Below are positions 1 through 64,000 of a stretch of 64,000 nt of DNA, one piece after another (position 1 is the stretch's first letter; each line of letters starts with the position of its first letter). The translations under genes and the position numbers were made by a program. The DNA is from Pseudomonas alkylphenolica. Its GTDB lineage: Bacteria > Pseudomonadota > Gammaproteobacteria > Pseudomonadales > Pseudomonadaceae. The stretch covers positions 2,349,501 to 2,413,500 of the forward strand of contig NZ_CP009048.1 in assembly GCF_000746525.1 (NCBI RefSeq). Direction: 5' to 3'. The notes under the pieces are model-generated. The model did no database searches. It saw only the letters and a list, made by a program, of their open reading frames with translations, and was not told the DNA's origin.

Positions 1-376
1 CGGGCTGATAGTAGGTCACCCAACTCTGACCGCCGGAGCCGTCATTGACCTTCAGTAGCCAACGCGCGTGCTTGAGTGCCAGTTCACTGTTGGTCGCCAC
101 AATCGCGATACCGGCATGGCGGTGCTGACAAAGGTTCATGCACCACTCGGCTATGGCGCTACCAGATTGCGCGCTGAGCCAGATCGGCCCTGAACTCGCC
201 CGTGAAGCAAAGTCAGTACCGATGAGCAGGTAGTCGAATGCGTACCCTTGATGTGCGCTGAGTTCCTTTAACAAATCGGGATACAACGCCTGATCCAGAA
301 TGAAATGCAGCGGCTGTGACGTTGCCGCTAAGCTCTGTCGAGGCAGGTTGATGAAATCGATCAATCCTTCTTGCAT
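1..376 (-). CDS. DUF4123 domain protein, probable VgrG/effector adaptor (partial)
   Basis: About 125 residues from the N-terminus are visible; the gene continues past the left edge. The protein starts MQEGLIDFINLP and contains YDYLLIGTDF-like and ARWLLKV segments that I recognise as the DUF4123 (Tap/TEC) fold. Such proteins act in the cytoplasm and load a toxic effector onto the VgrG spike of a type VI secretion system. The ATG at 376 overlaps the last 16 bases of vgrG, which implies translational coupling. An effector gene would be expected next, outside the window. The family call rests on pattern and context only. Confidence 0.7.
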   Translation of the reverse strand, partial: MQEGLIDFINLPRQSLAATSQPLHFILDQALYPDLLKELSAHQGYAFDYLLIGTDFASRASSGPIWLSAQSGSAIAEWCMNLCQHRHAGIAIVATNSELALKHARWLLKVNDGSGGQSWVTYYQP

Positions 377-2400
377 GCACAGTCTCCTCGACTACAGGCG
401 CCATTGCTTTGCTTGCCACAGAGTTTGTGGATGCCGGGTTTGATGGGGCCGTATAACCCGATACCTGGCGGCAACGCCTCGGGTGATGGCAGGCCTTCGA
501 GCATGCCGGGTAATACTGGAGCAGCCGCGGTTCCCGCAGCAGGTGCGCCCCCGATTTGAATCTTGCTACTGCTGAAAATACCGCCTGGACCAATGACGAT
601 GTGCTGGCCGCCGCCTTTCAAGGTGATGCTGGCGCCGGCATCGAGGATCAGATGAGCGCCTGCCTTGAGGTGCACTTGCTGTCCTGCTTCAACTACCAGT
701 GCTTGCCCGACCCGCGTGTGGCTGCTGCTGGCGACCTGCAGGTTGTCGTTGGCCTTGAGCTCGACCTTGCGATCCGCCGTCACGGTGAGCTGGTCTTCGG
801 CCTCCAGCACCGCAATGCTGTTGCCCTTGATGGTTTCCCGGCGTTCGTGACCAACTTCCAGCTGGCTGTCGTTCTCGATCTTCTGCTCCATATCGCGCTG
901 GGCACGCAGGTAGATTTTTTCCTGCCCGGCCCGGTCTTCAATCGACAGTTCGTTATAGCCGCCATTGGCGGGCGAACTGCGGCTGCGCAACACTGTTTTG
1001 GTTTTGTTTGCTGGCAACGGGTACGGCACCGCCGTGCGGGTATTGGGCACACAGCCGGTAACCAACGGCTGGTCGGGGTCACCTTCCAGGAAGGTCACCA
1101 CCACTTCCATGCCGATACGCGGGATGGTCACCGCGCCGAAGCCCTCGCCAGCCCAGCTGGATGAAACCCGCAGCCAGCAACTGCTCTTGTCGCTGTTCAG
1201 CTCGGCGCGGTCCCAATGGAACTCGACTTTGACCCGGCCGTGTTCATCGCAGAAGATTTCTTCGCCCTCAGGCCCGGTGACCCGTGCGGTCTGGCTGACC
1301 AGCACCGATTTTCGGGTGACCAGCGGTGGCCGGTAGAACACGTCCCAAGGAATGGCGCTGAAGCTGTTGCGGTAGCCTTGGCTGAAGCCGTCTTTGGGCG
1401 GTTTTTCGCTGCTGGCCGACTCCTCCAGCACCTGCGGCTGCTTGCCTTCGTGGGTCACACGGAGCAATAGCCACAAGTCGTTGCAGGCTTTACGCGGGTG
1501 CTCGCGCAGGTCGAAGAAGTGACCGCTGCGCAGGCTCGGCTGATCGCTTTTGCCTTCGGCCAACCGGTGGTCGCTGCGGTGCCGCTCCAGAACCCGGCGG
1601 GCAAGCTGCCTGCCGCGCTCTTCGGTGTCGATCAGCGTGGGGTAGCGGTAATCTTCAAGTACCGGAGTGAACTCGGCGGTGAAGCAGTCTTCCACTAACC
1701 GACTTGGGCGTTTGAGGTCGTAGCCTCGCCGGGTGACGGTACTGGTCCGCGTGCTGAAACGCTGGGAAAACTGACTGATGACCGGGTGATCGGCCACCAG
1801 ACCGGCGCCTTGCTGATAGGGGGTTGCCCCCAGTTTGGGAAAAAAGACCTGATCGTCGGTGAACACCAGCCGATGACCGTCCGGGCTGTGCTGGTGATGC
1901 CAGGCAATGCCTTCTTCACTGCACAGCCTCATGATGAAGCTGAGGTCATCCTCCCCATACTGCGTGCAGTATTCGCGCACGGGACTGTCGCGAACATGGA
2001 AGCTATAAGCATCGGCTTGAATGCCATGGCCCTGGAGCACCTGGGCGATAATCTGCGGCACCGTCAGCTGCTGGAAAATTCGCTGGTTGTGGCTGAACTG
2101 CAAGTAATGCAGGGCCGGGACCAGAGTCAGGTGATAACGGGTCAGGCGTGTGCCGGGCTCGCCGCCCCTGACATCTTCGATACGCCCGTGGATACCTTCG
2201 CCATTCAGGCCGAACTGAAGGAAAGCCGGCTGACTGAGCAGGCTTTCCAGGTCGAAGTCGGGGTACTCGCTGACCAGTTCAATATGAATCGCGTACAAGG
2301 CGCTGATGGCTTCCGTGCCGTCAAACGCCAGGACCTTGAAGTCGTGACGAACTGTGGGGATCAAAAGTTCGAACTGCGCGGTATTGGCCGGCGCGAACAT
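361..2400 (-). CDS. vgrG: Type VI secretion system tip protein VgrG
   Basis: 679 residues. This is the trimeric spike at the tip of the Hcp tube. The N-terminal half (about 1-330) is the gp27/gp44-like baseplate hub, with the YCTQYGEDDLSFIMRL segment typical of VgrG. The OB-fold gp5-like part follows near 380-460 (DEHGRVKVEFHWD, SCWLRVSSSWAG, GMEVVVTFLEGDPDQPLVTG). A beta-helix needle with repeated short strands occupies about 480-600. The last 80 residues are Pro/Gly/Ala-rich and end in a Cys-rich tail (CGKQSNGACSRGDCACKKD). No added enzymatic domain is evident. The ATG at 2400 is preceded by AAGGACT. It overlaps the downstream DUF4123 gene. No other T6SS structural genes are in view, so it looks like an orphan vgrG unit. 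Confidence 0.93.
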   Translation of the reverse strand: MFAPANTAQFELLIPTVRHDFKVLAFDGTEAISALYAIHIELVSEYPDFDLESLLSQPAFLQFGLNGEGIHGRIEDVRGGEPGTRLTRYHLTLVPALHYLQFSHNQRIFQQLTVPQIIAQVLQGHGIQADAYSFHVRDSPVREYCTQYGEDDLSFIMRLCSEEGIAWHHQHSPDGHRLVFTDDQVFFPKLGATPYQQGAGLVADHPVISQFSQRFSTRTSTVTRRGYDLKRPSRLVEDCFTAEFTPVLEDYRYPTLIDTEERGRQLARRVLERHRSDHRLAEGKSDQPSLRSGHFFDLREHPRKACNDLWLLLRVTHEGKQPQVLEESASSEKPPKDGFSQGYRNSFSAIPWDVFYRPPLVTRKSVLVSQTARVTGPEGEEIFCDEHGRVKVEFHWDRAELNSDKSSCWLRVSSSWAGEGFGAVTIPRIGMEVVVTFLEGDPDQPLVTGCVPNTRTAVPYPLPANKTKTVLRSRSSPANGGYNELSIEDRAGQEKIYLRAQRDMEQKIENDSQLEVGHERRETIKGNSIAVLEAEDQLTVTADRKVELKANDNLQVASSSHTRVGQALVVEAGQQVHLKAGAHLILDAGASITLKGGGQHIVIGPGGIFSSSKIQIGGAPAAGTAAAPVLPGMLEGLPSPEALPPGIGLYGPIKPGIHKLCGKQSNGACSRGDCACKKD

Positions 2401-2640
2401 AAGCTAGTCCTTAAGCAATGAAAGTGGCTAAAGCGATGCCCACGCCGGGGAAACGCCATACCTACAGGCACGTTAATAAGGACTACAAAAAATTGATGTA
2501 GGACGGTTCCCAAATTCGTACGGTTTTGCTTCTAGGTACGCTTCCTCAGGCGTTAGTTGCTTATCACCACGGCGAGTACCACCGATTTCAGCACCCCGGA
2601 TGGCAATCGATAATGTGTCAACCATGTCCCCGCACATGCC

Positions 2641-3030
2641 TCAGCGATGTGTCCGGTCCATACACCCGGCAAATGTAGCCAGTAGCTGACTCACCTCGGC
2701 AAACAACTCATCGGCCTGCGCCGCGCTGCAATCCTCGCCATAACGCTTGCGCAAGCCCTGCTGGCTGAGGATCAGGTGTTTGTCGGCCTGCAGGCCGTGC
2801 TGGCGCAGGCAACCGGCGACACACTGCAGCGGGCAGCCATCCAGCGCCAGAATCCAGCGTCCCGAGCAGGCCAGATTGACCAGCGCCGGCACCTGCCCGC
2901 CGACCCCGGCGATGCACGACATCTGCGCCAGGCCTTCACGGTCGAGGCGCAGTGCGACATTGTTGGCCAGTTGCGCAACGTTGGAGCAACCGGAGCAGGC
3001 GTAGACCAAGGGCAGGGCAGTGCGGGGCAT
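2641..3030 (-). CDS. DGC-domain putative zinc-binding protein
   Basis: 129 residues. The ALDGCPLQC segment is the signature of the small Cys-rich DGC family, annotated as putative zinc- or metal-binding. Cysteine pairs lie at YACSGC near residues 11-14, SCIAG, LACSGR, DGCPLQC and AGC. The biochemical role is not established to my knowledge. It lies 24 bp downstream of the dnr-type regulator and on the same strand as narXL, so it is probably transcribed with them. The start at 3030 has GGAG upstream. I infer a metal or Fe-S related accessory role in anaerobic metabolism, without direct evidence. Confidence 0.7.
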   Translation of the reverse strand: MPRTALPLVYACSGCSNVAQLANNVALRLDREGLAQMSCIAGVGGQVPALVNLACSGRWILALDGCPLQCVAGCLRQHGLQADKHLILSQQGLRKRYGEDCSAAQADELFAEVSQLLATFAGCMDRTHR

Positions 3031-3054
3031 GAAGACTCTCCAGTGACAGGCCCG

Positions 3055-3732
3055 TCAGGCTTGATAATCGACCAGTGCCTCGGTCGCCAGAATGCGGATG
3101 TCGCGGCGCTCCATGGCAATCAGGCCGCTCTCCACCAGACGATGAAGGATGCGTGAAAAGGTTTCCGGCTGGATCCCCAGTTTCGACGCCACCAGGCGTT
3201 TGGACACCTGCAGCACAACGCGGCCGTCCTCGGGGTCCTGCTCCTGCAGAAGGAAGCTGATCACCCGCTGGCTGGCGCTGGCCAGGGTCAGGGTGTCGAT
3301 GTCCTTGAGCCGTTGGTGCAGGTGGATGCTCATGCTCGCGAGGATCGCCAGGCACACTTGCGGCTGGTCTTCCAGGGCATTGCGGTAGTGGCCGCCCTCG
3401 ATGCTGACCACCACGCTGTCCTTGAGCGCGGTGGCGCTCACCGGGTAGTAGCGGGTCTGGCTGAACAGCAGGGCTTCGGCGAAGGACTGCCCGGGCTGGA
3501 TGATCTCTACCAGGTTTTCCTGGCCCTGGGCGGTGATGCGGTACAGCTTGATCTGGCCACTGACCAGCAAGAAGAAGCGTTTGGCCGGGTCGCCCTGGTG
3601 CATGAGGGTGTCGTGACAACCGAGGCGGCGTTGCATGGCCAGGCCGCAGACCTGTTCAAAAATGCGTTCGGGCAAGTGGCTGAACAGGTGATGGCGGCGC
3701 AAGAACAGTACGAGGGAAGGGTGGGTCAGCAT
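3055..3732 (-). CDS. dnr: Crp/Fnr-family regulator of the DNR (NO-sensing) type
   Basis: 225 residues. An N-terminal cyclic-nucleotide-binding-like domain (about 10-130) is followed by a dimer helix and a C-terminal winged helix with IQPETFSRILHRL, the recognition-helix pattern of Dnr/Nnr proteins. There is no N-terminal Cys cluster, so it is not an oxygen-sensing ANR/FNR. A His-His pair at residues 14-15 (RRHHLF) matches the position I recall for haem-related histidines in P. aeruginosa DNR. The ATG at 3732 was chosen because AGGAGGT lies about six bases upstream; an in-frame ATG at 3753 lacks this. It sits between narL and the DGC gene. It probably responds to NO and tunes nar or related promoters. 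The dnr symbol is by similarity. Confidence 0.8.
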   Translation of the reverse strand: MLTHPSLVLFLRRHHLFSHLPERIFEQVCGLAMQRRLGCHDTLMHQGDPAKRFFLLVSGQIKLYRITAQGQENLVEIIQPGQSFAEALLFSQTRYYPVSATALKDSVVVSIEGGHYRNALEDQPQVCLAILASMSIHLHQRLKDIDTLTLASASQRVISFLLQEQDPEDGRVVLQVSKRLVASKLGIQPETFSRILHRLVESGLIAMERRDIRILATEALVDYQA

Positions 3733-3768
3733 GGCGTACCTCCTGCCGGCCATGGTAGAACGCCCGGC

Positions 3769-3793
3769 ACCTGCGGCCTATGCCTCCGCAGGT
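3769..3793 (-). other. 8-bp stem hairpin between narL and dnr
   Basis: ACCTGCGG at 3769-3776 pairs with CCGCAGGT at 3786-3793 around a 9-base loop. It lies in the 79-bp gap between narL and dnr. There is no T-run after it on the transcribed strand, so it is more likely an RNA-stability or processing hairpin than a full terminator. It could set the ratio of narXL to dnr transcript. Confidence 0.3.
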
Positions 3794-3811
3794 CTACCTC
3801 CAAAGGGGCAG

Positions 3812-4459
3812 TCAGCCGTGTTGACGCAGATGCTCCATGGCCCAGACAGCCGCCTCGACCCGTGAGCGCAAGCCAAGCTTGTGCAGCAGGTTCTTTACGT
3901 GGACTTTGACCGTGCCTTCGGTAATCCCCAGCTTGTGGCCGATGACCTTGTTGCTGTAGCCGCTGGCGATGGTCTTGAGCACCTGGCGCTCGCGTTCGGT
4001 CAGCTCCACTTCGGCATGCCGGGGCGGTGAGCGCAGGGCCTGGGCCATGACCTGGGTGAGGCCGGGGCTGATCACCAGCGCGCCGTTCATGGCATCGCGG
4101 ATGTACTGGATCAGCAACTCCGGCTCCATGTCCTTGAGCAGATAGCCATCGGCGTCCAGGCGCAGGGCGTCGCGGATATCGTCTTCGGCATCGGAAACGG
4201 TGAACAGCAGGACTTTGCCGCCAAAGGCCAGGCTGCGCAGGTGGCGCAGGGTTTCGATGCCATTCATCTGCGGCATGTTGTTGTCGAGCAGTACCAGGTC
4301 CGGTTGCAGCGGCTCGATCATGGCCAGGGCTTCTTCGCCGTGATTGGCTTCGCCGACGATCTCGAAATCGTCTTCCAGTTCGAGCATCTGGCGGATGCCA
4401 CGACGCATCATGGGATGGTCGTCGACCAGGAGGATGCGGCAACGCGCAGGGCTATTCAT
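3812..4459 (-). CDS. narL: Nitrate/nitrite response regulator NarL
   Basis: 215 residues. The receiver domain (about 7-125) has acidic residues D13/D14, phosphoacceptor D59 (VLLDNNMPQMNG) and a conserved Lys in LLKD. A LuxR/GerE-type helix-turn-helix follows (LTERERQVLKTIASGYSNK..., about 150-210). The length equals the usual NarL length. The start codon overlaps the end of narX by 4 bp, so the pair is translationally coupled. When phosphorylated by NarX it binds TACYYMT heptamers. A good 7-2-7 site lies in the narX-narK1 intergenic region. Confidence 0.95.
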   Translation of the reverse strand: MNSPARCRILLVDDHPMMRRGIRQMLELEDDFEIVGEANHGEEALAMIEPLQPDLVLLDNNMPQMNGIETLRHLRSLAFGGKVLLFTVSDAEDDIRDALRLDADGYLLKDMEPELLIQYIRDAMNGALVISPGLTQVMAQALRSPPRHAEVELTERERQVLKTIASGYSNKVIGHKLGITEGTVKVHVKNLLHKLGLRSRVEAAVWAMEHLRQHG

Positions 4460-6258
4460 GTGACATTTCCTTGGGGATGGCGGCCGAGGAATTCCGGGCG
4501 GAACTCCATCTGGACGAGGGTGCCTTGCGGCTCCCTGGAAAGAATCTGCAACTGGCCGTGCAGGCTGCGCGAGCGCTCATCCATGATGTTCAGACCGTGA
4601 TGTTCGCGCGGGTCGCGACTGCCGATAAAGCCGCGCCCGTCGTCTTCGATCGACAGACGCACGGTTTCACCGTCCTGGCGCAGCTGCAGCCAGGCGTTTT
4701 GCGCATGGGCGTGGCGCAGGCAGTTGGAGAGTGCCTCGCGGGTGATCTGCAGGATGTGGATCTGTTCGCTGGCCGACAGTTCGAAGGCCAGGTTGTCGAC
4801 GTGCAGGTGAACCTGGAAATCACCACGGCGGCTGAACTCCTTCGCAGTGTCCTTGAGACCCTGCATCAGGCCGGCGTCGTGAATCTGCAGGCGAAAGGTG
4901 GTGAGCAGTTCGCGCAGCTGGCGGTAGGCGTTGTTCAAGCCTTCACGCAGCTCGGCGGTGACGCCTTCCAGGGTCTCTACCGGCTCGCCGCGGCGCATCA
5001 GGGTCTGCATGCGGCTGACCTGCAGCTTCATGTAAGACAGCGCCTGGGCCAGTGAGTCATGCAGCTCGCGGGCAATGATGGCGCGCTCTTCGAGCAGCAG
5101 CAGGCGATGGTCCTGCTCGCGTTGGCGCTTGAGTGACAGCGAGGTGCCGATCAGGTTGGCCAGGGCCTGGATAAGCTGGGTTTCCCAGGCCTGCGGTGCA
5201 TGGCCATCGATAAAGTGCGCCTTCAGTTCACCCAGCGAGCTGCCCTGGTTGCTGATGCTGTAGATGTGCGGATTCAGTTGCTCATGGCGCTGGCAGGTGG
5301 CGCAATCGCTGCTGGCGCAGACCTTGCGGCTGTCGGCGCCGTCCAGAGCGAGCAATTGCTGGGCCGGGGCCTGTAGTTGACCTTGCAGGCACAGCGACAG
5401 ACGCAGGCCGGGCAGGCGTTGCTGAAAACGGCGGATCAACTCATCCAGCCCCTCGGCGTTGGCCAGGCGCGTGGCCAGGCTGCGGCTGCTTTGATACAGC
5501 AGTTCGAGGGCGGCGTTGGCCTGCTGCAGGTTCAGGGTTTTTTGCCGGACCTGGGTTTCGAGGGTGCGGTGGGATTGCTCGATGGTCTCGGCCATGGCGT
5601 TGAAGCTGGTGGCCAGCTGGCCCAACTCATCCTCGGATTGATGGTTGACCCGCGCCTGGTACTCGCCGCGGCGAAAGCGCTGGGTGGCGTCGACCAGTTC
5701 CTGCAGCGGGCTGATCACGCTGCTTTGCAGTTCGTAGAGGCCAACCAGCAGGACGATCATGGTGATGAACAGTGCCACGCCTTGAATGATCTGTTGCCAG
5801 GATTGCTTGTGTTCGCTCTGGCGCTGCAGCAGGTTGACGAACTGGTTGAGCTGCTCGATGAAGGGCAGGGTGCTGGCCTGGAACGCTATGGCATCGCCAC
5901 GCTCAAGAGCCGGGCCGAGGGTGTTCTGCCAGTAGTCCTGCAGCTGTTGGTAGCTGCCATTGAGCGCCTCGTTGCTACCGTCTTCCAGCACACTCTTGAG
6001 CGTCTGGCTGTTGAGCCGCTGTTGCAGGCTTTGGCTGATGCGGTTGATTTCTTCGCGACCGGCGCCGGAGGCCAGGTTCCAGCTCAGGCGGTAGGTCTCC
6101 ATGCGCACCGAGCCTGCGGTGTTGATCGCTGCCGCATCGCCCTGGCTGAACCAGGCGATCAGGCCGGCGCTCAGCGAGCTGGCCAGCGCCAGCACCGCGA
6201 TCAGGATCACCGCCACGCCCGCACGCGCGGGCAGCGAGCTACGTAGCCAGCGGGTCAT
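4456..6258 (-). CDS. narX: Nitrate/nitrite sensor histidine kinase NarX
   Basis: 600 residues. TM1 is at about 13-37, followed by a periplasmic P-box (DAAAINTAGSVRMETYRLS, residues 41-59) that matches the nitrate-binding box of NarX/NarQ. TM2 is near 155-175, then HAMP, a coiled coil, the NarX-type central module with a Cys cluster (VCASSDCATCQRH), a HisKA_3 domain (ARELHDSLAQ) and HATPase_c (DDGRGF). The ATG at 6258 gives the short cytoplasmic stub typical of NarX. A GTG at 6294, with GGAG upstream, would add 12 residues. It is divergent from narK1. Confidence 0.93.
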   Translation of the reverse strand: MTRWLRSSLPARAGVAVILIAVLALASSLSAGLIAWFSQGDAAAINTAGSVRMETYRLSWNLASGAGREEINRISQSLQQRLNSQTLKSVLEDGSNEALNGSYQQLQDYWQNTLGPALERGDAIAFQASTLPFIEQLNQFVNLLQRQSEHKQSWQQIIQGVALFITMIVLLVGLYELQSSVISPLQELVDATQRFRRGEYQARVNHQSEDELGQLATSFNAMAETIEQSHRTLETQVRQKTLNLQQANAALELLYQSSRSLATRLANAEGLDELIRRFQQRLPGLRLSLCLQGQLQAPAQQLLALDGADSRKVCASSDCATCQRHEQLNPHIYSISNQGSSLGELKAHFIDGHAPQAWETQLIQALANLIGTSLSLKRQREQDHRLLLLEERAIIARELHDSLAQALSYMKLQVSRMQTLMRRGEPVETLEGVTAELREGLNNAYRQLRELLTTFRLQIHDAGLMQGLKDTAKEFSRRGDFQVHLHVDNLAFELSASEQIHILQITREALSNCLRHAHAQNAWLQLRQDGETVRLSIEDDGRGFIGSRDPREHHGLNIMDERSRSLHGQLQILSREPQGTLVQMEFRPEFLGRHPQGNVT

Positions 6259-6349
6259 GGCCGCAGGCCTGAGCGCAGGAGGGGGAAAGTGCACATGCAG
6301 GGCTCCATTGGGGGGCTGCCGATGGTTTGGCGACCGGTCCCTGGCGCTC

Positions 6350-6356
6350 TACCTCT
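6350..6356. promoter_or_regulatory. Candidate NarL heptamer near narX
   Basis: TACCTCT fits the NarL consensus TACYYMT exactly. It lies about 92 bp upstream of the narX ATG. A single heptamer is weak evidence, but it fits NarL autoregulation of narXL. No partner heptamer was seen beside it. Confidence 0.3.
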
Positions 6357-6446
6357 AAAGAGTTCTTATCCGAAGGCTTCGCCCGAATATCCTGTATGAA
6401 ACCGGCAAGACACTGATAAACAAAGGGTTTAGTGGTTTTTCGGACC

Positions 6447-6462
6447 TACCTCGTTGGAGGTA
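6447..6462. promoter_or_regulatory. NarL 7-2-7 binding site upstream of narK1
   Basis: TACCTCG-TT-GGAGGTA is an inverted pair of TACYYMT-like heptamers with the 2-bp spacing preferred by phospho-NarL. It is embedded in a longer perfect palindrome (CCTACCTC...GAGGTAGG, 6445-6464). It lies about 112 bp before the narK1 ATG and 53 bp upstream of the ANR box centre, a position suited to NarL activation of an FNR-type promoter. Confidence 0.75.
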
Positions 6463-6500
6463 GGCAGTACAAGCATAGGCCTGGAGGCGTCCAGGCTTCT

Positions 6501-6514
6501 TTGATCCGGGTCAA
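6501..6514 (+). promoter_or_regulatory. ANR/FNR box of the narK1K2GHJI operon
   Basis: TTGATccggGTCAA matches the FNR/ANR consensus TTGAT-N4-ATCAA at nine of ten positions. A class II arrangement places transcription start about 41 bp downstream, near 6548. A weak -10 candidate, TCTAGT, lies at 6535-6540. With the NarL palindrome just upstream it explains joint control by anoxia and nitrate. Confidence 0.75.
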
Positions 6515-6573
6515 GTTTTTCCGGGGTTTGCCTCTCTAGTCTGCGGCCATAGCGAACTGACTGGAGACCCAAC

Positions 6574-7869
6574 ATGACCCCACCGCGTGTACGACAAGGC
6601 CTGGTACTGGGCATGAGCACGCTGGCCTTCACCGTCTGTTTCATGGTCTGGATGATGTTTGCCGTGCTCGGCGTCCCGATCAAGGAACTGCTCCAGCTCA
6701 ACGAAACCCAGTTCGGCCTGCTGGCCGCCACCCCGGTGCTGACCGGCTCGCTGGTGCGCCTGCCGCTGGGGCTGTTGACCGACCGTTTTGGCGGACGCAG
6801 CGTGTTCTTCCTGCTGATGCTCGCCTGTGTGCTGCCGCTGTACCTGATCAGCCACGCCACCGCCTACTGGCAGTTCCTGGTGCTGGGGTTGTTTGTCGGC
6901 CTGGCCGGAGGCTCGTTCTCGGTCGGTATCGCCTACGTCGCCAAATGGTTCGACAAGGACAACCAGGGCTTTGCCATGGGCGTGTTCGGTGCCGGTAACG
7001 CCGGCTCGGCAGTGACCAAGTTTCTCGCCCCGGCGCTGATTGCCGCGGGCAGCTGGCAGCTGGTGCCGAAAGTCTTCAGTGCAATCCTGTTCATCACCGC
7101 GCTGCTGTTCTGGTTTCTCAGTGCCGACAACAAGGCCCACCGCAGCGCCAAGGGCGCCAACCTCGGCGAGCAGCTCAAGGCCCTGAAAGATCCTGCGGTG
7201 TGGCGCTACTGCCAGTACTACTCGATTGTCTTCGGCGGCTATGTGGCCCTGGCGCTGTGGATGACCAAGTACTACGTCGCCGAATACGGTTTCAGCCTGC
7301 AAAGCGCAGCGCTGCTGGCCGCCTGTTTTTCCTTGCCCGGTGGCGTGCTGCGCGCCGTCGGTGGCTGGATGTCGGACCGCTGGGGCGCGCAGAGCGTGAC
7401 CTGGTGGGTGCTGTGGGTCAGCTGGATCTGCCTGTTCCTGCTGTCCTACCCGCAGACCCAGCTGCAGGTGCAAACCCTCAATGGTCCGCTGGACTTCCAC
7501 ATCGGCCTGAACCCGGTGCTGTTCACCGCACTGCTGTTCATCATCGGCATTGCCTTCGCCTTCGGCAAAGCCTCGGTGTTCAAGTACATCGCCAACGACT
7601 ACCCGCAAAACATGGGCGCCGTGTCCGGCATCGTCGGCCTGGCGGGCGGCCTGGGCGGCTTCATCCTGCCGATCATGTTCGGCGCCCTGGTGGACCTGAC
7701 CGGCGTGCGCTCCTCGGCCTTCATGCTGATGTACGGCGTGGTCTGGGTGTCGCTCATCTGGATGTACTTCAGCGAAATCCGCAAACGCCCGCTGCTCGGC
7801 AAACAGCCGCAGGCGACCTCAAGCCCGTTTTCCAGCATTGCCCAAGGAGAAGACCATGTCGGTTCTTAA
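6574..7869 (+). CDS. narK1: Nitrate transporter, NarK1-like MFS protein
   Basis: 431 residues and about 12 membrane helices. It belongs to the nitrate/nitrite porter group of the major facilitator superfamily. LGLLTDRFGGR near residue 70 is the MFS loop 2-3 motif, and GVFGAGNAGSA near 140 is the nitrate signature. The length and place as first of two porters match narK1 of the P. aeruginosa nar operon. Type 1 porters are thought to import nitrate with protons to start respiration. It ends 14 bp inside narK2. Confidence 0.9.
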   Translation: MTPPRVRQGLVLGMSTLAFTVCFMVWMMFAVLGVPIKELLQLNETQFGLLAATPVLTGSLVRLPLGLLTDRFGGRSVFFLLMLACVLPLYLISHATAYWQFLVLGLFVGLAGGSFSVGIAYVAKWFDKDNQGFAMGVFGAGNAGSAVTKFLAPALIAAGSWQLVPKVFSAILFITALLFWFLSADNKAHRSAKGANLGEQLKALKDPAVWRYCQYYSIVFGGYVALALWMTKYYVAEYGFSLQSAALLAACFSLPGGVLRAVGGWMSDRWGAQSVTWWVLWVSWICLFLLSYPQTQLQVQTLNGPLDFHIGLNPVLFTALLFIIGIAFAFGKASVFKYIANDYPQNMGAVSGIVGLAGGLGGFILPIMFGALVDLTGVRSSAFMLMYGVVWVSLIWMYFSEIRKRPLLGKQPQATSSPFSSIAQGEDHVGS

Positions 7870-9346
7870 ACAGCCTGAACCAGGCGCTGATGTCGTGCGC
7901 CTGGGTGGGAGCGAGCTTGCCTCGCGAAGCGATGTGTTTGAAAAAACGCAATCGCGGGGCAAGCCCGCTCCCACCGGCCCGGTCATATACGACTGGCGCC
8001 CTGAAGATCCCGCATTCTGGGGGCGTAGCGGCAAGAAAACCGCCACCCGCAACCTGTGGATTTCGATTCCCGCACTGCTGCTGGCCTTTGCCGTGTGGAT
8101 GGTCTGGAGCACGGTGATCGTGCGCCTGAACGCCATCGGCTTCACCTTCAGCACCGACCAGCTGTTCTGGCTGGCAGCCTTGCCGGGGCTGTCTGGCGCT
8201 ACCTTGCGGGTGTTCTACTCGTTCATGGTGCCGATCTTCGGCGGCCGCCGCTGGACCGCCCTGAGCACCGCCTCGCTGCTGCTGCCGACGCTGTGGATGG
8301 GCTTTGCCGTACAAGACCCGAGCACCCCCTACAGTGTGTTCGTGATGATTGCCCTGCTGTGCGGCTTTGGCGGCGGCAACTTCGCCTCGAGCATGTCCAA
8401 CATCAGCTTCTTCTATCCCAAGTCGCAGCAAGGCACGGCACTGGGCCTGAATGCCGGGCTGGGTAACCTCGGCGTCTCGGTGATGCAGTTCGCCGTGCCG
8501 CTGGTGATCACCTTCGGTGTGTTCGGTGTACTCGGCGGGCAACCCCAGGTGCTGGCCGACGGCAGCCAGTTGTGGCTGCAGAACGCCGGCTTCCTGTGGG
8601 TGCCGTTCATCATCGCCGTGACCTTGCTGGCCTGGTTCGGCATGAACGATTTGTCCAGCGCCAAGGCCTCGTTCAGCGAGCAGGCGGTGATTTTCAAGCG
8701 CAAGCACAACTGGCTGATGTGCTGGCTGTACCTGGCCACCTTCGGTTCGTTCATCGGCTTCTCCGCGGCCTTCCCGATGCTGATCAAGACCTCGTTCCCC
8801 GAGGTCAACGCCCTGGCTTTCGCCTTCCTCGGCCCGCTGGTTGGTGCCCTGGTACGCCCCTTGGGCGGCTGGGTGGCCGACAAGTTCGGCGGCGCCCGGG
8901 TGACCCTGTGGAACTTCGTGCTGATGATCGTGATGGTCTTCGGTGTGCTGCACTTCATCCCGCAGCAGGGCGCAGCCGGCAACTTCTACGGCTTCCTCGG
9001 CATGTTCATGCTGCTGTTCTTCACCACCGGCATCGGCAACGGTTCGACCTTCCGCATGATCCCGGTGATCTTCCGCACCCTGCATGAAAAGGCCGCCGCC
9101 GGCAAAGGCGCGAAGGGCCACGATCAGGCGCTGAAAAACGCCGGCAAGGAATCCGCTGCGGTGCTCGGTTTCAGTTCGGCCATGGGGGCCTTTGGCGCCT
9201 TCTTCATTCCCAAGACGTTCGGCAGTTCGATGGCCATGACCGGTAGCCCGGCGCTGGCTTTCTACATGTTCGTCGGTTTTTACCTGAGCTGCATTGTCGT
9301 GACCTGGTGGTGGTACGCGCGCAAAGGCGCCGAAGCACCCTGCTGA
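7856..9346 (+). CDS. narK2: Nitrate/nitrite transporter, NarK2-like, with REP-encoded N-terminal insert
   Basis: 496 residues, about 28 more than I expect for the family. AAGGAGA precedes the ATG at 7856. The core begins near residue 43 with DWRPEDPAFW and RNLWISIPALLLAF, as in other NarK2 proteins. Nitrate signature segments are near residues 170-185 (GFGGGNFASSMSN) and 405-435. Residues of about 16-41 (LGGSELASRSDV...RGKPAPTGP) are encoded by an inverted REP pair at 7903-7976 that keeps the reading frame. Type 2 porters are credited with nitrate/nitrite exchange during respiration. The insert lies in the cytoplasmic N-terminus before TM1, so it may be tolerated. Confidence 0.9.
   Translation: MSVLKQPEPGADVVRLGGSELASRSDVFEKTQSRGKPAPTGPVIYDWRPEDPAFWGRSGKKTATRNLWISIPALLLAFAVWMVWSTVIVRLNAIGFTFSTDQLFWLAALPGLSGATLRVFYSFMVPIFGGRRWTALSTASLLLPTLWMGFAVQDPSTPYSVFVMIALLCGFGGGNFASSMSNISFFYPKSQQGTALGLNAGLGNLGVSVMQFAVPLVITFGVFGVLGGQPQVLADGSQLWLQNAGFLWVPFIIAVTLLAWFGMNDLSSAKASFSEQAVIFKRKHNWLMCWLYLATFGSFIGFSAAFPMLIKTSFPEVNALAFAFLGPLVGALVRPLGGWVADKFGGARVTLWNFVLMIVMVFGVLHFIPQQGAAGNFYGFLGMFMLLFFTTGIGNGSTFRMIPVIFRTLHEKAAAGKGAKGHDQALKNAGKESAAVLGFSSAMGAFGAFFIPKTFGSSMAMTGSPALAFYMFVGFYLSCIVVTWWWYARKGAEAPC
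7903..7976. repeat. REP inverted pair inside narK2
   Basis: The left unit GGGTGGGAGCGAGCTTGCCT and the right unit ATCGCGGGGCAAGCCCGCTC face each other across a short spacer. This is the same REP family found between genes elsewhere in the window. Here it lies wholly within the narK2 coding sequence, and its length change keeps the frame open. Confidence 0.93.
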
Positions 9347-9415
9347 CAGGACCCGAATTCAACTTTTGCGTGGGTGGGGCACAGAACCCCGCAGCAAGCC
9401 TGAGAGGAAAGCATC

Positions 9416-12400
9416 ATGAGTCATCTGCTCGATCAATTGCGGTTCTTCAACCGCAAGCAAAACGAGTTTTCCGACGGTCACGGCGAGACTCGCAAAGAGT
9501 CGCGCGACTGGGAGAACGTCTACCGTTCACGCTGGCAGTACGACAAGATCGTGCGCTCCACCCACGGGGTGAACTGCACCGGCTCCTGCTCGTGGAAAAT
9601 CTACGTGAAGAACGGCCTGATCACCTGGGAAACCCAGCAGACCGACTACCCGCGGACCCGCAACGACCTGCCCAACCACGAACCGCGCGGCTGCCCGCGG
9701 GGCGCCAGCTACAGCTGGTACATCTACAGCGCCAACCGTCTGAAGTACCCGAAGATCCGCAAGCCGCTGCTTAAATTGTGGCGTGAAGCGCGCCAGAGCA
9801 TGGCACCGGTCGAGGCCTGGGCGAGCATTGTCGAGAACAAGGCCAAGGCCGATTCGTACAAGAGCAAGCGCGGCATGGGCGGCTTTATCCGCTCCAGCTG
9901 GGATGAAGTCACCGAGATCATCGCTGCAGCCAACGTCTATACCGTCAAGCAGTACGGCCCTGACCGGGTGGTGGGCTTCTCGCCGATCCCGGCAATGTCG
10001 ATGGTCAGCTACGCCGCCGGTGCCCGTTACCTGTCGCTGATCGGCGGCACCTGCCTGAGCTTCTACGACTGGTACTGCGACCTGCCACCGGCTTCGCCGA
10101 TGGTCTGGGGCGAGCAGACCGACGTGCCGGAATCGGCCGACTGGTACAACTCCAACTACATCATTGCCTGGGGCTCCAACGTCCCGCAGACCCGTACCCC
10201 GGATGCGCACTTCTTCACCGAGGTGCGCTACAAGGGCACCAAGACCGTGGCCATCACCCCCGACTACTCGGAAGTGGCCAAGCTCACCGACCTGTGGCTC
10301 AACCCCAAGCAGGGCACCGACGCGGCCCTGGCCCAGGCGTTCAACCATGTAATCTTCAAAGAATTCCACCTCGACCAGCCAAGCGCCTATTTCACCGAAT
10401 ACGCCAAGCGTTACACCGACCTGCCAGTGCTGGTGCTGCTCAAGCCCATGCTGGGCACCGCACCGGGCGCTGGGTATCAGCCGGACCGCTTCCTGCGGGC
10501 CTCGGACCTGGCCGACAACCTTGGTCAGGAAAACAACCCCGAGTGGAAAACCATCGCTCTCGATGCCGACGGCGAGCTGGTCTCACCGCAAGGTTCGATC
10601 GGCTATCGCTGGGGCGAGCAGGGCAAGTGGAACATCCTGCCGCGTGAAGGCGGCGCCGGTCGCGAGATCGACCTGACCCTGAGCCTGATCGGTGGCGACG
10701 TCGCCGAAGTGGCCTTCCCGTACTTCGCCGGCGAATCCCACGAGCACTTCCAGCATGTCGCCGGTGATGCCGTGCAATACCGCCGCGTACCGGTGCGCAG
10801 CCTGACCCTGGCCGACGGTAGCCAGGTCAAGGTCGCCACCGTGTTCGACCTGTCGGCAGCTAACCTGGCCATCGACCGCGGCCTGGGTGGCGCCAACGTC
10901 GCCCGCGATTATGACGACGCCAGTGTGCCCGGCACCCCGGCCTGGCAGGAGCAGATCACTGGCGTCAGCCGCGAAAAAGCCATCCAGATCGCCCGCGAAT
11001 TTGCCGACAACGCCGACAAGACCCGTGGCCGCTCGATGATCATCGTCGGTGCGGCGATGAACCACTGGTACCACATGGACATGAACTACCGCGGGCTGAT
11101 CAACATGCTCATGCTCTGCGGTTGCGTCGGCCAGACCGGTGGCGGCTGGGCCCACTATGTCGGCCAGGAAAAACTGCGTCCGCAGTGCGGCTGGCTGCCA
11201 CTGGCCTTCGGCCTGGACTGGAACCGTCCGCCACGGCAGATGAACGGCACCAGCTTCTTCTATGCCCATAGCTCGCAGTGGCGCCACGAGAAGATGAACA
11301 TGCACGACGTGCTCTCGCCGCTGGCCGACAAGAGTCAGTTCCCCGAGCACGCCCTGGACTACAACATCCGCGCCGAACGCGCCGGCTGGCTGCCCAGCGC
11401 GCCACAGCTCAACCGTAACCCGCTGGACATCTGCCGCGATGCCGCCGCCGCTGGCATGGCGCCGAAAGACTACGTGGTCAAGGGCTGGCAGGACGGCAGC
11501 CTGCGTTTTGCTTGCGAACAGCCGGACAACCCGGTGAACTTTCCGCGCAACATGTTCATCTGGCGCTCCAACCTGCTCGGCTCCTCGGGCAAGGGCCACG
11601 AGTACATGCTCAAGTACCTGCTCGGCACCCGCAACGGCGTGATGAACGAAGACATCGGCCAGGTCGGCGACTGCAAGCCGCAGGAAGCCGAATGGGTCGA
11701 CGAGGGCGCCATCGGCAAGCTCGACCTGGTCACCACCCTGGACTTCCGCATGTCTTCGACCTGCGTGTATTCCGACATTGTCCTGCCGACCGCGACCTGG
11801 TACGAGAAGGACGACATGAACACCTCGGACATGCACCCCTTCATCCACCCGCTGTCGGCGGCTATCGATCCGGCCTGGGAATCGCGTTCCGACTGGGAAA
11901 TCTACAAGGGCATCGCCAAGGCTTTTTCGAAGATGGCCGAGGGGCATCTGGGCATCGAACAGGACCTGGTCACCGTACCGCTGATGCACGACAGCGTCGG
12001 CGAACTGGCCCAGCCGTTCGGCGGCACCGACTGGAAAACCGCGGGCGTCGCGCCGCAGCCCGGCAAGAACGCGCCGAACATCCAGGTGGTCGAGCGCAAC
12101 TACCCGAACATCTACAAGCAGTTCACCTCGCTCGGCCCGCTGCTGGAAAAACTCGGCAACGGCGGCAAGGGCATCAACTGGAACACCGATGAGGAAGTGA
12201 AATTCCTCGGTGAGCTGAACTACCGCGAGAACGACGCGGGCATCAGCCAGGGCCGGCCGAAGATCGATACCGCGATCGATGCGGCGGAAGTCATCCTCTC
12301 GCTGGCCCCGGAAACCAACGGCCATGTGGCGGTCAAGGCCTGGGCGGCATTGTCCGAGTTCACCGGCATCGACCACAGCCACCTGGCGCTGTCCAAGGCG

Positions 12401-13183
12401 CACGAGGCGATTCGCTTCCGCGATATCCAGGCGCAGCCGCGCAAGATCATCTCCAGCCCGACCTGGTCGGGGCTCGAGGACGATCATGTCAGCTACAACG
12501 CCGGCTACACCAACGTCCACGAGAACATCCCGTGGCGCACCATCACCGGCCGCCAGCAGTTCTACCAGGATCACCCGTGGATGCAGGCTTTCGGTGAGCA
12601 GCTGATGAGCTACCGGCCACCGGTCAACACCCAGACCATCGCCGCGGTGAAAGGCAAGCGCAGCAACGGCCACACCGAAATCGTCCTGAACTGGATCACC
12701 CCGCACCAGAAGTGGGGCATCCACAGCACCTACAGCGACAACCTGCTGATGCTCACCCTCAGCCGTGGCGGGCCGATTGTCTGGCTTTCGGAAATCGACG
12801 CACAGCGCGCCGGTATCGAGGACAACGACTGGATCGAGTGCTTCAACGCCAACGGTGCGCTGACCGCCCGCGCGGTGGTCAGCCAGCGGGTCAAGGAAGG
12901 CATGGTGATGATGTACCACGCCCAGGAACGGATCGTGAACGTACCCGGCTCGGAAACCACCAAGACCCGCGGCGGCCACCACAACTCGGTGACCCGCGTG
13001 GTGCTCAAACCGACCCACATGATCGGCGGCTATGCCCAGCAGGCCTATGGGTTCAACTATTACGGCACGGTCGGTTGCAACCGCGACGAATTCGTCGTGG
13101 TACGCAAGATGGCCAAGGTCGACTGGCTCGACGGATCGCGCGGCGATGAGCTGCCACGTCCGCTGCCGACCGAGATGGAATAA
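9416..13183 (+). CDS. narG: Respiratory nitrate reductase alpha subunit NarG
   Basis: 1255 residues. This is the catalytic subunit, with bis-MGD molybdenum and one [4Fe-4S] cluster (FS0), on the cytoplasmic face. FS0 ligands are H50, C54 and C58 (STHGVNCTGSC) plus the Cys in EPRGCPRG near 93. Asp222 in DWYCDLPPASP matches the Mo ligand of E. coli NarG. The C-terminal MoCo-binding domain is intact (RGGPIVWLSEID, HHNSVTRV). GAGAGGAAA precedes the ATG. It is complete and of standard length, followed 11 bp later by narH. Confidence 0.97.
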   Translation: MSHLLDQLRFFNRKQNEFSDGHGETRKESRDWENVYRSRWQYDKIVRSTHGVNCTGSCSWKIYVKNGLITWETQQTDYPRTRNDLPNHEPRGCPRGASYSWYIYSANRLKYPKIRKPLLKLWREARQSMAPVEAWASIVENKAKADSYKSKRGMGGFIRSSWDEVTEIIAAANVYTVKQYGPDRVVGFSPIPAMSMVSYAAGARYLSLIGGTCLSFYDWYCDLPPASPMVWGEQTDVPESADWYNSNYIIAWGSNVPQTRTPDAHFFTEVRYKGTKTVAITPDYSEVAKLTDLWLNPKQGTDAALAQAFNHVIFKEFHLDQPSAYFTEYAKRYTDLPVLVLLKPMLGTAPGAGYQPDRFLRASDLADNLGQENNPEWKTIALDADGELVSPQGSIGYRWGEQGKWNILPREGGAGREIDLTLSLIGGDVAEVAFPYFAGESHEHFQHVAGDAVQYRRVPVRSLTLADGSQVKVATVFDLSAANLAIDRGLGGANVARDYDDASVPGTPAWQEQITGVSREKAIQIAREFADNADKTRGRSMIIVGAAMNHWYHMDMNYRGLINMLMLCGCVGQTGGGWAHYVGQEKLRPQCGWLPLAFGLDWNRPPRQMNGTSFFYAHSSQWRHEKMNMHDVLSPLADKSQFPEHALDYNIRAERAGWLPSAPQLNRNPLDICRDAAAAGMAPKDYVVKGWQDGSLRFACEQPDNPVNFPRNMFIWRSNLLGSSGKGHEYMLKYLLGTRNGVMNEDIGQVGDCKPQEAEWVDEGAIGKLDLVTTLDFRMSSTCVYSDIVLPTATWYEKDDMNTSDMHPFIHPLSAAIDPAWESRSDWEIYKGIAKAFSKMAEGHLGIEQDLVTVPLMHDSVGELAQPFGGTDWKTAGVAPQPGKNAPNIQVVERNYPNIYKQFTSLGPLLEKLGNGGKGINWNTDEEVKFLGELNYRENDAGISQGRPKIDTAIDAAEVILSLAPETNGHVAVKAWAALSEFTGIDHSHLALSKAHEAIRFRDIQAQPRKIISSPTWSGLEDDHVSYNAGYTNVHENIPWRTITGRQQFYQDHPWMQAFGEQLMSYRPPVNTQTIAAVKGKRSNGHTEIVLNWITPHQKWGIHSTYSDNLLMLTLSRGGPIVWLSEIDAQRAGIEDNDWIECFNANGALTARAVVSQRVKEGMVMMYHAQERIVNVPGSETTKTRGGHHNSVTRVVLKPTHMIGGYAQQAYGFNYYGTVGCNRDEFVVVRKMAKVDWLDGSRGDELPRPLPTEME

Positions 13184-13194
13184 GGAGTGCTGTC

Positions 13195-14733
13195 ATGAAG
13201 ATTCGTTCACAAGTTGGCATGGTCCTGAACCTGGACAAATGCATCGGCTGTCACACCTGTTCGATCACCTGCAAGAACGTCTGGACCAGCCGTGAAGGCA
13301 TGGAATACGCCTGGTTCAACAACGTCGAAACCAAGCCTGGGGTCGGTTACCCGAAAGAGTGGGAGAACCAGGACAAGTGGAAGGGCGGCTGGGTCCGCAA
13401 CAGCAACGGCAGCATCAACCCGCGCATCGGCGGCAAGTTCCGGGTGCTGGCGAACATCTTCGCCAACCCTGACCTGCCAGGCCTTGACGATTACTACGAG
13501 CCGTTCGACTTCGATTACCAGCACCTGCATACCGCGCCTTTGGGCGAGCATCAACCGACGGCGCGGCCGCGCTCGCTGGTGTCGGGCAAGCGCATGGAAA
13601 AGATCGAGTGGGGTCCGAACTGGGAAGAAATCCTCGGCACCGAGTTCGCCAAGCGCCGCAAGGACAAGAACTTCGACCAGATCCAGGCCGACATCTACGG
13701 TGAGTACGAAAACACCTTCATGATGTACCTGCCGCGCCTGTGCGAGCACTGTCTGAACCCGGCCTGTGCGGCATCGTGCCCGAGCGGGGCGATCTACAAG
13801 CGTGAGGAAGACGGCATTGTCCTGATCGACCAGGAGAAGTGCCGCGGCTGGCGCATGTGCATCAGCGGCTGCCCGTACAAGAAGATCTACTTCAACTGGA
13901 AAAGCGGCAAGTCCGAGAAGTGCATCTTCTGCTACCCACGGATCGAAGCCGGCATGCCTACGGTCTGTGCCGAAACCTGTGTCGGACGTATCCGTTACCT
14001 CGGTGTGCTGCTGTACGACGCCGACCGCATCAGCGAAGTGGCCAGCACGGCCAACGAGCATGATCTGTACGAGAAGCAGCTGGAGATCTTCCTCGATCCG
14101 AACGATCCGGCAGTGATTCGCCAGGCCCTGAAAGATGGCGTGCCGCAGTCGGTGATCGACGCCGCGCAACGCTCGCCGGTGTACAAGATGGCCGTTGACT
14201 GGAAGCTGGCGCTGCCGCTGCACCCTGAGTACCGCACCTTGCCGATGGTCTGGTACGTACCGCCACTGTCGCCGATCCAGAACGCGGCCGCTGCGGGCAC
14301 CGTGGGCATGAACGGGGTGATCCCGGATGTCGACAGCCTGCGCATTCCGCTGCGCTACCTGGCCAACCTGCTCACCGCCGGTGACGAGAAACCGGTCAAG
14401 CGTGCGCTCAAACGCCTGCTGGCCATGCGCGCCTACAAACGTGCCGAACAGGTTGAAGGTGTGCAGGACCTGCAGGTGTTGAAAGACGTTGGCTTGAGCG
14501 TGAACCAGGTCGAGGAGATGTACCGCTACCTGGCCATCGCCAACTACGAGGACCGCTACGTGGTGCCGAGCGCGCACCGTGAAGAGGCCATGAGCGACGC
14601 CTTCGCCGAACGTTCCGGGTGCGGCTTCAGCTTTGGCAGCGGCTGCAGCGGTAGCTCCGACACCAACATGTTCGGGGCGAAGAAGGCCAACCGCCGCGAC
14701 ATCCTCAAAACCGTACAGTTGTGGGAGGACTGA
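13195..14733 (+). CDS. narH: Respiratory nitrate reductase beta subunit NarH
   Basis: 512 residues. It is the electron-transfer subunit carrying three [4Fe-4S] and one [3Fe-4S] cluster, linking NarI haems to NarG. Cys groups are C16/C19/C22/C26 (CIGCHTCSITC), C183/C186/C191/C195 (CEHCLNPACAASC), C216-W219-C222-C226 (CRGWRMCISGC, where Trp replaces a Cys as expected for the [3Fe-4S] site) and CIFCYPRIEAGMPTVCAETC. The C-terminus carries a Gly/Ser/Cys-rich patch (SGCGFSFGSGCSGSSD). All cluster ligands are present. Confidence 0.97.
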   Translation: MKIRSQVGMVLNLDKCIGCHTCSITCKNVWTSREGMEYAWFNNVETKPGVGYPKEWENQDKWKGGWVRNSNGSINPRIGGKFRVLANIFANPDLPGLDDYYEPFDFDYQHLHTAPLGEHQPTARPRSLVSGKRMEKIEWGPNWEEILGTEFAKRRKDKNFDQIQADIYGEYENTFMMYLPRLCEHCLNPACAASCPSGAIYKREEDGIVLIDQEKCRGWRMCISGCPYKKIYFNWKSGKSEKCIFCYPRIEAGMPTVCAETCVGRIRYLGVLLYDADRISEVASTANEHDLYEKQLEIFLDPNDPAVIRQALKDGVPQSVIDAAQRSPVYKMAVDWKLALPLHPEYRTLPMVWYVPPLSPIQNAAAAGTVGMNGVIPDVDSLRIPLRYLANLLTAGDEKPVKRALKRLLAMRAYKRAEQVEGVQDLQVLKDVGLSVNQVEEMYRYLAIANYEDRYVVPSAHREEAMSDAFAERSGCGFSFGSGCSGSSDTNMFGAKKANRRDILKTVQLWED

Positions 14734-14735
14734 GC

Positions 14736-15491
14736 ATGCGCATCCTTAAAGTGATTTCGCTGCTGCTCGATTACCCGACCGAGACCCTGGTCGCCGGCCG
14801 TGATGAACTGGAACAGGCGATCCTTCAGGCGCGGGAAATCAGCCCGCGTCAGCGCGGTGCGCTGTTCGAACTGCTGGAGCTGATCTGCAACAACGACCTG
14901 ATGGATGGCCAGGAGCACTACGGTGCGCTGTTCGGCCGAGGCCGGGCGCTGTCGCTGCTGCTGTTCGAGCATGTGCATGGCGAGTCGCGCGACCGTGGCC
15001 AGGCCATGGTCGACATGCTCGCGCAGTATGAAGAGGCGGGCTTTGCCATCGGCGTCAAGGAGCTGCCGGACTATATCCCGTTGTACCTGGAATACCTCTC
15101 GACCCGCGACGACCTCGAGGCCCGCGAGGGCCTGGCCGATGTCGCGCACCTGCTGGCCTTACTCGCCGCGCGTCTGGAGGAGCGCGAGAGCGCCTACGCC
15201 AGTTGCTTCCGCGCGCTGTTGCAGATCGCCGGTGCCGAACCGCACCAGGCCGTGGCCGACCTGCGTGAACAGGTCGCCGCCGAGCAGCGCGACGACTCCC
15301 TCGAAGCCCTGGACAAGATCTGGGAAGAGGAGGCGGTGGATTTTCTCAAGGCCGAGCAGCAAGAGCGTTGCAGCGCCATGCCAAGTGCGCCGGGCAAGGC
15401 CCGCGAAGAAAGCGCGGTACCGCTGCACTGGGTTGATTTTCAGCATCAAGGGCCTGCCAGCGCGCAGGCTACGGAGGTGGGCAATGTCTAA
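14736..15491 (+). CDS. narJ: Nitrate reductase assembly chaperone NarJ
   Basis: 251 residues, all-helical TorD/NarJ family. This cytoplasmic chaperone holds NarG while the molybdenum cofactor and FS0 cluster are inserted and is not part of the final enzyme. It contains the LPDYIPLYLEYLS family motif near residue 110. GGGAGGACTGAGC precedes the ATG at 14736; longer in-frame starts are not supported. Its last 8 bases overlap narI. Confidence 0.94.
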   Translation: MRILKVISLLLDYPTETLVAGRDELEQAILQAREISPRQRGALFELLELICNNDLMDGQEHYGALFGRGRALSLLLFEHVHGESRDRGQAMVDMLAQYEEAGFAIGVKELPDYIPLYLEYLSTRDDLEAREGLADVAHLLALLAARLEERESAYASCFRALLQIAGAEPHQAVADLREQVAAEQRDDSLEALDKIWEEEAVDFLKAEQQERCSAMPSAPGKAREESAVPLHWVDFQHQGPASAQATEVGNV

Positions 15492-16164
15492 ATGGAATCT
15501 GTTGGCGTTCGGGGTGTATCCCTATATTGCTCTGGCGATCTGCCTGCTGGGCAGCTGGGCGCGTTTCGACCTGTCGCAGTACACCTGGAAGGCCAGCTCC
15601 AGCCAGATGCTCTCCGGGCGCGGCATGCGCGCAGCGAGCAACCTGTTTCACGTTGGCGTGCTGTTCGTCCTGGCCGGGCACTTTGTCGGCCTGCTGACCC
15701 CGGCTTCGGTCTATCACCATGTGATCAGCACTGAAAACAAGCAACTGCTGGCGATGGTCTCGGGCGGCTTTTTCGGCCTGCTGTGCCTGATCGGCTTGAT
15801 CATGCTGATCCACCGGCGCCTGACCGATCCACGGGTTCGCGCCACCTCCAACACGTCGGACATCCTGATCCTGCTGGTGCTGTTGGCGCAGTTGGTGCTC
15901 GGTTTGCTGACCATCGTCGCCTCCACCGGACACATGGACGGCTCGGTGATGGTGATGCTTGCCGAGTGGGCGCAGAACACCGTGCTGTTGCGTCCGGTAG
16001 AGGCCGCGGCCGCCATTGCCCCGGTCAGCCTGGTGTACAAGCTGCACGTGTTCCTGGGCCTGACCCTGTTCGTGCTGTTCCCCTTCACCCGCCTGGTACA
16101 CATCGTCAGTGCACCGGTCTGGTACCTGGGACGGCGCTATCAAATCGTTCGGCAGAAAATCTGA
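15484..16164 (+). CDS. narI: Respiratory nitrate reductase gamma subunit NarI (cytochrome b)
   Basis: 226 residues with five membrane helices. It oxidises quinol at the periplasmic side and passes electrons through two b haems to NarH. Haem ligands are H56 and H66 (FHVGVLFVLAGH) and the pair in YKLHVFLGLTLFVLFPFTRLVH near 187 and 205. The ATG at 15484 overlaps narJ by 8 bp; upstream in-frame codons are just narJ read in another frame. Confidence 0.96.
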   Translation: MSKWNLLAFGVYPYIALAICLLGSWARFDLSQYTWKASSSQMLSGRGMRAASNLFHVGVLFVLAGHFVGLLTPASVYHHVISTENKQLLAMVSGGFFGLLCLIGLIMLIHRRLTDPRVRATSNTSDILILLVLLAQLVLGLLTIVASTGHMDGSVMVMLAEWAQNTVLLRPVEAAAAIAPVSLVYKLHVFLGLTLFVLFPFTRLVHIVSAPVWYLGRRYQIVRQKI

Positions 16165-16174
16165 GGAGGTTGTC

Positions 16175-17089
16175 ATGTCAAGCGGATGTGGATGTGGCGG
16201 TGGTAATGGCGGCGGTGGTTGCGCCTCTTCAACAGTCGTTGAACCCGAGCTGGCGGTAGAGGCGGTGGAAATCGCAGCACCAGCGCAGTTGATTGCCAGC
16301 AGCGAACAGGAGTGGCCGATCATCAGCGTCAATGCGCTGCCGATCAGCCCTCAGGCCATGGCCCAGGAGCTGCAATATCACCCGGCAGCGGACCGTGAGG
16401 AGGCAGTATTCATGGCCGCCCGCGCCCTGGTGATCCGCGAGCTGTTGCAACAGCGGATCGCCGAACTGGGCCTGTCGCTGCAGGTCGGCGCGGGGGAGAA
16501 CGAAGAGGAAGCGGCCACACGTTTGCTGCTGGAGCGCGAGGTGCAGGTGCCCGAGTGTGACGAGGCCACCTGCCTGCGTTACTACGACAGCAACCGCGGG
16601 CGCTTTCACAGCGCGCCGCTGCTGGCGGTACGGCACATTCTGCTCGAATGTGCCCCGGACGATGCCGAGGCGCGCAGCCAGGCACTGGTTCAGGCCGAGA
16701 TCCTGCAGCAACGTCTGGCGCAATTCCCCGAGCAGTTTGCCGAGCTTGCGTTGAAGCACTCGGCTTGCCCGTCGAAAGCGCAGGGCGGGGAACTGGGGCA
16801 GATCAGCAAGGGCCAGACGGTGCCGGAGCTGGAACGGCAGCTGTTCACCCTGGCCCCGGGGCTGGCCGACAAACCGCTGGAAAGCCGCTATGGCTGGCAT
16901 GTCATCAGCGTCGACCAACGCATCGAAGGCCAGCAACTGCCGTATGAGGCGGTCGCTACGGCGATCCGCACCCAGCTGCAACAGGGCGTGTGGCAGAAGG
17001 CGGTGGTTCAGTACCTGCAGACCCTGATCGGTGCTGCGGATATTCGCGGTATCCAGCTACAGGGCGCTGATTCGCCGCTGGTGCAGTAA
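16175..17089 (+). CDS. PpiC-type peptidyl-prolyl isomerase of the nar operon
   Basis: 304 residues. A parvulin-type rotamase domain spans about 150-260 ([48 protein letters not shown]). It follows a SurA/NifM-like helical region. The N-terminus is a Cys/Gly-rich stretch ([18 protein letters not shown]) with no signal peptide, so the protein is probably cytoplasmic. GAGGAGG precedes the ATG at 16175. A PpiC gene at this place is also known in the P. aeruginosa nar operon. It probably helps NarGHI mature. The Cys-rich head might bind metal, which is inference. Confidence 0.85.
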
Positions 17090-17111
17090 CCAGGTAAGCA
17101 AGGGGAATGTG

Positions 17112-18104
17112 ATGAGCACGGTGATGCAGGATGGATTCGGGCGGCAGATCGATTATCTGCGCATGTCGGTGACCGATCGTTGTGATTTTCGCTGTGTGTA
17201 CTGCATGGCCAAGAACATGACCTTCCTGCCGCGTCAGCAGGTACTCACCCTTGAGGAACTGCAGCGTCTGGCAACGCTGTTCGTTGGCCAGGGGGTGCGC
17301 AAGATCCGCCTGACCGGCGGGGAGCCGTTGATCCGCCCGGGGATTGTCGATCTGTGCCGTCACATTGCCGCCTTGCCGGGCTTGCGCGAACTGGTGATGA
17401 CCAGCAATGGCTCGCAGTTGCAGCGCCTGGCGCGGCCGCTGGTGGATGCCGGCGTCAAGCGCATGAACATCAGCCTCGACAGCCTGGACAGTGAGCGCTT
17501 TCGCGCGATTACCCGCAATGGCGATCTCGATCAGGTGCTGCGGGGCGTCGAAGCGGCAAGCGCTGCCGGTTTCGATCGGATCAAACTCAACTGTGTGGTG
17601 ATGAAGGGGCGCAACTTCGATGAGGTGCTGGCGCTGGTGCAGTACGCCATCGACCTGGGCATCGACATCACTTTCATTGAAGAGATGCCGCTGGGTGAAG
17701 TAGGGCGCTCGCGTGGCGAGTCGTTCTGTTCCAGTGACGAGGTGCGGGCGCTGATTGCCAGCCGCCATGCCTTGCTCGACAGCGCCGAGAACAGCGGTGG
17801 GCCGGCGCGCTATGTGCGCCTGGCGCAGCATCCGCAGACGCGTATCGGGTTTATTTCGCCCAACAGTCATAACTTCTGTGCCAGCTGTAACCGGGTACGG
17901 ATGACCGTGGAAGGGCGTTTGCTGTTGTGCCTGGGGCAGGAGGATTCGCTGGACTTGCGCGGGTTGTTGCGGCGTTATCCGCTGGATGACCAGCCGATTG
18001 TCAGTGCGGTGCAGCAGGCCTTGCGGGGTAAACCGCTGCGGCATGATTTCGATGCCGGGGGAGAGGTGCAGATTCTGCGCTTCATGAATATGAGTGGAGG
18101 GTGA
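17112..18104 (+). CDS. moaA: GTP 3',8-cyclase MoaA (molybdopterin synthesis)
   Basis: 330 residues. This radical SAM enzyme performs the first step from GTP to cyclic pyranopterin, the precursor of the molybdenum cofactor in NarG. The radical SAM Cys triad is C24/C28/C31 (CDFRCVYC). The second C-terminal cluster motif is present ([19 protein letters not shown]). The protein ends in the MoaA-type Gly-Gly. It is the last gene of the nar operon, 22 bp after ppiC. An operon-borne copy probably raises cofactor supply during nitrate respiration. Confidence 0.95.
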
Positions 18105-18115
18105 TCTTTATGCCG

Positions 18116-18191
18116 CCGGTGGGAGCGGGCTTGCCCCGCGATTACGGGCTGTCAGTCACATCGATTCGCGGGGCAAGCTCGCTCCCACCGG
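18116..18191. repeat. REP inverted pair between moaA and nrdD
   Basis: CCGGTGGGAGCGGGCTTGCC and its inverted partner are separated by about 20 bp and lie 11 bp after moaA. The position suits 3' end protection or termination of the nar transcript ahead of the nrd promoter. Confidence 0.93.
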
Positions 18192-18207
18192 GTCCATCCT
18201 GCCATTC

Positions 18208-18221
18208 TTGATATCAATCAA
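18208..18221 (+). promoter_or_regulatory. Perfect ANR/FNR box upstream of nrdD
   Basis: TTGATatcaATCAA matches the FNR/ANR consensus at all ten positions. It lies about 94 bp before the nrdD ATG, and a class II start would fall near 18256. This predicts anoxic induction of the nrdD-nrdG operon. Confidence 0.8.
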
Positions 18222-18308
18222 TTTTCTCCAGCGCCTTCAGTCGTAACCTCTACTGCATATTGTGTTTTGAATTTCATAAATAACTATATGTAGTGTTTTG
18301 GGGGCAAG

Positions 18309-20321
18309 ATGCACAGCACGCTGATCAGGGTAGGGCACAACCAGCTACACAAGCGCGACGGCAGTCTGGTCGCTTTCGATGCCGACAAGATCCGCCAGGC
18401 GTTGATCGCTGCCGGCAAGGCCACCGGGGAGTACGCCGAGGCCGAGGCCGAAGGGTTGCTGGCAGCGGTGCTGGCGCACTTGGAGGGCTATTCGCAGCTG
18501 CACGTCGAACAGATCCAGGACCGGGTCGAGCGGGTGCTGATGGACGCCGGGCATTTCCTTTCGCTACGCGCCTATATCGTCTACCGCGAACAGCACGGGC
18601 GTTTGCGCCGCGACCGCAAGACGTTGGTCGAAGTGGCGACCTCGATGAACGAGTACCTCAACCGCGAAGACTGGCGGGTTCAGGCCAACGCCAACCAGGG
18701 TTACTCGCTGGGTGGGCTGGTGCTCAATGTCTCCGGCAAAGTCACCGCCAACTATTGGCTCGATGAGGTCTACAGCGAAGCCATTGGCCGCGCCCACCGC
18801 GAAGCCGACCTGCATGTGCATGACCTGGATATGCTCGCCGGCTACTGTGCCGGCTGGTCGCTGCGCACCCTGCTGCACGAAGGCCTCAATGGCGTACCCG
18901 GACGGGTCGAGGCCGGGCCACCCAAACACCTGAGCAGCGCCCTGGGGCAGATGGTCAATTTCCTTGGCACGTTGCAGAACGAGTGGGCCGGGGCCCAGGC
19001 CTTCAGTTCCTTCGACACCTACCTGGCGCCCTATGTGCGCAAGGACCGGCTGCCCTACGAAGAGGTCCGCCAGGCCATCCAGGAGTTCATCTACAACCTC
19101 AACGTGCCGTCGCGCTGGGGCACCCAGACACCCTTTACCAACCTGACCTTCGACTGGGTCTGCCCGGAAGATCTGCGCGAGCAGATCCCGGTGATCGGTG
19201 GAGAGGAAATGCCCTTCGCCTATGGTGAGCTGCAGGCCGAAATGGACCTGCTCAACCGCGCCTACATCGAAGTGATGCAGGCCGGCGATGCCAAGGGCCG
19301 GGTGTTCACCTTCCCGATCCCGACCTACAACATCACCCACGATTTCCCCTGGGACAGCGACAACGCCGAGCGCCTGTTCGAGATGACTGCGCGCTATGGC
19401 CTGCCGTATTTCCAGAACTTCCTCAACTCCGACATGCTGCCCAACCAGGTGCGCTCGATGTGCTGCCGCCTACAGCTGGATGTGCGCGAACTGCTCAAGC
19501 GCGGTGGCGGTCTGTTCGGTTCGGCGGAGCAGACGGGCTCGCTCGGTGTGGTGACCATCAACTGCGCACGCCTGGGCTATCTGTTCAAAGGTGACACCAG
19601 CGGTCTGCTGCAGCGCCTGGATACCTTGATGGAACTGGCCATGGAGAGTCTGGAGGTCAAGCGCAAGGTGATCCAGCACCACATGGACGCCGGTTTGTAC
19701 CCCTACACCAAACGCTACCTGGGCACCTTGCGCAATCACTTCTCCACCATTGGCGTTAATGGCCTGCATGAAATGTTGCGCAACTTCAGTGATGACCAGA
19801 TGGGCCTGCACACCGAGCAGGGGCGACGCTTTGCCTTGAACCTGCTGGACCATGTGCGTGCCACCCTGGTGCGCTTCCAGGAAGATACCGGGCACCTCTA
19901 CAACCTCGAGGCGACACCGGCTGAAGGCACCACCTACCGCTTCGCCAAGGAAGACCTCAAGCGCTATCCCGACATTCTCCAGGCCGGCTGCGCGCAGGCG
20001 CCGTACTACACCAACTCCTCGCAACTGCCGGTGGGTTACACCGATGACCCCTTCGAGGCGCTGGAGTTGCAGGACGAACTGCAGTGCAAGTACACCGGCG
20101 GTACGGTGCTGCACCTGTACATGGCAGAGCGGATTTCTTCGGCCCAGGCCTGCAAGCAACTGGTGCGCAAGGCCCTGGGACGCTTCCGCCTGCCTTACCT
20201 GACCATCACCCCGACCTTTTCCATCTGCCCGGTACATGGCTATCTGGATGGCGAACACGAGTTCTGCCCGAAATGCGACGAAGCCCTGTTGCTGGCGCAG
20301 CAGGTCGGCGCTGTTCACTGA
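18309..20321 (+). CDS. nrdD: Anaerobic ribonucleoside-triphosphate reductase, large part (NrdD without glycyl-radical tail)
   Basis: 670 residues. Class III reductase makes dNTPs without oxygen. An ATP-cone lies at about 10-100, followed by the ten-stranded barrel with VRSMCCRLQLD (candidate thiyl Cys region) and LFGSAEQTGSLGVVTINCARLGY. The C-terminus has a metal-site pattern (C640, H643, C653, C656). The protein then stops at H670 before any Gly-radical motif (RVCGYL in E. coli). That motif is instead in the next gene, in another frame 32 bp on. A frameshift reading is possible, but the downstream gene has its own ribosome site and start. Confidence 0.92.
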   Translation: MHSTLIRVGHNQLHKRDGSLVAFDADKIRQALIAAGKATGEYAEAEAEGLLAAVLAHLEGYSQLHVEQIQDRVERVLMDAGHFLSLRAYIVYREQHGRLRRDRKTLVEVATSMNEYLNREDWRVQANANQGYSLGGLVLNVSGKVTANYWLDEVYSEAIGRAHREADLHVHDLDMLAGYCAGWSLRTLLHEGLNGVPGRVEAGPPKHLSSALGQMVNFLGTLQNEWAGAQAFSSFDTYLAPYVRKDRLPYEEVRQAIQEFIYNLNVPSRWGTQTPFTNLTFDWVCPEDLREQIPVIGGEEMPFAYGELQAEMDLLNRAYIEVMQAGDAKGRVFTFPIPTYNITHDFPWDSDNAERLFEMTARYGLPYFQNFLNSDMLPNQVRSMCCRLQLDVRELLKRGGGLFGSAEQTGSLGVVTINCARLGYLFKGDTSGLLQRLDTLMELAMESLEVKRKVIQHHMDAGLYPYTKRYLGTLRNHFSTIGVNGLHEMLRNFSDDQMGLHTEQGRRFALNLLDHVRATLVRFQEDTGHLYNLEATPAEGTTYRFAKEDLKRYPDILQAGCAQAPYYTNSSQLPVGYTDDPFEALELQDELQCKYTGGTVLHLYMAERISSAQACKQLVRKALGRFRLPYLTITPTFSICPVHGYLDGEHEFCPKCDEALLLAQQVGAVH

Positions 20322-20353
20322 TTTCGAATTACCCAACCGCAAGGAGCTTCATC

Positions 20354-20521
20354 ATGACTGCACTGCAAACCCTGCCTGTGGCGCAACGCCAACGCTGCGA
20401 AGTCTGGACCCGGGTGATGGGCTATCACCGGCCGGTGTCGGCGTTCAACCCGGGCAAACAGTCCGAGCACCGCGAGCGCCAGCATTTCACTGAGGGTGCG
20501 GCAGCGGCCGGGCATCCATGA
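20354..20521 (+). CDS. Separate glycyl-radical domain of class III ribonucleotide reductase
   Basis: 55 residues. RVMGYHRPVSAFNPGKQSEH corresponds to the C-terminal glycyl-radical loop of NrdD (RVCGYLG...FNxGK in E. coli), with radical Gly predicted at residue 23. AAGGAGCTTCATC precedes the ATG at 20354, giving a strong Shine-Dalgarno site. The stop overlaps the nrdG start as ATGA, so translation is coupled to the activase. I infer that this peptide docks into the NrdD barrel and is activated by NrdG, making a two-chain reductase. Such split forms may already be known in other pseudomonads; I cannot check. Confidence 0.85.
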   Translation: MTALQTLPVAQRQRCEVWTRVMGYHRPVSAFNPGKQSEHRERQHFTEGAAAAGHP

Positions 20522-21213
20522 GTCGAGCACTACGGGTCGGGGGCATGGTGCCCCTGACCACCCTCGACTATCCGGGCAAGCTGGCCTGTGTGTTGTTTTG
20601 CCAGGGTTGCGCCTGGCGTTGCCGTTACTGTCACAACCCGCAATTGATCCCGCCGCGCGGCAGTCAGGAGCTTGATTGGAACCAGGTGCTGGCATTCCTC
20701 CAGCGCCGCCAGGGCCTGCTCGACGCGGTGGTGTTCAGTGGCGGCGAAGCAACCCTGCAGGACAGCTTGCCGGCGGCGATGGCCGAGGTCCGGCAGATGG
20801 GCTTTGCTGTTGGCCTGCACAGTGCCGGCATCAAACCTGAGGCGTTCGCCCGAGTGTTGCCGGGGGCCGATTGGGTCGGCTTCGACGTCAAGGCTCTGGC
20901 CGAGGAGTGTGCGCTGATTACTCGGGTAAAGGGCAGCGGGGTGGCCAACTGGCGCAGCCTGGAATTGTTGTTGGCCAGTGGTGTGGAGTATGAATGCCGT
21001 ACTACGGTACATTGGCATCTGATCGACCCGGAGCGCCTGCTTACGCTGGCACGGCGTTTGAGTGAACGCGGGGTCATACGTTTCGTGGTACAGATGGTAC
21101 GTACCACGCAGATGCTCGATGCAAGTTTGCCAAAGGTATCGATGCACACTGCGTTGCCGGTGCTGTGGGATGCGCTTGGCGATCTGTTTCCGGAGTTTGA
21201 AGTGCGCGGCTAG
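20518..21213 (+). CDS. nrdG: Anaerobic ribonucleotide reductase activase NrdG (radical SAM)
   Basis: 231 residues. It uses S-adenosylmethionine and a [4Fe-4S] cluster to create the glycyl radical. The cluster triad is C31/C35/C38 (CAWRCRYC), and VVFSGGEATLQ follows. The start overlaps the glycyl-radical gene by 4 bp. It closes the ANR-controlled nrd operon. Confidence 0.94.
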   Translation: MSRALRVGGMVPLTTLDYPGKLACVLFCQGCAWRCRYCHNPQLIPPRGSQELDWNQVLAFLQRRQGLLDAVVFSGGEATLQDSLPAAMAEVRQMGFAVGLHSAGIKPEAFARVLPGADWVGFDVKALAEECALITRVKGSGVANWRSLELLLASGVEYECRTTVHWHLIDPERLLTLARRLSERGVIRFVVQMVRTTQMLDASLPKVSMHTALPVLWDALGDLFPEFEVRG

Positions 21214-21233
21214 ATCGCCGCGCCCTTTAGTCG

Positions 21234-22613
21234 CTAGAGCCATCCCCAAAACTGCAACCACCAGCCATAGCCTACCGCGACAATGGCTGCCAGCAGGCAA
21301 ACACTAGCGGCGCAGCGCCGGGGCAGGGCAATGTCCTGGCGTACCAGCAGCTTCCAGCCCAACCAGGCGCTCCAGGCCATGGCTGCGATCAACAGCAAGG
21401 CCCTGGCCGGTTGAACCCACTCCAGCAACAAGCCTTCATAGCGCAGCAGCTTCACCGTGGTTGCCGACAAGCCGAGAAACAGCCCGGCGCCGCCCAGAGG
21501 TGTAAGGGTCAGGCTCAAGGCTCCATACAGATCAGGCTTGCCCGTCAGCCGTGCTGCCAGGCGCAACAAAACCAGCAAACTGCCGCCCAGTAACAGGGCG
21601 CTGGTGCTCAGGTACAGGACGATACTGAAACCGTCCAGCCAGCTGAAACTGTCGTTGAGCTGCGGGTAATGGGTCAGCAGCCACCAAGGGGCGTTGTCGT
21701 GCAAGGGCCAGAGCACATCGTGCTCCACCAGCCACTGCGCCAGGTGCTGTTTGAGGGCGATGAACCAGGGGCTGACGGTCCACTGGAAGGCGCCCATGGC
21801 CAGGCCGATGACGCCGAACAGCAGCAGGCGACTATCCCAGGCTGATGGTGCGCGCGTGGCCGCCTGCAGGATCTCTTCGTTGCTGGAGCGGGCAATCAGT
21901 TGCACCGCGCCGCGTTGCCCGCTGCAGCGGCCGCAGGCGTGACAGTCGCTGGCGCCCTGCAGGCGACGGATGTCCAGCAGCGGTGCGCAGTTGGGCGGTG
22001 GCAGGCGCGGTGTGGCGTTTTCTTTCCAGCGCTGTTCATCGACCTGGAAGTGTACCGGGGCGAGGCGCGCGAGCAGGGCAAAGACGCCGCTGACCGGGCA
22101 CAGGTAGCGGCACCAGACCCGCTTGCCGCGGGCGAACAGCAAACCGATGGCGATCGCCGCCAGCGTCGAACCGCCGAGAATCAGCAGTGCCGCCTGGGCG
22201 TAGTCGTAGACGCTGATCAGCTGGCCATAAAGGGTGGTCAGGCAGAATGCCAGGGTTGGCCAGCCACCCCAGCGCATCCAGCGTGGCACGCCCATGCCCC
22301 GGCCATACCGGCTGGCCCATTCGCTCAGCGAGCCTTCAGGACACAGTACGCCGCACCAGAGCCGGCCGAACAGTACGATCGACAGCAACACGAACGGCCA
22401 CCAGAGGCCCCAGAACAGGAACTGGGCGAACAGGGTCAGGTTGTCCAGCATCCGCGCCTGGCTGCCGGGCAACGGCAGCAATGCCGGTACTACCAGCAGC
22501 GCGGCGTAGAACAGCACCACCGTCCACTGCAGGGTGCGAATCACCCCGGCATGGCGGCGCATGCCGTTACCCAAACGCTGCAATAGGCGATTGTGCACGC
22601 TCAGGCTGGACAT
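21234..22613 (-). CDS. ftrD: FtrD-type polyferredoxin membrane protein of the iron uptake system
   Basis: 459 residues, with several membrane helices and two CxxxCP-type motifs (RLWCGVLCPEGSLSE near 90, RVWCRYLCPVSGVFALL near 170), as in NapH/NosR/FtrD proteins. A further motif is SDCHACGRCSGQRGAVQ near 240, then three or four more helices. It probably passes electrons across the membrane to keep iron cycling during FtrABC transport. The ATG at 22613 overlaps ftrC by 13 bp. An upstream in-frame start at 22649 is possible, and neither has a strong ribosome site. It is the last gene of ftrABCD. Confidence 0.82.
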   Translation of the reverse strand: MSSLSVHNRLLQRLGNGMRRHAGVIRTLQWTVVLFYAALLVVPALLPLPGSQARMLDNLTLFAQFLFWGLWWPFVLLSIVLFGRLWCGVLCPEGSLSEWASRYGRGMGVPRWMRWGGWPTLAFCLTTLYGQLISVYDYAQAALLILGGSTLAAIAIGLLFARGKRVWCRYLCPVSGVFALLARLAPVHFQVDEQRWKENATPRLPPPNCAPLLDIRRLQGASDCHACGRCSGQRGAVQLIARSSNEEILQAATRAPSAWDSRLLLFGVIGLAMGAFQWTVSPWFIALKQHLAQWLVEHDVLWPLHDNAPWWLLTHYPQLNDSFSWLDGFSIVLYLSTSALLLGGSLLVLLRLAARLTGKPDLYGALSLTLTPLGGAGLFLGLSATTVKLLRYEGLLLEWVQPARALLLIAAMAWSAWLGWKLLVRQDIALPRRCAASVCLLAAIVAVGYGWWLQFWGWL

Positions 22614-23455
22614 GCGGCGCTGCCTGTTTTGCGCTGCAGCAGCCAGCACCCGACGCTCAGCCAGTAGCCGCTGAGCACCAGCAGGGTCAGGGCGCTGGGC
22701 GTGGCGCGGTAACCGGCGAACCCGGCGAGAAAAGCGCCCAGGCCCTGGCTGTCGCTGAGCACTGTGCTGCTGTCCCAGAGCGCATCGCCAACCAGGGTAT
22801 AGGCCATCTCCGGCAACTCCATGGCCAGCAGTTGACCGCCGACTCGCTCGGTCGCGCTGACCAGCAAGGCTGCCGCGAGCAGCAGCAACAGCGCTTCACT
22901 CAGGCCAAAGAAATGTTGCCATGAAATGAACCGTCGACTGCTGTGCAACAGGGCAATGGTCAGCCCTGACAGCAGCAGTCCGGCGATGGCGCCGATGAAA
23001 AATTGCGCCAGCGCCAGGCCTTGCAGGCGTGCACCGGCGCCATAGAGAAAGACCACGGTTTCACTCCCTTCGCGGCTGACTGCAAGCATGGCCAGCAGCA
23101 ACAATCCGACACCGCCCTGGCGCGCGAGTTGCTGCTCGGCGTGGCGCCGCAGATCGTCCTTGAGCGAGCGTGCGTGGCGGTGCATCCAGCCGACCATCTG
23201 CACCATCAGCATACTGGCCAGTAACGCCAGGGCGGCCTGGAACCATTCGCTGGCAGTGCCGCTCATGGCCTCGCCGGCAAACAGGATCAGCAGCGCCAGC
23301 ATGGCCGAAAGCAGCAAGCCCAGGGCGACGCCGCTCCACAGATATTTCAGCAGTCGCTGGCCGCGAGCTTGCTGGCTGACCCAGGCCTGGAGAATGCCGA
23401 TCACCAGCAGCGCTTCGACGCTTTCGCGCCAGACGATAAACAGTGCTTGATTCAT
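22601..23455 (-). CDS. ftrC: FTR1-family iron permease FtrC
   Basis: 284 residues and about seven helices. Two REXXE iron-binding motifs are present: R10-E-S-V-E14 in the first helix (WRESVEALLV) and SREGSETVVF near residue 130. These are diagnostic of FTR1/EfeU permeases. GGGAGTCTTG precedes the ATG at 23455. It is the membrane channel of the four-part Ftr system. Confidence 0.92.
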   Translation of the reverse strand: MNQALFIVWRESVEALLVIGILQAWVSQQARGQRLLKYLWSGVALGLLLSAMLALLILFAGEAMSGTASEWFQAALALLASMLMVQMVGWMHRHARSLKDDLRRHAEQQLARQGGVGLLLLAMLAVSREGSETVVFLYGAGARLQGLALAQFFIGAIAGLLLSGLTIALLHSSRRFISWQHFFGLSEALLLLLAAALLVSATERVGGQLLAMELPEMAYTLVGDALWDSSTVLSDSQGLGAFLAGFAGYRATPSALTLLVLSGYWLSVGCWLLQRKTGSAACPA

Positions 23456-23478
23456 CAAGACTCCCTGCACACCCACGG

Positions 23479-23817
23479 CTACTGCGCGAGGATGGCGCCC
23501 TCGGGCAGTTGCGGATTGAATTCGTCGAAGAACGGATAGCGGCCGGGCCGGAGCGGGTGGATGACGACAAAGGTCGTCACGCCCGGCGACAGCACTTTCT
23601 CTACCCGCAAGGGTGTACTTTCGAATTCTGCCGGGCCTTCGCCCTGATTCTTCAGGACGATCTTGAAGCGTTGCCCGGCGGGAACTTCCAGCACCGCGGG
23701 GGTGAAGTGTCCGTCACGCAGGATCAGCTCGTAGCTGGGCAGTGGCGCGGCGCTCAGGGGCGTGGCTGCACCGGCCAGAATCAACCAGGCCAGGCGCTGG
23801 TGGAGGCGGGCGTTCAT
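23479..23817 (-). CDS. ftrB: Periplasmic cupredoxin FtrB
   Basis: 112 residues with a signal peptide (about 1-23, cleaved near SAAPLPS). A cupredoxin-like fold follows (GHFTPAVLEVPAGQRFKIVLKNQG, PLRPGRYPFFDEFN). It lacks the classical His-Cys-Met copper loop of plastocyanin, as is common for FtrB/EfeO-type cupredoxins, and probably oxidises or stabilises Fe(II) for FtrC. Its ATG directly abuts the ftrA stop. Confidence 0.85.
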   Translation of the reverse strand: MNARLHQRLAWLILAGAATPLSAAPLPSYELILRDGHFTPAVLEVPAGQRFKIVLKNQGEGPAEFESTPLRVEKVLSPGVTTFVVIHPLRPGRYPFFDEFNPQLPEGAILAQ

Positions 23818-24348
23818 TCAGTAGCCGCCTTTCTTGCCAATCCCGGCGTAGACGAAGGTGTAGTGCAGTTCGCAGCGCTCGAACCAGGGTTCCACCCCGG
23901 TTTCCTTGTCGGTGTGGCGCCCCAGCGAACCGTGACCGCCTGGCGGCAGGAGGGTGAAGGTCAGCTGGTATTTGCCCGGCCCCTGCAGTTTGACGTTATC
24001 GCCATAGTGCGGGCCGTCGTTGGCGACCATGGCATGGAAGTCACCGCTGATGGGTGTGTCGCTGCCTTGCTTTTGCAGGCTGAAGGCGACATTCAGGTAG
24101 GGCACGAAACTGCCTTCCTGAAAGCCCTGGCGATTGTCGGCGGTGGCGCGGATATCGGCTTCCAGATGGATGTCCGAGTCGGCAGTGGCGCGCATCATGC
24201 CGGCCGGGGCCATTTCAATCGGCTGCAGGTACACCGCGCCGACCTCCAGCCCCGGGCACAGTTGCGGCTTGCCGATGGGGTATTCCTTGGCCAGTGCCGG
24301 CGGGGTGATCAGGAGCAAGGCGAGTGACAGCGAAAAGGGGGTACGCAT
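23818..24348 (-). CDS. ftrA: Periplasmic iron-binding protein FtrA (P19 family)
   Basis: 176 residues with a signal peptide ending near ALA-KEYPIG. P19-family metal-site segments are visible: PAGMMRATADSDIHLEADIRA near 48-68 and SGDFHAMVANDGPHYGDNV near 100-120. It is the first gene of ftrABCD and binds iron (and probably copper) in the periplasm. It is preceded by an ANR box and a Fur box. Confidence 0.88.
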   Translation of the reverse strand: MRTPFSLSLALLLITPPALAKEYPIGKPQLCPGLEVGAVYLQPIEMAPAGMMRATADSDIHLEADIRATADNRQGFQEGSFVPYLNVAFSLQKQGSDTPISGDFHAMVANDGPHYGDNVKLQGPGKYQLTFTLLPPGGHGSLGRHTDKETGVEPWFERCELHYTFVYAGIGKKGGY

Positions 24349-24403
24349 GACGACTTCCTGGGTGCTGACGAGTGGGAGCCCGAGTCTAGGAAGCTTTTGT
24401 GTG

Positions 24404-24422
24404 AATAATAATGATTATTATC
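24404..24422. promoter_or_regulatory. Fur box at the ftrA promoter
   Basis: AATAATAATGATTATTATC matches the 19-bp Fur consensus at 15 positions. It lies just downstream of a leftward -10 candidate TAAAAT (24429-24424), so bound Fe-Fur would cover the start site and repress ftrABCD when iron is plentiful. Confidence 0.75.
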
Positions 24423-24423
24423 A

Positions 24424-24429
24424 ATTTTA
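24424..24429 (-). promoter_or_regulatory. Probable -10 element of ftrABCD
   Basis: Read leftward, TAAAAT matches TATAAT at five of six bases. Transcription would start near 24417. The ANR box centre at 24456.5 then lies about 40 bp upstream, as in class II FNR promoters. Confidence 0.5.
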
Positions 24430-24449
24430 CCGTCGATCCGTCAGCGCCC

Positions 24450-24463
24450 TTGATCTGCATCAA
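24450..24463. promoter_or_regulatory. Perfect ANR/FNR box between ftrA and the DUF3079 gene
   Basis: TTGATctgcATCAA matches the consensus at all ten positions. Its centre is about -40 for the leftward ftrA promoter and would also be near -41 for a rightward start around 24498 ahead of the DUF3079 gene. The leftward -10 is better, so ftrABCD is the more likely target. Confidence 0.75.
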
Positions 24464-24524
24464 GGGCAAAGCCGTAGCGAGGCAATAAGGTGGAAGCTCG
24501 CCCATAGCCTGCCTGGGGAATATC

Positions 24525-24779
24525 ATGGCCAAGCCCTTTCCCGTCAGCCCGAAACACCCTGAACGTATCTGCTGGGGTTGCGATCGTTATTGCGCGGCGA
24601 ATGCCCTGGCCTGCGGCAATGGCGCCGACCGGACCATGCACCCGGTAGAGGTGTTCGGTGAGGACTGGAATGTGCCGGGGGACTATGGCCTGGGGTTGCC
24701 TGACAGCCATGATCGCGGGGCAAGCCCGCTCCCACCAAGTTCTGATACACCCTGTGGGAGCGGGCTTGCCCCGCGATAG
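24525..24779 (+). CDS. DUF3079 family small Cys-rich protein with REP-encoded C-terminus
   Basis: 84 residues. The first 60 match the DUF3079 pattern (KPFPVSPKHPERICWGCDRY, then CGNGADRT and HPVEVFGEDW) with four cysteines that could bind metal. From about residue 61 (DSHDRGASPLPP...CGSGLAPR) the sequence is translated from a REP pair at 24711-24777, and the stop TAG falls at its last base. No function is known to me. Divergent from ftrA, it may share the ANR box. Confidence 0.72.
   Translation: MAKPFPVSPKHPERICWGCDRYCAANALACGNGADRTMHPVEVFGEDWNVPGDYGLGLPDSHDRGASPLPPSSDTPCGSGLAPR
24711..24777. repeat. REP pair in outward orientation, overlapping the DUF3079 gene end
   Basis: ATCGCGGGGCAAGCCCGCTC comes first and GGGAGCGGGCTTGCCCCGCG second, the reverse order from the other pairs in this window. 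It encodes the last 24 residues of the DUF3079 protein. Confidence 0.92.
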
Positions 24780-24789
24780 ATCTAAATGC

Positions 24790-25038
24790 TCAGAACAGGT
24801 GCTGACGCTTGTCCAGCTGCTGATCGACCAGCCACTTGCCATGCGCAAGCGACACGTGTTGGGCATTTTCCAGGTCGGCCAGAAAGGCCATCTTCAATGG
24901 CAGCGGCAGACGCCGGCTGGTGTGGCCTTCAGGATCTGTGATCAGGCACCCGCCGGCAAACGGCGTAGGGACGCCGTCATGGGTTTCGACACTGGCGGTG
25001 ATGGTGTAGTTGCGATGCACACATTGAAGGGTTTTCAT
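24790..25038 (-). CDS. Small hypothetical protein
   Basis: 82 residues beginning MKTLQCVHRNYTITASVE. A beta-rich N-terminal half is followed by a helix-forming tail (MAFLADLENAQHVSLAHGKW). There is no signal peptide or membrane segment. AGGACG precedes the ATG. I do not recognise the family. It sits convergent to the DUF3079 gene with the REP pair between them. Confidence 0.55.
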   Translation of the reverse strand: MKTLQCVHRNYTITASVETHDGVPTPFAGGCLITDPEGHTSRRLPLPLKMAFLADLENAQHVSLAHGKWLVDQQLDKRQHLF

Positions 25039-25148
25039 CGTCCTGACCTCGCTGCTGGGGTATCGATGGCTCGCTGTTGTTGAAGCTCCTCGCTAAGGTG
25101 CTTTTTCGGGTATACCACAGCAGTGGCCCGGAGTGACCCGGGCCGACG

Positions 25149-25218
25149 GGTGGGAGCGGCGGTGCGGCGGCCCGACTTGTCCCGCGATCGCTATCGCGGG
25201 GCAAGCCCGCTCCCACCG
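25149..25218. repeat. REP pair with one long-variant arm
   Basis: The left arm is the long variant (GGTGGGAGCGGCGGTGCGGC, continuing to CCCGACTTGTCCCGCGAT) and the right arm is the usual ATCGCGGGGCAAGCCCGCTC. The same long variant recurs at 30118-30205. It lies just downstream of gloA. Confidence 0.9.
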
Positions 25219-25223
25219 GGGGC

Positions 25224-25745
25224 TTAGAACTCGGTAGGCTGGATGATCTCAACCCAGTAATCGTCCGGGTCCTTGATGAAGGCCAGGTGCTTCATCCGGC
25301 CGTCGCTCAGGCGCTTCTGGAAAGTCACGCCCAGTTGCTCAAAGCGCTCGCAGGCAGCGCGAATATCCGGTACCGAAATGCAGATATGGCCAAAACCACG
25401 CGGGTCGGTGTTGCCGTTGTGGTAGGCAAAATCCGCGTCGTTTTCAGTGCCGTGGTTGTGGGTCAGCTCGAGGATGCCGGGGATCGATTTCATCCACTCG
25501 GTGCGCTTGGCGGCATCGGCCGGAATCTGCGCCTTGTCGACCAGGGCGAGGAAATACAGGCTGAACTCGGCTTCAGGGAAGTCGCGCTTTTCCACCAGGC
25601 TGAAACCCAGGACACGGGTGTAGAAGTCCAGCGACTTGGCAACGTCCTTGACCCGCAGCATGGTGTGGTTGAAGACAAAGTTCTGGGTCGCGGCATCCGG
25701 TTGCGCGGTGACACCAGGGAGGGTGTCGAGATGGTTCAGGCTCAT
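25224..25745 (-). CDS. gloA: Lactoylglutathione lyase (glyoxalase I)
   Basis: 173 residues. It converts the methylglyoxal-glutathione hemithioacetal to S-lactoylglutathione. Glyoxalase I segments are visible in order: NHTMLRVKDVAKSLDFYTRVLGF, LELTHNHGTEND, GFGHICISVPDI and DDYWVEIIQP. They include the His and Glu metal ligands of both half-sites. GGAG lies upstream of the ATG at 25745; the longer in-frame start would add an unsupported hydrophobic leader. Confidence 0.93.
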   Translation of the reverse strand: MSLNHLDTLPGVTAQPDAATQNFVFNHTMLRVKDVAKSLDFYTRVLGFSLVEKRDFPEAEFSLYFLALVDKAQIPADAAKRTEWMKSIPGILELTHNHGTENDADFAYHNGNTDPRGFGHICISVPDIRAACERFEQLGVTFQKRLSDGRMKHLAFIKDPDDYWVEIIQPTEF

Positions 25746-25864
25746 GGGCACTCCGCTTGAAGAGGCTGGCAACAGCAATGCCAGCAAGACAGTCAGGGCC
25801 ACATGATACGGAACTGAAACAATTGCGCAAACGAATTGCGCCCCGCCTGTGAAGGGCGGGGCGC

Positions 25865-25891
25865 AAGAATTAGAAGCCCGCCGAGGCGGGC
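25865..25891 (-). terminator. Terminator after turB
   Basis: Leftward, GCCCGCCTCGGCGGGC (25891-25876) forms a GC-rich hairpin followed by TTCTAATTCTT. A second strong hairpin (11-bp stem, arms 25837-25847 and 25855-25865) follows at once. Together they isolate turB from gloA. Confidence 0.65.
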
Positions 25892-25962
25892 GTATGGGGC
25901 GCTATTCCGTTAGCGATCTTCATCCTGATTGAGAGGATGTGAAAAAAGTGTGAAGGACACTT

Positions 25963-26328
25963 TCACGAACGCAACCAGCTGTCGACTGTTTTCGCCCCGT
26001 ACTGTTCTTTCCAGGCTTTGAGGCCACGGTGGTTGCCACCTTTGGTTTCAATCAGCTCACCGGTGTGAGGGTTTTCATACACTTTGACCACCCGTGCGCG
26101 GCGGGTTTTCGGTGCGCTCACCGCACCTTTGGCCACGGCTTTGGGGTCGAGAATGGAAATGATATCGCGCAGATTCTTGCCATAGCTGTTCATCAGCTCG
26201 ACAAGTTTGCGTTCGAACTCGATTTCGCGCTTGAGGCCGGCGTCCTTTTTCAGCGCCTCCAGTTGCGCCATCTGTTCTTGAAGCGCTTTTTCGGCAGCAC
26301 GAAACTCTGCAAGTCTGGACACTGTCAT
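25963..26328 (-). CDS. turB: MvaT/MvaU-family H-NS-like silencer (TurB type)
   Basis: 121 residues. The N-terminal coiled coil (about 1-60, RLAEFRAAEKALQEQMAQLEALKK) mediates oligomers. The C-terminal DNA-binding domain has YENPHTGELIETKGGNHRGLKAWKEQYG, the MvaT signature that inserts into the minor groove of AT-rich DNA. AAAGGAGTG precedes the ATG at 26328. It resembles MvaU more than MvaT. The turB symbol rests on similarity and remembered P. putida gene order. Such proteins silence acquired AT-rich genes. Confidence 0.88.
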   Translation of the reverse strand: MTVSRLAEFRAAEKALQEQMAQLEALKKDAGLKREIEFERKLVELMNSYGKNLRDIISILDPKAVAKGAVSAPKTRRARVVKVYENPHTGELIETKGGNHRGLKAWKEQYGAKTVDSWLRS

Positions 26329-26686
26329 CACTCCTTTATGTCTGCAGTGGCCCGGCACGCGTAAAACGAGGAGTAACCTGAATAACGCAGCGAGCACTGG
26401 GTTGGGCACAACATCGCACTAATAAAGAGTGTAGTAGTCCCCGGGCGGCGGGTAAACATATGAAATTTAACTTTGCTGCAATGGAACTTTCTTACTTGTC
26501 TGCGCGTTAATACGAAACAACTAGTCGATTGCCTGCCAAACGCCTTAGACCAAGGTCCAATGGCCCGATATAGAGCGGTTTCGAGATAATTTTCGGTCAG
26601 CCTCGAGCTTTATTGGCGCTGGATGCATTGCCGGTGCCTGGACGGCTGCCGGTTGTTTTTTGTCACTCTTTCGGATTGTGCTTCTG
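26329..26686. other. Divergent turB-oprD intergenic region
   Basis: About 360 bp. The part near 26440-26520 is clearly more AT-rich than the surroundings (AACATATGAAATTTAACTTT), suiting autoregulation by an MvaT-family protein. I see no additional gene, REP or clear operator here. Confidence 0.5.
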
Positions 26687-27976
26687 ATGTTTGCCCCATA
26701 CCCCCTCGCGCCCGGGCGCGGCCTTGCCGGCCTGCTCGCGATGTTCACTGCCGCTTCGACTCAGGCTGCCGGTTTTCTTGAAGACAGCAGTGCCAAAGTC
26801 GAAGCACGCAATGTCTATTTCAATCGCGATTTTCGTGATGGCCATGTCAGTTCCAGTCAGGGCGCTTCGAAACGCGAAGAATGGGCTCAGGGATTCATTC
26901 TCAATGTGCAGTCCGGTTATACCCAGGGCCCTGTAGGCTTTGGCGTCGATGCCCTGGGCATGCTCGGGATCAAGCTCGACTCCAGTCCGGCTGATAGCAA
27001 CAGCGGTTTGATGCCGTCCAGCGGGCATGACCCGCGGGAGTCGGTGGACCAATATGCCAAGCTCGGCCTGACCGCGAAAATGCGCTATTCGAAGACCGTG
27101 CTCAAGTACGGCTCGATGCTGCCGGACATGCCGCTGCTCAAATACAACGACGGCCGCCTGCTGCCGACGATGTTCCAGGGGGCGATGCTCACGTCCGAGG
27201 AAATCAATAACCTCAAGTTCAGCGTTGCCCGTCTGGACAAGTACACCGCGCGCGATTCCACCGATCGCCAGGACATTCGCGTGCACTGCAAGAACAAGCG
27301 CTATGCCTGCAATATCACCGCCGATCATTTCGACATGGCTGGTGTCGATTACAAGTTCAATGAACGCCTGAGCGCCCAATACCAGGTGGCCAAGCTGGAA
27401 AACATCTACCGCCAGCACTTCCTCGGTGTGGTAGCCAGCCAGCCGCTGAGCGTCGGTAGCCTGTCGGCCGACCTGCGCCTGATCAAGAGCGATGACATCG
27501 GCAACGCCCGTGCCGGTGATATCGACCACCGCGCGTTCAGCGGCATGCTCGGCTACAGCCTGGGTGGGCACAAGGTCAGCGCCGGCTGGCAACGCATGTA
27601 CGGTGAAAATTCCATGCCGTACCTTGATGGCAGCAATCCGTACCTGGTCAACTACGCCCAGGTCAACGACTTCGCCGCCGCCCAGGAGCGCTCCTGGCAG
27701 TTGCGCTACGACTACGACTTCAAGGCCCTCGGCGTGCCGGGCTTGAGCTTCTTCACCCGCTATATCAACGGTGACCATATCAAGGTCCCCGGCAGCCTGG
27801 CCGAGGGCAAGGAGTGGGAGCGCGACAGCGAGCTCAAGTACCAGGTCCAGAGCGGCACCTTCAAGGACGTCAGCGTACGCCTGCGTAACTCCACCTACCG
27901 CAGCAACTACGAGAAGTGGGCGCGGGACATGGACGAAACGCGGGTAATCGTCAGCTACAACTTCTCGATCTGGTAA
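26687..27976 (+). CDS. OprD-family outer membrane porin
   Basis: 429 residues. An Arg-containing, hydrophobic signal peptide (to about STQA-AGFLEDS) is followed by an 18-strand-type barrel with alternating aromatic strands. The OprD hallmark begins DSSAKVEARNVYFNRDFRD and the chain ends with a Trp (YNFSIW), the usual outer-membrane targeting residue. It imports small carboxylates, amino acids or peptides; the substrate cannot be told. The ATG at 26687 is the first in frame, with no strong ribosome site. cobF follows on the same strand after 68 bp. Confidence 0.88.
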   Translation: MFAPYPLAPGRGLAGLLAMFTAASTQAAGFLEDSSAKVEARNVYFNRDFRDGHVSSSQGASKREEWAQGFILNVQSGYTQGPVGFGVDALGMLGIKLDSSPADSNSGLMPSSGHDPRESVDQYAKLGLTAKMRYSKTVLKYGSMLPDMPLLKYNDGRLLPTMFQGAMLTSEEINNLKFSVARLDKYTARDSTDRQDIRVHCKNKRYACNITADHFDMAGVDYKFNERLSAQYQVAKLENIYRQHFLGVVASQPLSVGSLSADLRLIKSDDIGNARAGDIDHRAFSGMLGYSLGGHKVSAGWQRMYGENSMPYLDGSNPYLVNYAQVNDFAAAQERSWQLRYDYDFKALGVPGLSFFTRYINGDHIKVPGSLAEGKEWERDSELKYQVQSGTFKDVSVRLRNSTYRSNYEKWARDMDETRVIVSYNFSIW

Positions 27977-28044
27977 GCAGCGCATTGCCACTGCCCCTCG
28001 GCCGGCCGACAATGGCGGCTGGCCGAGCCGTGGAATGAACTGCA

Positions 28045-28794
28045 ATGAAACAGCTGTTGTTGATCGGTATCGGGCCGGGCAATCCGCGCCAGATCACCCT
28101 TGAGGCCATCGATGCGCTGAACCGTGCCCAGGTGTTCTTCGTCCTCGATAAAGGCGCGGTCAAGGATGAGCTGCTGCAACTGCGCAAGGACATTCTCGAA
28201 CGCTATATCCAGCAGCCGGGCTATCGCCTGGTGCAGGTCGAGGATCCGCAGCGTGAGGGTGCAGCCAGCGACTATGTCGGTGCCGTGCATGACTGGCACC
28301 ACAAGCGTGCCACGCTCTATGCCCGCTTGATCGAAAGCGAACTGGCCGAGGGCGAGTGCGGCGCCTTTCTGCTGTGGGGCGAGCCAACCCTGTATGACAG
28401 CACCCTGCGCATCCTCGATCTGGTGCAGGCCGCTGGCGTCGGCATCGCGCTTGAAGTCATTCCCGGTATCAGCAGCGTACAGGCCCTGGCGGCCCGCCAC
28501 CGGATTCCCTTGAACCGTATTGGTGAGCCACTGACCGTCCTGCCAGGCCGGCGCCTGGCCGAACAGTCACGGATCGACAACCTGGTGGTGATGCTCGACG
28601 GTCAATGCGCGTTCGCCGCGCTCGACGACCCCGAGCTGCTGATTTACTGGGGCGCCTACCTCGGTACCGCCGACGAGATCCTCATCGCCGGGCCGTTGCA
28701 GGCGGTGCGCCAACAGATTCTTCAGCAGCGCGAGCAGGCCCGTGCGCGCAAGGGCTGGATCATGGACACGTATCTGCTGCGCCGGCCGCTGTAG
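28045..28794 (+). CDS. cobF: Precorrin-6A synthase (deacetylating) CobF
   Basis: 249 residues, of the tetrapyrrole methylase family. It methylates C-1 of precorrin-5 and releases acetate in aerobic cobalamin synthesis. GIGPGNPRQIT at the N-terminus and EVIPGISSVQALAARHRIPLN near 137-157 are the SAM-binding family motifs. It is isolated from other cob genes here. Its 3' end overlaps the convergent glycosyltransferase gene by 35 bp. Confidence 0.9.
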   Translation: MKQLLLIGIGPGNPRQITLEAIDALNRAQVFFVLDKGAVKDELLQLRKDILERYIQQPGYRLVQVEDPQREGAASDYVGAVHDWHHKRATLYARLIESELAEGECGAFLLWGEPTLYDSTLRILDLVQAAGVGIALEVIPGISSVQALAARHRIPLNRIGEPLTVLPGRRLAEQSRIDNLVVMLDGQCAFAALDDPELLIYWGAYLGTADEILIAGPLQAVRQQILQQREQARARKGWIMDTYLLRRPL

Positions 28795-30079
28795 CCAGGC
28801 GGTTTTTCGCTTCGATCCATTGCGCCATGTACTGGGTGCTCTTGTGCTGGTGGTGACGCAGCATGGCCCCGGTGAAGTTGAACAAGCGGTGCTGGTCCAG
28901 ATCGCCCAGTGCGTACTCGATGCGTTCGACCAGCGCAGTGCTGTGCTGGCGTCGGTCATAGCGCGCGGCAAGCAGCTGCAAACCCTGTTGTTGCGCTTGC
29001 TGCCAGCGTGCCGGGTCGTTGTACAGCTGCACCGCAGCTTCGGCCAGCGCTTCGCCGGTGCTGGCCACCGCGCCCGGCCAGGGCAGGGCGCCGTGCATGG
29101 CTTCGGCGCCGATTGGCGTGGTCACGCTGGGGGTGCCGCAGAGCATGGCGTCGGTCAGCTTGCCCTTGATCCCGGCGCCGAAGCGCAGCGGTGCCAGGCA
29201 AATGCGCGCATTGCTCATCACCTCCAGGGCATCCTCGGCCCAGTTCATGATGTGGAAGCCTTCGGCAGGCTTGTGCAGCGCCGTGGCCTTCGGTGGCGTG
29301 TAGGCGCCGTAGATGTGCAACTGCGCCTGGGGCAGGCGGCGGCGGATGATCGGCCACAGCGTATTCTTCATCCACAACACGGCATCCCAGTTCGGGGCGT
29401 GGCGGAAGTTGCCGATGCTGAGGAAGTGCGCACGCTCGTCGTAAGGCTTGAACGCTGCGCCGGGCACATCGACCATCAGCGGGCACCAGTGCAGCAGGTG
29501 CTCGGGCACGCCGAAGCCGTTGATCAGCAGGTCGATCTCGACGTCCGAGATCATCAGGCTCAGGTCGCTGCGGTAGATGGCCGCCAGTTCGCGCAGGGTC
29601 TGGTCGGCCGAGGCCATCTGCCGATACAGCTCGGGGCCGGAGGTGGCGAACAGCGCGCGGAAGTCGTTGGGGTCCAGCCCTTCGATCAGGCGGCGGCGCA
29701 GCAGTTGTTGACGGGCGTCGCGCAGGCTTTGCAGGTCCGAGGTTTCCAGTACGCGCAAGGCGTTGGGGCAGTGTTTTTCCACGCGCCAGCCGAATTGCTC
29801 TTCCATCATGAAACGGTCGAACAGCACCACATCCGGGGCCAGTTCACTGACGAACTGGTCGAAACTGCTGTCATTGAGGGTAATGGCCTGTTCGGCAATG
29901 CCCAGCTCGGCAAGATCTGCCTTGTGCTCCCCGACCGTCGCCGGGCTGCTGAAGGTTACGCGCCAGCCACGTTGGACGAAACTCTCGAGGATCTGTACCA
30001 CATGCCCGCCGGCGGCCGAGGAGCGCGGTTCGGGCCAGACGTAGCCGATGACCAGGACGTTGAGGGCGGGCTTGAGCAT
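28760..30079 (-). CDS. Glycosyltransferase, GT4-like
   Basis: 439 residues. A two-Rossmann GT-B layout is suggested by the N-terminal NVLVIGYVWPEPRSSAAGGHV loop and a C-terminal nucleotide-sugar part (SIGNFRHAPNWDAVLW, LHIYGAY, RICLAPLRFGAGIKGKLTDAMLCGTPSVTTPIGAEAM). No membrane segment is seen. The acceptor and sugar are unknown. It stands alone, with a REP pair upstream of its start. Confidence 0.83.
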   Translation of the reverse strand: MLKPALNVLVIGYVWPEPRSSAAGGHVVQILESFVQRGWRVTFSSPATVGEHKADLAELGIAEQAITLNDSSFDQFVSELAPDVVLFDRFMMEEQFGWRVEKHCPNALRVLETSDLQSLRDARQQLLRRRLIEGLDPNDFRALFATSGPELYRQMASADQTLRELAAIYRSDLSLMISDVEIDLLINGFGVPEHLLHWCPLMVDVPGAAFKPYDERAHFLSIGNFRHAPNWDAVLWMKNTLWPIIRRRLPQAQLHIYGAYTPPKATALHKPAEGFHIMNWAEDALEVMSNARICLAPLRFGAGIKGKLTDAMLCGTPSVTTPIGAEAMHGALPWPGAVASTGEALAEAAVQLYNDPARWQQAQQQGLQLLAARYDRRQHSTALVERIEYALGDLDQHRLFNFTGAMLRHHQHKSTQYMAQWIEAKNRLATAAGAADTCP

Positions 30080-30117
30080 GAGGGGAAGAGGCCTTGGAAA
30101 AAGTGCCTATTCTACAG

Positions 30118-30205
30118 GGTGGGAGCGGGCTTGCCCCGCGATTTGTGTTGTGCCAGTTACATTGAATCGCGGGGCAAGTCGGGTCGCCGCACCGCCGCTC
30201 CCACC
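30118..30205. repeat. REP pair with long-variant arm, overlapping a response-regulator gene
   Basis: The left unit is GGTGGGAGCGGGCTTGCCCC. The right unit is the long variant (GCGGGGCAAGTCGGGTCGCC, then GCACCGCCGCTCCCACC). The right half encodes the last 16 residues of the receiver protein at 30157-30561. Confidence 0.92.
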
Positions 30206-30561
30206 GACAGTATGCTTTGCACCTTGTCGCGCAATTGATCGATGCTGAACGGCTTGCCGATCAGGTGTGTGCCCTCGGGTACGTCGAGGTTGTCACCATA
30301 GCCACTGGCAAACAGTATCGGTAGCAACGGCCTTGCCTCTTGCGCCTTGACCGCCAGCGCCTTGCCGTCCATGTCCGGCAGGCCGATATCGGTCATCATC
30401 AGCGCCAGTGTCTGCTCAGGATCCTCGAGGATCTTCAGGGCGTTCTCAGCGTCCTGGGCCTCGACGACCGTATAGCCCAGCGCTTCCAGCACTTCGACGA
30501 TCAGCATGCGCACAATCGCGTCATCTTCGACAACCAGAAGGGCGGGGGCAGATGAGGGCAT
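30157..30561 (-). CDS. Single-domain response regulator with REP-encoded tail
   Basis: 134 residues. A CheY-like receiver occupies about 7-118, with acidic D13/D14, phosphoacceptor D58 (MTDIGLPDMDG), and Lys in LIGKPFS. There is no output domain. The end, SVGAAVRRPDLPRDSM, comes from the REP at 30118-30205; a normal receiver would stop near QSIL. It is divergent from the hybrid-kinase/CheR/CheB operon and may be its phosphorelay partner, which is inference. Confidence 0.85.
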   Translation of the reverse strand: MPSSAPALLVVEDDAIVRMLIVEVLEALGYTVVEAQDAENALKILEDPEQTLALMMTDIGLPDMDGKALAVKAQEARPLLPILFASGYGDNLDVPEGTHLIGKPFSIDQLRDKVQSILSVGAAVRRPDLPRDSM

Positions 30562-30837
30562 GGCAAAGGTCCTGTACTAATGTCTGTTCATATTCTGTAA
30601 GCCAGGTGTGGCCTGAAGTTCCCTGCTGCCTGTGCAGGATAGCGATGTGCACACCCGCAGGGAACGATTGGCGTCTGTTGACCTCAAATGCTGGCTAAAT
30701 GCCCTGTCAGCACCGGCAAAGCTGGTTAGACTCAGGGTCAGAAGGCCGCAGGGATCGCCTTCGCAGCGAAAAATAGAACAATTACTCGAAAATCCGCCAC
30801 ACTTCTTTTGTTTGATTCACTTGCTTGGATGTATGTG

Positions 30838-33800
30838 ATGATTCAACCAGCCTCGATAGATCAGCAAAGCTTTCGCAAGTTGCTGAGCCGCAACATCGGC
30901 CTGCCTCTGGGCGTCGGCCTGCTCAGCGCTGTAGTGTTCATAGCCATGATCAATTACCTGTTGTCGGCCATTCAGTGGGTGGAACATACCGACCGGGTGA
31001 TCAACAACGCCAACGAGGCGGTCAAGCTGTCGATCGATATGGAAACCGGCATGCGCGGCTTCCTGATCACCGCTGACGAGCGCTTTCTCGAACCTTACGA
31101 GGTGGCCAAGCCACAAGTGCTGTCCGGCCTGATGAGCCTGCAGACGATGGTGACCGACAATCCGCAGCAGGTCGACCGGCTGGAGCGCTTGATGGCGCTG
31201 CAGCAAGAGTGGAATACCTTTGCCAGTCAGGTGATCAGTCTGCGCCGTCAGGACAGTGACTACCAGGAACCGATCCGGGCCGGTCGCGGCAAGCGCATCA
31301 CCGACGAAATCCGCAAGGAATTCGCTACCTTCATCGGCATGGAACAACAGCTGCGGGTCGCCCGTAACGAGCAGGTCAGCACCCTGACGCGGGTGGCGAT
31401 TTCCGTGTACCTGGTGTTCATCATCCTGCTCAGTGCTTTGTTGGCGTTCCTCGGGCGCCGCGATCTGTTGGCGTTGTCCTCCAGCTACACCAGCAACCTG
31501 CAAGCCCAGCAACGTTCGACCCAGCGCCTGGAACAGCAAGCCTGGTTACGCAGCGGGCAGACGCAACTGGCCGGGCAGGTGCTCGGGCAACTGACGCTGC
31601 CGATGCTGGGCAACAATATCCTGCGCTTTTTCGCCACCTACCTGGGCAGTGTGGTGGCGGCGCTTTACGTGCGTGATGACCAGGGTGCTTTGCGGCGGGT
31701 GGCAAGCTACGGCTTTTCTGCCGAGCAGGAAGCCCGTGAACAGCTGATCGGCCATCAGCAAGGCCTGCTCGCCCAGGCGGTGAGCCAGGGGCGCCTGCTG
31801 CGTCTTGATGACGTGCCTGAGGACTACTTCAAGGTCAACTCCGGCTTGGGTGAAGGGTTGCCGCGCAGTGTGCTGATGGTGCCGACCAGCAACGACGGGC
31901 AGATCAACGGGGTGGTCGAGCTGGGTTTCCTGCGGCCGCTGACTGATCGCGATATCGAACTGCTCGAGCTGGTCGCTGACAACCTCGGCACCTCCATTGA
32001 AAGTGCCCGCTATCGTCAACGCCTGCAGGACGTGCTGGCCGAAACCCAGCAGCTCAACGAAGAGTTGCAGGTGCAGCAGGAAGAGCTGAAATCCGCCAAC
32101 GAGGAACTCGAAGAACAGTCGCGGGTGCTCAAGGAGTCCCAGGCCCATCTGGAGACCCAGCAAGCCGAACTGGAACAGACCAATGAGCAACTGGCCGAAC
32201 GCACCCAGGCCCTGGCCGAGCAGCGCGATGCGCTGAACCGCAAGAACAGCGAACTGAACCAGGCCCAGGCCGAGCTGCAGACGCGCGCCGAGGAGCTGCA
32301 GCGCTCCAGCAAGTACAAGTCTGAGTTTCTCGCCAACATGTCTCATGAGCTGCGTACACCGCTGAACAGCTCGCTGATCCTGGCCAAATTGCTGGCGGAG
32401 AACGCTCAGGAGAATCTCAGCGAAGAGCAGGTCAAGTTTGCCGAGTCGATCTACTCGGCGGGTAACGACCTGCTCAACCTGATCAACGACATTCTCGACA
32501 TCGCCAAGGTCGAAGCCGGCAAGCTTGAAGTACGCCCGGAGGCCACCCAGCTGGTGCGTTTGACCGAAGGCCTGCAATCGCTGTTCGAACCGCTGGCCAG
32601 CGACAAGCAGTTGAGCTTTAGCGTGGTCATCGAACCCGAGGTACCGAGCACGTTGTACACCGACCGCCAGCGTCTGGAACAGATCCTCAAGAACCTGCTG
32701 TCCAATGCCGTGAAATTCACCGAGAAAGGCCAGGTCAGCCTCACCGTCAGCCTGCAGCCGGGTACCGGCATTGTGTTCGCTGTGCGCGACAGCGGTATCG
32801 GCATCGCGGCCGATCAGCAACAGCGTATTTTCGAAGCCTTTCACCAGGCCGATGGCACCAGCAACCGACGTTATGGTGGCACCGGCCTGGGCTTGTCGAT
32901 CTCCCGCGATCTGGCGCAACTGCTCGGGGGGCAGATCAGTGTCGACAGCAGCCTGGGCAAGGGCAGTGTGTTCAGCCTGATCCTGCCGGAGCGCTATGAG
33001 CCGGTCGACAGCCAAGGGCCGGCACTGATCGTCAATCAGCCCCTGGCCACAGTCGTTGCAGCAGAACCCGAGGCGCCGGTCGACGTTGCCATGCCTGCGC
33101 GCAGCACACCGGCGTTTGCCGATGACCGGGCGCTGGCACCGTTCAGCAACCGCTGCATTCTGGTGATCGAGGATGAACCGAATTTCGCCCGCATTCTCTT
33201 TGATCTTGCCCATGAACTGGGTTACAGCTGCCTGGTCGCCCAGGCCGCCGACGAAGGTTTCGAGCTGGCCGCAGGGTTCATTCCCGACGCCATCCTGCTC
33301 GACATGCGCCTGCCGGATCACTCCGGCCTGACCGTGCTGCAACGGCTCAAGGAGCAGGCCGGCACCCGCCACATTCCGGTGCATATCATTTCTGTCGAAG
33401 ACCGGGTGGAGGCGGCCATGCACATGGGCGCCGTCGGCTATGCGGTGAAACCCACCAGCCGTGAAGAACTCAAGGCCGTGTTTGCGCGCCTGGAGGCCAA
33501 GCTGACCCAGAAGCTCAAGCACATTCTGCTGGTCGAAGACGATGATCTGCAGCGTGAGAGCATTGCCCGGCTGATTGGCGACGATGACATCGAGATCACC
33601 GCTGTCGGCCTGGCCCAGGAAGCCCTGGACCTGCTGCGCGAGAACGTCTACGACTGCATGATCATCGACCTGAAACTGCCGGACATGCTCGGCAACGAGC
33701 TGCTCAAACGCATGTCGTCCGAGGATATCCGCGCCTTCCCGCCGGTGATCATCTATACCGGGCGCAACCTGACCCGCGATGAAGAGGCCGACCTGCTCAA

Positions 33801-34332
33801 GTACTCGCGCTCGATCATCATCAAGGGCGCGCGCTCGCCGGAGCGGCTGCTGGATGAGGTGACACTGTTTCTGCACAAAGTCGAGTCGACGCTGTCTCAT
33901 GAACGTCAGCGCATGCTCAAGACCGCACGCAGTCGCGACAAGGTCTTCGAAGGGCGCAAACTGCTCCTGGTCGACGACGATGTACGGAACATTTTCGCCC
34001 TGACCAGTGCGCTCGAGCACAAAGGCGCGATCGTCGAAATCGCCCGCAATGGCCGCGAGGCCATCGAACGGCTGGAACAGCACGTCGATATCGACCTGGT
34101 GCTGATGGACGTGATGATGCCGGAGATGGATGGCTATGAAGCCACCCGGCTGATCCGCCAGCAACCGCGCTGGCGCAAACTGCCGATCATCGCGGTGACG
34201 GCCAAGGCCATGAAGGATGACCAGCAGCGTTGCCTGCAGGCCGGCGCCAATGATTACCTGGCCAAGCCCATTGACCTTGACCGTCTGTTCTCGCTGATCC
34301 GTGTCTGGCTGCCGCAACTGGAGCGAATTTGA
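30838..34332 (+). CDS. Hybrid sensor histidine kinase (CHASE3-GAF-HisKA-HATPase-3 x REC)
   Basis: 1164 residues. TM1 at about 20-40, an extracytoplasmic CHASE3-type helical sensor with METGMRGFLITADERFLEPY, and TM2 near 190-212. A GAF domain (about 245-390), a long coiled coil (about 395-490, heptad EELQVQQEELKSANEELEEQ), HisKA with His503 (ANMSHELRTPLN) and HATPase_c (DSGIGIA, GGTGLGLSI) follow. Three receivers have phosphoacceptors near D822, D944 and D1091. It is the first gene of a four-gene operon with 4-7 bp overlaps. The ATG at 30838 was preferred; upstream in-frame starts are close by. Confidence 0.92.
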   Translation: MIQPASIDQQSFRKLLSRNIGLPLGVGLLSAVVFIAMINYLLSAIQWVEHTDRVINNANEAVKLSIDMETGMRGFLITADERFLEPYEVAKPQVLSGLMSLQTMVTDNPQQVDRLERLMALQQEWNTFASQVISLRRQDSDYQEPIRAGRGKRITDEIRKEFATFIGMEQQLRVARNEQVSTLTRVAISVYLVFIILLSALLAFLGRRDLLALSSSYTSNLQAQQRSTQRLEQQAWLRSGQTQLAGQVLGQLTLPMLGNNILRFFATYLGSVVAALYVRDDQGALRRVASYGFSAEQEAREQLIGHQQGLLAQAVSQGRLLRLDDVPEDYFKVNSGLGEGLPRSVLMVPTSNDGQINGVVELGFLRPLTDRDIELLELVADNLGTSIESARYRQRLQDVLAETQQLNEELQVQQEELKSANEELEEQSRVLKESQAHLETQQAELEQTNEQLAERTQALAEQRDALNRKNSELNQAQAELQTRAEELQRSSKYKSEFLANMSHELRTPLNSSLILAKLLAENAQENLSEEQVKFAESIYSAGNDLLNLINDILDIAKVEAGKLEVRPEATQLVRLTEGLQSLFEPLASDKQLSFSVVIEPEVPSTLYTDRQRLEQILKNLLSNAVKFTEKGQVSLTVSLQPGTGIVFAVRDSGIGIAADQQQRIFEAFHQADGTSNRRYGGTGLGLSISRDLAQLLGGQISVDSSLGKGSVFSLILPERYEPVDSQGPALIVNQPLATVVAAEPEAPVDVAMPARSTPAFADDRALAPFSNRCILVIEDEPNFARILFDLAHELGYSCLVAQAADEGFELAAGFIPDAILLDMRLPDHSGLTVLQRLKEQAGTRHIPVHIISVEDRVEAAMHMGAVGYAVKPTSREELKAVFARLEAKLTQKLKHILLVEDDDLQRESIARLIGDDDIEITAVGLAQEALDLLRENVYDCMIIDLKLPDMLGNELLKRMSSEDIRAFPPVIIYTGRNLTRDEEADLLKYSRSIIIKGARSPERLLDEVTLFLHKVESTLSHERQRMLKTARSRDKVFEGRKLLLVDDDVRNIFALTSALEHKGAIVEIARNGREAIERLEQHVDIDLVLMDVMMPEMDGYEATRLIRQQPRWRKLPIIAVTAKAMKDDQQRCLQAGANDYLAKPIDLDRLFSLIRVWLPQLERI

Positions 34333-35150
34333 CCATCGAGCGTAATACCGACATCGAAATACGGCTGTTGATCGAGGCGATCTACCTCAAATACAGCTAT
34401 GACTTTCGGGACTACTCCGGTGCTTCGATCAAGCGCCGGATCCTGCATGCCGTGCGCCAGTTCGAGTGCAACACGGTCTCGGCGCTGCAGGAGCGGGTCC
34501 TGCACGATCCGGGCATGTTCATGCAGTTGCTGCAGTTCCTGACCATCCCGGTCAGCGAGATGTTTCGCGACCCGGAGCACTTTCTGGCGCTGCGCCGGGA
34601 GGTGGTGCCGCTGCTGCGTACCTGGCCGTCGCTGAAGGTCTGGGTTGCCGGTTGCAGCACCGGCGAGGAGGTTTACTCGCTGGCCATCCTGCTGCGCGAA
34701 GAGGGCTTGCTGGAGCGCACCATCATCTATGCCACCGACATCAACCCCAGTTCCCTGGACAAGGCCAAACAGGGCATCTACTCGATGCAGAACATGCGCG
34801 GCTACGCCGAGAACTACCGCAAAGCCGGTGGCCAGCGCGACTTCAGCGAGTACTACACCTGCGCCTACGGCAACGCCATTGTCGACAGCAGCCTGCGCGA
34901 CAACGTGACCTTCGCCGATCACAGCCTGGCCACCGACAGCGTATTTTCCGAAACCCAGCTGATCTCCTGCCGCAATGTGCTGATCTACTTCAACAAGACC
35001 TTGCAGGATCGTGCGTTCGGGCTGTTTCACGAATCGCTTTGTCACCGCGGCTTCCTGGTCCTGGGCAGCAAGGAAACCCTGGACTTTTCCGCCTATGCCG
35101 GGCAGTTCCAGGCCCTGGTCAAGCCAGAACGGATCTACCGTAAATCATGA
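34329..35150 (+). CDS. cheR: CheR-type protein-glutamate methyltransferase
   Basis: 273 residues. The N-terminal helical domain is followed by a SAM-dependent methyltransferase core (VWVAGCSTGEEVYSLAILL near 103-121, IIYATDINPSSLDKAKQGIY, ISCRNVLIYFNK). It starts at a TTG inside the kinase stop (TTGA overlap), a coupled start. There is no receptor, CheA or CheW gene nearby, so its substrate may be the upstream kinase or a distant chemoreceptor. Confidence 0.88.
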   Translation: MTIERNTDIEIRLLIEAIYLKYSYDFRDYSGASIKRRILHAVRQFECNTVSALQERVLHDPGMFMQLLQFLTIPVSEMFRDPEHFLALRREVVPLLRTWPSLKVWVAGCSTGEEVYSLAILLREEGLLERTIIYATDINPSSLDKAKQGIYSMQNMRGYAENYRKAGGQRDFSEYYTCAYGNAIVDSSLRDNVTFADHSLATDSVFSETQLISCRNVLIYFNKTLQDRAFGLFHESLCHRGFLVLGSKETLDFSAYAGQFQALVKPERIYRKS

Positions 35151-35722
35151 ACGGCATTCAGGCGATCACCTTGGGCGCCTCGGCCGGTGGCGTCAGTGCC
35201 TTGCTCAACCTGTTTCATGCCTTGCCGCTGGATTTCCGGATTCCGCTGGTGTGTGTACTGCACTTGCCGGATGACCGTCACAGCCAGCTGGCCGAGGTAT
35301 TCAGCCGTAGATTGGGGCGCCCGGTGACGGAGGCACGGGACAAACAGGAGGTAGCCCCCGGGATGATCTATTTCGCCGGGCCCGGTTATCACCTGTCGGT
35401 GGAACGCGACCGCAGCTTTTCCTTGAGCCAGGAGGAGCGGGTGTATTTCTCCCGGCCTTCAATCGACATCCTGTTCGCATCCGCCGCCGATGCCTATGGC
35501 CCGGCGTTGCTCGGTGTGCTGTTGACCGGGGCCAACGAAGACGGTGCCGATGGCCTGGCGCAGATCAAGCAGTCCGGCGGCCACACCATCGTTCAGGACC
35601 CGCGCGAGGCGCAGGTCGCCACTATGCCGAAAGCGGCGCTGGCCCTGCACCACCCAGACTACATACTGCCGTTGCACGGCATCGGGCAATTGCTCGCCAA
35701 GCTGGAATTCACTGAATGCTAA
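35147..35722 (+). CDS. cheB: CheB-type methylesterase without receiver domain
   Basis: 191 residues, only the C-terminal esterase/deamidase domain of CheB. The catalytic triad is visible as Ser12 (LGASAGGV), His39 (VLHLP) and Asp in LTGANEDGADG near 130. With no fused receiver it cannot be switched by CheA directly. The start overlaps cheR by 4 bp. Confidence 0.88.
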   Translation: MNGIQAITLGASAGGVSALLNLFHALPLDFRIPLVCVLHLPDDRHSQLAEVFSRRLGRPVTEARDKQEVAPGMIYFAGPGYHLSVERDRSFSLSQEERVYFSRPSIDILFASAADAYGPALLGVLLTGANEDGADGLAQIKQSGGHTIVQDPREAQVATMPKAALALHHPDYILPLHGIGQLLAKLEFTEC

Positions 35723-36897
35723 GCCACATCCAAGCCAAACTGCTGATCGTCGACGACCTGCCGGAAAACCTGCTGGCGCTGCAGGCGCTGGTCAAGGGCA
35801 GCGACCGCGAGGTGTATCAGGCACAGTCCGCCGACCAGGCGCTGTCACTGCTGCTTGAACATGAGTTCGCCCTGGCCATTCTCGATGTGCAGATGCCGGG
35901 CATGAACGGTTTCGAGCTGGCCGAGCTGATGCGCGGCACAGAGAAGACCAAGAACATCCCGATCGTCTTTGTCAGCGCTGCCGGGCGTGAGATGAACTAT
36001 GCCTTCAAAGGCTATGAAAGTGGTGCGGTGGACTTTTTGCACAAGCCGCTGGACAACCAGGCGGTGAAAAGCAAAGTGGCGGTGTTTGTCGACCTGTTCC
36101 GCCAGCGCAAGGCCCTTGATCAGCAACTGCAGGCGCTGGAGCGCAGCCGGGAAGAACAGGAGCAGTTGCTGACCCAACTGCAGGTCACCCGTCGTGAGCT
36201 GGAACACGCGGTGCGCATGCGCGACGATTTCATGTCGATTGTCTCCCATGAGGTGCGCACGCCGCTCAACGGCCTGATCCTGGAAACCCAGCTGCGCAAG
36301 TTGCATCTGGCCCAGGACAACGCTGATGCCTTCACCCTGGACAAGATGCGCGCGATGGTCGAGCGCGATGAACGTCAGATCAACAGCCTGATCCGTCTGA
36401 TCGAAGACATGCTCGATGTGTCGCGGATCCGCACCGGCAAGTTGTCGATCCGTCCCAGTCAGTTCGACCTGACGCAGCTGGTCGCTGGGCTGGTCGAGAA
36501 CTTCGCCGCCCAGGCTGCGGCGGCGGGCTCGCTGATCGAGTTCAAGGCCGAGGCGCCATTGATGGGGGTGTGGGATGAGTTTCGTATTGAACAGGTGGTG
36601 GCCAATCTGCTGACCAATGCGCTGCGTTATGGGGCCAGGCATCCGGTCCGGGTGCGTGCCTTTGAGCTGCAGGGGTTGGCGTGTATCGAGGTTCGCGATC
36701 AGGGCATTGGTATCAGTGCGCAGAATCAGCAACGCATTTTTCAGCAGTTCGAGCGGGTGGCGTCGAATCCGGGGAATGCAGGGCTGGGGCTGGGGTTGTA
36801 CATCTCGGAGCAGATTGTCCTGGCCCACGGCGGCAGCATTGATGTAGAGAGTATCGAGGGGCAGGGGGCGACGTTTACGGTGCGTCTGCCTCTGTAA
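35716..36897 (+). CDS. Receiver-histidine kinase hybrid
   Basis: 393 residues. An N-terminal receiver (D57 in ILDVQMPGMNG) leads through a coiled coil (about 130-165) into HisKA (His178 in IVSHEVRTPLNG) and HATPase_c (VRDQGIGIS, GLGLGLYISEQI). There is no membrane segment, so it is cytoplasmic. It may take phosphate from the large hybrid kinase and act as a second relay node. It is the last gene of the operon and a REP pair follows. Confidence 0.9.
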   Translation: MLSHIQAKLLIVDDLPENLLALQALVKGSDREVYQAQSADQALSLLLEHEFALAILDVQMPGMNGFELAELMRGTEKTKNIPIVFVSAAGREMNYAFKGYESGAVDFLHKPLDNQAVKSKVAVFVDLFRQRKALDQQLQALERSREEQEQLLTQLQVTRRELEHAVRMRDDFMSIVSHEVRTPLNGLILETQLRKLHLAQDNADAFTLDKMRAMVERDERQINSLIRLIEDMLDVSRIRTGKLSIRPSQFDLTQLVAGLVENFAAQAAAAGSLIEFKAEAPLMGVWDEFRIEQVVANLLTNALRYGARHPVRVRAFELQGLACIEVRDQGIGISAQNQQRIFQQFERVASNPGNAGLGLGLYISEQIVLAHGGSIDVESIEGQGATFTVRLPL

Positions 36898-36915
36898 CGG
36901 GGAGCGACTGCCCAG

Positions 36916-36988
36916 GGTGGGAGCGGGCTTGCCCCGCGATTGCGGGCTGCCAGTCACATCCGATCGCGGGGCAAGCCCGCTCCCACCG
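36916..36988. repeat. REP inverted pair
   Basis: GGGAGCGGGCTTGCCCCGCG and its inverted copy lie between the convergent kinase and TetR genes, 18 bp after the kinase stop. The location suits a shared 3' end structure. Confidence 0.93.
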
Positions 36989-37003
36989 GGGGGCTGGTTT
37001 CGA

Positions 37004-37597
37004 TCACACCATGGTATTAAGGCTTTCGCCGCGCAAGGTCCGTTCGATCCCGCCCATCAACATGCTTTCCATCAGCGCCAGGCCTTGGGCCTGAGGCAAC
37101 TGCGATGCCTGCAGCCAGCTGGGCAGGCTGTTGAGCAGGTTGGCAATCACATGGGCAGTAGCGGCCAGGGCCTGGCCGCGCAAGGTCGACTTGGGCACGA
37201 TCAGACGCAGCAGCGACGCTTCGTACTGTTGGCGCAATTGACCGATTCGCGCCTGCTGGTCAGGGGTCAGGCAGCAGAGATCGCGCTTGGCCAGACGGAA
37301 CTGCAACGGGCGCTCGGCATGCAACGCCCAGTGTGCGGCAATCACTTCAGTCAGGGTTTGCTGGTGAACGCGGCGGCCCTGGTTGAGGGTGGCAAGCAGT
37401 TCTTCGTAGACCTCTTCGATCAGGTCGTACAACAGGTCCTGCTTGCTGGGGAAGTGGTGATACAACGCCCCCGCCGTCAAACCCAGATGGCTGGCCAGCT
37501 CGCGCATGCTGACCTGGCCAAAGCCCTTTTCGGCAAACAGCGCCAGGGCCCTGTCACGCCGCTCTTCAAAGTTCGCACAACGCAAAGCGGCGTCCAT
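37004..37597 (-). CDS. TetR-family transcriptional regulator
   Basis: 197 residues. The N-terminal helix-turn-helix (MRELASHLGLTAGALYHHFPSKQDLLYDLI, about 30-60) is classical TetR. The ligand domain is helical, with no recognisable ligand. It lies 11 bp downstream of the dehydrogenase gene, in the thiolase operon, and probably controls that operon in response to a CoA-thioester or related metabolite (inference). Confidence 0.88.
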   Translation of the reverse strand: MDAALRCANFEERRDRALALFAEKGFGQVSMRELASHLGLTAGALYHHFPSKQDLLYDLIEEVYEELLATLNQGRRVHQQTLTEVIAAHWALHAERPLQFRLAKRDLCCLTPDQQARIGQLRQQYEASLLRLIVPKSTLRGQALAATAHVIANLLNSLPSWLQASQLPQAQGLALMESMLMGGIERTLRGESLNTMV

Positions 37598-37608
37598 CGG
37601 GTCGCTCC

Positions 37609-38457
37609 TCAGTAGGTGAAGAAACCGCGACCGCTCTTGCGACCCAGGTAGCCGGCGGCAACCATTTCCTTGAGCAGGGGGGCAGGGCGGTATTTGCTGT
37701 CGTTATAGCCTTCGTGGAAGGCCTCCATGATGGCCAGCAGGGTATCCAGGCCAATCAGGTCGGCCAGGGCCAGCGGGCCGATCGGCTGGTTGCAGCCAAG
37801 ACGCATGCCGGTGTCGATGTCTTCGGCACTGGCCAGGCCTTCCTGGAACACGAAGATCGCTTCGTTGATCATCGGCACCAGGATGCGATTGACCACAAAG
37901 CCCGGGCGGTTGCCGGCGCTGATCGGCGTTTTGCCAACCTGCTCGGTCAGGGCCAGGGCCTTGGCGTAGGTGGCATCGCTGGTTTGCAGGCCGCGAATGA
38001 TCTCGACCAGGGCCATCATCGGCACCGGGTTGAAGAAGTGCACACCAATAAAGCGCTCAGGCTGGCTGACCGCCGCACCCAATTGCGTGATCGACAGCGA
38101 CGAGGTGTTGGTGGCGATCACGCAGTCGCTACTGACGCTGGCAGCGATCTGCTGGAGGATGCGCAGTTTGAGTTCGAGGTTTTCAGTAGCAGCCTCGATC
38201 ACCAGTTGCGCCTGTTGCAGCTGGGCGTAGTCGGTGCTGGTGCGGATGCGCGCCACCGCGGCTTCGGCAGCTTCGGCGGTCAGAGTCTGTTTGCTGACCT
38301 GACGCTCCAGGTTCTTGCGCAAGGTGGCCAGGCCGCGCTCCAGCGCGGCGTCGGACACATCGATCAGAGTGACCTGGTAACCGGCCACTGCACACACCTG
38401 GGCAATGCCGTTGCCCATGGTGCCTGCGCCGATGACTGCAATGTTTTGAATACTCAC
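37609..38457 (-). CDS. 3-hydroxyacyl-CoA (3-hydroxybutyryl-CoA) dehydrogenase
   Basis: 282 residues. An NAD-binding Rossmann motif (IAVIGAGTMGNGIAQ, residues 5-19) is followed by the catalytic FFNPVPMM region with His just before it (GVHFFNP near 140) and a helical dimer domain (GNRPGFVVNRIL). This is the single-function short form, as in butyrate or PHB-type metabolism. The GTG at 38457 is used, with CAGGAG upstream. The thiolase lies 17 bp upstream. Together they interconvert acetyl-CoA, acetoacetyl-CoA and 3-hydroxyacyl-CoA. Confidence 0.9.
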   Translation of the reverse strand: MSIQNIAVIGAGTMGNGIAQVCAVAGYQVTLIDVSDAALERGLATLRKNLERQVSKQTLTAEAAEAAVARIRTSTDYAQLQQAQLVIEAATENLELKLRILQQIAASVSSDCVIATNTSSLSITQLGAAVSQPERFIGVHFFNPVPMMALVEIIRGLQTSDATYAKALALTEQVGKTPISAGNRPGFVVNRILVPMINEAIFVFQEGLASAEDIDTGMRLGCNQPIGPLALADLIGLDTLLAIMEAFHEGYNDSKYRPAPLLKEMVAAGYLGRKSGRGFFTY

Positions 38458-38474
38458 CTTGAAAACTCCTGGGT

Positions 38475-39659
38475 TCAGACGCGCTCGAAGACCACGGCGA
38501 TGCCTTGGCCGCCGCCGATGCACATGGTCGCCAGTGCGTAGCGGCCTTCAATACGCTGCAGCTCGTGGATGGCCTTGGTGGCGATGATTGCGCCGGTAGC
38601 ACCGACCGGGTGGCCGAGGGAAATACCCGAACCGTTGGGGTTGACCTTCTCCGGATCAAAGCCCAGTTCAGCGGCGACGGCGCAGGCCTGGGCGGCGAAG
38701 GCTTCGTTGGACTCGATGACGTCCAGATCGGCGACAGTCAGGCCAGCCTTTTCCAGAGCCTTGCGGGTGGCCGGGACCGGGCCCAGACCCATCAGCTCAG
38801 GCTCGACGCCCGCATGGGCGTAGGCCACCAGGCGTGCCAACGGCTTGAGGCCATGGCGTTTGACGAAGTCACCGGTGGCCAGCACCAGAGCGCCAGCGCC
38901 GTCGTTCAGGCCGCTGGCATTGCCGGCGGTGACGGTGCCGTCTTTCTTGAAGGCGGGTTTCATGCCGGCCAGTTGTTCGGTGGTGACTGCGCCACGCACG
39001 TGCTCGTCGATTTCAAAGCGCACGGTACCTTTGCGGCTTGGGATATCGATCGGCACGATCTGGCTGTTGAAACGGCCTTCGGCAATCGCGCGGGCGGCGC
39101 GCTGCTGGCTGACCAGGGCCAGTTCGTCCTGCATCTGACGGGTGATGCCATTGCGCTCGGCAACGTTTTCGGCGGTGATACCCATGTGGAAACCGGCGAA
39201 CGGGTCGTGCAGGGCGCCGAGCATGTAGTCCACGCCTTGCAGATCACCCATGCGCGCACCCCAGCGGGCTTGCGGCAGCAGATAAGGACCACGGCTCATG
39301 GATTCGGCACCGGCGGCTACAACCACCTCGGCATCACCCAGCAGCAGGCTCTGGGCGGCGGAAACAATGGCCTGCAGGCCCGAACCGCAGAGGCGGTTGA
39401 CGTTGAAGGCGGGGGTTTCCTTGGGGATACCGGCATTCATGGCGGCCACACGCGACAGGTAGGCATCGCGGGCTTCGGTTGGGATCACGTTACCCATGAC
39501 CATATGGCCGATCTGCTCAGGCGCCACACCGGCGCGCTCGATGGCGGCGCGGGTCACTGCCGTGGCCAGGTCAGCCAGAGGCAGGTCCTTGAGGGTGCCG
39601 CCAAAGGTGCCAATAGCCGAACGGACGGCGCTGATTACGTAGATTTCCGGGGTGCTCAT
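38475..39659 (-). CDS. Acetyl-CoA acetyltransferase (thiolase)
   Basis: 394 residues. The nucleophilic Cys sits in NRLCGSGLQAI near 89, the His in SLGHPVGATGA near 350, and the acid-base Cys in CIGGGQG near 380. All thiolase II signatures are intact. GGAGTC precedes the ATG at 39659. It heads the operon with the dehydrogenase and TetR genes and is divergent from an AraC regulator. Confidence 0.92.
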   Translation of the reverse strand: MSTPEIYVISAVRSAIGTFGGTLKDLPLADLATAVTRAAIERAGVAPEQIGHMVMGNVIPTEARDAYLSRVAAMNAGIPKETPAFNVNRLCGSGLQAIVSAAQSLLLGDAEVVVAAGAESMSRGPYLLPQARWGARMGDLQGVDYMLGALHDPFAGFHMGITAENVAERNGITRQMQDELALVSQQRAARAIAEGRFNSQIVPIDIPSRKGTVRFEIDEHVRGAVTTEQLAGMKPAFKKDGTVTAGNASGLNDGAGALVLATGDFVKRHGLKPLARLVAYAHAGVEPELMGLGPVPATRKALEKAGLTVADLDVIESNEAFAAQACAVAAELGFDPEKVNPNGSGISLGHPVGATGAIIATKAIHELQRIEGRYALATMCIGGGQGIAVVFERV

Positions 39660-39826
39660 GATCGACTCCAGTGTGCGAAAGCATGGCGGGGCGGGGGCAG
39701 GCTCTGAGAGAATGCACGCCAAGCCAGTTCAGGTTGTCATCGAGTCTAGGCAAAGCCTTTCGCCGGGCCTATGCCATAACTGTTCACTGAGTCTGGTATT
39801 TTTTGCCATACCTTGCGGAATCCGCC

Positions 39827-40840
39827 ATGCGGGAAAACGATACAGTCGCGGTTTACTTCGTCCATAGCATGTTGCACGCCCTGCGCGACCAGCCGCAGCG
39901 GGCGCAGGCTTTGTTGCGCGAGGCCGGTATCGATCCGGCAGTGCTCGGGACCGTGGGGGCCCGGGTGCCGGCCACCGCCTTTACCCGGCTCTGGTTGATC
40001 CTGATCCAGGACCTGGACGACGAATTCTTCAATCTCGACAGCCATGGCATGCCGACCGGCAGTTTTGCCCTGATCTGCCGTGGTCTGATTCAGGAACCGA
40101 CCCTGGAAAAAGCCCTGCGCCAGTGCCTGAGCTATTTCGGTCTGTTCTTGCGTGACATTCATGCCAGCTTGTCGATCAAGGGCGCGCGGGCGGTGATCAG
40201 CGTGCAGTCACGAATCGAAGATCCAGTGACCCGGGTGTATGCCGATGAGACTTTTCTGGCCTTGGTGATCAGCCTGTTGTGCTGGCTGGGCGGGCAACGC
40301 CTGGTCATCGATCGCACCGCGCTGACGGATATGCGCCCGGCGCAGGACGATGATCCGCTGCTCTGGGGCCCCAATCTGCAGTTGGGGGCGGGCGTGAGCG
40401 AGATTGAATTTGCCGCTGACTATCTGCGTTTGCCGGTGATCCAGGACCTCGCCGGGCTCAAGACGTTTCTACGCAGTGCCCCGCAATGGCTGGTGATTCG
40501 CTACCGCAATCACAGCGGCCAGGTGGCCCAGATATACCGCTACCTGCGTGAGCGTGATCAGGGCCAATGGCCAACGCTGGTGGCTATGGCCAAGCGCCAG
40601 GGCCTGAGTGCCAGCAGTTTCCGCCGGCAGCTGGAACGTGAAGGCCGCTCGTTCCAGCAGATCAAGGATGAAGTACGCCGCGCCACAGCCTTCGAATGCC
40701 TGCGCGAAACCGACATGAGCATTGCCGAGATCGCTGAACGCACCGGGTTCCAGGAACCCAGCGCGTTCCACCGCGCGTTCAAGAAGTGGACCGGCGAAAG
40801 TCCGGGTGGTTATCGGTTACGCATGGCTACCCGGCGTTAG
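39827..40840 (+). CDS. AraC-family regulator with arabinose-binding-like N-terminus
   Basis: 337 residues. The N-terminal half fits the PF12625-type sensor of AraC regulators (LREAGIDPAVLG, FFNLDSHGMPTGSF). The C-terminal double helix-turn-helix has RQGLSASSFRRQLEREGRSF and IAERTGFQEPSAFHRAFKKW. The ATG at 39827 is preferred; a TTG 24 bp upstream is possible. Divergent from the thiolase operon, it is probably its activator. The 3' end overlaps the convergent lyase gene by 24 bp. Confidence 0.87.
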   Translation: MRENDTVAVYFVHSMLHALRDQPQRAQALLREAGIDPAVLGTVGARVPATAFTRLWLILIQDLDDEFFNLDSHGMPTGSFALICRGLIQEPTLEKALRQCLSYFGLFLRDIHASLSIKGARAVISVQSRIEDPVTRVYADETFLALVISLLCWLGGQRLVIDRTALTDMRPAQDDDPLLWGPNLQLGAGVSEIEFAADYLRLPVIQDLAGLKTFLRSAPQWLVIRYRNHSGQVAQIYRYLRERDQGQWPTLVAMAKRQGLSASSFRRQLEREGRSFQQIKDEVRRATAFECLRETDMSIAEIAERTGFQEPSAFHRAFKKWTGESPGGYRLRMATRR

Positions 40841-41719
40841 CAGGTCGTCCAGCAATGCGCGCAGATGATCCTGTCCAGCCTGGTTCAGGGCGAATACCGG
40901 CCGCCGAGGCTCGCCTACTGGCAAGCCGCGTATGGCCAGGCCGGCTTTGACCGTAGCAGGCAGGCCTGCCTTGAGGATGAAGTCAAGCAGCGGCAACTGA
41001 CGGTAGAACACCGACTTGGCGGTTTTCAGGTCGTTGCAGACGATGGCCTTGTACAGGGCCTGGTTGAGTTCGGGAATCAGGTTCGCCGCCGCGGTGCACC
41101 AGCCACTGGCACCGGCGATGAACGCTTCCAGGGCCAGCGGGTTGCAACCGTTGTAGAACGGCACCTTGCCTTCACCGAGCAGTTGCAGCTTGTGCATGCG
41201 TTGAATGTCGCCGGTGCTCTCCTTGACCATGGTGACGTTTTCAACCTCGCGCACGATGCGCAGGATCAGTTCCACCGACATGTCGGTGCCGCTGGTGGCG
41301 GGGTTGTTGTAGAGCATGATCGGCACGTCGATGCTGGCGCCGATAGCACGGTAGTGCTCGAAGATTTCTGCTTCGCTGAGTTTCCAGTACGCCGTTGGCA
41401 AGACCATCACCGCATCGGCGCCATGGGCCTGGGCAAAGCGTGCACGGCGGATGGCGCCGGCAGTGGTCAGGTCCGAGACACTGACGATGGTTGGCACTCG
41501 GCCTGCGATGTGGGCGAGGCTGAACTCGGTGGCCTGGTCCCATTCCCGATCACTCAGGTAGGCGCCTTCACCGGTGCTGCCCAGCGGGGCGATGGCATGC
41601 ACGCCACCGGCGATCAGGCGGTCGATGGACTGGCCCAGGGCAGGCAGGTCAAGGTGCTGGCCGTCGCTGCTGAACGGGGTGATGGTGTAGCCGATGATGC
41701 CGTGGAATTTCGTGGTCAT
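40817..41719 (-). CDS. Dihydrodipicolinate synthase-family aldolase/lyase
   Basis: 300 residues, a class I aldolase TIM barrel. GSTGEGAYLS near 47-56, the YNNPATSGTD loop with Tyr near 137, and a Schiff-base Lys in MVKESTGD near 165 are typical of DapA/NanA-like enzymes. It is unlikely to be the housekeeping DapA, given its pairing with a class II aldolase gene. It probably cleaves or forms a pyruvate-derived 2-oxo acid. The substrate is unknown. Confidence 0.85.
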   Translation of the reverse strand: MTTKFHGIIGYTITPFSSDGQHLDLPALGQSIDRLIAGGVHAIAPLGSTGEGAYLSDREWDQATEFSLAHIAGRVPTIVSVSDLTTAGAIRRARFAQAHGADAVMVLPTAYWKLSEAEIFEHYRAIGASIDVPIMLYNNPATSGTDMSVELILRIVREVENVTMVKESTGDIQRMHKLQLLGEGKVPFYNGCNPLALEAFIAGASGWCTAAANLIPELNQALYKAIVCNDLKTAKSVFYRQLPLLDFILKAGLPATVKAGLAIRGLPVGEPRRPVFALNQAGQDHLRALLDDLLTPGSHA

Positions 41720-41756
41720 GAAACGTACTCCGCAAGTAAGGCAAAAGGGCGAACAA

Positions 41757-42539
41757 TCAGTTCAGGCAGTCGGCATGCACCCGCAGGCACTGCCGCGCAT
41801 AGTAGTTGAAGGCGGCGCTGTGGCGTTTTGGCCGGGAGATCCAGTCGTGGGCTTCGCGGCCCAGCGCCGGCTCGATCGGTTTGACTTCGCCTGCGGCCAT
41901 CGCCAGCAACTGCAGCTTGGCCGCACGCTCGATCAACTGGGCGATGACACAGGCTTCCTCGATGCTGGTGCCGGTGGACAACTGGCCATGGTGCGAGAGC
42001 AGGATGGCGCGTTTGTCGCCTAGCGCTGCGCTGATGATTTCACCTTCTTCGTTGCCGACCGGCACCCCGGGCCAGGCTTCAAGAAAGGCGCAGTCTTCAT
42101 ACAGTGGGCACAGGTCCATGTGCGAAACCTGCAGCGGCACTTCCAGCATCGACAGCGCGGCGACATGGGTAGGGTGGGTGTGGATGATGCAGTTCACATC
42201 CGGGCGTGCCCGGTACACCCAGCTGTGGAAGCGGTTGGCCGGGTTGGGCATGCCCTGGCCTTCGAGCACTTCGAGGTCTTCATTGACCAGCAACAGGTTG
42301 CTGGCGGTGATTTCGTCGAAGCCCAGCCCCAGTTGTTGGGTGTAGAAGGTGCCCGGTTGTGGCCCGCGGGTACTGATTTGCCCGGCCAGGCCCGAGTCGT
42401 GGCCATTGTCGAAGAGAATTCGACAGGTCAGGGCCAGCTTTTCCCGTGCAGTCCACGTATTATCGGCAAGCGAGCCTTGCATCTGTGTAAGGGCCTGCTT
42501 GATCAGTTGGTCCTTGGGCAATGCCAGAGTCTTGGCCAT
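41757..42539 (-). CDS. Class II aldolase/adducin-family protein
   Basis: 260 residues. HSWVYRARPDVNCIIHTHPTHVAAL near 105-129 holds the HxH metal-site pattern, and LLSHHGQLSTGTSIEEA near 185 gives a further His. This is the fuculose-phosphate aldolase/adducin fold. It is the first gene of a pair with the DHDPS-like enzyme, 37 bp apart, and is divergent from the XRE-cupin regulator. The substrate is unknown. Confidence 0.86.
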   Translation of the reverse strand: MAKTLALPKDQLIKQALTQMQGSLADNTWTAREKLALTCRILFDNGHDSGLAGQISTRGPQPGTFYTQQLGLGFDEITASNLLLVNEDLEVLEGQGMPNPANRFHSWVYRARPDVNCIIHTHPTHVAALSMLEVPLQVSHMDLCPLYEDCAFLEAWPGVPVGNEEGEIISAALGDKRAILLSHHGQLSTGTSIEEACVIAQLIERAAKLQLLAMAAGEVKPIEPALGREAHDWISRPKRHSAAFNYYARQCLRVHADCLN

Positions 42540-42617
42540 GGGGATATCCTCGATGGTGTAGAGAAATGTCAGGCTGGCCCGCCCCGGTTACTTGGAAGGT
42601 GAAGGGGCGGTTAAGCA

Positions 42618-42655
42618 AATGACACAAAAAAGGATAAATGACACAATGTGTCATT
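42618..42655. promoter_or_regulatory. Probable operator of the XRE-cupin regulator
   Basis: AATGACACAATGTGTCATT (42637-42655) is a perfect 9-1-9 inverted repeat, and a third copy of the half-site AATGACACA lies 19 bp upstream at 42618-42626. It sits between the divergent aldolase and regulator genes, 44 bp before the regulator ATG. Confidence 0.65.
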
Positions 42656-42698
42656 AGCAAGAAAAAGCTTGCCCGTGGCACTGGGAAAATTGCACCAC

Positions 42699-43241
42699 AT
42701 GTCTATCCGATTGAAATTGCTGAGAAAAAAACTGGGGATTACCTTGGAGGTGCTGGCCGAGAAGTCCGGCATGACCAAGAGTTATCTTTCCAAGGTCGAG
42801 CGTGGCCTGAACACGCCGTCGATTGCCGCTGCGCTGAAGCTGGCGCGGGCGCTGAGTGTCAATGTCGAAGAGCTGTTTGCCGAAGATGCGCCCGGCCAGG
42901 CCCGCTTTAGCCTGGTACGCAGCGGTGAGCGCCAGGCACTTTCCGGGAGCGCTCAGGGCCCGGGCTATGCGGTGTTGGCCAACCATATCGGCAGCCGCAG
43001 CTTGCTGCCGTTCATCATCAGCCCACCCGCCGATTTCAGCGACTCGACCTTCAAGGAGCACCTGGGCGAGGAGTTTCTGTTTGTTCACGAAGGCCAGGTG
43101 GAAGTGGACTTCATGAGTGAGCGGGTCATCCTCGAACGTGGTGATGCGCTGTACTTCAACGCCCAGACGCCGCATCGTCTGCGCTCGCTGGGCGAGGTGC
43201 AGGCGCAATTGCTGGTGGTGGTGCATGACGCCGAAGGCTGA
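42699..43241 (+). CDS. XRE-family regulator with cupin sensor domain
   Basis: 180 residues. The helix-turn-helix spans about 5-60 (LEVLAEKSGMTKSYLSKVERGLNTPS). A C-terminal cupin barrel (about 105-175, EEFLFVHEGQVEVDF, ERGDALYFNAQTPHRL) would bind a small ligand or metal. The ATG at 42699 gives the family-typical start; a GTG at 42648 would lie inside the palindromic operator and is rejected. It probably represses the divergent aldolase-lyase pair and itself. Confidence 0.87.
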   Translation: MSIRLKLLRKKLGITLEVLAEKSGMTKSYLSKVERGLNTPSIAAALKLARALSVNVEELFAEDAPGQARFSLVRSGERQALSGSAQGPGYAVLANHIGSRSLLPFIISPPADFSDSTFKEHLGEEFLFVHEGQVEVDFMSERVILERGDALYFNAQTPHRLRSLGEVQAQLLVVVHDAEG

Positions 43242-43246
43242 AGTCG

Positions 43247-44032
43247 ATGGACGGCTACTCTCGATTCTGGCGTGACCCGGCGCTGCCGTTCATCGAGGCG
43301 CGCAGCGTCGAGGATGGGCGCAAAGTCTGCTATGCAGCGCATTCCCACGAGAGCTTTTCCATCGGCGCGATCACCGCTGGCCGCAGTACTTATGTGAGCG
43401 GTGACAGCCACCAGCAGGTGAGCGCCGGTACCGTGGTGCTGATGAACCCCGGCGTGGTGCATACCTGCAACCCGATCGAGGGTGAACCCTGGTCGTACCT
43501 CATGCTGTACGTGGACCTGCCCTGGTTGCAGGCGCTGGGGTTCCAGCCGTTCGAGGCGCTCAGCAGCGCTTCGCCGTCCCTCTACCAGGACCTGTGCCAC
43601 CTGCATGCCCTGCTGGTGGATGATCAGTTCAGCATCGCCAGCAAGCACGCTGCGTTATGCATTTTTTTCAGTGAACTGATCCAGCAGTTGCCCTCCGGCG
43701 TGCCGGCAGCGGGGCGGGTCAATCCGCGCTTGCTGGCCGCTGCCGCCTTCATCCGCGAGCACTGCACCCAGCCGTTGCGCCTGCAAGACATTGGCGCGGC
43801 GGCGGGGCTGTCTACCTCATACCTGATCCGCGCCTTCAAGCAACAGTTCGGTCTGACGCCCCATGGCTACCTGTTGGATCAACGGGTGCAGTTTGCCCGC
43901 GCCCGCCTGCGCCGCGGCGCGCTGATCGCCGAGGTGGCGCTGGAAGCCGGGTTTGCCGACCAGGCCCACCTGCAGCGGGCGTTCAAGCGTCACCTGGCGG
44001 CGACCCCCGGCCACTATCGATCAGGCCAGTAA
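43247..44032 (+). CDS. AraC-family regulator with cupin-like N-terminus
   Basis: 261 residues. The N-terminal AraC-type cupin (HSHESFSIGAITAGRSTYVSG, LMNPGVVHTCNP) is followed by a double helix-turn-helix (LRLQDIGAAAGLSTSYLIRAFKQQFG, AEVALEAGFADQAHLQRAFKRH). This architecture is common next to LysE exporters. It lies 5 bp after the XRE-cupin gene and convergent, by 12 bp overlap, with the LysE gene. Confidence 0.87.
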   Translation: MDGYSRFWRDPALPFIEARSVEDGRKVCYAAHSHESFSIGAITAGRSTYVSGDSHQQVSAGTVVLMNPGVVHTCNPIEGEPWSYLMLYVDLPWLQALGFQPFEALSSASPSLYQDLCHLHALLVDDQFSIASKHAALCIFFSELIQQLPSGVPAAGRVNPRLLAAAAFIREHCTQPLRLQDIGAAAGLSTSYLIRAFKQQFGLTPHGYLLDQRVQFARARLRRGALIAEVALEAGFADQAHLQRAFKRHLAATPGHYRSGQ

Positions 44033-44608
44033 CAGGTACAGGGCGCTAGCCACCAGCAGCGCCGCCAGCGCGCGGTTGAACACACGTACGCGGTACGGGT
44101 TACCCAGGTACTGGCTGATGACACTTCCCGCCCAGGCCCAGCTGGCGATGGACAGGTAGCAGATGACAAAGTAGATGCCGGTGAACTGCCAGAGCAGGGT
44201 GGTTTCGCCTTCGCCGACATAAGCGCCGACACCGGCCACGCAGGCCAGCCAGGCCTTGGGGTTGAGCCATTGCAGGGTTGCCCCGGCGAGCATCGAGGGG
44301 GCTGCCGGGGCGCTGCTGTTGGCCAGTTCACCGCGGTCGCTGGCCAGTTTCCAGGCCATGTACAGCAAAAATGCCACGCCGCCGGCATGCAGGACCTGGG
44401 TCATGGCTGGCCAGTAACGCAGCAATTCGTGCAGCCCCAGGCCGATCAGCAACAGCAGCAGGCTGAAGCCCAGGGTGGCACCGGTGACATGCCTGAGGCT
44501 GGCACGCAAGCCATAACGGGCACCGCTGCCCAAGGCGACGATGTTGACCGGACCGGGGGAGATGGAGGCGGCCAGCGCAAAGGCGGCCATGGACAGGGTC
44601 AGACTCAT
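44021..44608 (-). CDS. LysE/RhtB-family exporter
   Basis: 195 residues with about six membrane helices. SPGPVNIVALGSGARYGLRASLRH near 19-42 is the LysE/RhtB signature. It probably exports an amino acid or related metabolite. The neighbouring AraC regulator is the likely controller. Confidence 0.88.
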   Translation of the reverse strand: MSLTLSMAAFALAASISPGPVNIVALGSGARYGLRASLRHVTGATLGFSLLLLLIGLGLHELLRYWPAMTQVLHAGGVAFLLYMAWKLASDRGELANSSAPAAPSMLAGATLQWLNPKAWLACVAGVGAYVGEGETTLLWQFTGIYFVICYLSIASWAWAGSVISQYLGNPYRVRVFNRALAALLVASALYLLLA

Positions 44609-44947
44609 TGGTGTTCATCCTGTAAGAAAGGTGAACTCAGTCTGCTGGTTTGGCTGGAGCAGGTATTGAAGGAAATTGCCCTGCAACCGGTGGGAGCGGG
44701 CTTGCCCCGCGATCGCGGTGTACCTGCCATACCGCATCGCGGGGCAAGCCCGCTCCCACCGTTCTGATACAGAATTTGAAATAGTTTTGCGCTGTAAGAA
44801 ATCCCTGCTGCAATTGTAGGATCTCACCCCCAATTGATATCAGGTTGTTATGACTTCGTTCTCGGAGCCCCCCAGTACCTGGCCGTCCTGGCCATTCTCC
44901 CGTCCCTGTGACGTTTCCCCGCTGTTCGCCCAGATGAGTACCCGCCC
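44609..44947. other. Intergenic region with REP pair, between lysE-like and TerC genes
   Basis: About 340 bp. Apart from the REP pair, it holds an AT-richer stretch near 44765-44850 that probably carries the rightward TerC-gene promoter. I could not recognise a manganese riboswitch or other structured leader. Confidence 0.5.
44688..44761. repeat. REP inverted pair
   Basis: CCGGTGGGAGCGGGCTTGCC and its inverted copy are separated by about 20 bp, in the gap between two divergent genes. Confidence 0.93.
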
Positions 44948-46519
44948 ATGGAATGGCTAGCCGACCCCACGGCCTGGCTGGGCCTTGCCACGCTGATTGT
45001 TCTGGAACTGGTGCTGGGTATCGACAACCTGGTGTTCATCGCCATCCTTGCCGACAAGCTGCCACCGCATCAGCGCGACCGTGCGCGGGTGATCGGTTTG
45101 TCCCTGGCGTTGATCATGCGCCTGGGCTTGCTGGCCAGTATTTCCTGGATGGTGACCCTGACCGAACCGTTGTTCGAGGTGCTCGGCAAGAGCTTCTCCG
45201 GCCGTGACCTGATCATGCTCTTCGGTGGTGTGTTCCTGCTGTTCAAGGCCACCATGGAACTGCACGAACGCCTGGAGGGCCATGTCGCGCAGTCCGGTGG
45301 CAGCACCCGTCATGCCGCGTTCTTGCCTATCGTCGCGCAGATCGTGGTGCTCGACGCGGTGTTCTCGCTGGACGCGGTGATCACTGCCGTGGGCATGGTC
45401 GAGCAGTTGTCGGTGATGATGATCGCGGTGATTTTCTCGATCGGTATCATGATCGTCGCCAGCAAGCCGTTGACACGTTTCGTCAACAGCCACCCGACGG
45501 TGATCATGCTGTGCCTGGGCTTCTTGATGATGATCGGCTTCGTCCTGACTGCGGAAGGGCTGGGCTTCCATATTCCCAAGGGCTATCTGTACACGGCTAT
45601 CGGTTTCGCCATTGTGGTCGAACTGTTCAACCAGGTGGCCCGTGCCCGACGCAAGCGCAGCCTGCAGCAACACCGGCCGTTGCGTGAACGCACGGCCCAT
45701 GCGGTGCTGCGTCTGTTGGGCGGGCGGCGTATCGAGGCGGACGAGGTTGGTGAGGAAATTGCCGACCTGGTCGAGGGCGGCGAGGAGCATGTGCTGTTCG
45801 ATCGGCGCGAGCGGGTGATGATCAGCGGTGTGCTGAACCTTGCCGAACGTCCGATCAAGACGCTGATGACCGTGCGGGCCCAGGTCGATGCCATCGACCT
45901 GGCGCAAACTCCGCACGCCATTCGTACGGCGTTGATGCATTCGTCCTACTCGCGCTTGCCACTGATCCGCAACGGTCGTATCGAAGAACCACTGGGCTTT
46001 GTGCACAAGAAGGAGTTGCTCAAGGAGCTGCTGGCCGGTAACGAGCCAGACCTGGAAAGCCTGGTTCGCGCGCCGCTGAACCTGCTGGAGAGCTTCAGCA
46101 TCCTCAACGCCCTGGAACAGATGCGCAACCAGTCGACGCACATCGCTTTTGTGGTCAACGAGTTCGGTGACTTCACCGGCATCCTGACCATGACCGACAT
46201 CCTCGAGTCCATCGCCGGTGAATTGCCTGATGCCAGCGAGGTCGAGGGGCCGGGGATCGTCGAGGACGAGCAGGGCTTTGTCGTCAGCGGTGCCTTGAAC
46301 CTGAGCCAGATCCAGGCGCGCACCGGCTTTGCCGCCAAACCGACCGAGGATTACCAGACCCTCGCCGGTCTGGTCATGAGCCTGCTTGATCGCTTGCCGG
46401 TGGTCGGCGACTGCCTGCAGTGGAATGGTTGGCAGATGACTGTGGTTGCGGTGGAGGAACGTCGGGTCCGCGAGGTACGCCTCAGACCGAGCGCCGCTGA
46501 TGGCGCAGCAGGTGCTTGA
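44948..46519 (+). CDS. TerC-family membrane protein with CBS pair and CorC/HlyC domain
   Basis: 523 residues. The N-terminal TerC domain has about seven helices and metal-site acidic motifs ([18 protein letters not shown] near 18-35, [17 protein letters not shown] near 135-151). A CBS pair (about 290-415) and a C-terminal transporter-associated CorC_HlyC domain (about 425-515, [14 protein letters not shown]) follow. TerC relatives handle manganese or other metal export; the CBS pair may sense adenosyl ligands. Its 3' end overlaps the convergent permease gene by 38 bp. Confidence 0.9.
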
Positions 46520-47369
46520 CGCCTTCAAGGATCAGCACCACGACTGCCAGCCAGATCGGCAGGTAGGTCAGCCACTGGTCGGGACCGATGGTCTCGCCCA
46601 GTAGCAGGGCCACAGCCACCAGCAGCACCGGCTCGACATAACTGAGCAGGCCGAACAGGCTGAACGCCAGCAGGCGGCTTGCCAGTACGTAGCAGATCAG
46701 CGCCAGCGCGCTGATCACCCCCAGCAACGGAATCAGGCCGTACAGGGCCGGGTGTTCGACCAGGTCCTGGGCGCTCAACGGGCCCTGGATGACAAAGTAC
46801 AGCGCCGTCGGCAGCAGCAGGCACATGTCGGCCCACAGGCCACCGAGGTGGTCGGTGCGGCATTTGCGCCGCAGGATGAAGTACAGCGGATAGCCGATGG
46901 CGACCAGCAGGGTTTCCCAGGCGAAACTGCCGTGCTGGTACAGCTCGTGGGCAACGCCGGTTGCGGCACAGGCCACCGCCAGTTTCTGCAGGCGTGACAG
47001 GCGTTCACCGTAGACCACGCGCCCGGTCAGAACCATGGTCAGCGGCAGCAGAAAATACCCCAGCGACACCTCCAGGCTGCGCCCGTGCAACGGCGCCCAG
47101 AGGAACAGCCAGAGCTGCACACCCATCAGCGATGAGGTGCCGATCAACCCCAGCAGCAGTATCGGCTTGTGCCGGATCCGTTTGAGCAGGCCGGTAATCA
47201 GCGGCCAGTCCTTGCTCAGCAGCATGAACAGGGTCAGGCAGGGCAGGGTCAGCAGGGTACGCCAGCCAAAGACTTCCTCACCGTCAAGCGGTGTTAACAG
47301 CGAGGTGTAGAAATACATCACGGCGAACAAGCACGACGCCATGACTGATGAAACGATGCCTTTGGACAC
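46482..47369 (-). CDS. EamA-family (RarD-like) permease
   Basis: 295 residues with ten hydrophobic helices in two EamA repeats. [19 protein letters not shown] at the start and the [19 protein letters not shown] helix near 250 are RarD-like. The substrate is unknown. It lies 32 bp downstream of the EAL-protein gene on the same strand. Confidence 0.87.
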
Positions 47370-47401
47370 GAGGGCCTCTGTAGCAGGAAAAAGAAGGGCG
47401 C

Positions 47402-48982
47402 TCAGCCACCCTGGGTCAGGACCTGGTTGTCAGTGGTTGACGCCAGGCCTTGTGCCTCCAGGGCCTGAATGAATGCCTCGGCCGACATTGGCCGGGCAAA
47501 CAGGTAGCCTTGCTGGAAATCGACGTTGTGCCGGGCCAGGTAGTCACGTTGTGCCTCGGTTTCCACCCCTTCGGCAACGATACCCAGGCCCAGCTTGCTC
47601 GAAAGCTCGATGATACTGTCGAGGATATGCAACGACAGCGCATCACCGCCAATCATCGACACGAAGCTCTGGTCGATCTTCAGATAGTCGACCTGGAACT
47701 GCCGCAAATAAGCCAGGCTCGATTGTCCGGTACCGAAGTCGTCCACAGCAATCATCACTCCCAGGTCGTGAAGCCCGGCAAACAACGCATGGGTGACCTC
47801 GCTCGGGGAAATGAGTTTGCGCTCGGTCAATTCCAGGGTCAGGCGCACGCGGCCCTTGGGAAAGGCTGCGAGGAACGCATGGCAGTCATCGAGCAGGGCC
47901 AGATCCTGGCAATGATCGGCGGTGATGTTGATACCGATGTGAAAGCCATCCGCCATGCGCGCGGCATGCGGGGCCAATACCTCGACGGTACGGGCCATCA
48001 GCTGGCGGGTCATGGGCACGATCTGGCCGCTGTGTTCGGCATAGGGGATGAACAGGTCAGGACGGACCAGGCCTTCGCGTGGATGCTGCCAGCGCATCAG
48101 CACCTCGACACCGGCCCAGCGGTAGTCGCCATGGCGTACCACGGGCTGGAAGTAGGGGATGAACTCGTTGGCCTCGATGGCCCGCTGCAGTTCCACCCGT
48201 GGCGAGCTGGCCCGGCGCAGTTGCCAGTAGCAGGTAACGGCCGCCATGGCGCCGAGCATTACCAGCAGACCGAACAGGGCCGGATACTCGCTGCGCATTT
48301 GTTCGCCAACCTTGCCCTGGGTGTAACCGCTGTGAATAGAGAAGGGATAGCGCGTCGAAACATACTCGCTGGCGGCCACCTCAGATGTTGGGGCAAGGCC
48401 TTTGTGGACCTGACCACTGCGGTCTATCCAGTTTTGCCCCACTTGCAGGATTAACTGATTGTCGGTGCCGAGCAGGTAGAGGGCCCCGATCAGATGATCG
48501 CCATCGACTGTGGTGATAGCGCCCCGTTCGCCTTCAGACACCCGGTACACCAGCAATGGATGCCCGGGGGTTACCGAATTGCCATCCATCAGCCACAGTT
48601 TGCCTTGAACATAGTTATCGACGTTGACCGGCTCGCTGTAAGGCCCGAACAGTGAGTTGCAATACAGTTCGCCGCGGTACTCGAGGTTGGTGGAGCGAAC
48701 AAAGGCGCGCCGGGTGACTTGATCACGCAGGGCCAGTTTTTCTTCAACGCACGGATGACCGGCCAGCGGCAGCAGTTCACTGGCGGCGCGGGAGGCACTG
48801 TCGAGGATCCGTTCAATCTGGCCACCTACCCGTTGTGCACTGGCTTCGCTGCGGTTCTGCAGCTCCCGGCCGGCTTGCCAGTGCATGATCAGCAGTCCGC
48901 ACACCATGGGCAAGGCACCGACCAGCCAGGGCAAGAGTGTGCGCCAAAGGCGTAAAGGGCGGTGTTTTACCGAAAAGGGCAT
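47402..48982 (-). CDS. CSS-motif cyclic-di-GMP phosphodiesterase (EAL)
   Basis: 526 residues. TM1 near 15-35, a periplasmic CSS sensor (HPCVEEKLALR, LYCNSLFGPY) with the redox-type Cys pair, TM2 near 235-255, then an EAL domain. The EAL signature reads E-V-L (VEVLMRW); other metal and catalytic residues are present (NITADH, LELTER, DDFGTGQSSL, DYLKIDQSFV, EGVET), so it should be active. The ATG at 48982 is chosen because it gives a short stub before TM1. Such enzymes lower c-di-GMP when the periplasm is oxidised or reduced. Confidence 0.9.
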   Translation of the reverse strand: MPFSVKHRPLRLWRTLLPWLVGALPMVCGLLIMHWQAGRELQNRSEASAQRVGGQIERILDSASRAASELLPLAGHPCVEEKLALRDQVTRRAFVRSTNLEYRGELYCNSLFGPYSEPVNVDNYVQGKLWLMDGNSVTPGHPLLVYRVSEGERGAITTVDGDHLIGALYLLGTDNQLILQVGQNWIDRSGQVHKGLAPTSEVAASEYVSTRYPFSIHSGYTQGKVGEQMRSEYPALFGLLVMLGAMAAVTCYWQLRRASSPRVELQRAIEANEFIPYFQPVVRHGDYRWAGVEVLMRWQHPREGLVRPDLFIPYAEHSGQIVPMTRQLMARTVEVLAPHAARMADGFHIGINITADHCQDLALLDDCHAFLAAFPKGRVRLTLELTERKLISPSEVTHALFAGLHDLGVMIAVDDFGTGQSSLAYLRQFQVDYLKIDQSFVSMIGGDALSLHILDSIIELSSKLGLGIVAEGVETEAQRDYLARHNVDFQQGYLFARPMSAEAFIQALEAQGLASTTDNQVLTQGG

Positions 48983-49107
48983 AGGGACTAACCTGAAAAA
49001 TACAGAACTGCGCAGAGGATAGCCGTACGTCGGAATCGTGTCTGAACTTAAAGTGCGACAAATTGGATTACGCACTGTAGAATCATCTTACGCATACAAT
49101 AATAAGG

Positions 49108-49126
49108 TTCCTCGCCACTCGAGGAA
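49108..49126. promoter_or_regulatory. Inverted repeat in the hpd upstream region
   Basis: TTCCTCG-N5-CGAGGAA is a 7-bp inverted repeat in the 310-bp region between the divergent EAL gene and hpd. It could be an operator for hpd. No known regulator site was matched and nothing else notable was seen in this region. Confidence 0.3.
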
Positions 49127-49292
49127 TCAACCCGCCGAGAATGGGTCCATATGAAGTGTCATGGGTTCAAGCTGATCTATGGTGACTACCTCGCACGCAG
49201 TGTGAGGGGCATCTCCTGCGCGCCGCCATCTTCGCTCGACATCGATAGCAAGTAATCACCGTTTTTAGCGCTTTGATGATGAGGTAATGAGC

Positions 49293-50369
49293 ATGGCCGA
49301 CATTTTTGAAAACCCGATGGGCCTGATGGGCTTCGAATTCATCGAGTTCGCTTCGCCGACCCCAGGCGTCCTGGAGCCGATCTTCCAGATCATGGGCTTC
49401 ACCAAGGTGGCGACCCACCGTTCCAAGGATGTGCACCTGTACCGCCAGGGTGACATCAACCTGATCCTCAACAACGAACCGAAAAGCATCGCTTCGTACT
49501 TCGCGGCCGAGCACGGTCCGTCGGTGTGCGGCATGGCTTTTCGCGTGCGCAACGCCCATGAGGCCTACGCCCGTGCCCTGGAACTGGGGGCTCAGCCGGT
49601 AGAAATCGAAACCGGTCCGATGGAGCTGCGCCTGCCGGCGATCAAAGGCATCGGCGGTGCGCCGCTGTACCTGATCGACCGTTTCGAAGAAGGCAGCTCG
49701 ATCTACGACATCGACTTCAATTTCATTGAAGGTGTCGACCGTCACCCGGTCGGTGCCGGCCTGAAGATCATCGATCACCTGACCCATAACGTTTACCGTG
49801 GACGCATGGCCTATTGGGCGGCGTTTTACGAGAAACTGTTCAACTTCCGCGAAATCCGTTACTTCGACATCAAAGGCGAGTACACCGGCCTGACCTCCAA
49901 GGCCATGACCGCGCCCGATGGCATGATCCGTATCCCGTTGAACGAAGAGTCGTCCAAGGGCGCCGGGCAGATCGAAGAGTTCCTGATGCAGTTCAACGGC
50001 GAAGGCATTCAGCATGTGGCCTTCCTCACCGATGACCTGCTCAAGAGCTGGGATGCGCTGAAGAAACTGGGCATGCGCTTCATGACTGCGCCGCCGCAAA
50101 CCTACTACGAAATGCTCGAAGGTCGTTTGCCAGGTCACGGCGAGCCAGTCGACGAACTGCAGGCCCGCGGCATCCTGCTCGATGGCTCTTCGCAGCCCGA
50201 CGACAAGCGTCTGCTGTTGCAGATCTTCTCGGAAACCCTGATGGGGCCGGTGTTCTTCGAGTTCATCCAGCGCAAGGGCGATGACGGCTTTGGTGAAGGT
50301 AACTTCAAGGCACTGTTCGAATCCATCGAGCGCGATCAGGTACGCCGCGGTGTGCTGAACGCCGAGTAA
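49293..50369 (+). CDS. hpd: 4-hydroxyphenylpyruvate dioxygenase
   Basis: 358 residues, the same length as P. fluorescens HPPD. It converts 4-hydroxyphenylpyruvate to homogentisate in tyrosine breakdown. Iron ligands fall in [11 protein letters not shown] (His161), [10 protein letters not shown] (His240) and FFEFIQRKG (Glu322). GAGG lies eight bases before the ATG at 49293; the ATG at 49287 is too close to it. It is monocistronic, with its own terminator. Confidence 0.96.
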
Positions 50370-50386
50370 TCGAGCGCCATGACAGT

Positions 50387-50420
50387 AAAAGGCCATTGAG
50401 GGTTCTCAATGGCCTTTTTT
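50387..50420. terminator. Bidirectional rho-independent terminator after hpd
   Basis: AAAAGGCCATTGAG pairs with CTCAATGGCCTTTT around a 4-base loop, followed by a T-run and preceded by an A-run. It serves hpd rightward and the CSS-domain gene leftward. Confidence 0.9.
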
Positions 50421-50430
50421 GTTTGTGCTG

Positions 50431-51234
50431 TCAGGGCTGCGCAGGCGTTGAACGATTTCTCGTTCTTCTGAACATCCCCCAGTATCCGGCTGCCGAGGTC
50501 ATGATGCCGACCAGCAGCAGTGACGGTAAGGCACTGCGCATCGCCTGGCGAATCACCTGCCAGGATTCGCCGTCCGGATAACCGGCGTGTACGGTGTACC
50601 CATACTGTTCTGATGTGAGCTTCAGGGTGTTTTCTGCATGATTGGGTACCTTGTAGTACTCGCCGTTGCCGGTTTCCCAGACATACTGGCCACCGAATTG
50701 CAGACTCAACACCACAGAGTTCTGGAAACCGAGCAACTCTGCCTGCAGGACCTTGAGGTTGGCGGCAGTAATTATCGCGGAACGGCCCTCCTGCAGCCGA
50801 TACAGCAGGATGTCCGAGCCCGGGGTTGCAATGTTGCTTGGGTACACGCGCAGACGCCCTTCAACATAACTGCCCAGATCAAGGGTGATATCTGTCGAAC
50901 CATACAGCGTACTGCAATAAATTCGATTGTCCTTTTTCAGTGCCAATGAGCGTACGTTCGGTTGTTTGACCATTTCCATGCGCAAGTCAGACAAAACCGC
51001 TTCACAGGGCTTATCAAGCAGTTTTATGGCTTGCTGACTGGTGTCGTGCAGGGACTGGATAACCCTGTCGATGGCGTACACGGCTTCGCGAGCGGTCACC
51101 TCAATGGTTTCTTCTTGCTTACGGTCGACCTGCAACACAAGTACCAGCAGGCCACAGGTGACAGGTGCCAGCCCGATCAGAAGGGTGACAAGAAACTCGA
51201 TCAGGCTACGCCCGGCGTGGGAGTGTGGAACCAT
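50431..51234 (-). CDS. CSS-motif sensor domain protein lacking an EAL domain
   Basis: 267 residues. TM1 at about 12-33, a periplasmic CSS domain (DKPCEAVLSDLR, RIYCSTLYGSTD) with its Cys pair, TM2 near 233-252, then a short basic tail (FRRTRNRSTPAQP) and a stop. Related proteins continue into an EAL domain. The hpd terminator follows at once, with no EAL remnant. It may be a stand-alone sensor, a partner of the EAL protein 2.2 kb away, or a fixed truncation. Confidence 0.8.
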   Translation of the reverse strand: MVPHSHAGRSLIEFLVTLLIGLAPVTCGLLVLVLQVDRKQEETIEVTAREAVYAIDRVIQSLHDTSQQAIKLLDKPCEAVLSDLRMEMVKQPNVRSLALKKDNRIYCSTLYGSTDITLDLGSYVEGRLRVYPSNIATPGSDILLYRLQEGRSAIITAANLKVLQAELLGFQNSVVLSLQFGGQYVWETGNGEYYKVPNHAENTLKLTSEQYGYTVHAGYPDGESWQVIRQAMRSALPSLLLVGIMTSAAGYWGMFRRTRNRSTPAQP

Positions 51235-51342
51235 GGTTGGGTGCCTCTATGCTGAACGGAGGGTCAGCATAGAGAAGCGCACCCGGGTCGCCTGTAGGCG
51301 TCATTGCTAGCGGCTGTAGTACTCTTCAACTTGACGTCAGGT

Positions 51343-52047
51343 TCAAGTGGCCTTGCCTGCAGCCAGGGACTTCACAACCAACCTGGCTACCGCTGCCCCG
51401 GATGCCGGATTCTGGCCGGTGATCAATCGGCCTTCTTTCTGGTCGGCGATGGCAAATTCTTTCCAGGGATCTTCTGCCTTGCGATAGATCCCGCCCCGGG
51501 CACTCAGTTCGGTCTCGGTCAGGTAGGGTACCACTTTGTCCAGTTCGGCCAATTGTTCTTCGATATTGGAGAACCCCGTCACTTCACGGTCCTTGACCAG
51601 CAGCGTGTTGTCGCTGAGCTTGATATTGAGCAGCCCCACGGCACCATGACAGACTGAAGCGACCACCCCCCCGGCCTCGAAAATGCGTCGCGCCAGGTCC
51701 TGCAGCCCGGCATTGTCCGGGAAGTCCCAGATAACCCCGTGTCCGCCGGCATAGTAGATCGCTGCGTAGTCCTGAGCCTTGACCTGGCCAGGGCTCAAGG
51801 TGCTGCCCAGGCGATTCATGAAGGCTTTGTTGTTGTACCACTCCCAGTCAATGTCCTGGGCCATGCTCAGGCTGTGAGGGTCGATCGGCACATAGCCACC
51901 CGCCGGGCTGAGGTAATCGACCTTGTAGCCTGCCTTCTCGACGTGCTCGACAAAATGCACCGCCTCACCCAGCCAGAGCCCGGTGGCACGTTTGAGCGTC
52001 GGGTATTTGGCCGTATTGGTCAGGACCACCAGAATCTTTTTGCTCAT
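51343..52047 (-). CDS. DJ-1/PfpI family protein (Hsp31-like)
   Basis: 234 residues. The nucleophile elbow is ASVCHGAVGLLN near 130, with AIYYAGGHGVIWDFPD near 95-110, as in Hsp31/HchA and class I glutamine amidotransferase-like proteins. These act as glyoxalase III or protein/nucleotide repair enzymes. AGGGAG precedes the ATG at 52047. Function in detail is unknown. Confidence 0.88.
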   Translation of the reverse strand: MSKKILVVLTNTAKYPTLKRATGLWLGEAVHFVEHVEKAGYKVDYLSPAGGYVPIDPHSLSMAQDIDWEWYNNKAFMNRLGSTLSPGQVKAQDYAAIYYAGGHGVIWDFPDNAGLQDLARRIFEAGGVVASVCHGAVGLLNIKLSDNTLLVKDREVTGFSNIEEQLAELDKVVPYLTETELSARGGIYRKAEDPWKEFAIADQKEGRLITGQNPASGAAVARLVVKSLAAGKAT

Positions 52048-52200
52048 CACCAGACTCCCTTCACTGGATCGGACCCGGTTCGCCCGGATCACCAAGGTAA
52101 ACCCCTACAGCATAGTAGTGCCTGGCCAGGTTGCCATTCCTTGCTGGCTGTGTGCTAGCCTTGCTGGAGCCTCGAATCTGACACTGGAGTCAACAGCCTC

Positions 52201-52659
52201 ATGAGCAACACGACAGCGCAAACGGACGAATTCATGCAGGCCGCCATCGACGAGGCGCGCCAGGGGCTGGAGGAGGGCGGCATTCCGATCGGTTCGGTGC
52301 TGGTGCACAAGGGCAAGATCATCGGTCGCGGGCACAATCGGCGGGTGCAGTCCGGCAGCGCAATCCTGCATGGCGAAATGGACGCACTGGAGAATGCCGG
52401 GCGACAGTCGGCCAGGGTGTATGCCGAGTCGACGCTGTACACCACCTTGTCTCCCTGTGCGATGTGCAGTGGCGCGATCCTGTTGTACGGGATCAAGCGG
52501 GTGATCGTCGGCGAAAACCAGACCTTCCTCGGTGAAGAGGCGTTGCTCAAGTCCCGCGGTGTGGCACTTGAGGTTCAACACAATGACGCCTGCATCGGCA
52601 TGATGAAGGATTTCATCAAAGCCCGGCCAGAGCTGTGGAACGAGGATATCGGTCGCTAG
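52201..52659 (+). CDS. Nucleoside/cytosine deaminase, fungal Fcy1-like
   Basis: 152 residues. Zinc site H57-x-E59 (LHGEMDALENAG) and C86-x2-C89 (SPCAMCSGAIL). LYTTLSPC, VIVGENQTF and the end PELWNEDIG closely follow yeast cytosine deaminase (LYTTLSPC, VVGENVNF, PQDWFEDIG as I remember it), rather than bacterial CodA, which is an unrelated amidohydrolase. It probably deaminates cytosine to uracil. A guanine or other base substrate is possible. Confidence 0.88.
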   Translation: MSNTTAQTDEFMQAAIDEARQGLEEGGIPIGSVLVHKGKIIGRGHNRRVQSGSAILHGEMDALENAGRQSARVYAESTLYTTLSPCAMCSGAILLYGIKRVIVGENQTFLGEEALLKSRGVALEVQHNDACIGMMKDFIKARPELWNEDIGR

Positions 52660-52713
52660 GAGCGACTGGCAGCGGTGCAGGTGCTCCAATAGCAGATAGA
52701 CCATGGTCCGCGC

Positions 52714-53769
52714 CTAGAGACCTTGCTGCACCAGCGGATCGTCGGGGTTCAACTGTTCGAGCTGGGCCAGCAGCACCTGCACATTCTGCATCTGCCCGGT
52801 TTCTTTCCAGTACTCGATCAACAACACCCTGGCCTTGCGGTTGGCCGGGTCACGGGATACCAGTGCTTCGAGCTGCTTCTGCGCCGGTTCCACCTGTTCA
52901 AGCTGGTGTAGCGTGGTCGCCAGGGTGTAGCGGTACTCGTTGTTATCCGGCTCGAGCTCCAGGGCGCGGGCAAACGCCAGCAGGGCATATTCATCCTGGC
53001 CGTGGCGCAGCAGCCAGTGTCCCAGTTCGTGCTGCAGGAAGGCCGAGTCCGGGCGTTGCTGCAAGGCATCGGCCAGTACCTTACGCGAGGCATCGGTCTG
53101 TTCCTGGCGCTCCAGCAGTTGTACCTTCACGGCCAGGGCCTGAAGGTTGTCCGGGTCCAGTTGCAGGGTTTTGTCGAGGGCCGCGGCGGCTTGCTTGAGA
53201 CTGTTTTCGTGCAGGTAAAGCTGGGCCAGATGCAACTGCGCGGCAGGGTCGTCGGTCTGCTGCGCGAGTACCTGCTGATACTGCTCCAGGGTGTGCTGCA
53301 AGGGCCCGAAATACAGGCCGATATCGTCAGGCCCCAGCCCCAGCAAGGCATCGACCACGGCGAAGCGCACGCTTTGCTCTTCATCGTCGAGCAACGGTCC
53401 GAGGGCCAGGCTGCGCTGGGCACCGGGCAGCATGGCTTGAATGCTGGCGATGGCGGCACGGCGAACCAGTGGGTCATCGTGCTGCAAGTCGCGGTTGGCC
53501 AGTTTCAGCGCCAGCGGCGAGGGGTAGTTGGGCAGTTCGGCGTACAGGCCGGCACGGCGGATGGCGGAAAGATCGGTGCGGCCCAGCTGTTGATACAGCA
53601 CCCTGGCCGCGCCGGGCTGGCCGTTGTGGGCCATGGCCAGGGCCTTGGCATAGGTGTGCTTGAGTGCCGGCGCCGGCGCGGGGCTGTCGTCACGCCAGAA
53701 GTACCCGCCAAGGCCCAGGACGATAAGCAGGATCAGGCTGATCAGGGTGTATTGGCGCTGTTTCGACAT
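52714..53769 (-). CDS. TPR/HEAT-like repeat protein, membrane anchored
   Basis: 351 residues. An N-terminal anchor helix lies at about 8-25. HEAT-like helices follow (about 90-145: VRRAAIASIQAML, VRFAVVDALLGLG), then four or more TPR units (AAQLHLAQLYLHENSLKQAAAALDKTLQLDPDN onward). The domain faces the periplasm if the helix is a signal anchor. It is probably a scaffold; the partner is unknown. Confidence 0.82.
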   Translation of the reverse strand: MSKQRQYTLISLILLIVLGLGGYFWRDDSPAPAPALKHTYAKALAMAHNGQPGAARVLYQQLGRTDLSAIRRAGLYAELPNYPSPLALKLANRDLQHDDPLVRRAAIASIQAMLPGAQRSLALGPLLDDEEQSVRFAVVDALLGLGPDDIGLYFGPLQHTLEQYQQVLAQQTDDPAAQLHLAQLYLHENSLKQAAAALDKTLQLDPDNLQALAVKVQLLERQEQTDASRKVLADALQQRPDSAFLQHELGHWLLRHGQDEYALLAFARALELEPDNNEYRYTLATTLHQLEQVEPAQKQLEALVSRDPANRKARVLLIEYWKETGQMQNVQVLLAQLEQLNPDDPLVQQGL

Positions 53770-53898
53770 GGGTGGATCCGGGACACGCGGCAGGCAAGGG
53801 TATCAGCTTGTGACAGGTAGGTGTCTGCGTCAAATGCTGTAGGTCTTGGTGTGGGGCGCTGACCTTTGGATTGCGGTGTTGTGGTGTTGGGGCTGTGG

Positions 53899-54534
53899 GC
53901 TTATCCATTTTGTGTGGCGACGCTGCCGGCCCCTTCCGCCTTTACGGCGGCCTACTTTTTTCTTGGAAAAAGTAGGCAAAACCGCTCGCTCCTGCATCCG
54001 GCCCTACGCTGCGCTCCGGGTCCCTTCGCTCCGGCACCTTCCGGGGCCACGCGGCCTACGACTTGCTTCGCCAAGTCTACGGCTCGCGTTCTTCGGCTAT
54101 GCCGAAGGTGCTGCGCACTGGCCCCTACAGGCACCTCCACTCAGCCTCATGAAGTCGCAGTCCGCGGCGCCTGAATTTGCGTGCATGAAGGCCAAGATCA
54201 ACACTTTGAAGCGGGATTTTCCCGCGATGCGATGTAACTGGCAGGTCTATATCGCGGGGCAAGCCCGCTCCCACCGGAGACCAATTGACCCGGTGGGAGC
54301 GGGCTTGCCCCGCGATGACATCCTGGCTCCGCCAGAATCAGATTTCGAAGATACGTCAGCACAGGCGCCGCCCGTAACTTTGCAACTTCAGGAGGACACC
54401 GTAGCGAAGGGACCCGGAGCGCAGCGTAGGGCCGTATGCAGGAGCAGGCGGCTTTGCCTACTTTCCCCAACAGGAAAGTAGGCCGCCGTAAAGGCGGAAG
54501 GGGCCGTCAGCGTCGCCACACCCAATGGATAAGC
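53899..54534. repeat. Long imperfect inverted repeat (arms about 133 bp)
   Basis: The left arm 53899-54031 and the reverse complement of the right arm 54402-54534 align along their length with scattered mismatches. Both hold CCGCCTTTACGGCGG, an AAAGTAGG/CCTACTTT hairpin and CCCTACGCTGCGCTCCGGGT. The centre carries further short hairpins (near 54050-54110) and a REP cluster. There is no transposase. It looks like a non-autonomous mobile or structural repeat unit. Confidence 0.8.
54228..54317. repeat. REP cluster inside the long inverted repeat
   Basis: ATCGCGGGGCAAGCCCGCTC (from 54251) is followed by GGGAGCGGGCTTGCCCCGCG (to about 54316). A degenerate half unit (GCGGGATTTTCCCGCGATG) lies just before, from 54211. 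The outward orientation is like that at 24711. Confidence 0.9.
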
Positions 54535-54578
54535 TCGCAGCCTCAACAACCCAACCCCAGGACTGCAAGAAAAACCAC

Positions 54579-54610
54579 AAAAAAGCCCCGCGAGCGAGAG
54601 CAGGCGGGGC
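54579..54610 (-). terminator. Terminator of mexEF-oprN
   Basis: Leftward, GCCCCGC and GCGGGGC form a 7-bp stem around a 12-base loop, followed by a run of T. It lies 38 bp past the oprN stop. Confidence 0.8.
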
Positions 54611-54648
54611 AAAGGGCCGGTCAGAAACCAACCAAAGGAGTCGTTGAA

Positions 54649-56076
54649 TCAGTTCGCCGCGGCAACACTCTCGGCCTGCCAGCCACCGCCCAGGGCTTTG
54701 TAAATCGCCACGATGCCACGGTACAGGTCAACCTCACCCTGAGCCTGAGCGTCTTCAGCGCTCAGGCGTTCGCGTTCAGCGTCGAGCAAAATCAGATAGT
54801 CGACAGTCCCTTCGCGATAGCGGATCGAAGCGAGGTCGGCGGCCTTGCGGCTGGCTTCACTCTGACGCAGCAGGGCAAGCAAACGTTGCTGACGCTTGCT
54901 GTAGTCACTGAAAGCGTTTTCCGACTCTTCCAGCGCCAGCAAAACCTGCTGTTCGTAGTTGGCCAGAGCCCCTTCGGCATCGGCATTGGCACCGCGCAGG
55001 CGCGCCCGCACGCTACCGAGGTCGAACGCCGCCCAGGTGATGCTCGGGCCCAGCGCCCAGGCTTGCGCCGCCGATGAGCCCAGTTGTGAGCCGCGACCGG
55101 CGGTAAAGCCCAGGAAACCGCTGAGGCTGACCCGTGGGAACAGGTCGGCCGTCGCCACGCCAATAGTGGCCGTTGCCGCTGCCAATTGCCGTTCGGCACT
55201 GCGCACGTCCGGACGCCGCTTGAGCAGTTCACCTGGATCACCGACCGGAAGCGCCTTGGCAATGGCCGGCAGTTGCGCTGGCGAGAGGTCGACGCTCAAT
55301 GCATCCGGACGCTGGCCGAGCAAGGTGGCGATGCGATTGCGTGCACGTACCTGTTCAGCCTGCAGCTGCGGTACGGTGGCCTCTACCTGCGCCAGCCGCG
55401 CATCGGCACGGACGACATCGAGGTCATTACCGACCCCGGCATCGCGCAGGGTTTCAGTGATACCGCGCGAGTCTTGCTGGGTCTTGAGGTTGGCCAGGGC
55501 GATCTTCTCGCGCAACTGCGCACCGCGCAGCTGGCCATAGGCATCGACCAGTTCGGCGATCAGGCTGACCTGCAGCTGTTGCAGGTCGGCCTGGGCCACG
55601 TCCTGCTGGGCCTCGCTGGCTTCCAGCTGGCGCTGGATGCGGCCGAACAGGTCCAGCTCCCAGGCCATGTCCAGGCCCAGGTCGTAGCGCTCGCTGTTGA
55701 CCCGATCGTCGGTCTGTCCCGGAACTTGCCCCTTGCCCAAGTCGCTGCTGACACGGCTGGTCACGGTCGGCAGGGCATCGTTGCTGACGTCGTCGCGAAT
55801 CGCCCGTGCCGCCTTGAGCCGGGCGAAGGCCACGCGCAGTTCGCGGTTGCCTTGCAGCGACTGGCTGACCAGCTGGTTGAGTACCGGATCGTCGAACTGC
55901 TTCCACCAGATGCTTTCGAAACGGCTACGGTCAAATTCAGCTTTGGCCGCCGGGTCATTGGCGGCGCTCAGTTGCGCCGCTGCGGTGTCCGGGGCCTTGT
56001 AGTCCGGGCCCACCGCACAGGCGGCCAGGGCCAGCACCAGCAGGCTCGGCATAAAAACTTTCAGACGGCTGTTCAT
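54649..56076 (-). CDS. oprN: Outer membrane efflux channel OprN (NodT family)
   Basis: 475 residues. A lipoprotein signal (LALAAC, Cys20) precedes two repeats of the TolC/OprM fold (SQSLQGNRELRVAFARLKAARA..., RRPDVRSAERQLAAATATIGVATADLFPRVSLSG). It forms the outer membrane exit duct for MexEF. The start overlaps the mexF stop by 4 bp. Confidence 0.92.
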   Translation of the reverse strand: MNSRLKVFMPSLLVLALAACAVGPDYKAPDTAAAQLSAANDPAAKAEFDRSRFESIWWKQFDDPVLNQLVSQSLQGNRELRVAFARLKAARAIRDDVSNDALPTVTSRVSSDLGKGQVPGQTDDRVNSERYDLGLDMAWELDLFGRIQRQLEASEAQQDVAQADLQQLQVSLIAELVDAYGQLRGAQLREKIALANLKTQQDSRGITETLRDAGVGNDLDVVRADARLAQVEATVPQLQAEQVRARNRIATLLGQRPDALSVDLSPAQLPAIAKALPVGDPGELLKRRPDVRSAERQLAAATATIGVATADLFPRVSLSGFLGFTAGRGSQLGSSAAQAWALGPSITWAAFDLGSVRARLRGANADAEGALANYEQQVLLALEESENAFSDYSKRQQRLLALLRQSEASRKAADLASIRYREGTVDYLILLDAERERLSAEDAQAQGEVDLYRGIVAIYKALGGGWQAESVAAAN

Positions 56077-59000
56077 GCTTGAGTCTCCAGCTTCAGCGCA
56101 CGTTCCGCCTTGCGGGCCTGGCTGCGTTCGACATAACGGCGGATCAGGACAAAGAACACCGGCGTCAGCAGCAGGCCGAAGAAGGTCACCCCGATCATCC
56201 CGGAGAACACCGCCACACCCATGGCATGACGCATTTCCGCACCGGCACCGGAGGAGAACACCAGCGGCACCACACCCATGATGAAAGCGATCGAGGTCAT
56301 CAGGATCGGCCGCAGACGCAGGCGGCAGGCTTCCAGTACCGCGGCCAGCGGGTCGAGCCCTTCAGCCTGTTTGTCCTTGGCGAACTCGACGATCAGGATC
56401 GCGTTCTTGCACGCCAGGCCCACCAGTACGATCAAGCCGATCTGGGTGAAGATGTTGTTGTCGCCACCCGACAGGATCACCCCGGTGATCGCCGAGAGCA
56501 GGGTCATCGGCACGATCAGGATCACCGCCAATGGCAGGCTCCAGCTTTCGTACTGGGCAGCCAGCACCAGGAAGGCCAGCAATACGCAGAGCGGGAAGAC
56601 GAACAGCGCGGTATTGCCGGAAAGAATCTGCTGGAAGGTCAGATCGGTCCATTCGAAGGTCATGCCGTTGGGCAGTTCTTCCTTGAGCAGTTTCTCGATC
56701 GCTTGTTCGGCCTGACCGGAGCTGTAGCCAGGGGCCGCGGCACCGTTGATCTCGGCAGTGATGAAGCCGTTGTAGTGCATCACGCGGTCAGGCCCGGAGG
56801 TGTCACTGACCTTGATGAAGGTCGCCAGCGGGATCATCTCGCCTTGGTTATTGCGCACCTTGAGCTGGCCGATCTGCTCGGCTTCGAGACGGAACTGCTG
56901 TTCAGCCTGGACGTTGACCTGATAGGTACGGCCAAAACGGTTGAAGTCGTTGGCATACAGCGAGCCCAGGTAGATCTGCAGGGTATCGAAGATGTCGCTG
57001 ATGGCCACGCCGTGGGTCTTGGCCTTTTCCCGGTCGATGGCGGCATCGACCTGCGGCACGTTGACCTGATAGCTGGTGAACAGCCCGGCCAGCTCCGGCA
57101 CGTTATGGCTCTTGGCGATGATGTTCTGGGTTTCCTTGTACAGCGCCTCGTAACCCAGGTTGCCACGGTCCTCGATCTGCAGACGGAAACCGCCGATGGT
57201 GCCCAGCCCCTGTACCGGTGGCGGCGGGAAGATCGCGATGTAGGCGTCTTCGATATCGGCGAACTGCGCGTTCAGTGCGGCGGCAATGGCGGCAGCCGAC
57301 TGGCTAGGGTCCTTGCGCTCATCGAACGGCTTGAGTGGGGTAAAGACGATGCCGCTGTTCGGGCTGTTGGTGAAGCCGTTGATCGACAGGCCCGGGAAGG
57401 CCACGGAGTCGGCTACGCCCGGTTGCTTGAGGGCGATTTCACTCATCTTCTTGATCACCGCCTCGGTGCGGTCCAGGCTGGCCGCGTCCGGCAATTGCGC
57501 GAAGGCCACCAGGTACTGCTTGTCCTGCGCTGGCACAAAGCCGGTCGGAGTCGAGGAGAAGCCCAGCCAGGTCATGACGATCAGGCCGCCATAGACGAAC
57601 AGGGCAATGCCGCTGCTGCGGATGACCCGGCCGACGGCGCCGACGTAGCTGTGGCTGGCACGGTCGAAGAAACGGTTGAACGGGTTGAACAACCAGCCAC
57701 CGAACAGGCGCTCAAGCACTTTCGAGAAACGGTCCTTAGGCGCGTGGTGCTCCTTGAGCAGTACCGCTGCCAGCGCTGGCGAGAGGGTCAGCGAGTTGAA
57801 CGCCGAGATTACCGTGGAGATGGCAATGGTCAGGGCGAACTGCTTGTAGAACTGCCCGGTAAGGCCGGAGATGAATGCCGCAGGCACGAACACGGCGCAC
57901 AGCACCAGGGCGGTGGCAATGATCGGACCGGTCACTTCACCCATGGCTTTTTGTGTGGCTTCCAGCGGTTTCAGGCCCAGGCCGATGTTACGTTCGACGT
58001 TTTCCACCACGACGATGGCGTCGTCCACCACGATACCGATGGCCAGCACCAGGCCGAACAGCGATAGCGCATTGAGCGAGAAGCCGAACAGGTGCATCAC
58101 CGCAAAGGTACCGATCAAGGAAACCGGCACCGCCACCAGTGGAATGATCGAGGCACGCCAGGTCTGCAGGAACAGGATCACCACCAGGACCACCAGAATC
58201 AGGGCCTCGAACAGGGTATGCACCACGGCCTCGATGGAGCCGCGCACGAACACGGTCGGGTCGTAGACGATGCTGTAGTCCATGCCTTCGGGGAAGTCTT
58301 TCTTCAGCTCGGCCATTTTCGAGCGCACTTCATCGGAGATCTCGATGGCGTTGGAGCCAGGGCGCTGGAAGATCGGAATGGCTACCGCCGGCTGGTTGTT
58401 CAGCAGCGAGCGCAGGGCGTACTGGCTGGAACCCAGCTCGACCCGGGCGATGTCCTTGAGGCGAGTGATTTCACCATCGGCGCCGGAGCGAATGATGATG
58501 TTCTCGAACTCTTCCTCGCTGACCAGACGGCCCTGGGTGTTGACCGACAGCTGGAAGCTGGTGCTGCCCGGTGCGGGTGGCGCACCCAGCTGGCCGGCGG
58601 CAACCTGACGGTTCTGCTCGCGAATGGCGGCAACCACATCACTGGCGGTAAGATTGCGCGAAGCAGTCTTGTTCGGGTCCAGCCACACCCGCAGGGAGTA
58701 GTCGCCCATGCCGAACAGCTGCACATCGCCGACACCGCCCAGGCGCGCCAGCTCATCCTTGATGTTGAGGATGGCGTAGTTGGACAGGTAGAGCATGTCG
58801 TAGCGGTTATCCGGCGAGGTCAGGTGCACGACCATGGTCAGGTCGGGCGAGGCCTTGTCGACGGTGATACCGATGCGGGTCACTTCCTCGGGCAGCTTGG
58901 GCTGGGTCCGGGTCACCCGGTTCTGCACCTGCACCTGGGCGTTGTCCAGGTCGGTACCGAGGGCGAAGGTAATGGTCAGGGTCAGCTTGCCGTCGGCGGT

Positions 59001-59252
59001 GGACTGCGAGGACATGTAGAGCATGTTCTCGACGCCGGTAATTGCCTGCTCCAGGGGGGCGGCAACGGTTTCGCCGATCACTTTCGGGTTGGCCCCGGGG
59101 AAGTTGGCACGCACCACCACGGTGGGCGGCACGACTTCAGGGTATTCACTGATCGGCAGCTGGAACAGCGAGATGCTGCCGGCAATCAGGATCAGCAGCG
59201 ATAGCACGGCGGCGAAAATCGGCCGGGTGATAAAGAACTTGGAAAAATTCAT
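56073..59252 (-). CDS. mexF: RND efflux pump inner membrane transporter MexF
   Basis: 1059 residues. Twelve helices with two large periplasmic loops. FFITRPIFAAVLSLLILIAG starts TM1. The proton relay residues lie in TM4 (GLVLAIGIVVDDAIVVVENVER). It exports drugs such as chloramphenicol and quinolones, and possibly quorum-signal precursors, by analogy with P. aeruginosa MexF. It is complete and of standard length, with no break. Confidence 0.95.
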   Translation of the reverse strand: MNFSKFFITRPIFAAVLSLLILIAGSISLFQLPISEYPEVVPPTVVVRANFPGANPKVIGETVAAPLEQAITGVENMLYMSSQSTADGKLTLTITFALGTDLDNAQVQVQNRVTRTQPKLPEEVTRIGITVDKASPDLTMVVHLTSPDNRYDMLYLSNYAILNIKDELARLGGVGDVQLFGMGDYSLRVWLDPNKTASRNLTASDVVAAIREQNRQVAAGQLGAPPAPGSTSFQLSVNTQGRLVSEEEFENIIIRSGADGEITRLKDIARVELGSSQYALRSLLNNQPAVAIPIFQRPGSNAIEISDEVRSKMAELKKDFPEGMDYSIVYDPTVFVRGSIEAVVHTLFEALILVVLVVILFLQTWRASIIPLVAVPVSLIGTFAVMHLFGFSLNALSLFGLVLAIGIVVDDAIVVVENVERNIGLGLKPLEATQKAMGEVTGPIIATALVLCAVFVPAAFISGLTGQFYKQFALTIAISTVISAFNSLTLSPALAAVLLKEHHAPKDRFSKVLERLFGGWLFNPFNRFFDRASHSYVGAVGRVIRSSGIALFVYGGLIVMTWLGFSSTPTGFVPAQDKQYLVAFAQLPDAASLDRTEAVIKKMSEIALKQPGVADSVAFPGLSINGFTNSPNSGIVFTPLKPFDERKDPSQSAAAIAAALNAQFADIEDAYIAIFPPPPVQGLGTIGGFRLQIEDRGNLGYEALYKETQNIIAKSHNVPELAGLFTSYQVNVPQVDAAIDREKAKTHGVAISDIFDTLQIYLGSLYANDFNRFGRTYQVNVQAEQQFRLEAEQIGQLKVRNNQGEMIPLATFIKVSDTSGPDRVMHYNGFITAEINGAAAPGYSSGQAEQAIEKLLKEELPNGMTFEWTDLTFQQILSGNTALFVFPLCVLLAFLVLAAQYESWSLPLAVILIVPMTLLSAITGVILSGGDNNIFTQIGLIVLVGLACKNAILIVEFAKDKQAEGLDPLAAVLEACRLRLRPILMTSIAFIMGVVPLVFSSGAGAEMRHAMGVAVFSGMIGVTFFGLLLTPVFFVLIRRYVERSQARKAERALKLETQA

Positions 59253-59264
59253 CGGACCGGTTCC

Positions 59265-60506
59265 TTAACCGCGCGGTGCCGAGGCACTGGCGAGCTTGAC
59301 GGTGGCAGTGGCGGCAGGCTTGCCCTGGGTGCTGGCTTCCAGCGCTTGGCGTTGTTGGGCGAGGGCGGCAATGGTCGCGTCGCTGGCCATCGGCGTGTCC
59401 TGCGGGTCGACCGGCGAGCCGGGACGCACTCGCTGCAGGCCCTTGACCACAATGCGGTCTTCCTTGCTCAGGCCACTGCGCACGATGCGCAGGCCTTCAA
59501 GTTTCGGGCCCAGTTCCACGGCGCGGTAAGCGGCCTTGTTGTCCTTGTCCATGACCAGCACGAACTTCTTGCCAAGGTCGGTGCCCACCGCTTCGTCATT
59601 GATCAGCACCGCTGAATAGGTGGCGCTGCCGACCAGCTTCAGGCGCGCATACAGACCCGGGGTGAATTGCCCGTCACTGTTATCGAACACGGCCCGGCCA
59701 CGGATGGTGCCGGTCTTGGGGTTGACCTGGTTGTCGACGAAGTTCATCTGGCCCAGGTGCGGGTTGCCGGTTTCGTTGGACAGGCCCAGGTATACCGGGG
59801 TGCTCTGGCCGCGCTGACCGTTGCGGGCCAGTTGCGTGTATTTGAGGTACACGCGTTCGTCGGCGTCGAAGTAGGCATACACCTTGTCGGTTGAGACCAC
59901 GCTGGTCAGCGGAGTGACATCGGCGCTGACGATGTTGCCGGCAGTGAACTGGGCACGGCTGACCCGGCCACTGATCGGTGCGGTGACCCGGGTGAAGCTC
60001 AGGTTCAGGCGCGCCAGGTCCAGTTGCGCCTGGATCGCGGCGACACCGGCGCGGGCCTCGGCAGCAGCACTGCTGCGCGACTCGGCCAGTTCCGCGGAAA
60101 TGGCATTGCTGCTGCGCAGGCGCTCGCCACGGCGGGCTTCGTTTTCACTGCGGATGGCGGTGGCGCGGGCTTGCTGCAGCTGGGCTTCGAGACGGCGCAC
60201 TTCGGCCTGGAACGGCCGCGGGTCGATCTGGAACAACAGGTCGCCCTGCTTGACCTGAGCGCCTTCGGTGAAGGCCACCTGATCGATCTGGCCGGAAACA
60301 CGTGGTCGGACTTCTACCGTCTCAGGCGCTTCGAGGCGGCCGGTGAACTCGTCCCATTCATTGATCGGTTGCTCCAGCACCTTGGCGACGCTGACCTTGG
60401 CCGCCGCGGGGGCCTGTACGGCCTCCGGGGTGCGACCGCAGGCACTCATCACCAGTACTGCCAATAGAGCCAGGGGGTAACGCAAAGGTTTGAGTGACTG
60501 TTCCAT
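59265..60506 (-). CDS. mexE: RND efflux periplasmic adaptor MexE
   Basis: 413 residues. A lipoprotein signal (VMSAC, Cys23) is followed by the barrel-sandwich (VRPRVSGQIDQVAFTEGAQVKQGDLLFQIDPRPF), a helical hairpin (about 95-160) and the beta barrel. It links MexF to OprN. It is the first gene of the operon, with mexF 12 bp downstream. Confidence 0.94.
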   Translation of the reverse strand: MEQSLKPLRYPLALLAVLVMSACGRTPEAVQAPAAAKVSVAKVLEQPINEWDEFTGRLEAPETVEVRPRVSGQIDQVAFTEGAQVKQGDLLFQIDPRPFQAEVRRLEAQLQQARATAIRSENEARRGERLRSSNAISAELAESRSSAAAEARAGVAAIQAQLDLARLNLSFTRVTAPISGRVSRAQFTAGNIVSADVTPLTSVVSTDKVYAYFDADERVYLKYTQLARNGQRGQSTPVYLGLSNETGNPHLGQMNFVDNQVNPKTGTIRGRAVFDNSDGQFTPGLYARLKLVGSATYSAVLINDEAVGTDLGKKFVLVMDKDNKAAYRAVELGPKLEGLRIVRSGLSKEDRIVVKGLQRVRPGSPVDPQDTPMASDATIAALAQQRQALEASTQGKPAATATVKLASASAPRG

Positions 60507-60580
60507 GGAGAATCCGCCAATGTATTAAGAATGGGCGGATTCTGCGATTTGTAACTATTAACAACGAATCGAACGGGCCG

Positions 60581-60604
60581 AAGGTAACTATCATTCGGAA
60601 TGAT
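60581..60604 (-). promoter_or_regulatory. Palindrome and MexT-like box upstream of mexE
   Basis: ATCATTCGGAATGAT (60590-60604) is a 7-1-7 palindrome. Read leftward, ATCA-N5-AATGAT-N4-ACCTT partly fits the MexT nod-box ATCA-N5-GTCGAT-N4-ACYAT: both ends fit but the middle has three mismatches. It lies about 75-98 bp before the mexE ATG. Confidence 0.4.
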
Positions 60605-60605
60605 G

Positions 60606-60677
60606 GTAGGAGCGGGCTTGCCCCGCGATTGTCATTGGTCAGTTGCATCGCATCGCGGGGCAAGCCCGCTCCCACCG
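60606..60677. repeat. REP inverted pair upstream of mexE
   Basis: GGAGCGGGCTTGCCCCGCGA and its inverted copy lie between mexE and a small lipoprotein gene, directly beside the mexE palindrome. Confidence 0.92.
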
Positions 60678-60688
60678 GAGGAGGCCAG

Positions 60689-60985
60689 CTACTTGCACTC
60701 GGCCAACACCACCCTGCAGGTATCGGGCGTCCCCCCGGAGCGGCCGGCGTAGCGTATGCAGTTGTTCAAGGATTTTTGCCGCGCCATTTGCAGGGTCGCG
60801 CCCCAGGCCAGGCCGCCTTCGCCAGCAGTGGGCAGGGCTTTGGCGTAACAGCTGGAGCCTGTTTGTGAGCTGGAGTAGGTGGTTTTCGTCGGTTTGCTTG
60901 TGCAGCCGGCCGCCAGCGCCAGACTGATGGCGAGGAGCGAAGGGACCAGCAGTGATACGCAGTTGAACGTTGATTTGCCGGTCAT
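60689..60985 (-). CDS. Small lipoprotein
   Basis: 98 residues. The signal ends in a lipobox LAAGC (Cys28), so the mature protein of about 71 residues is membrane anchored. The mature part has four further cysteines (SSCYAK, NNCIRY, DTCRVVLAEC) that could form disulfides. I do not recognise the family. It is monocistronic, with a REP pair just after its stop. Confidence 0.7.
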   Translation of the reverse strand: MTGKSTFNCVSLLVPSLLAISLALAAGCTSKPTKTTYSSSQTGSSCYAKALPTAGEGGLAWGATLQMARQKSLNNCIRYAGRSGGTPDTCRVVLAECK

Positions 60986-61092
60986 CGCGTTTCCCCTCTA
61001 CTAAGTCCGACTGCGGTCAAAACGGTCGATACACCAATCGTAGCTGTCAATTACGCACGATCGGCACTGCTGGTCGGAATCGGCGGGCGCTG

Positions 61093-62331
61093 TCATTGCT
61101 GGACTGAACGCTGTGCCATCCAACGCCGGTACTGGCGGGCGCGCAGCGTGTTCGCCAGTTGCTGCTCAAGCAGTGCGCGCAACGGTGAAACCTGCGGCCT
61201 GGGCGCCTTGCCCAAGCTAAGCTTGCGCAGTTGGAACTTGACCAGCGCCATGTTCGCCAGCGACGCCAGCGCCTTGTTTTTCCAGGTGATCGGCGGCAAT
61301 ACCGGCGCGCTGTTCTTGCCCTGCTGCCAGGCGCGCGGCAGGTTGGGCTCGATGGCCAGTGCGGTACCGATGCCGACCATGGCCACGCCACTGTCGATCA
61401 CCTGCTCGGCCACCGGCAGACGGCGGATGCCGCCGGTCACCATCAGCGGCATGCGCGCCACCTTGTGTACATCGCGGGCGAATTCCAGGAAGTAGGCTTC
61501 ACGCGCCAGGGTGCGTCCGTCGCGGGCCTCGCCCTGCATGGCCGGCGCTTCGTAGCTGCCACCGGAGAGTTCGACCAGATCGACGTCCAGGGTGTTGAGC
61601 AGCCTCACAACCTGGCGCGCATCGTCGGCACTGAAGCCGCCGCGCTGGAAGTCGGCGGAGTTGAGCTTGACCGCCACGGCAAACTGCGGCGTCACCACGG
61701 CGCGGACGGCTTTGACAATCTCCAACAGCAAGCGCGCACGGTTCTCCAGTGAGCCGCCCCAGGCATCCGTGCGCGTGTTGCTCAACGGCGAGAGGAACTG
61801 GCTCAACAGATAGCCATGCGCGGCGTGAATCTGTACCCCGGTAAAGCCGGCCTGCTCGGCCAGTTGCGCGCTACGGGCGAAGCGCTCGATCACTTCGCCG
61901 ATCATGGCTTGCGTCATTGCCTGCGGGGGACTGAAGTGCCGGGACATCGTGCCCAGCTCCAGCGCGATCGCCGAAGGCGCCCAGGTCTGCTGGCCGAGGT
62001 CGGCCGGCATCTGCCGCCCGGGGTGGTTGATCTGCAGCCAGAACTGCGCGCCCTGGGCGCGCCCGACGCGGGCCCAGCGCTGGAAGCTGGCCAGTTGCCG
62101 GTCGTCTTCCAGCACCACGCCGCCGGGGCCGGTCATGGCACGGCGGTCGACCATCACGTTGCCGCTGATCAACAGGCCGGCACCACCCTCGGCCCAGGCC
62201 TGGTACAGGCGCATCAGCGCCTCGGACGGCGCTTGCTCGGCGTCGGCCATGTTCTCTTCCATCGCCGCCTTGGCCAAACGATTGGGGATCTCGCTGCCGT
62301 TGGGCAGCGTCAGCTTGTCGAACACGTTCAT
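61093..62331 (-). CDS. Old Yellow Enzyme family NADH:flavin oxidoreductase
   Basis: 412 residues, FMN-binding TIM barrel. FWLQINHPGRQMP near 100 and VQIHAAHGYLLSQFLSPLSNTRTDAWGGS near 172-200 are the substrate-binding His and 2,4-dienoyl-CoA reductase-like motifs. It probably reduces activated double bonds or electrophiles. GAGGTAG precedes the ATG at 62331. There is a MerR-type promoter upstream. Confidence 0.9.
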   Translation of the reverse strand: MNVFDKLTLPNGSEIPNRLAKAAMEENMADAEQAPSEALMRLYQAWAEGGAGLLISGNVMVDRRAMTGPGGVVLEDDRQLASFQRWARVGRAQGAQFWLQINHPGRQMPADLGQQTWAPSAIALELGTMSRHFSPPQAMTQAMIGEVIERFARSAQLAEQAGFTGVQIHAAHGYLLSQFLSPLSNTRTDAWGGSLENRARLLLEIVKAVRAVVTPQFAVAVKLNSADFQRGGFSADDARQVVRLLNTLDVDLVELSGGSYEAPAMQGEARDGRTLAREAYFLEFARDVHKVARMPLMVTGGIRRLPVAEQVIDSGVAMVGIGTALAIEPNLPRAWQQGKNSAPVLPPITWKNKALASLANMALVKFQLRKLSLGKAPRPQVSPLRALLEQQLANTLRARQYRRWMAQRSVQQ

Positions 62332-62359
62332 GGGGGCTACCTCGATTGATCGTGTTCAA

Positions 62360-62390
62360 ACCATAACTTTAAAGTTAACTTTAATGTCAA
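62360..62390 (-). promoter_or_regulatory. MerR-type promoter of the Old Yellow Enzyme gene
   Basis: Leftward, TTGACA (62390-62385), a 19-bp spacer, then TATGGT (62365-62360). The spacer contains the perfect 16-bp palindrome TTAAAGTTAACTTTAA (62369-62384). An over-long 19-bp spacer with a central dyad is the hallmark of promoters activated by MerR-family proteins through DNA untwisting. Confidence 0.7.
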
Positions 62391-62448
62391 CAGCTGTTTT
62401 CAGTTGGCAAGGGCGGGTGCCGGAGGCATTACCTCCGGCACCCGTGCA

Positions 62449-63279
62449 TCAGCTGCGCACGAAGGCCAGCAGGTCGGCGTTGATGGTCTCGGCGTGGGTA
62501 GTGGGCATGCCGTGGGGGAAGCCCTTGTAGGTTTTCAGGGTGCTGTTGCTGAGCAACTTGGCCGACAGCAGTCCCGAGTTTTCGTAGGGCACGATCTGAT
62601 CGTCATCGCCGTGCATCACCAGCACCGGCAGGCTGAGGCGCTTCAAGTCCTCGGTGAAGTCGGTCTGCGAGAAGGCGACGATGCCGTCATAGTGGGCCTT
62701 GGCGCAGCCCATCATGCCCTGGCGCCACCAGTTCCAGATCACTCCCTGCGACGGCGCCGCTCCCGGGCGGTTGTAGCCGTAGAACGGCCCGGCCGGAATG
62801 TCGTAATAGAACTGCGCACGGTTGGCCGCAAGCTGCGCCTGCAGGTCGTCGAACACCGACTTGGGCAGGCCGCCGGGGTTGCTGGCGGTCTGCACCATCA
62901 ATGGCGGCACGGCGCCGAGGATCGCCGCTTTGCTGGCGCGTTCCTGACCGTGGCGGGCGAGGTAGTGCACTACTTCGCCGCCGCCGGTGGAGTGGCCGAC
63001 ATGCACCGCGCCGCGGACGCCCAGATGATCGACCACCGCCGCCACGTCATCGGCGTAGTGGTCCATGTCATGGCCGTCCCAGACCTGGCTGGAGCGCCCG
63101 TGGCCGCGGCGGTCGTGGGCAATCACGCGGTAGCCCTGGGCCAGGAAAAACAGCATCTGCGCGTCCCAGTCGTCGGCGCTCAGTGGCCAGCCGTGGTGGA
63201 AGAAGATCACCTGGGCGTCGCGCGGGCCCCAGTCTTTGTAGAAGATTTCAACACCATCTTTGGTTGTGACGAATGCCAT
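62449..63279 (-). CDS. Alpha/beta hydrolase (cofactor-free haloperoxidase-like)
   Basis: 276 residues. Nucleophile Ser in VGHSTGGGEV near 96-98, oxyanion FFHHGWPLSADDW near 26-38, acid Asp in MHGDDDQIVP, and His in FPHGMPTTH. This is the pattern of cofactor-free chloroperoxidases/perhydrolases and related esterases. Its true substrate is unknown. It is divergent from the MerR gene. Confidence 0.9.
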   Translation of the reverse strand: MAFVTTKDGVEIFYKDWGPRDAQVIFFHHGWPLSADDWDAQMLFFLAQGYRVIAHDRRGHGRSSQVWDGHDMDHYADDVAAVVDHLGVRGAVHVGHSTGGGEVVHYLARHGQERASKAAILGAVPPLMVQTASNPGGLPKSVFDDLQAQLAANRAQFYYDIPAGPFYGYNRPGAAPSQGVIWNWWRQGMMGCAKAHYDGIVAFSQTDFTEDLKRLSLPVLVMHGDDDQIVPYENSGLLSAKLLSNSTLKTYKGFPHGMPTTHAETINADLLAFVRS

Positions 63280-63369
63280 GTTCGCTGCTCCTCTGAGATG
63301 TGCTTGTTGCGTGAGTCGACGCCAGGGTTTAAGTAAGGTTCAAGGTCAATGCCATACTGAAGGCGAGCT

Positions 63370-63780
63370 ATGAGAATAGGAGAACTGGCGAAACGCAGCG
63401 GCCTGAGTGCTTCGCGTATTCGCTTTTATGAAGCCAGCGGCCTGATTACATCGGCGCGCAAGGCCAATGGTTACCGCGACTACGCGGCGCAGGCGCTATG
63501 GACTCTGCAGATCATCACCAGCGCCCAGGGTGCCGGTTTCAGCCTCGACGAGATCCGCCAGTTGCTGCCGGCGAGCCCCGAGGGCTGGCAGCATGAGCAG
63601 TTGCTCGCCGGGCTCAAGCGCAAGGTCGCCGAAATTGAGGTGCTGCAAAAGCAGCTGGAACAGAACCGTGCTCAGTTGCTGGTGGCCATCGACAGCATCG
63701 AAAACCGCCCCGAGGACCGGGCTTGCACCGACAACGCCAGAATGCTGATGGAGCGTTTGCTGGAACAGCAGGCGACCTGA
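63370..63780 (+). CDS. MerR-family transcriptional regulator
   Basis: 136 residues. The N-terminal winged helix reads RIGELAKRSGLSASRIRFYEASGLI (residues 2-26), with NGYRDY as the wing. A coiled-coil dimer helix spans about 80-112. The C-terminal has one Cys (RACTDN), so it is not a classical metal sensor. It is divergent from the hydrolase gene and is the closest candidate to act on the MerR-type promoter at 62360-62390. Confidence 0.88.
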   Translation: MRIGELAKRSGLSASRIRFYEASGLITSARKANGYRDYAAQALWTLQIITSAQGAGFSLDEIRQLLPASPEGWQHEQLLAGLKRKVAEIEVLQKQLEQNRAQLLVAIDSIENRPEDRACTDNARMLMERLLEQQAT

Positions 63781-63802
63781 ACAGGCTGAAGGAAATACCC
63801 TC

Positions 63803-63875
63803 GGTGGGAGCGGGCTTGCCCCGCGATGCGATGTGACTGACAGATCGCAATCGCGGGGCAAGCCCGCTCCTACCG
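63803..63875. repeat. REP inverted pair
   Basis: CGGTGGGAGCGGGCTTGCCC and its inverted copy, about 20 bp apart, lie 23 bp after the MerR gene. Confidence 0.93.
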
Positions 63876-63960
63876 AGCATGGCCTTGGTCGCATAAACTT
63901 GAAATGCACAGCATTGCTCGACAGAATCGCGCCCCGATCAGTGGTGAGTAGGGGTAGCGG

Positions 63961-64000
63961 TTGAACCAACAGACATTGTCCATGCGCCTGGAGCGCGTGG
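63961..64000 (+). CDS. Start of a further gene, possibly TrmK-like tRNA methyltransferase (partial)
   Basis: A TTG at 63961, with AGGGG upstream, opens the frame reading (M)NQQTLSMRLERV to the window edge. This resembles the N-terminus I recall for TrmK-like methyltransferases of pseudomonads, but 13 codons are too few for a firm call. Confidence 0.3.
   Translation, partial: MNQQTLSMRLERV

Follow-up and report, generated by a model that had tools for sequence, protein, structure and literature searches.

Split class III ribonucleotide reductase genes in Pseudomonas alkylphenolica and other Pseudomonadota suggest a two-chain enzyme with the radical-storing glycine on a separate small peptide

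The class III ribonucleotide reductase locus of Pseudomonas alkylphenolica described here lies in a 64,000-nucleotide stretch of contig NZ_CP009048.1 (hereafter the window, in whose coordinates the features of the locus are given), which is part of a 5.76-Mb single-contig genome. The nrdD gene (18309..20321, + strand, ATG to TGA) encodes the large catalytic chain of 670 amino acids, which is recognized by the PF03477, PF13597 and NF006126 models (1128.5 bits for the latter). The protein consists of an ATP cone (PF03477), a barrel that contains Cys180 and Cys385/386, the roles of which we assume from knowledge of the family, and a Cys/His metal site at residues 640-656, after which the chain ends, before the glycyl loop. 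The match to PF13597 (578.3 bits) accordingly covers only positions 2-528 of the 562 positions of the model, and the glycyl-radical loop that corresponds to the unmatched part is absent from the window NrdD, as had been predicted originally from the open reading frames. The loop is instead encoded in a small gene (20354..20521, + strand, ATG to TGA) that starts 32 nt 3' of the nrdD stop codon in another frame (offset 2), is preceded by a ribosome-binding sequence AAGGAG (20341..20346, + strand) and yields a predicted radical subunit of 55 amino acids containing RCEVWTRVMGYHRP, with the predicted radical glycine, Gly23, at codon 20420-20422. This assignment draws on the conservation and pN/pS data given below and on a match to positions 530-562 of PF13597 (E-value 6.4e-9; 35.5 bits against a cut-off of 26.2), so that the two ORFs tile one family model. 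The nrdG gene (20518..21213, + strand), which encodes a radical-SAM activase of 231 amino acids (TIGR02495, NrdG2; E-value 4.7e-66), overlaps the stop codon of the small gene as ATGA. The separate frame, the ribosome-binding site and the coupling to nrdG that the original prediction had described are thus all confirmed by the coordinates and the PF13597 match.

A candidate Anr/Dnr/FNR-type box, TTGATATCAATCAA, is located at 18208..18221 (+ strand), 87 nt 5' of the nrdD start codon. Exact TTGAT-N4-ATCAA sequences occur twice in the window, compared to a mean of 0.04 in shuffled sequences; the second one is found at positions 24450-24463. The type of regulator is presumed, in part from the Dnr control of nrdDG described in a passage of PMC5645315.

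The conservation of this arrangement was assessed in loci that were retrieved with nrdD rather than with the peptide. nrdD matches were obtained at 184 loci, and 166 of them were retained as distinct and reaching the C-terminal end; 143 of these are split (window included), 13 are fused and 10 lack a peptide on the locus. The latter include six distant NrdDs (22-25% identity), a locus at a contig end (L080), two remote cases (L114 and L173) and L048, in which no peptide was found within the 551 bases past the nrdD stop. The conserved stop and start between nrdD and the small gene that the original prediction proposed to look for are present across the relatives: in the 143 split loci, the peptide starts with ATG in 142 cases and is preceded by a Shine-Dalgarno (SD)-like motif in 139, a count to be read with the preference of the start picker for such motifs and against a yardstick of 334 of 4041 ATGs inside nrdD that also have such a motif (8%). 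The peptide and nrdG genes overlap by 4 nt in 72 of the 140 split loci with computable spacing.

The Met-Gly and Arg-Pro of the loop are invariant in the 143 distinct split loci (window included). In a set of 64 loci (the window and L033-L101), the pN/pS ratio is 0.084 for the peptide core, 0.101 for the last 42 nrdD codons up to the CPxC motif and 0.321 for the N-terminal extension of the peptide. The low ratio of the core reflects strong purifying selection, and because the loop residues are invariant and the core ratio is this low in loci fetched by nrdD, the small ORF is more than a chance occurrence. All 143 split peptides contain an arginine at Gly-11, and 142 contain a cysteine at Gly-8; the fused outgroups, with the exception of L161, carry KTEV, ETKV and similar sequences in this stretch, so that the feature is missing from most of the fused enzymes aligned. 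In the window, the nearly invariant cysteine is Cys15 of the peptide (20396-20398). Separately, Cys419 of NrdD (INCARL motif; 19563-19565) is common to the split rows of the alignment, the fused outgroups having Leu or Met at this position. A link of Cys15 and Cys419 to thioredoxin-type turnover is conceivable.

The nearest named relative of the window nrdD is that of Pseudomonas wadenswilerensis (97%). A PF13597 search of 298 Pseudomonadaceae genomes yielded 112 positive ones, and the peptide used alone as the query identified 112 as well, the same genomes as for nrdD (lists compared by eye). Among these, 110 are split, one is continuous (G296) and one is undecidable, with only pieces at contig ends (G081). 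In a class-level sample of 369 genomes, 33 are positive for NF006126 (E-value at most 1e-100) and 33 for the peptide (E-value at most 1e-4), with 32 in common, of which four are fused (G323, G407, G888 and G990); G999, a genome that is 75% complete, contains nrdD without the peptide, and in G817 fragments of nrdD and of the peptide lie next to each other, the latter at a contig end. A second class-level sample of 142 genomes contains the large-chain family in 14, ten split (one with the genes apart) and four fused. The named split examples include Stutzerimonas, Halopseudomonas, Thioalkalivibrio, Sedimenticola and Methylococcaceae. The peptide matches 29 plasmid records, four of which were examined in detail; the split arrangement is also found on plasmids of Cupriavidus necator H16, Bradyrhizobium ottawaense and Paracoccus, and an Actinomyces plasmid carries the fused form. 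As these named records show, the split is not special to pseudomonads but is present also in other Gammaproteobacteria, in Betaproteobacteria and in Alphaproteobacteria. In one locus (L029 in G111), the codon of the radical glycine is immediately followed by an in-frame TAG, so that this peptide gene is either a broken copy or an error in the metagenome-assembled genome.

The history of the split was approached with a quick maximum likelihood tree built from 86 of 165 rows, leaving out near-identical rows, seven distant rows and the peptide columns. The fused/split character requires three changes on this tree, for example, one split and two re-fusions. The branch that joins 77 mostly split rows has an SH-aLRT value of 94, below the starred level, and the outgroup branches are long; a single old split in Pseudomonadota, followed by a few re-fusions, is favoured by the tree but not proved. 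The fused locus L143 falls in an unresolved part of the tree and may be old or re-fused, and L178, a partial fused locus that is off the tree, retains the split-type ERQRC stretch.

The closest relative on the tree bears directly on the reading that a recent frameshift or a sequencing error broke a single nrdD in P. alkylphenolica. This relative, L003 (G296), is 95% identical to the window NrdD and has a continuous nrdD, the very situation in which the original prediction would have seen a sign of a recent break. The continuous relative does exist, but the recent break does not follow from it: the tree nests L003 among split relatives, as a derived re-fusion. Its junction measures 7 nt compared to 111 in the window, and it also lacks the ATP cone. 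Moreover, the P. alkylphenolica genome is a single contig, the split is common to the 143 distinct loci, nearly all with an ATG and a ribosome-site-like motif, and the lengths and frames of the linkers vary between relatives. The conserved split rules out an error or a recent frameshift, and we give this reading virtually no credence. Recoding, that is, a ribosomal frameshift or stop read-through that would produce one chain, could draw on nine family genomes in which both parts are in one frame, eight with a single stop between them and one with four. Against it, all three frame relations occur (relative frame 0, 1 and 2 in 37, 53 and 53 of the 143 split loci, respectively), as do all three nrdD stop codons (TGA in 112, TAA in 24 and TAG in 7), the distance between nrdD and the peptide ranges from -38 to 483 nt (median 32), and the nrdD frame contains further stops beyond nrdD's own stop codon. 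A selenocysteine-like mechanism or stop read-through is out, since neither the stop codon nor the frame is constant.

In two draft genomes, the two genes are physically apart, which argues against recoding as the general route; overall, we regard recoding as extremely improbable. In G597, nrdD is at C4:22532-24490, and the peptide is at C4:33652-33786, followed by nrdG. In G1118, nrdD is on contig 41, and the peptide is alone on contig 16, with no nrdG match in the 3 kb around it; this peptide (L187:3207-3581) belongs to an unrelated locus, is extended by a long N-terminal stretch and is followed 3' of its gene by a terminator-like hairpin, as seen by eye. The remaining rival reading, in which NrdD relies on its own radical site and the peptide serves only as an optional spare part or a regulator, would be in line with the stand-alone copies in viral contigs and in one mobile-looking module described below, such as would be expected of a spare part, and with the Gly-Tyr retained in the NrdD metal site (HGYL). 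The HGY signature, however, is found also in fused enzymes, beside their true loop, which eliminates it as a candidate radical site; NrdD does not match the loop part of PF13597, and the peptide and nrdD co-occur in the same 112 of the 298 family genomes. We consider this reading unlikely, if less so than the preceding two.

The locus therefore most probably encodes an obligate two-chain class III ribonucleotide reductase, a reading from sequence comparison that we hold with high confidence. The observations behind it are two genes, separate translation signals, strong conservation, the co-occurrence in the family and the location of the genes apart in two genomes, and together they lend strong support to the two-chain enzyme of the original prediction. 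The peptide-less L048 and the interrupted peptide gene of L029 weigh against this reading. The 670-aa NrdD would contribute the metal site as well as the ATP cone and the barrel with the thiyl-radical cysteine; the radical-storing glycine would come from the 55-aa peptide. In one-chain enzymes, the C-terminal loop occupies a groove, and this is most likely where the peptide docks; NrdG would then use S-adenosylmethionine to generate the glycyl radical on the bound peptide, from which it would pass to the NrdD cysteine at each turnover. Hypothetically, the peptide could be renewed after cleavage by oxygen. We infer the docking, the order of activation, the radical transfer and the stoichiometry of the two chains. 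The structure model was built as one covalent chain with an alignment that included fused enzymes, so that docking is favoured by construction; the prediction is poor for residues 387-407, just after the catalytic cysteines, for the linker at 670-685 and for the two ends of the peptide. A Foldseek search with the model yielded rmsd values from 4 to 19 for class III rows, and VIA-align places the model along the Prevotella copri enzyme PcNrdD.

The one-chain class III reductases of E. coli, phage T4, Thermotoga maritima and P. copri have the same barrel, cysteine finger loop and metal site as well as the glycyl loop, the NrdG activase and, often, the ATP cone; the difference is that the window chain ends past the metal site but before the glycyl loop. 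These two elements are described as parts of a single C-terminal domain in the P. copri enzyme, residues 676-739, with Gly711 (section of PMC11226230). In the window, the NRDD catalytic domain is present, the glycyl-radical loop is present in the system, on the 55-aa peptide, and the activase (NrdG2) is encoded alongside, whereas the glycyl loop and the catalytic cysteine are not on the same chain, as in all 143 distinct split loci (window included). The same-chain arrangement is a trait of the characterised members rather than of the chemistry.

Small proteins that provide a large enzyme with a new glycyl-radical site are known in YfiD/GrcA and T4 Y06I, which act on pyruvate formate-lyase (as covered in part of PMC8683613). 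The analogy to YfiD drawn in the original prediction holds for the small stand-alone protein with a glycyl-radical loop, which is represented by the window peptide and by 80 viral loci (with Pfam confirmation for three of the viral ones). It fails for the partner, since the cleaved enzyme rescued by YfiD had a glycine of its own, and here the loop is absent from the large chain, in the window and in 110 of the 112 family genomes. The exchange of the peptide after oxygen damage is possible by analogy; in the passage of PMC8683613 that deals with spare parts for other glycyl-radical enzymes, the idea is only "tempting to speculate". The class II reductase of Pseudomonas aeruginosa is likewise encoded in two consecutive genes, NrdJa and NrdJb (excerpts of PMC4009431 and PMC4860495). 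It belongs to another class with another cofactor, and its cut separates no radical-bearing residue. Indeed, class II reductases store no protein radical. More than one reading frame is found also in phage nrdD genes, in the form of fragmentation or interruption by introns, inteins or homing endonucleases in single phages (extract of PMC3653736); by contrast, the split described here is clean and conserved in bacteria.

The window peptide used as the query yielded 127 confirmed stretches of viral contigs, 80 of which were kept and examined (L189-L268). By tblastn, neither nrdD nor nrdG was detected in the available flanks of any of the 80 loci; these flanks are uneven, with 26 of the 80 loci having less than 1 kb on one side and 37 having at least 3.5 kb on both. 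The NRDD model detected no large chain in 40 of 40 whole viral records (8.7-183 kb, possibly fragments), each of which has a single match, at the loop end of the model (38 above the cut-off). The viral peptides are predicted to be 42-106 aa long plus one of 144 aa (76 with a start found), and 63 of the 80 have a start with an SD-like motif, which the picker prefers. R(-11), N(+9), K(+12), E(+15) and R(+19), numbered from the radical glycine, are invariant in all 80, and Cys(-8) is present in 76; the invariance of the core TRVMGYHR is a product of the search design, whose patterns included this word, and is not evidence. A cysteine-rich N-terminal extension is seen in the translated frames of L189, L200, L202, L209, L217, L228, L253 and L263.

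A PHROGs scan of chosen neighbours at 16 of the viral loci (20 proteins in all, two of them the peptides) detected terminase, portal, tail or endolysin proteins at eight (L189, L191, L193, L197, L217, L238, L254 and L259) and integrase, DNA-metabolism or QueD-like matches at seven; the one scanned protein of L205 had no PHROGs match, and Pfam yielded nothing for three neighbour proteins in L205 and L251. The peptide itself matches PHROG 4132, labelled "unknown function"; of the 179 positions of this family, about 114-155 match the radical peptide, and a proper name for the family may be warranted. In the collection of cultured phages, the window peptide matches only ANMV-1 at E-values up to 0.01, and two viral peptides match 3 and 2 records at E-values up to 0.1 (ANMV-1, one unannotated phage and one Oceanotoga phage). 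Outside the viral contigs, a second peptide gene of G932 (contig 3, L282:7803-7991) is located between RecT and SSB genes in a mobile-looking module that also includes a class II-like reductase barrel, YqaJ, DUF3150 and RadC; this genome has a split nrdD elsewhere. Large chains in viral contigs were found at 2 loci with the window NrdD alone as the query and at 31 with an alignment query (18 fused, 5 split, 7 with no loop by pattern and 1 cut by a contig end), so that the stand-alone peptides are one strategy among others.

Nothing else in these data comes as close to a spare-part system as the stand-alone copies, and they suggest that phages may carry an exchangeable radical subunit for the host enzyme. 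A more specific scenario, to which we assign somewhat less than an even chance, is that phages and mobile elements carry only the peptide and plug it into the host class III reductase during infection, re-arming an oxygen-damaged enzyme or replacing the host radical subunit, possibly with altered dATP control, and so raise the dNTP supply without encoding a reductase.

A full-text literature search retrieved no paper on a two-chain class III enzyme or on the phage peptides, with Jordan 1999 and Siedow 1999 outside its coverage. The small proteins of relatives are annotated as nrdD at NCBI; among the best 120 of 1984, the names are 'anaerobic ribonucleoside-triphosphate reductase', 'oxidoreductase' and 'hypothetical protein', with many nameless, so that the annotation already records them. 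According to a section of PMC2864759, NrdDG is essential for complete denitrification in C. necator H16, where the class III genes are split. The same source, in the part concerned, lists NrdDG of strain CH34 as Rmet_5137 and Rmet_5139, skipping the number between; the CH34 replicon matches the peptide, and the skipped number would fit a small gene that had been overlooked. For P. aeruginosa, supplying nrdDG in trans is reported to be enough to restore growth with normal cell shape (passage in PMC5645315).

The arrangement suggests that the small gene has to be part of the construct whenever 'NrdDG' of pseudomonads, Cupriavidus and others is expressed. If the stand-alone viral peptides function as proposed, phages would obtain a cheap lever on the host dNTP supply. 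If the radical-storing residue is indeed a replaceable subunit, the oxygen tolerance of glycyl-radical enzymes would become directly testable, as would the way in which a class III reductase controls its radical-bearing part.
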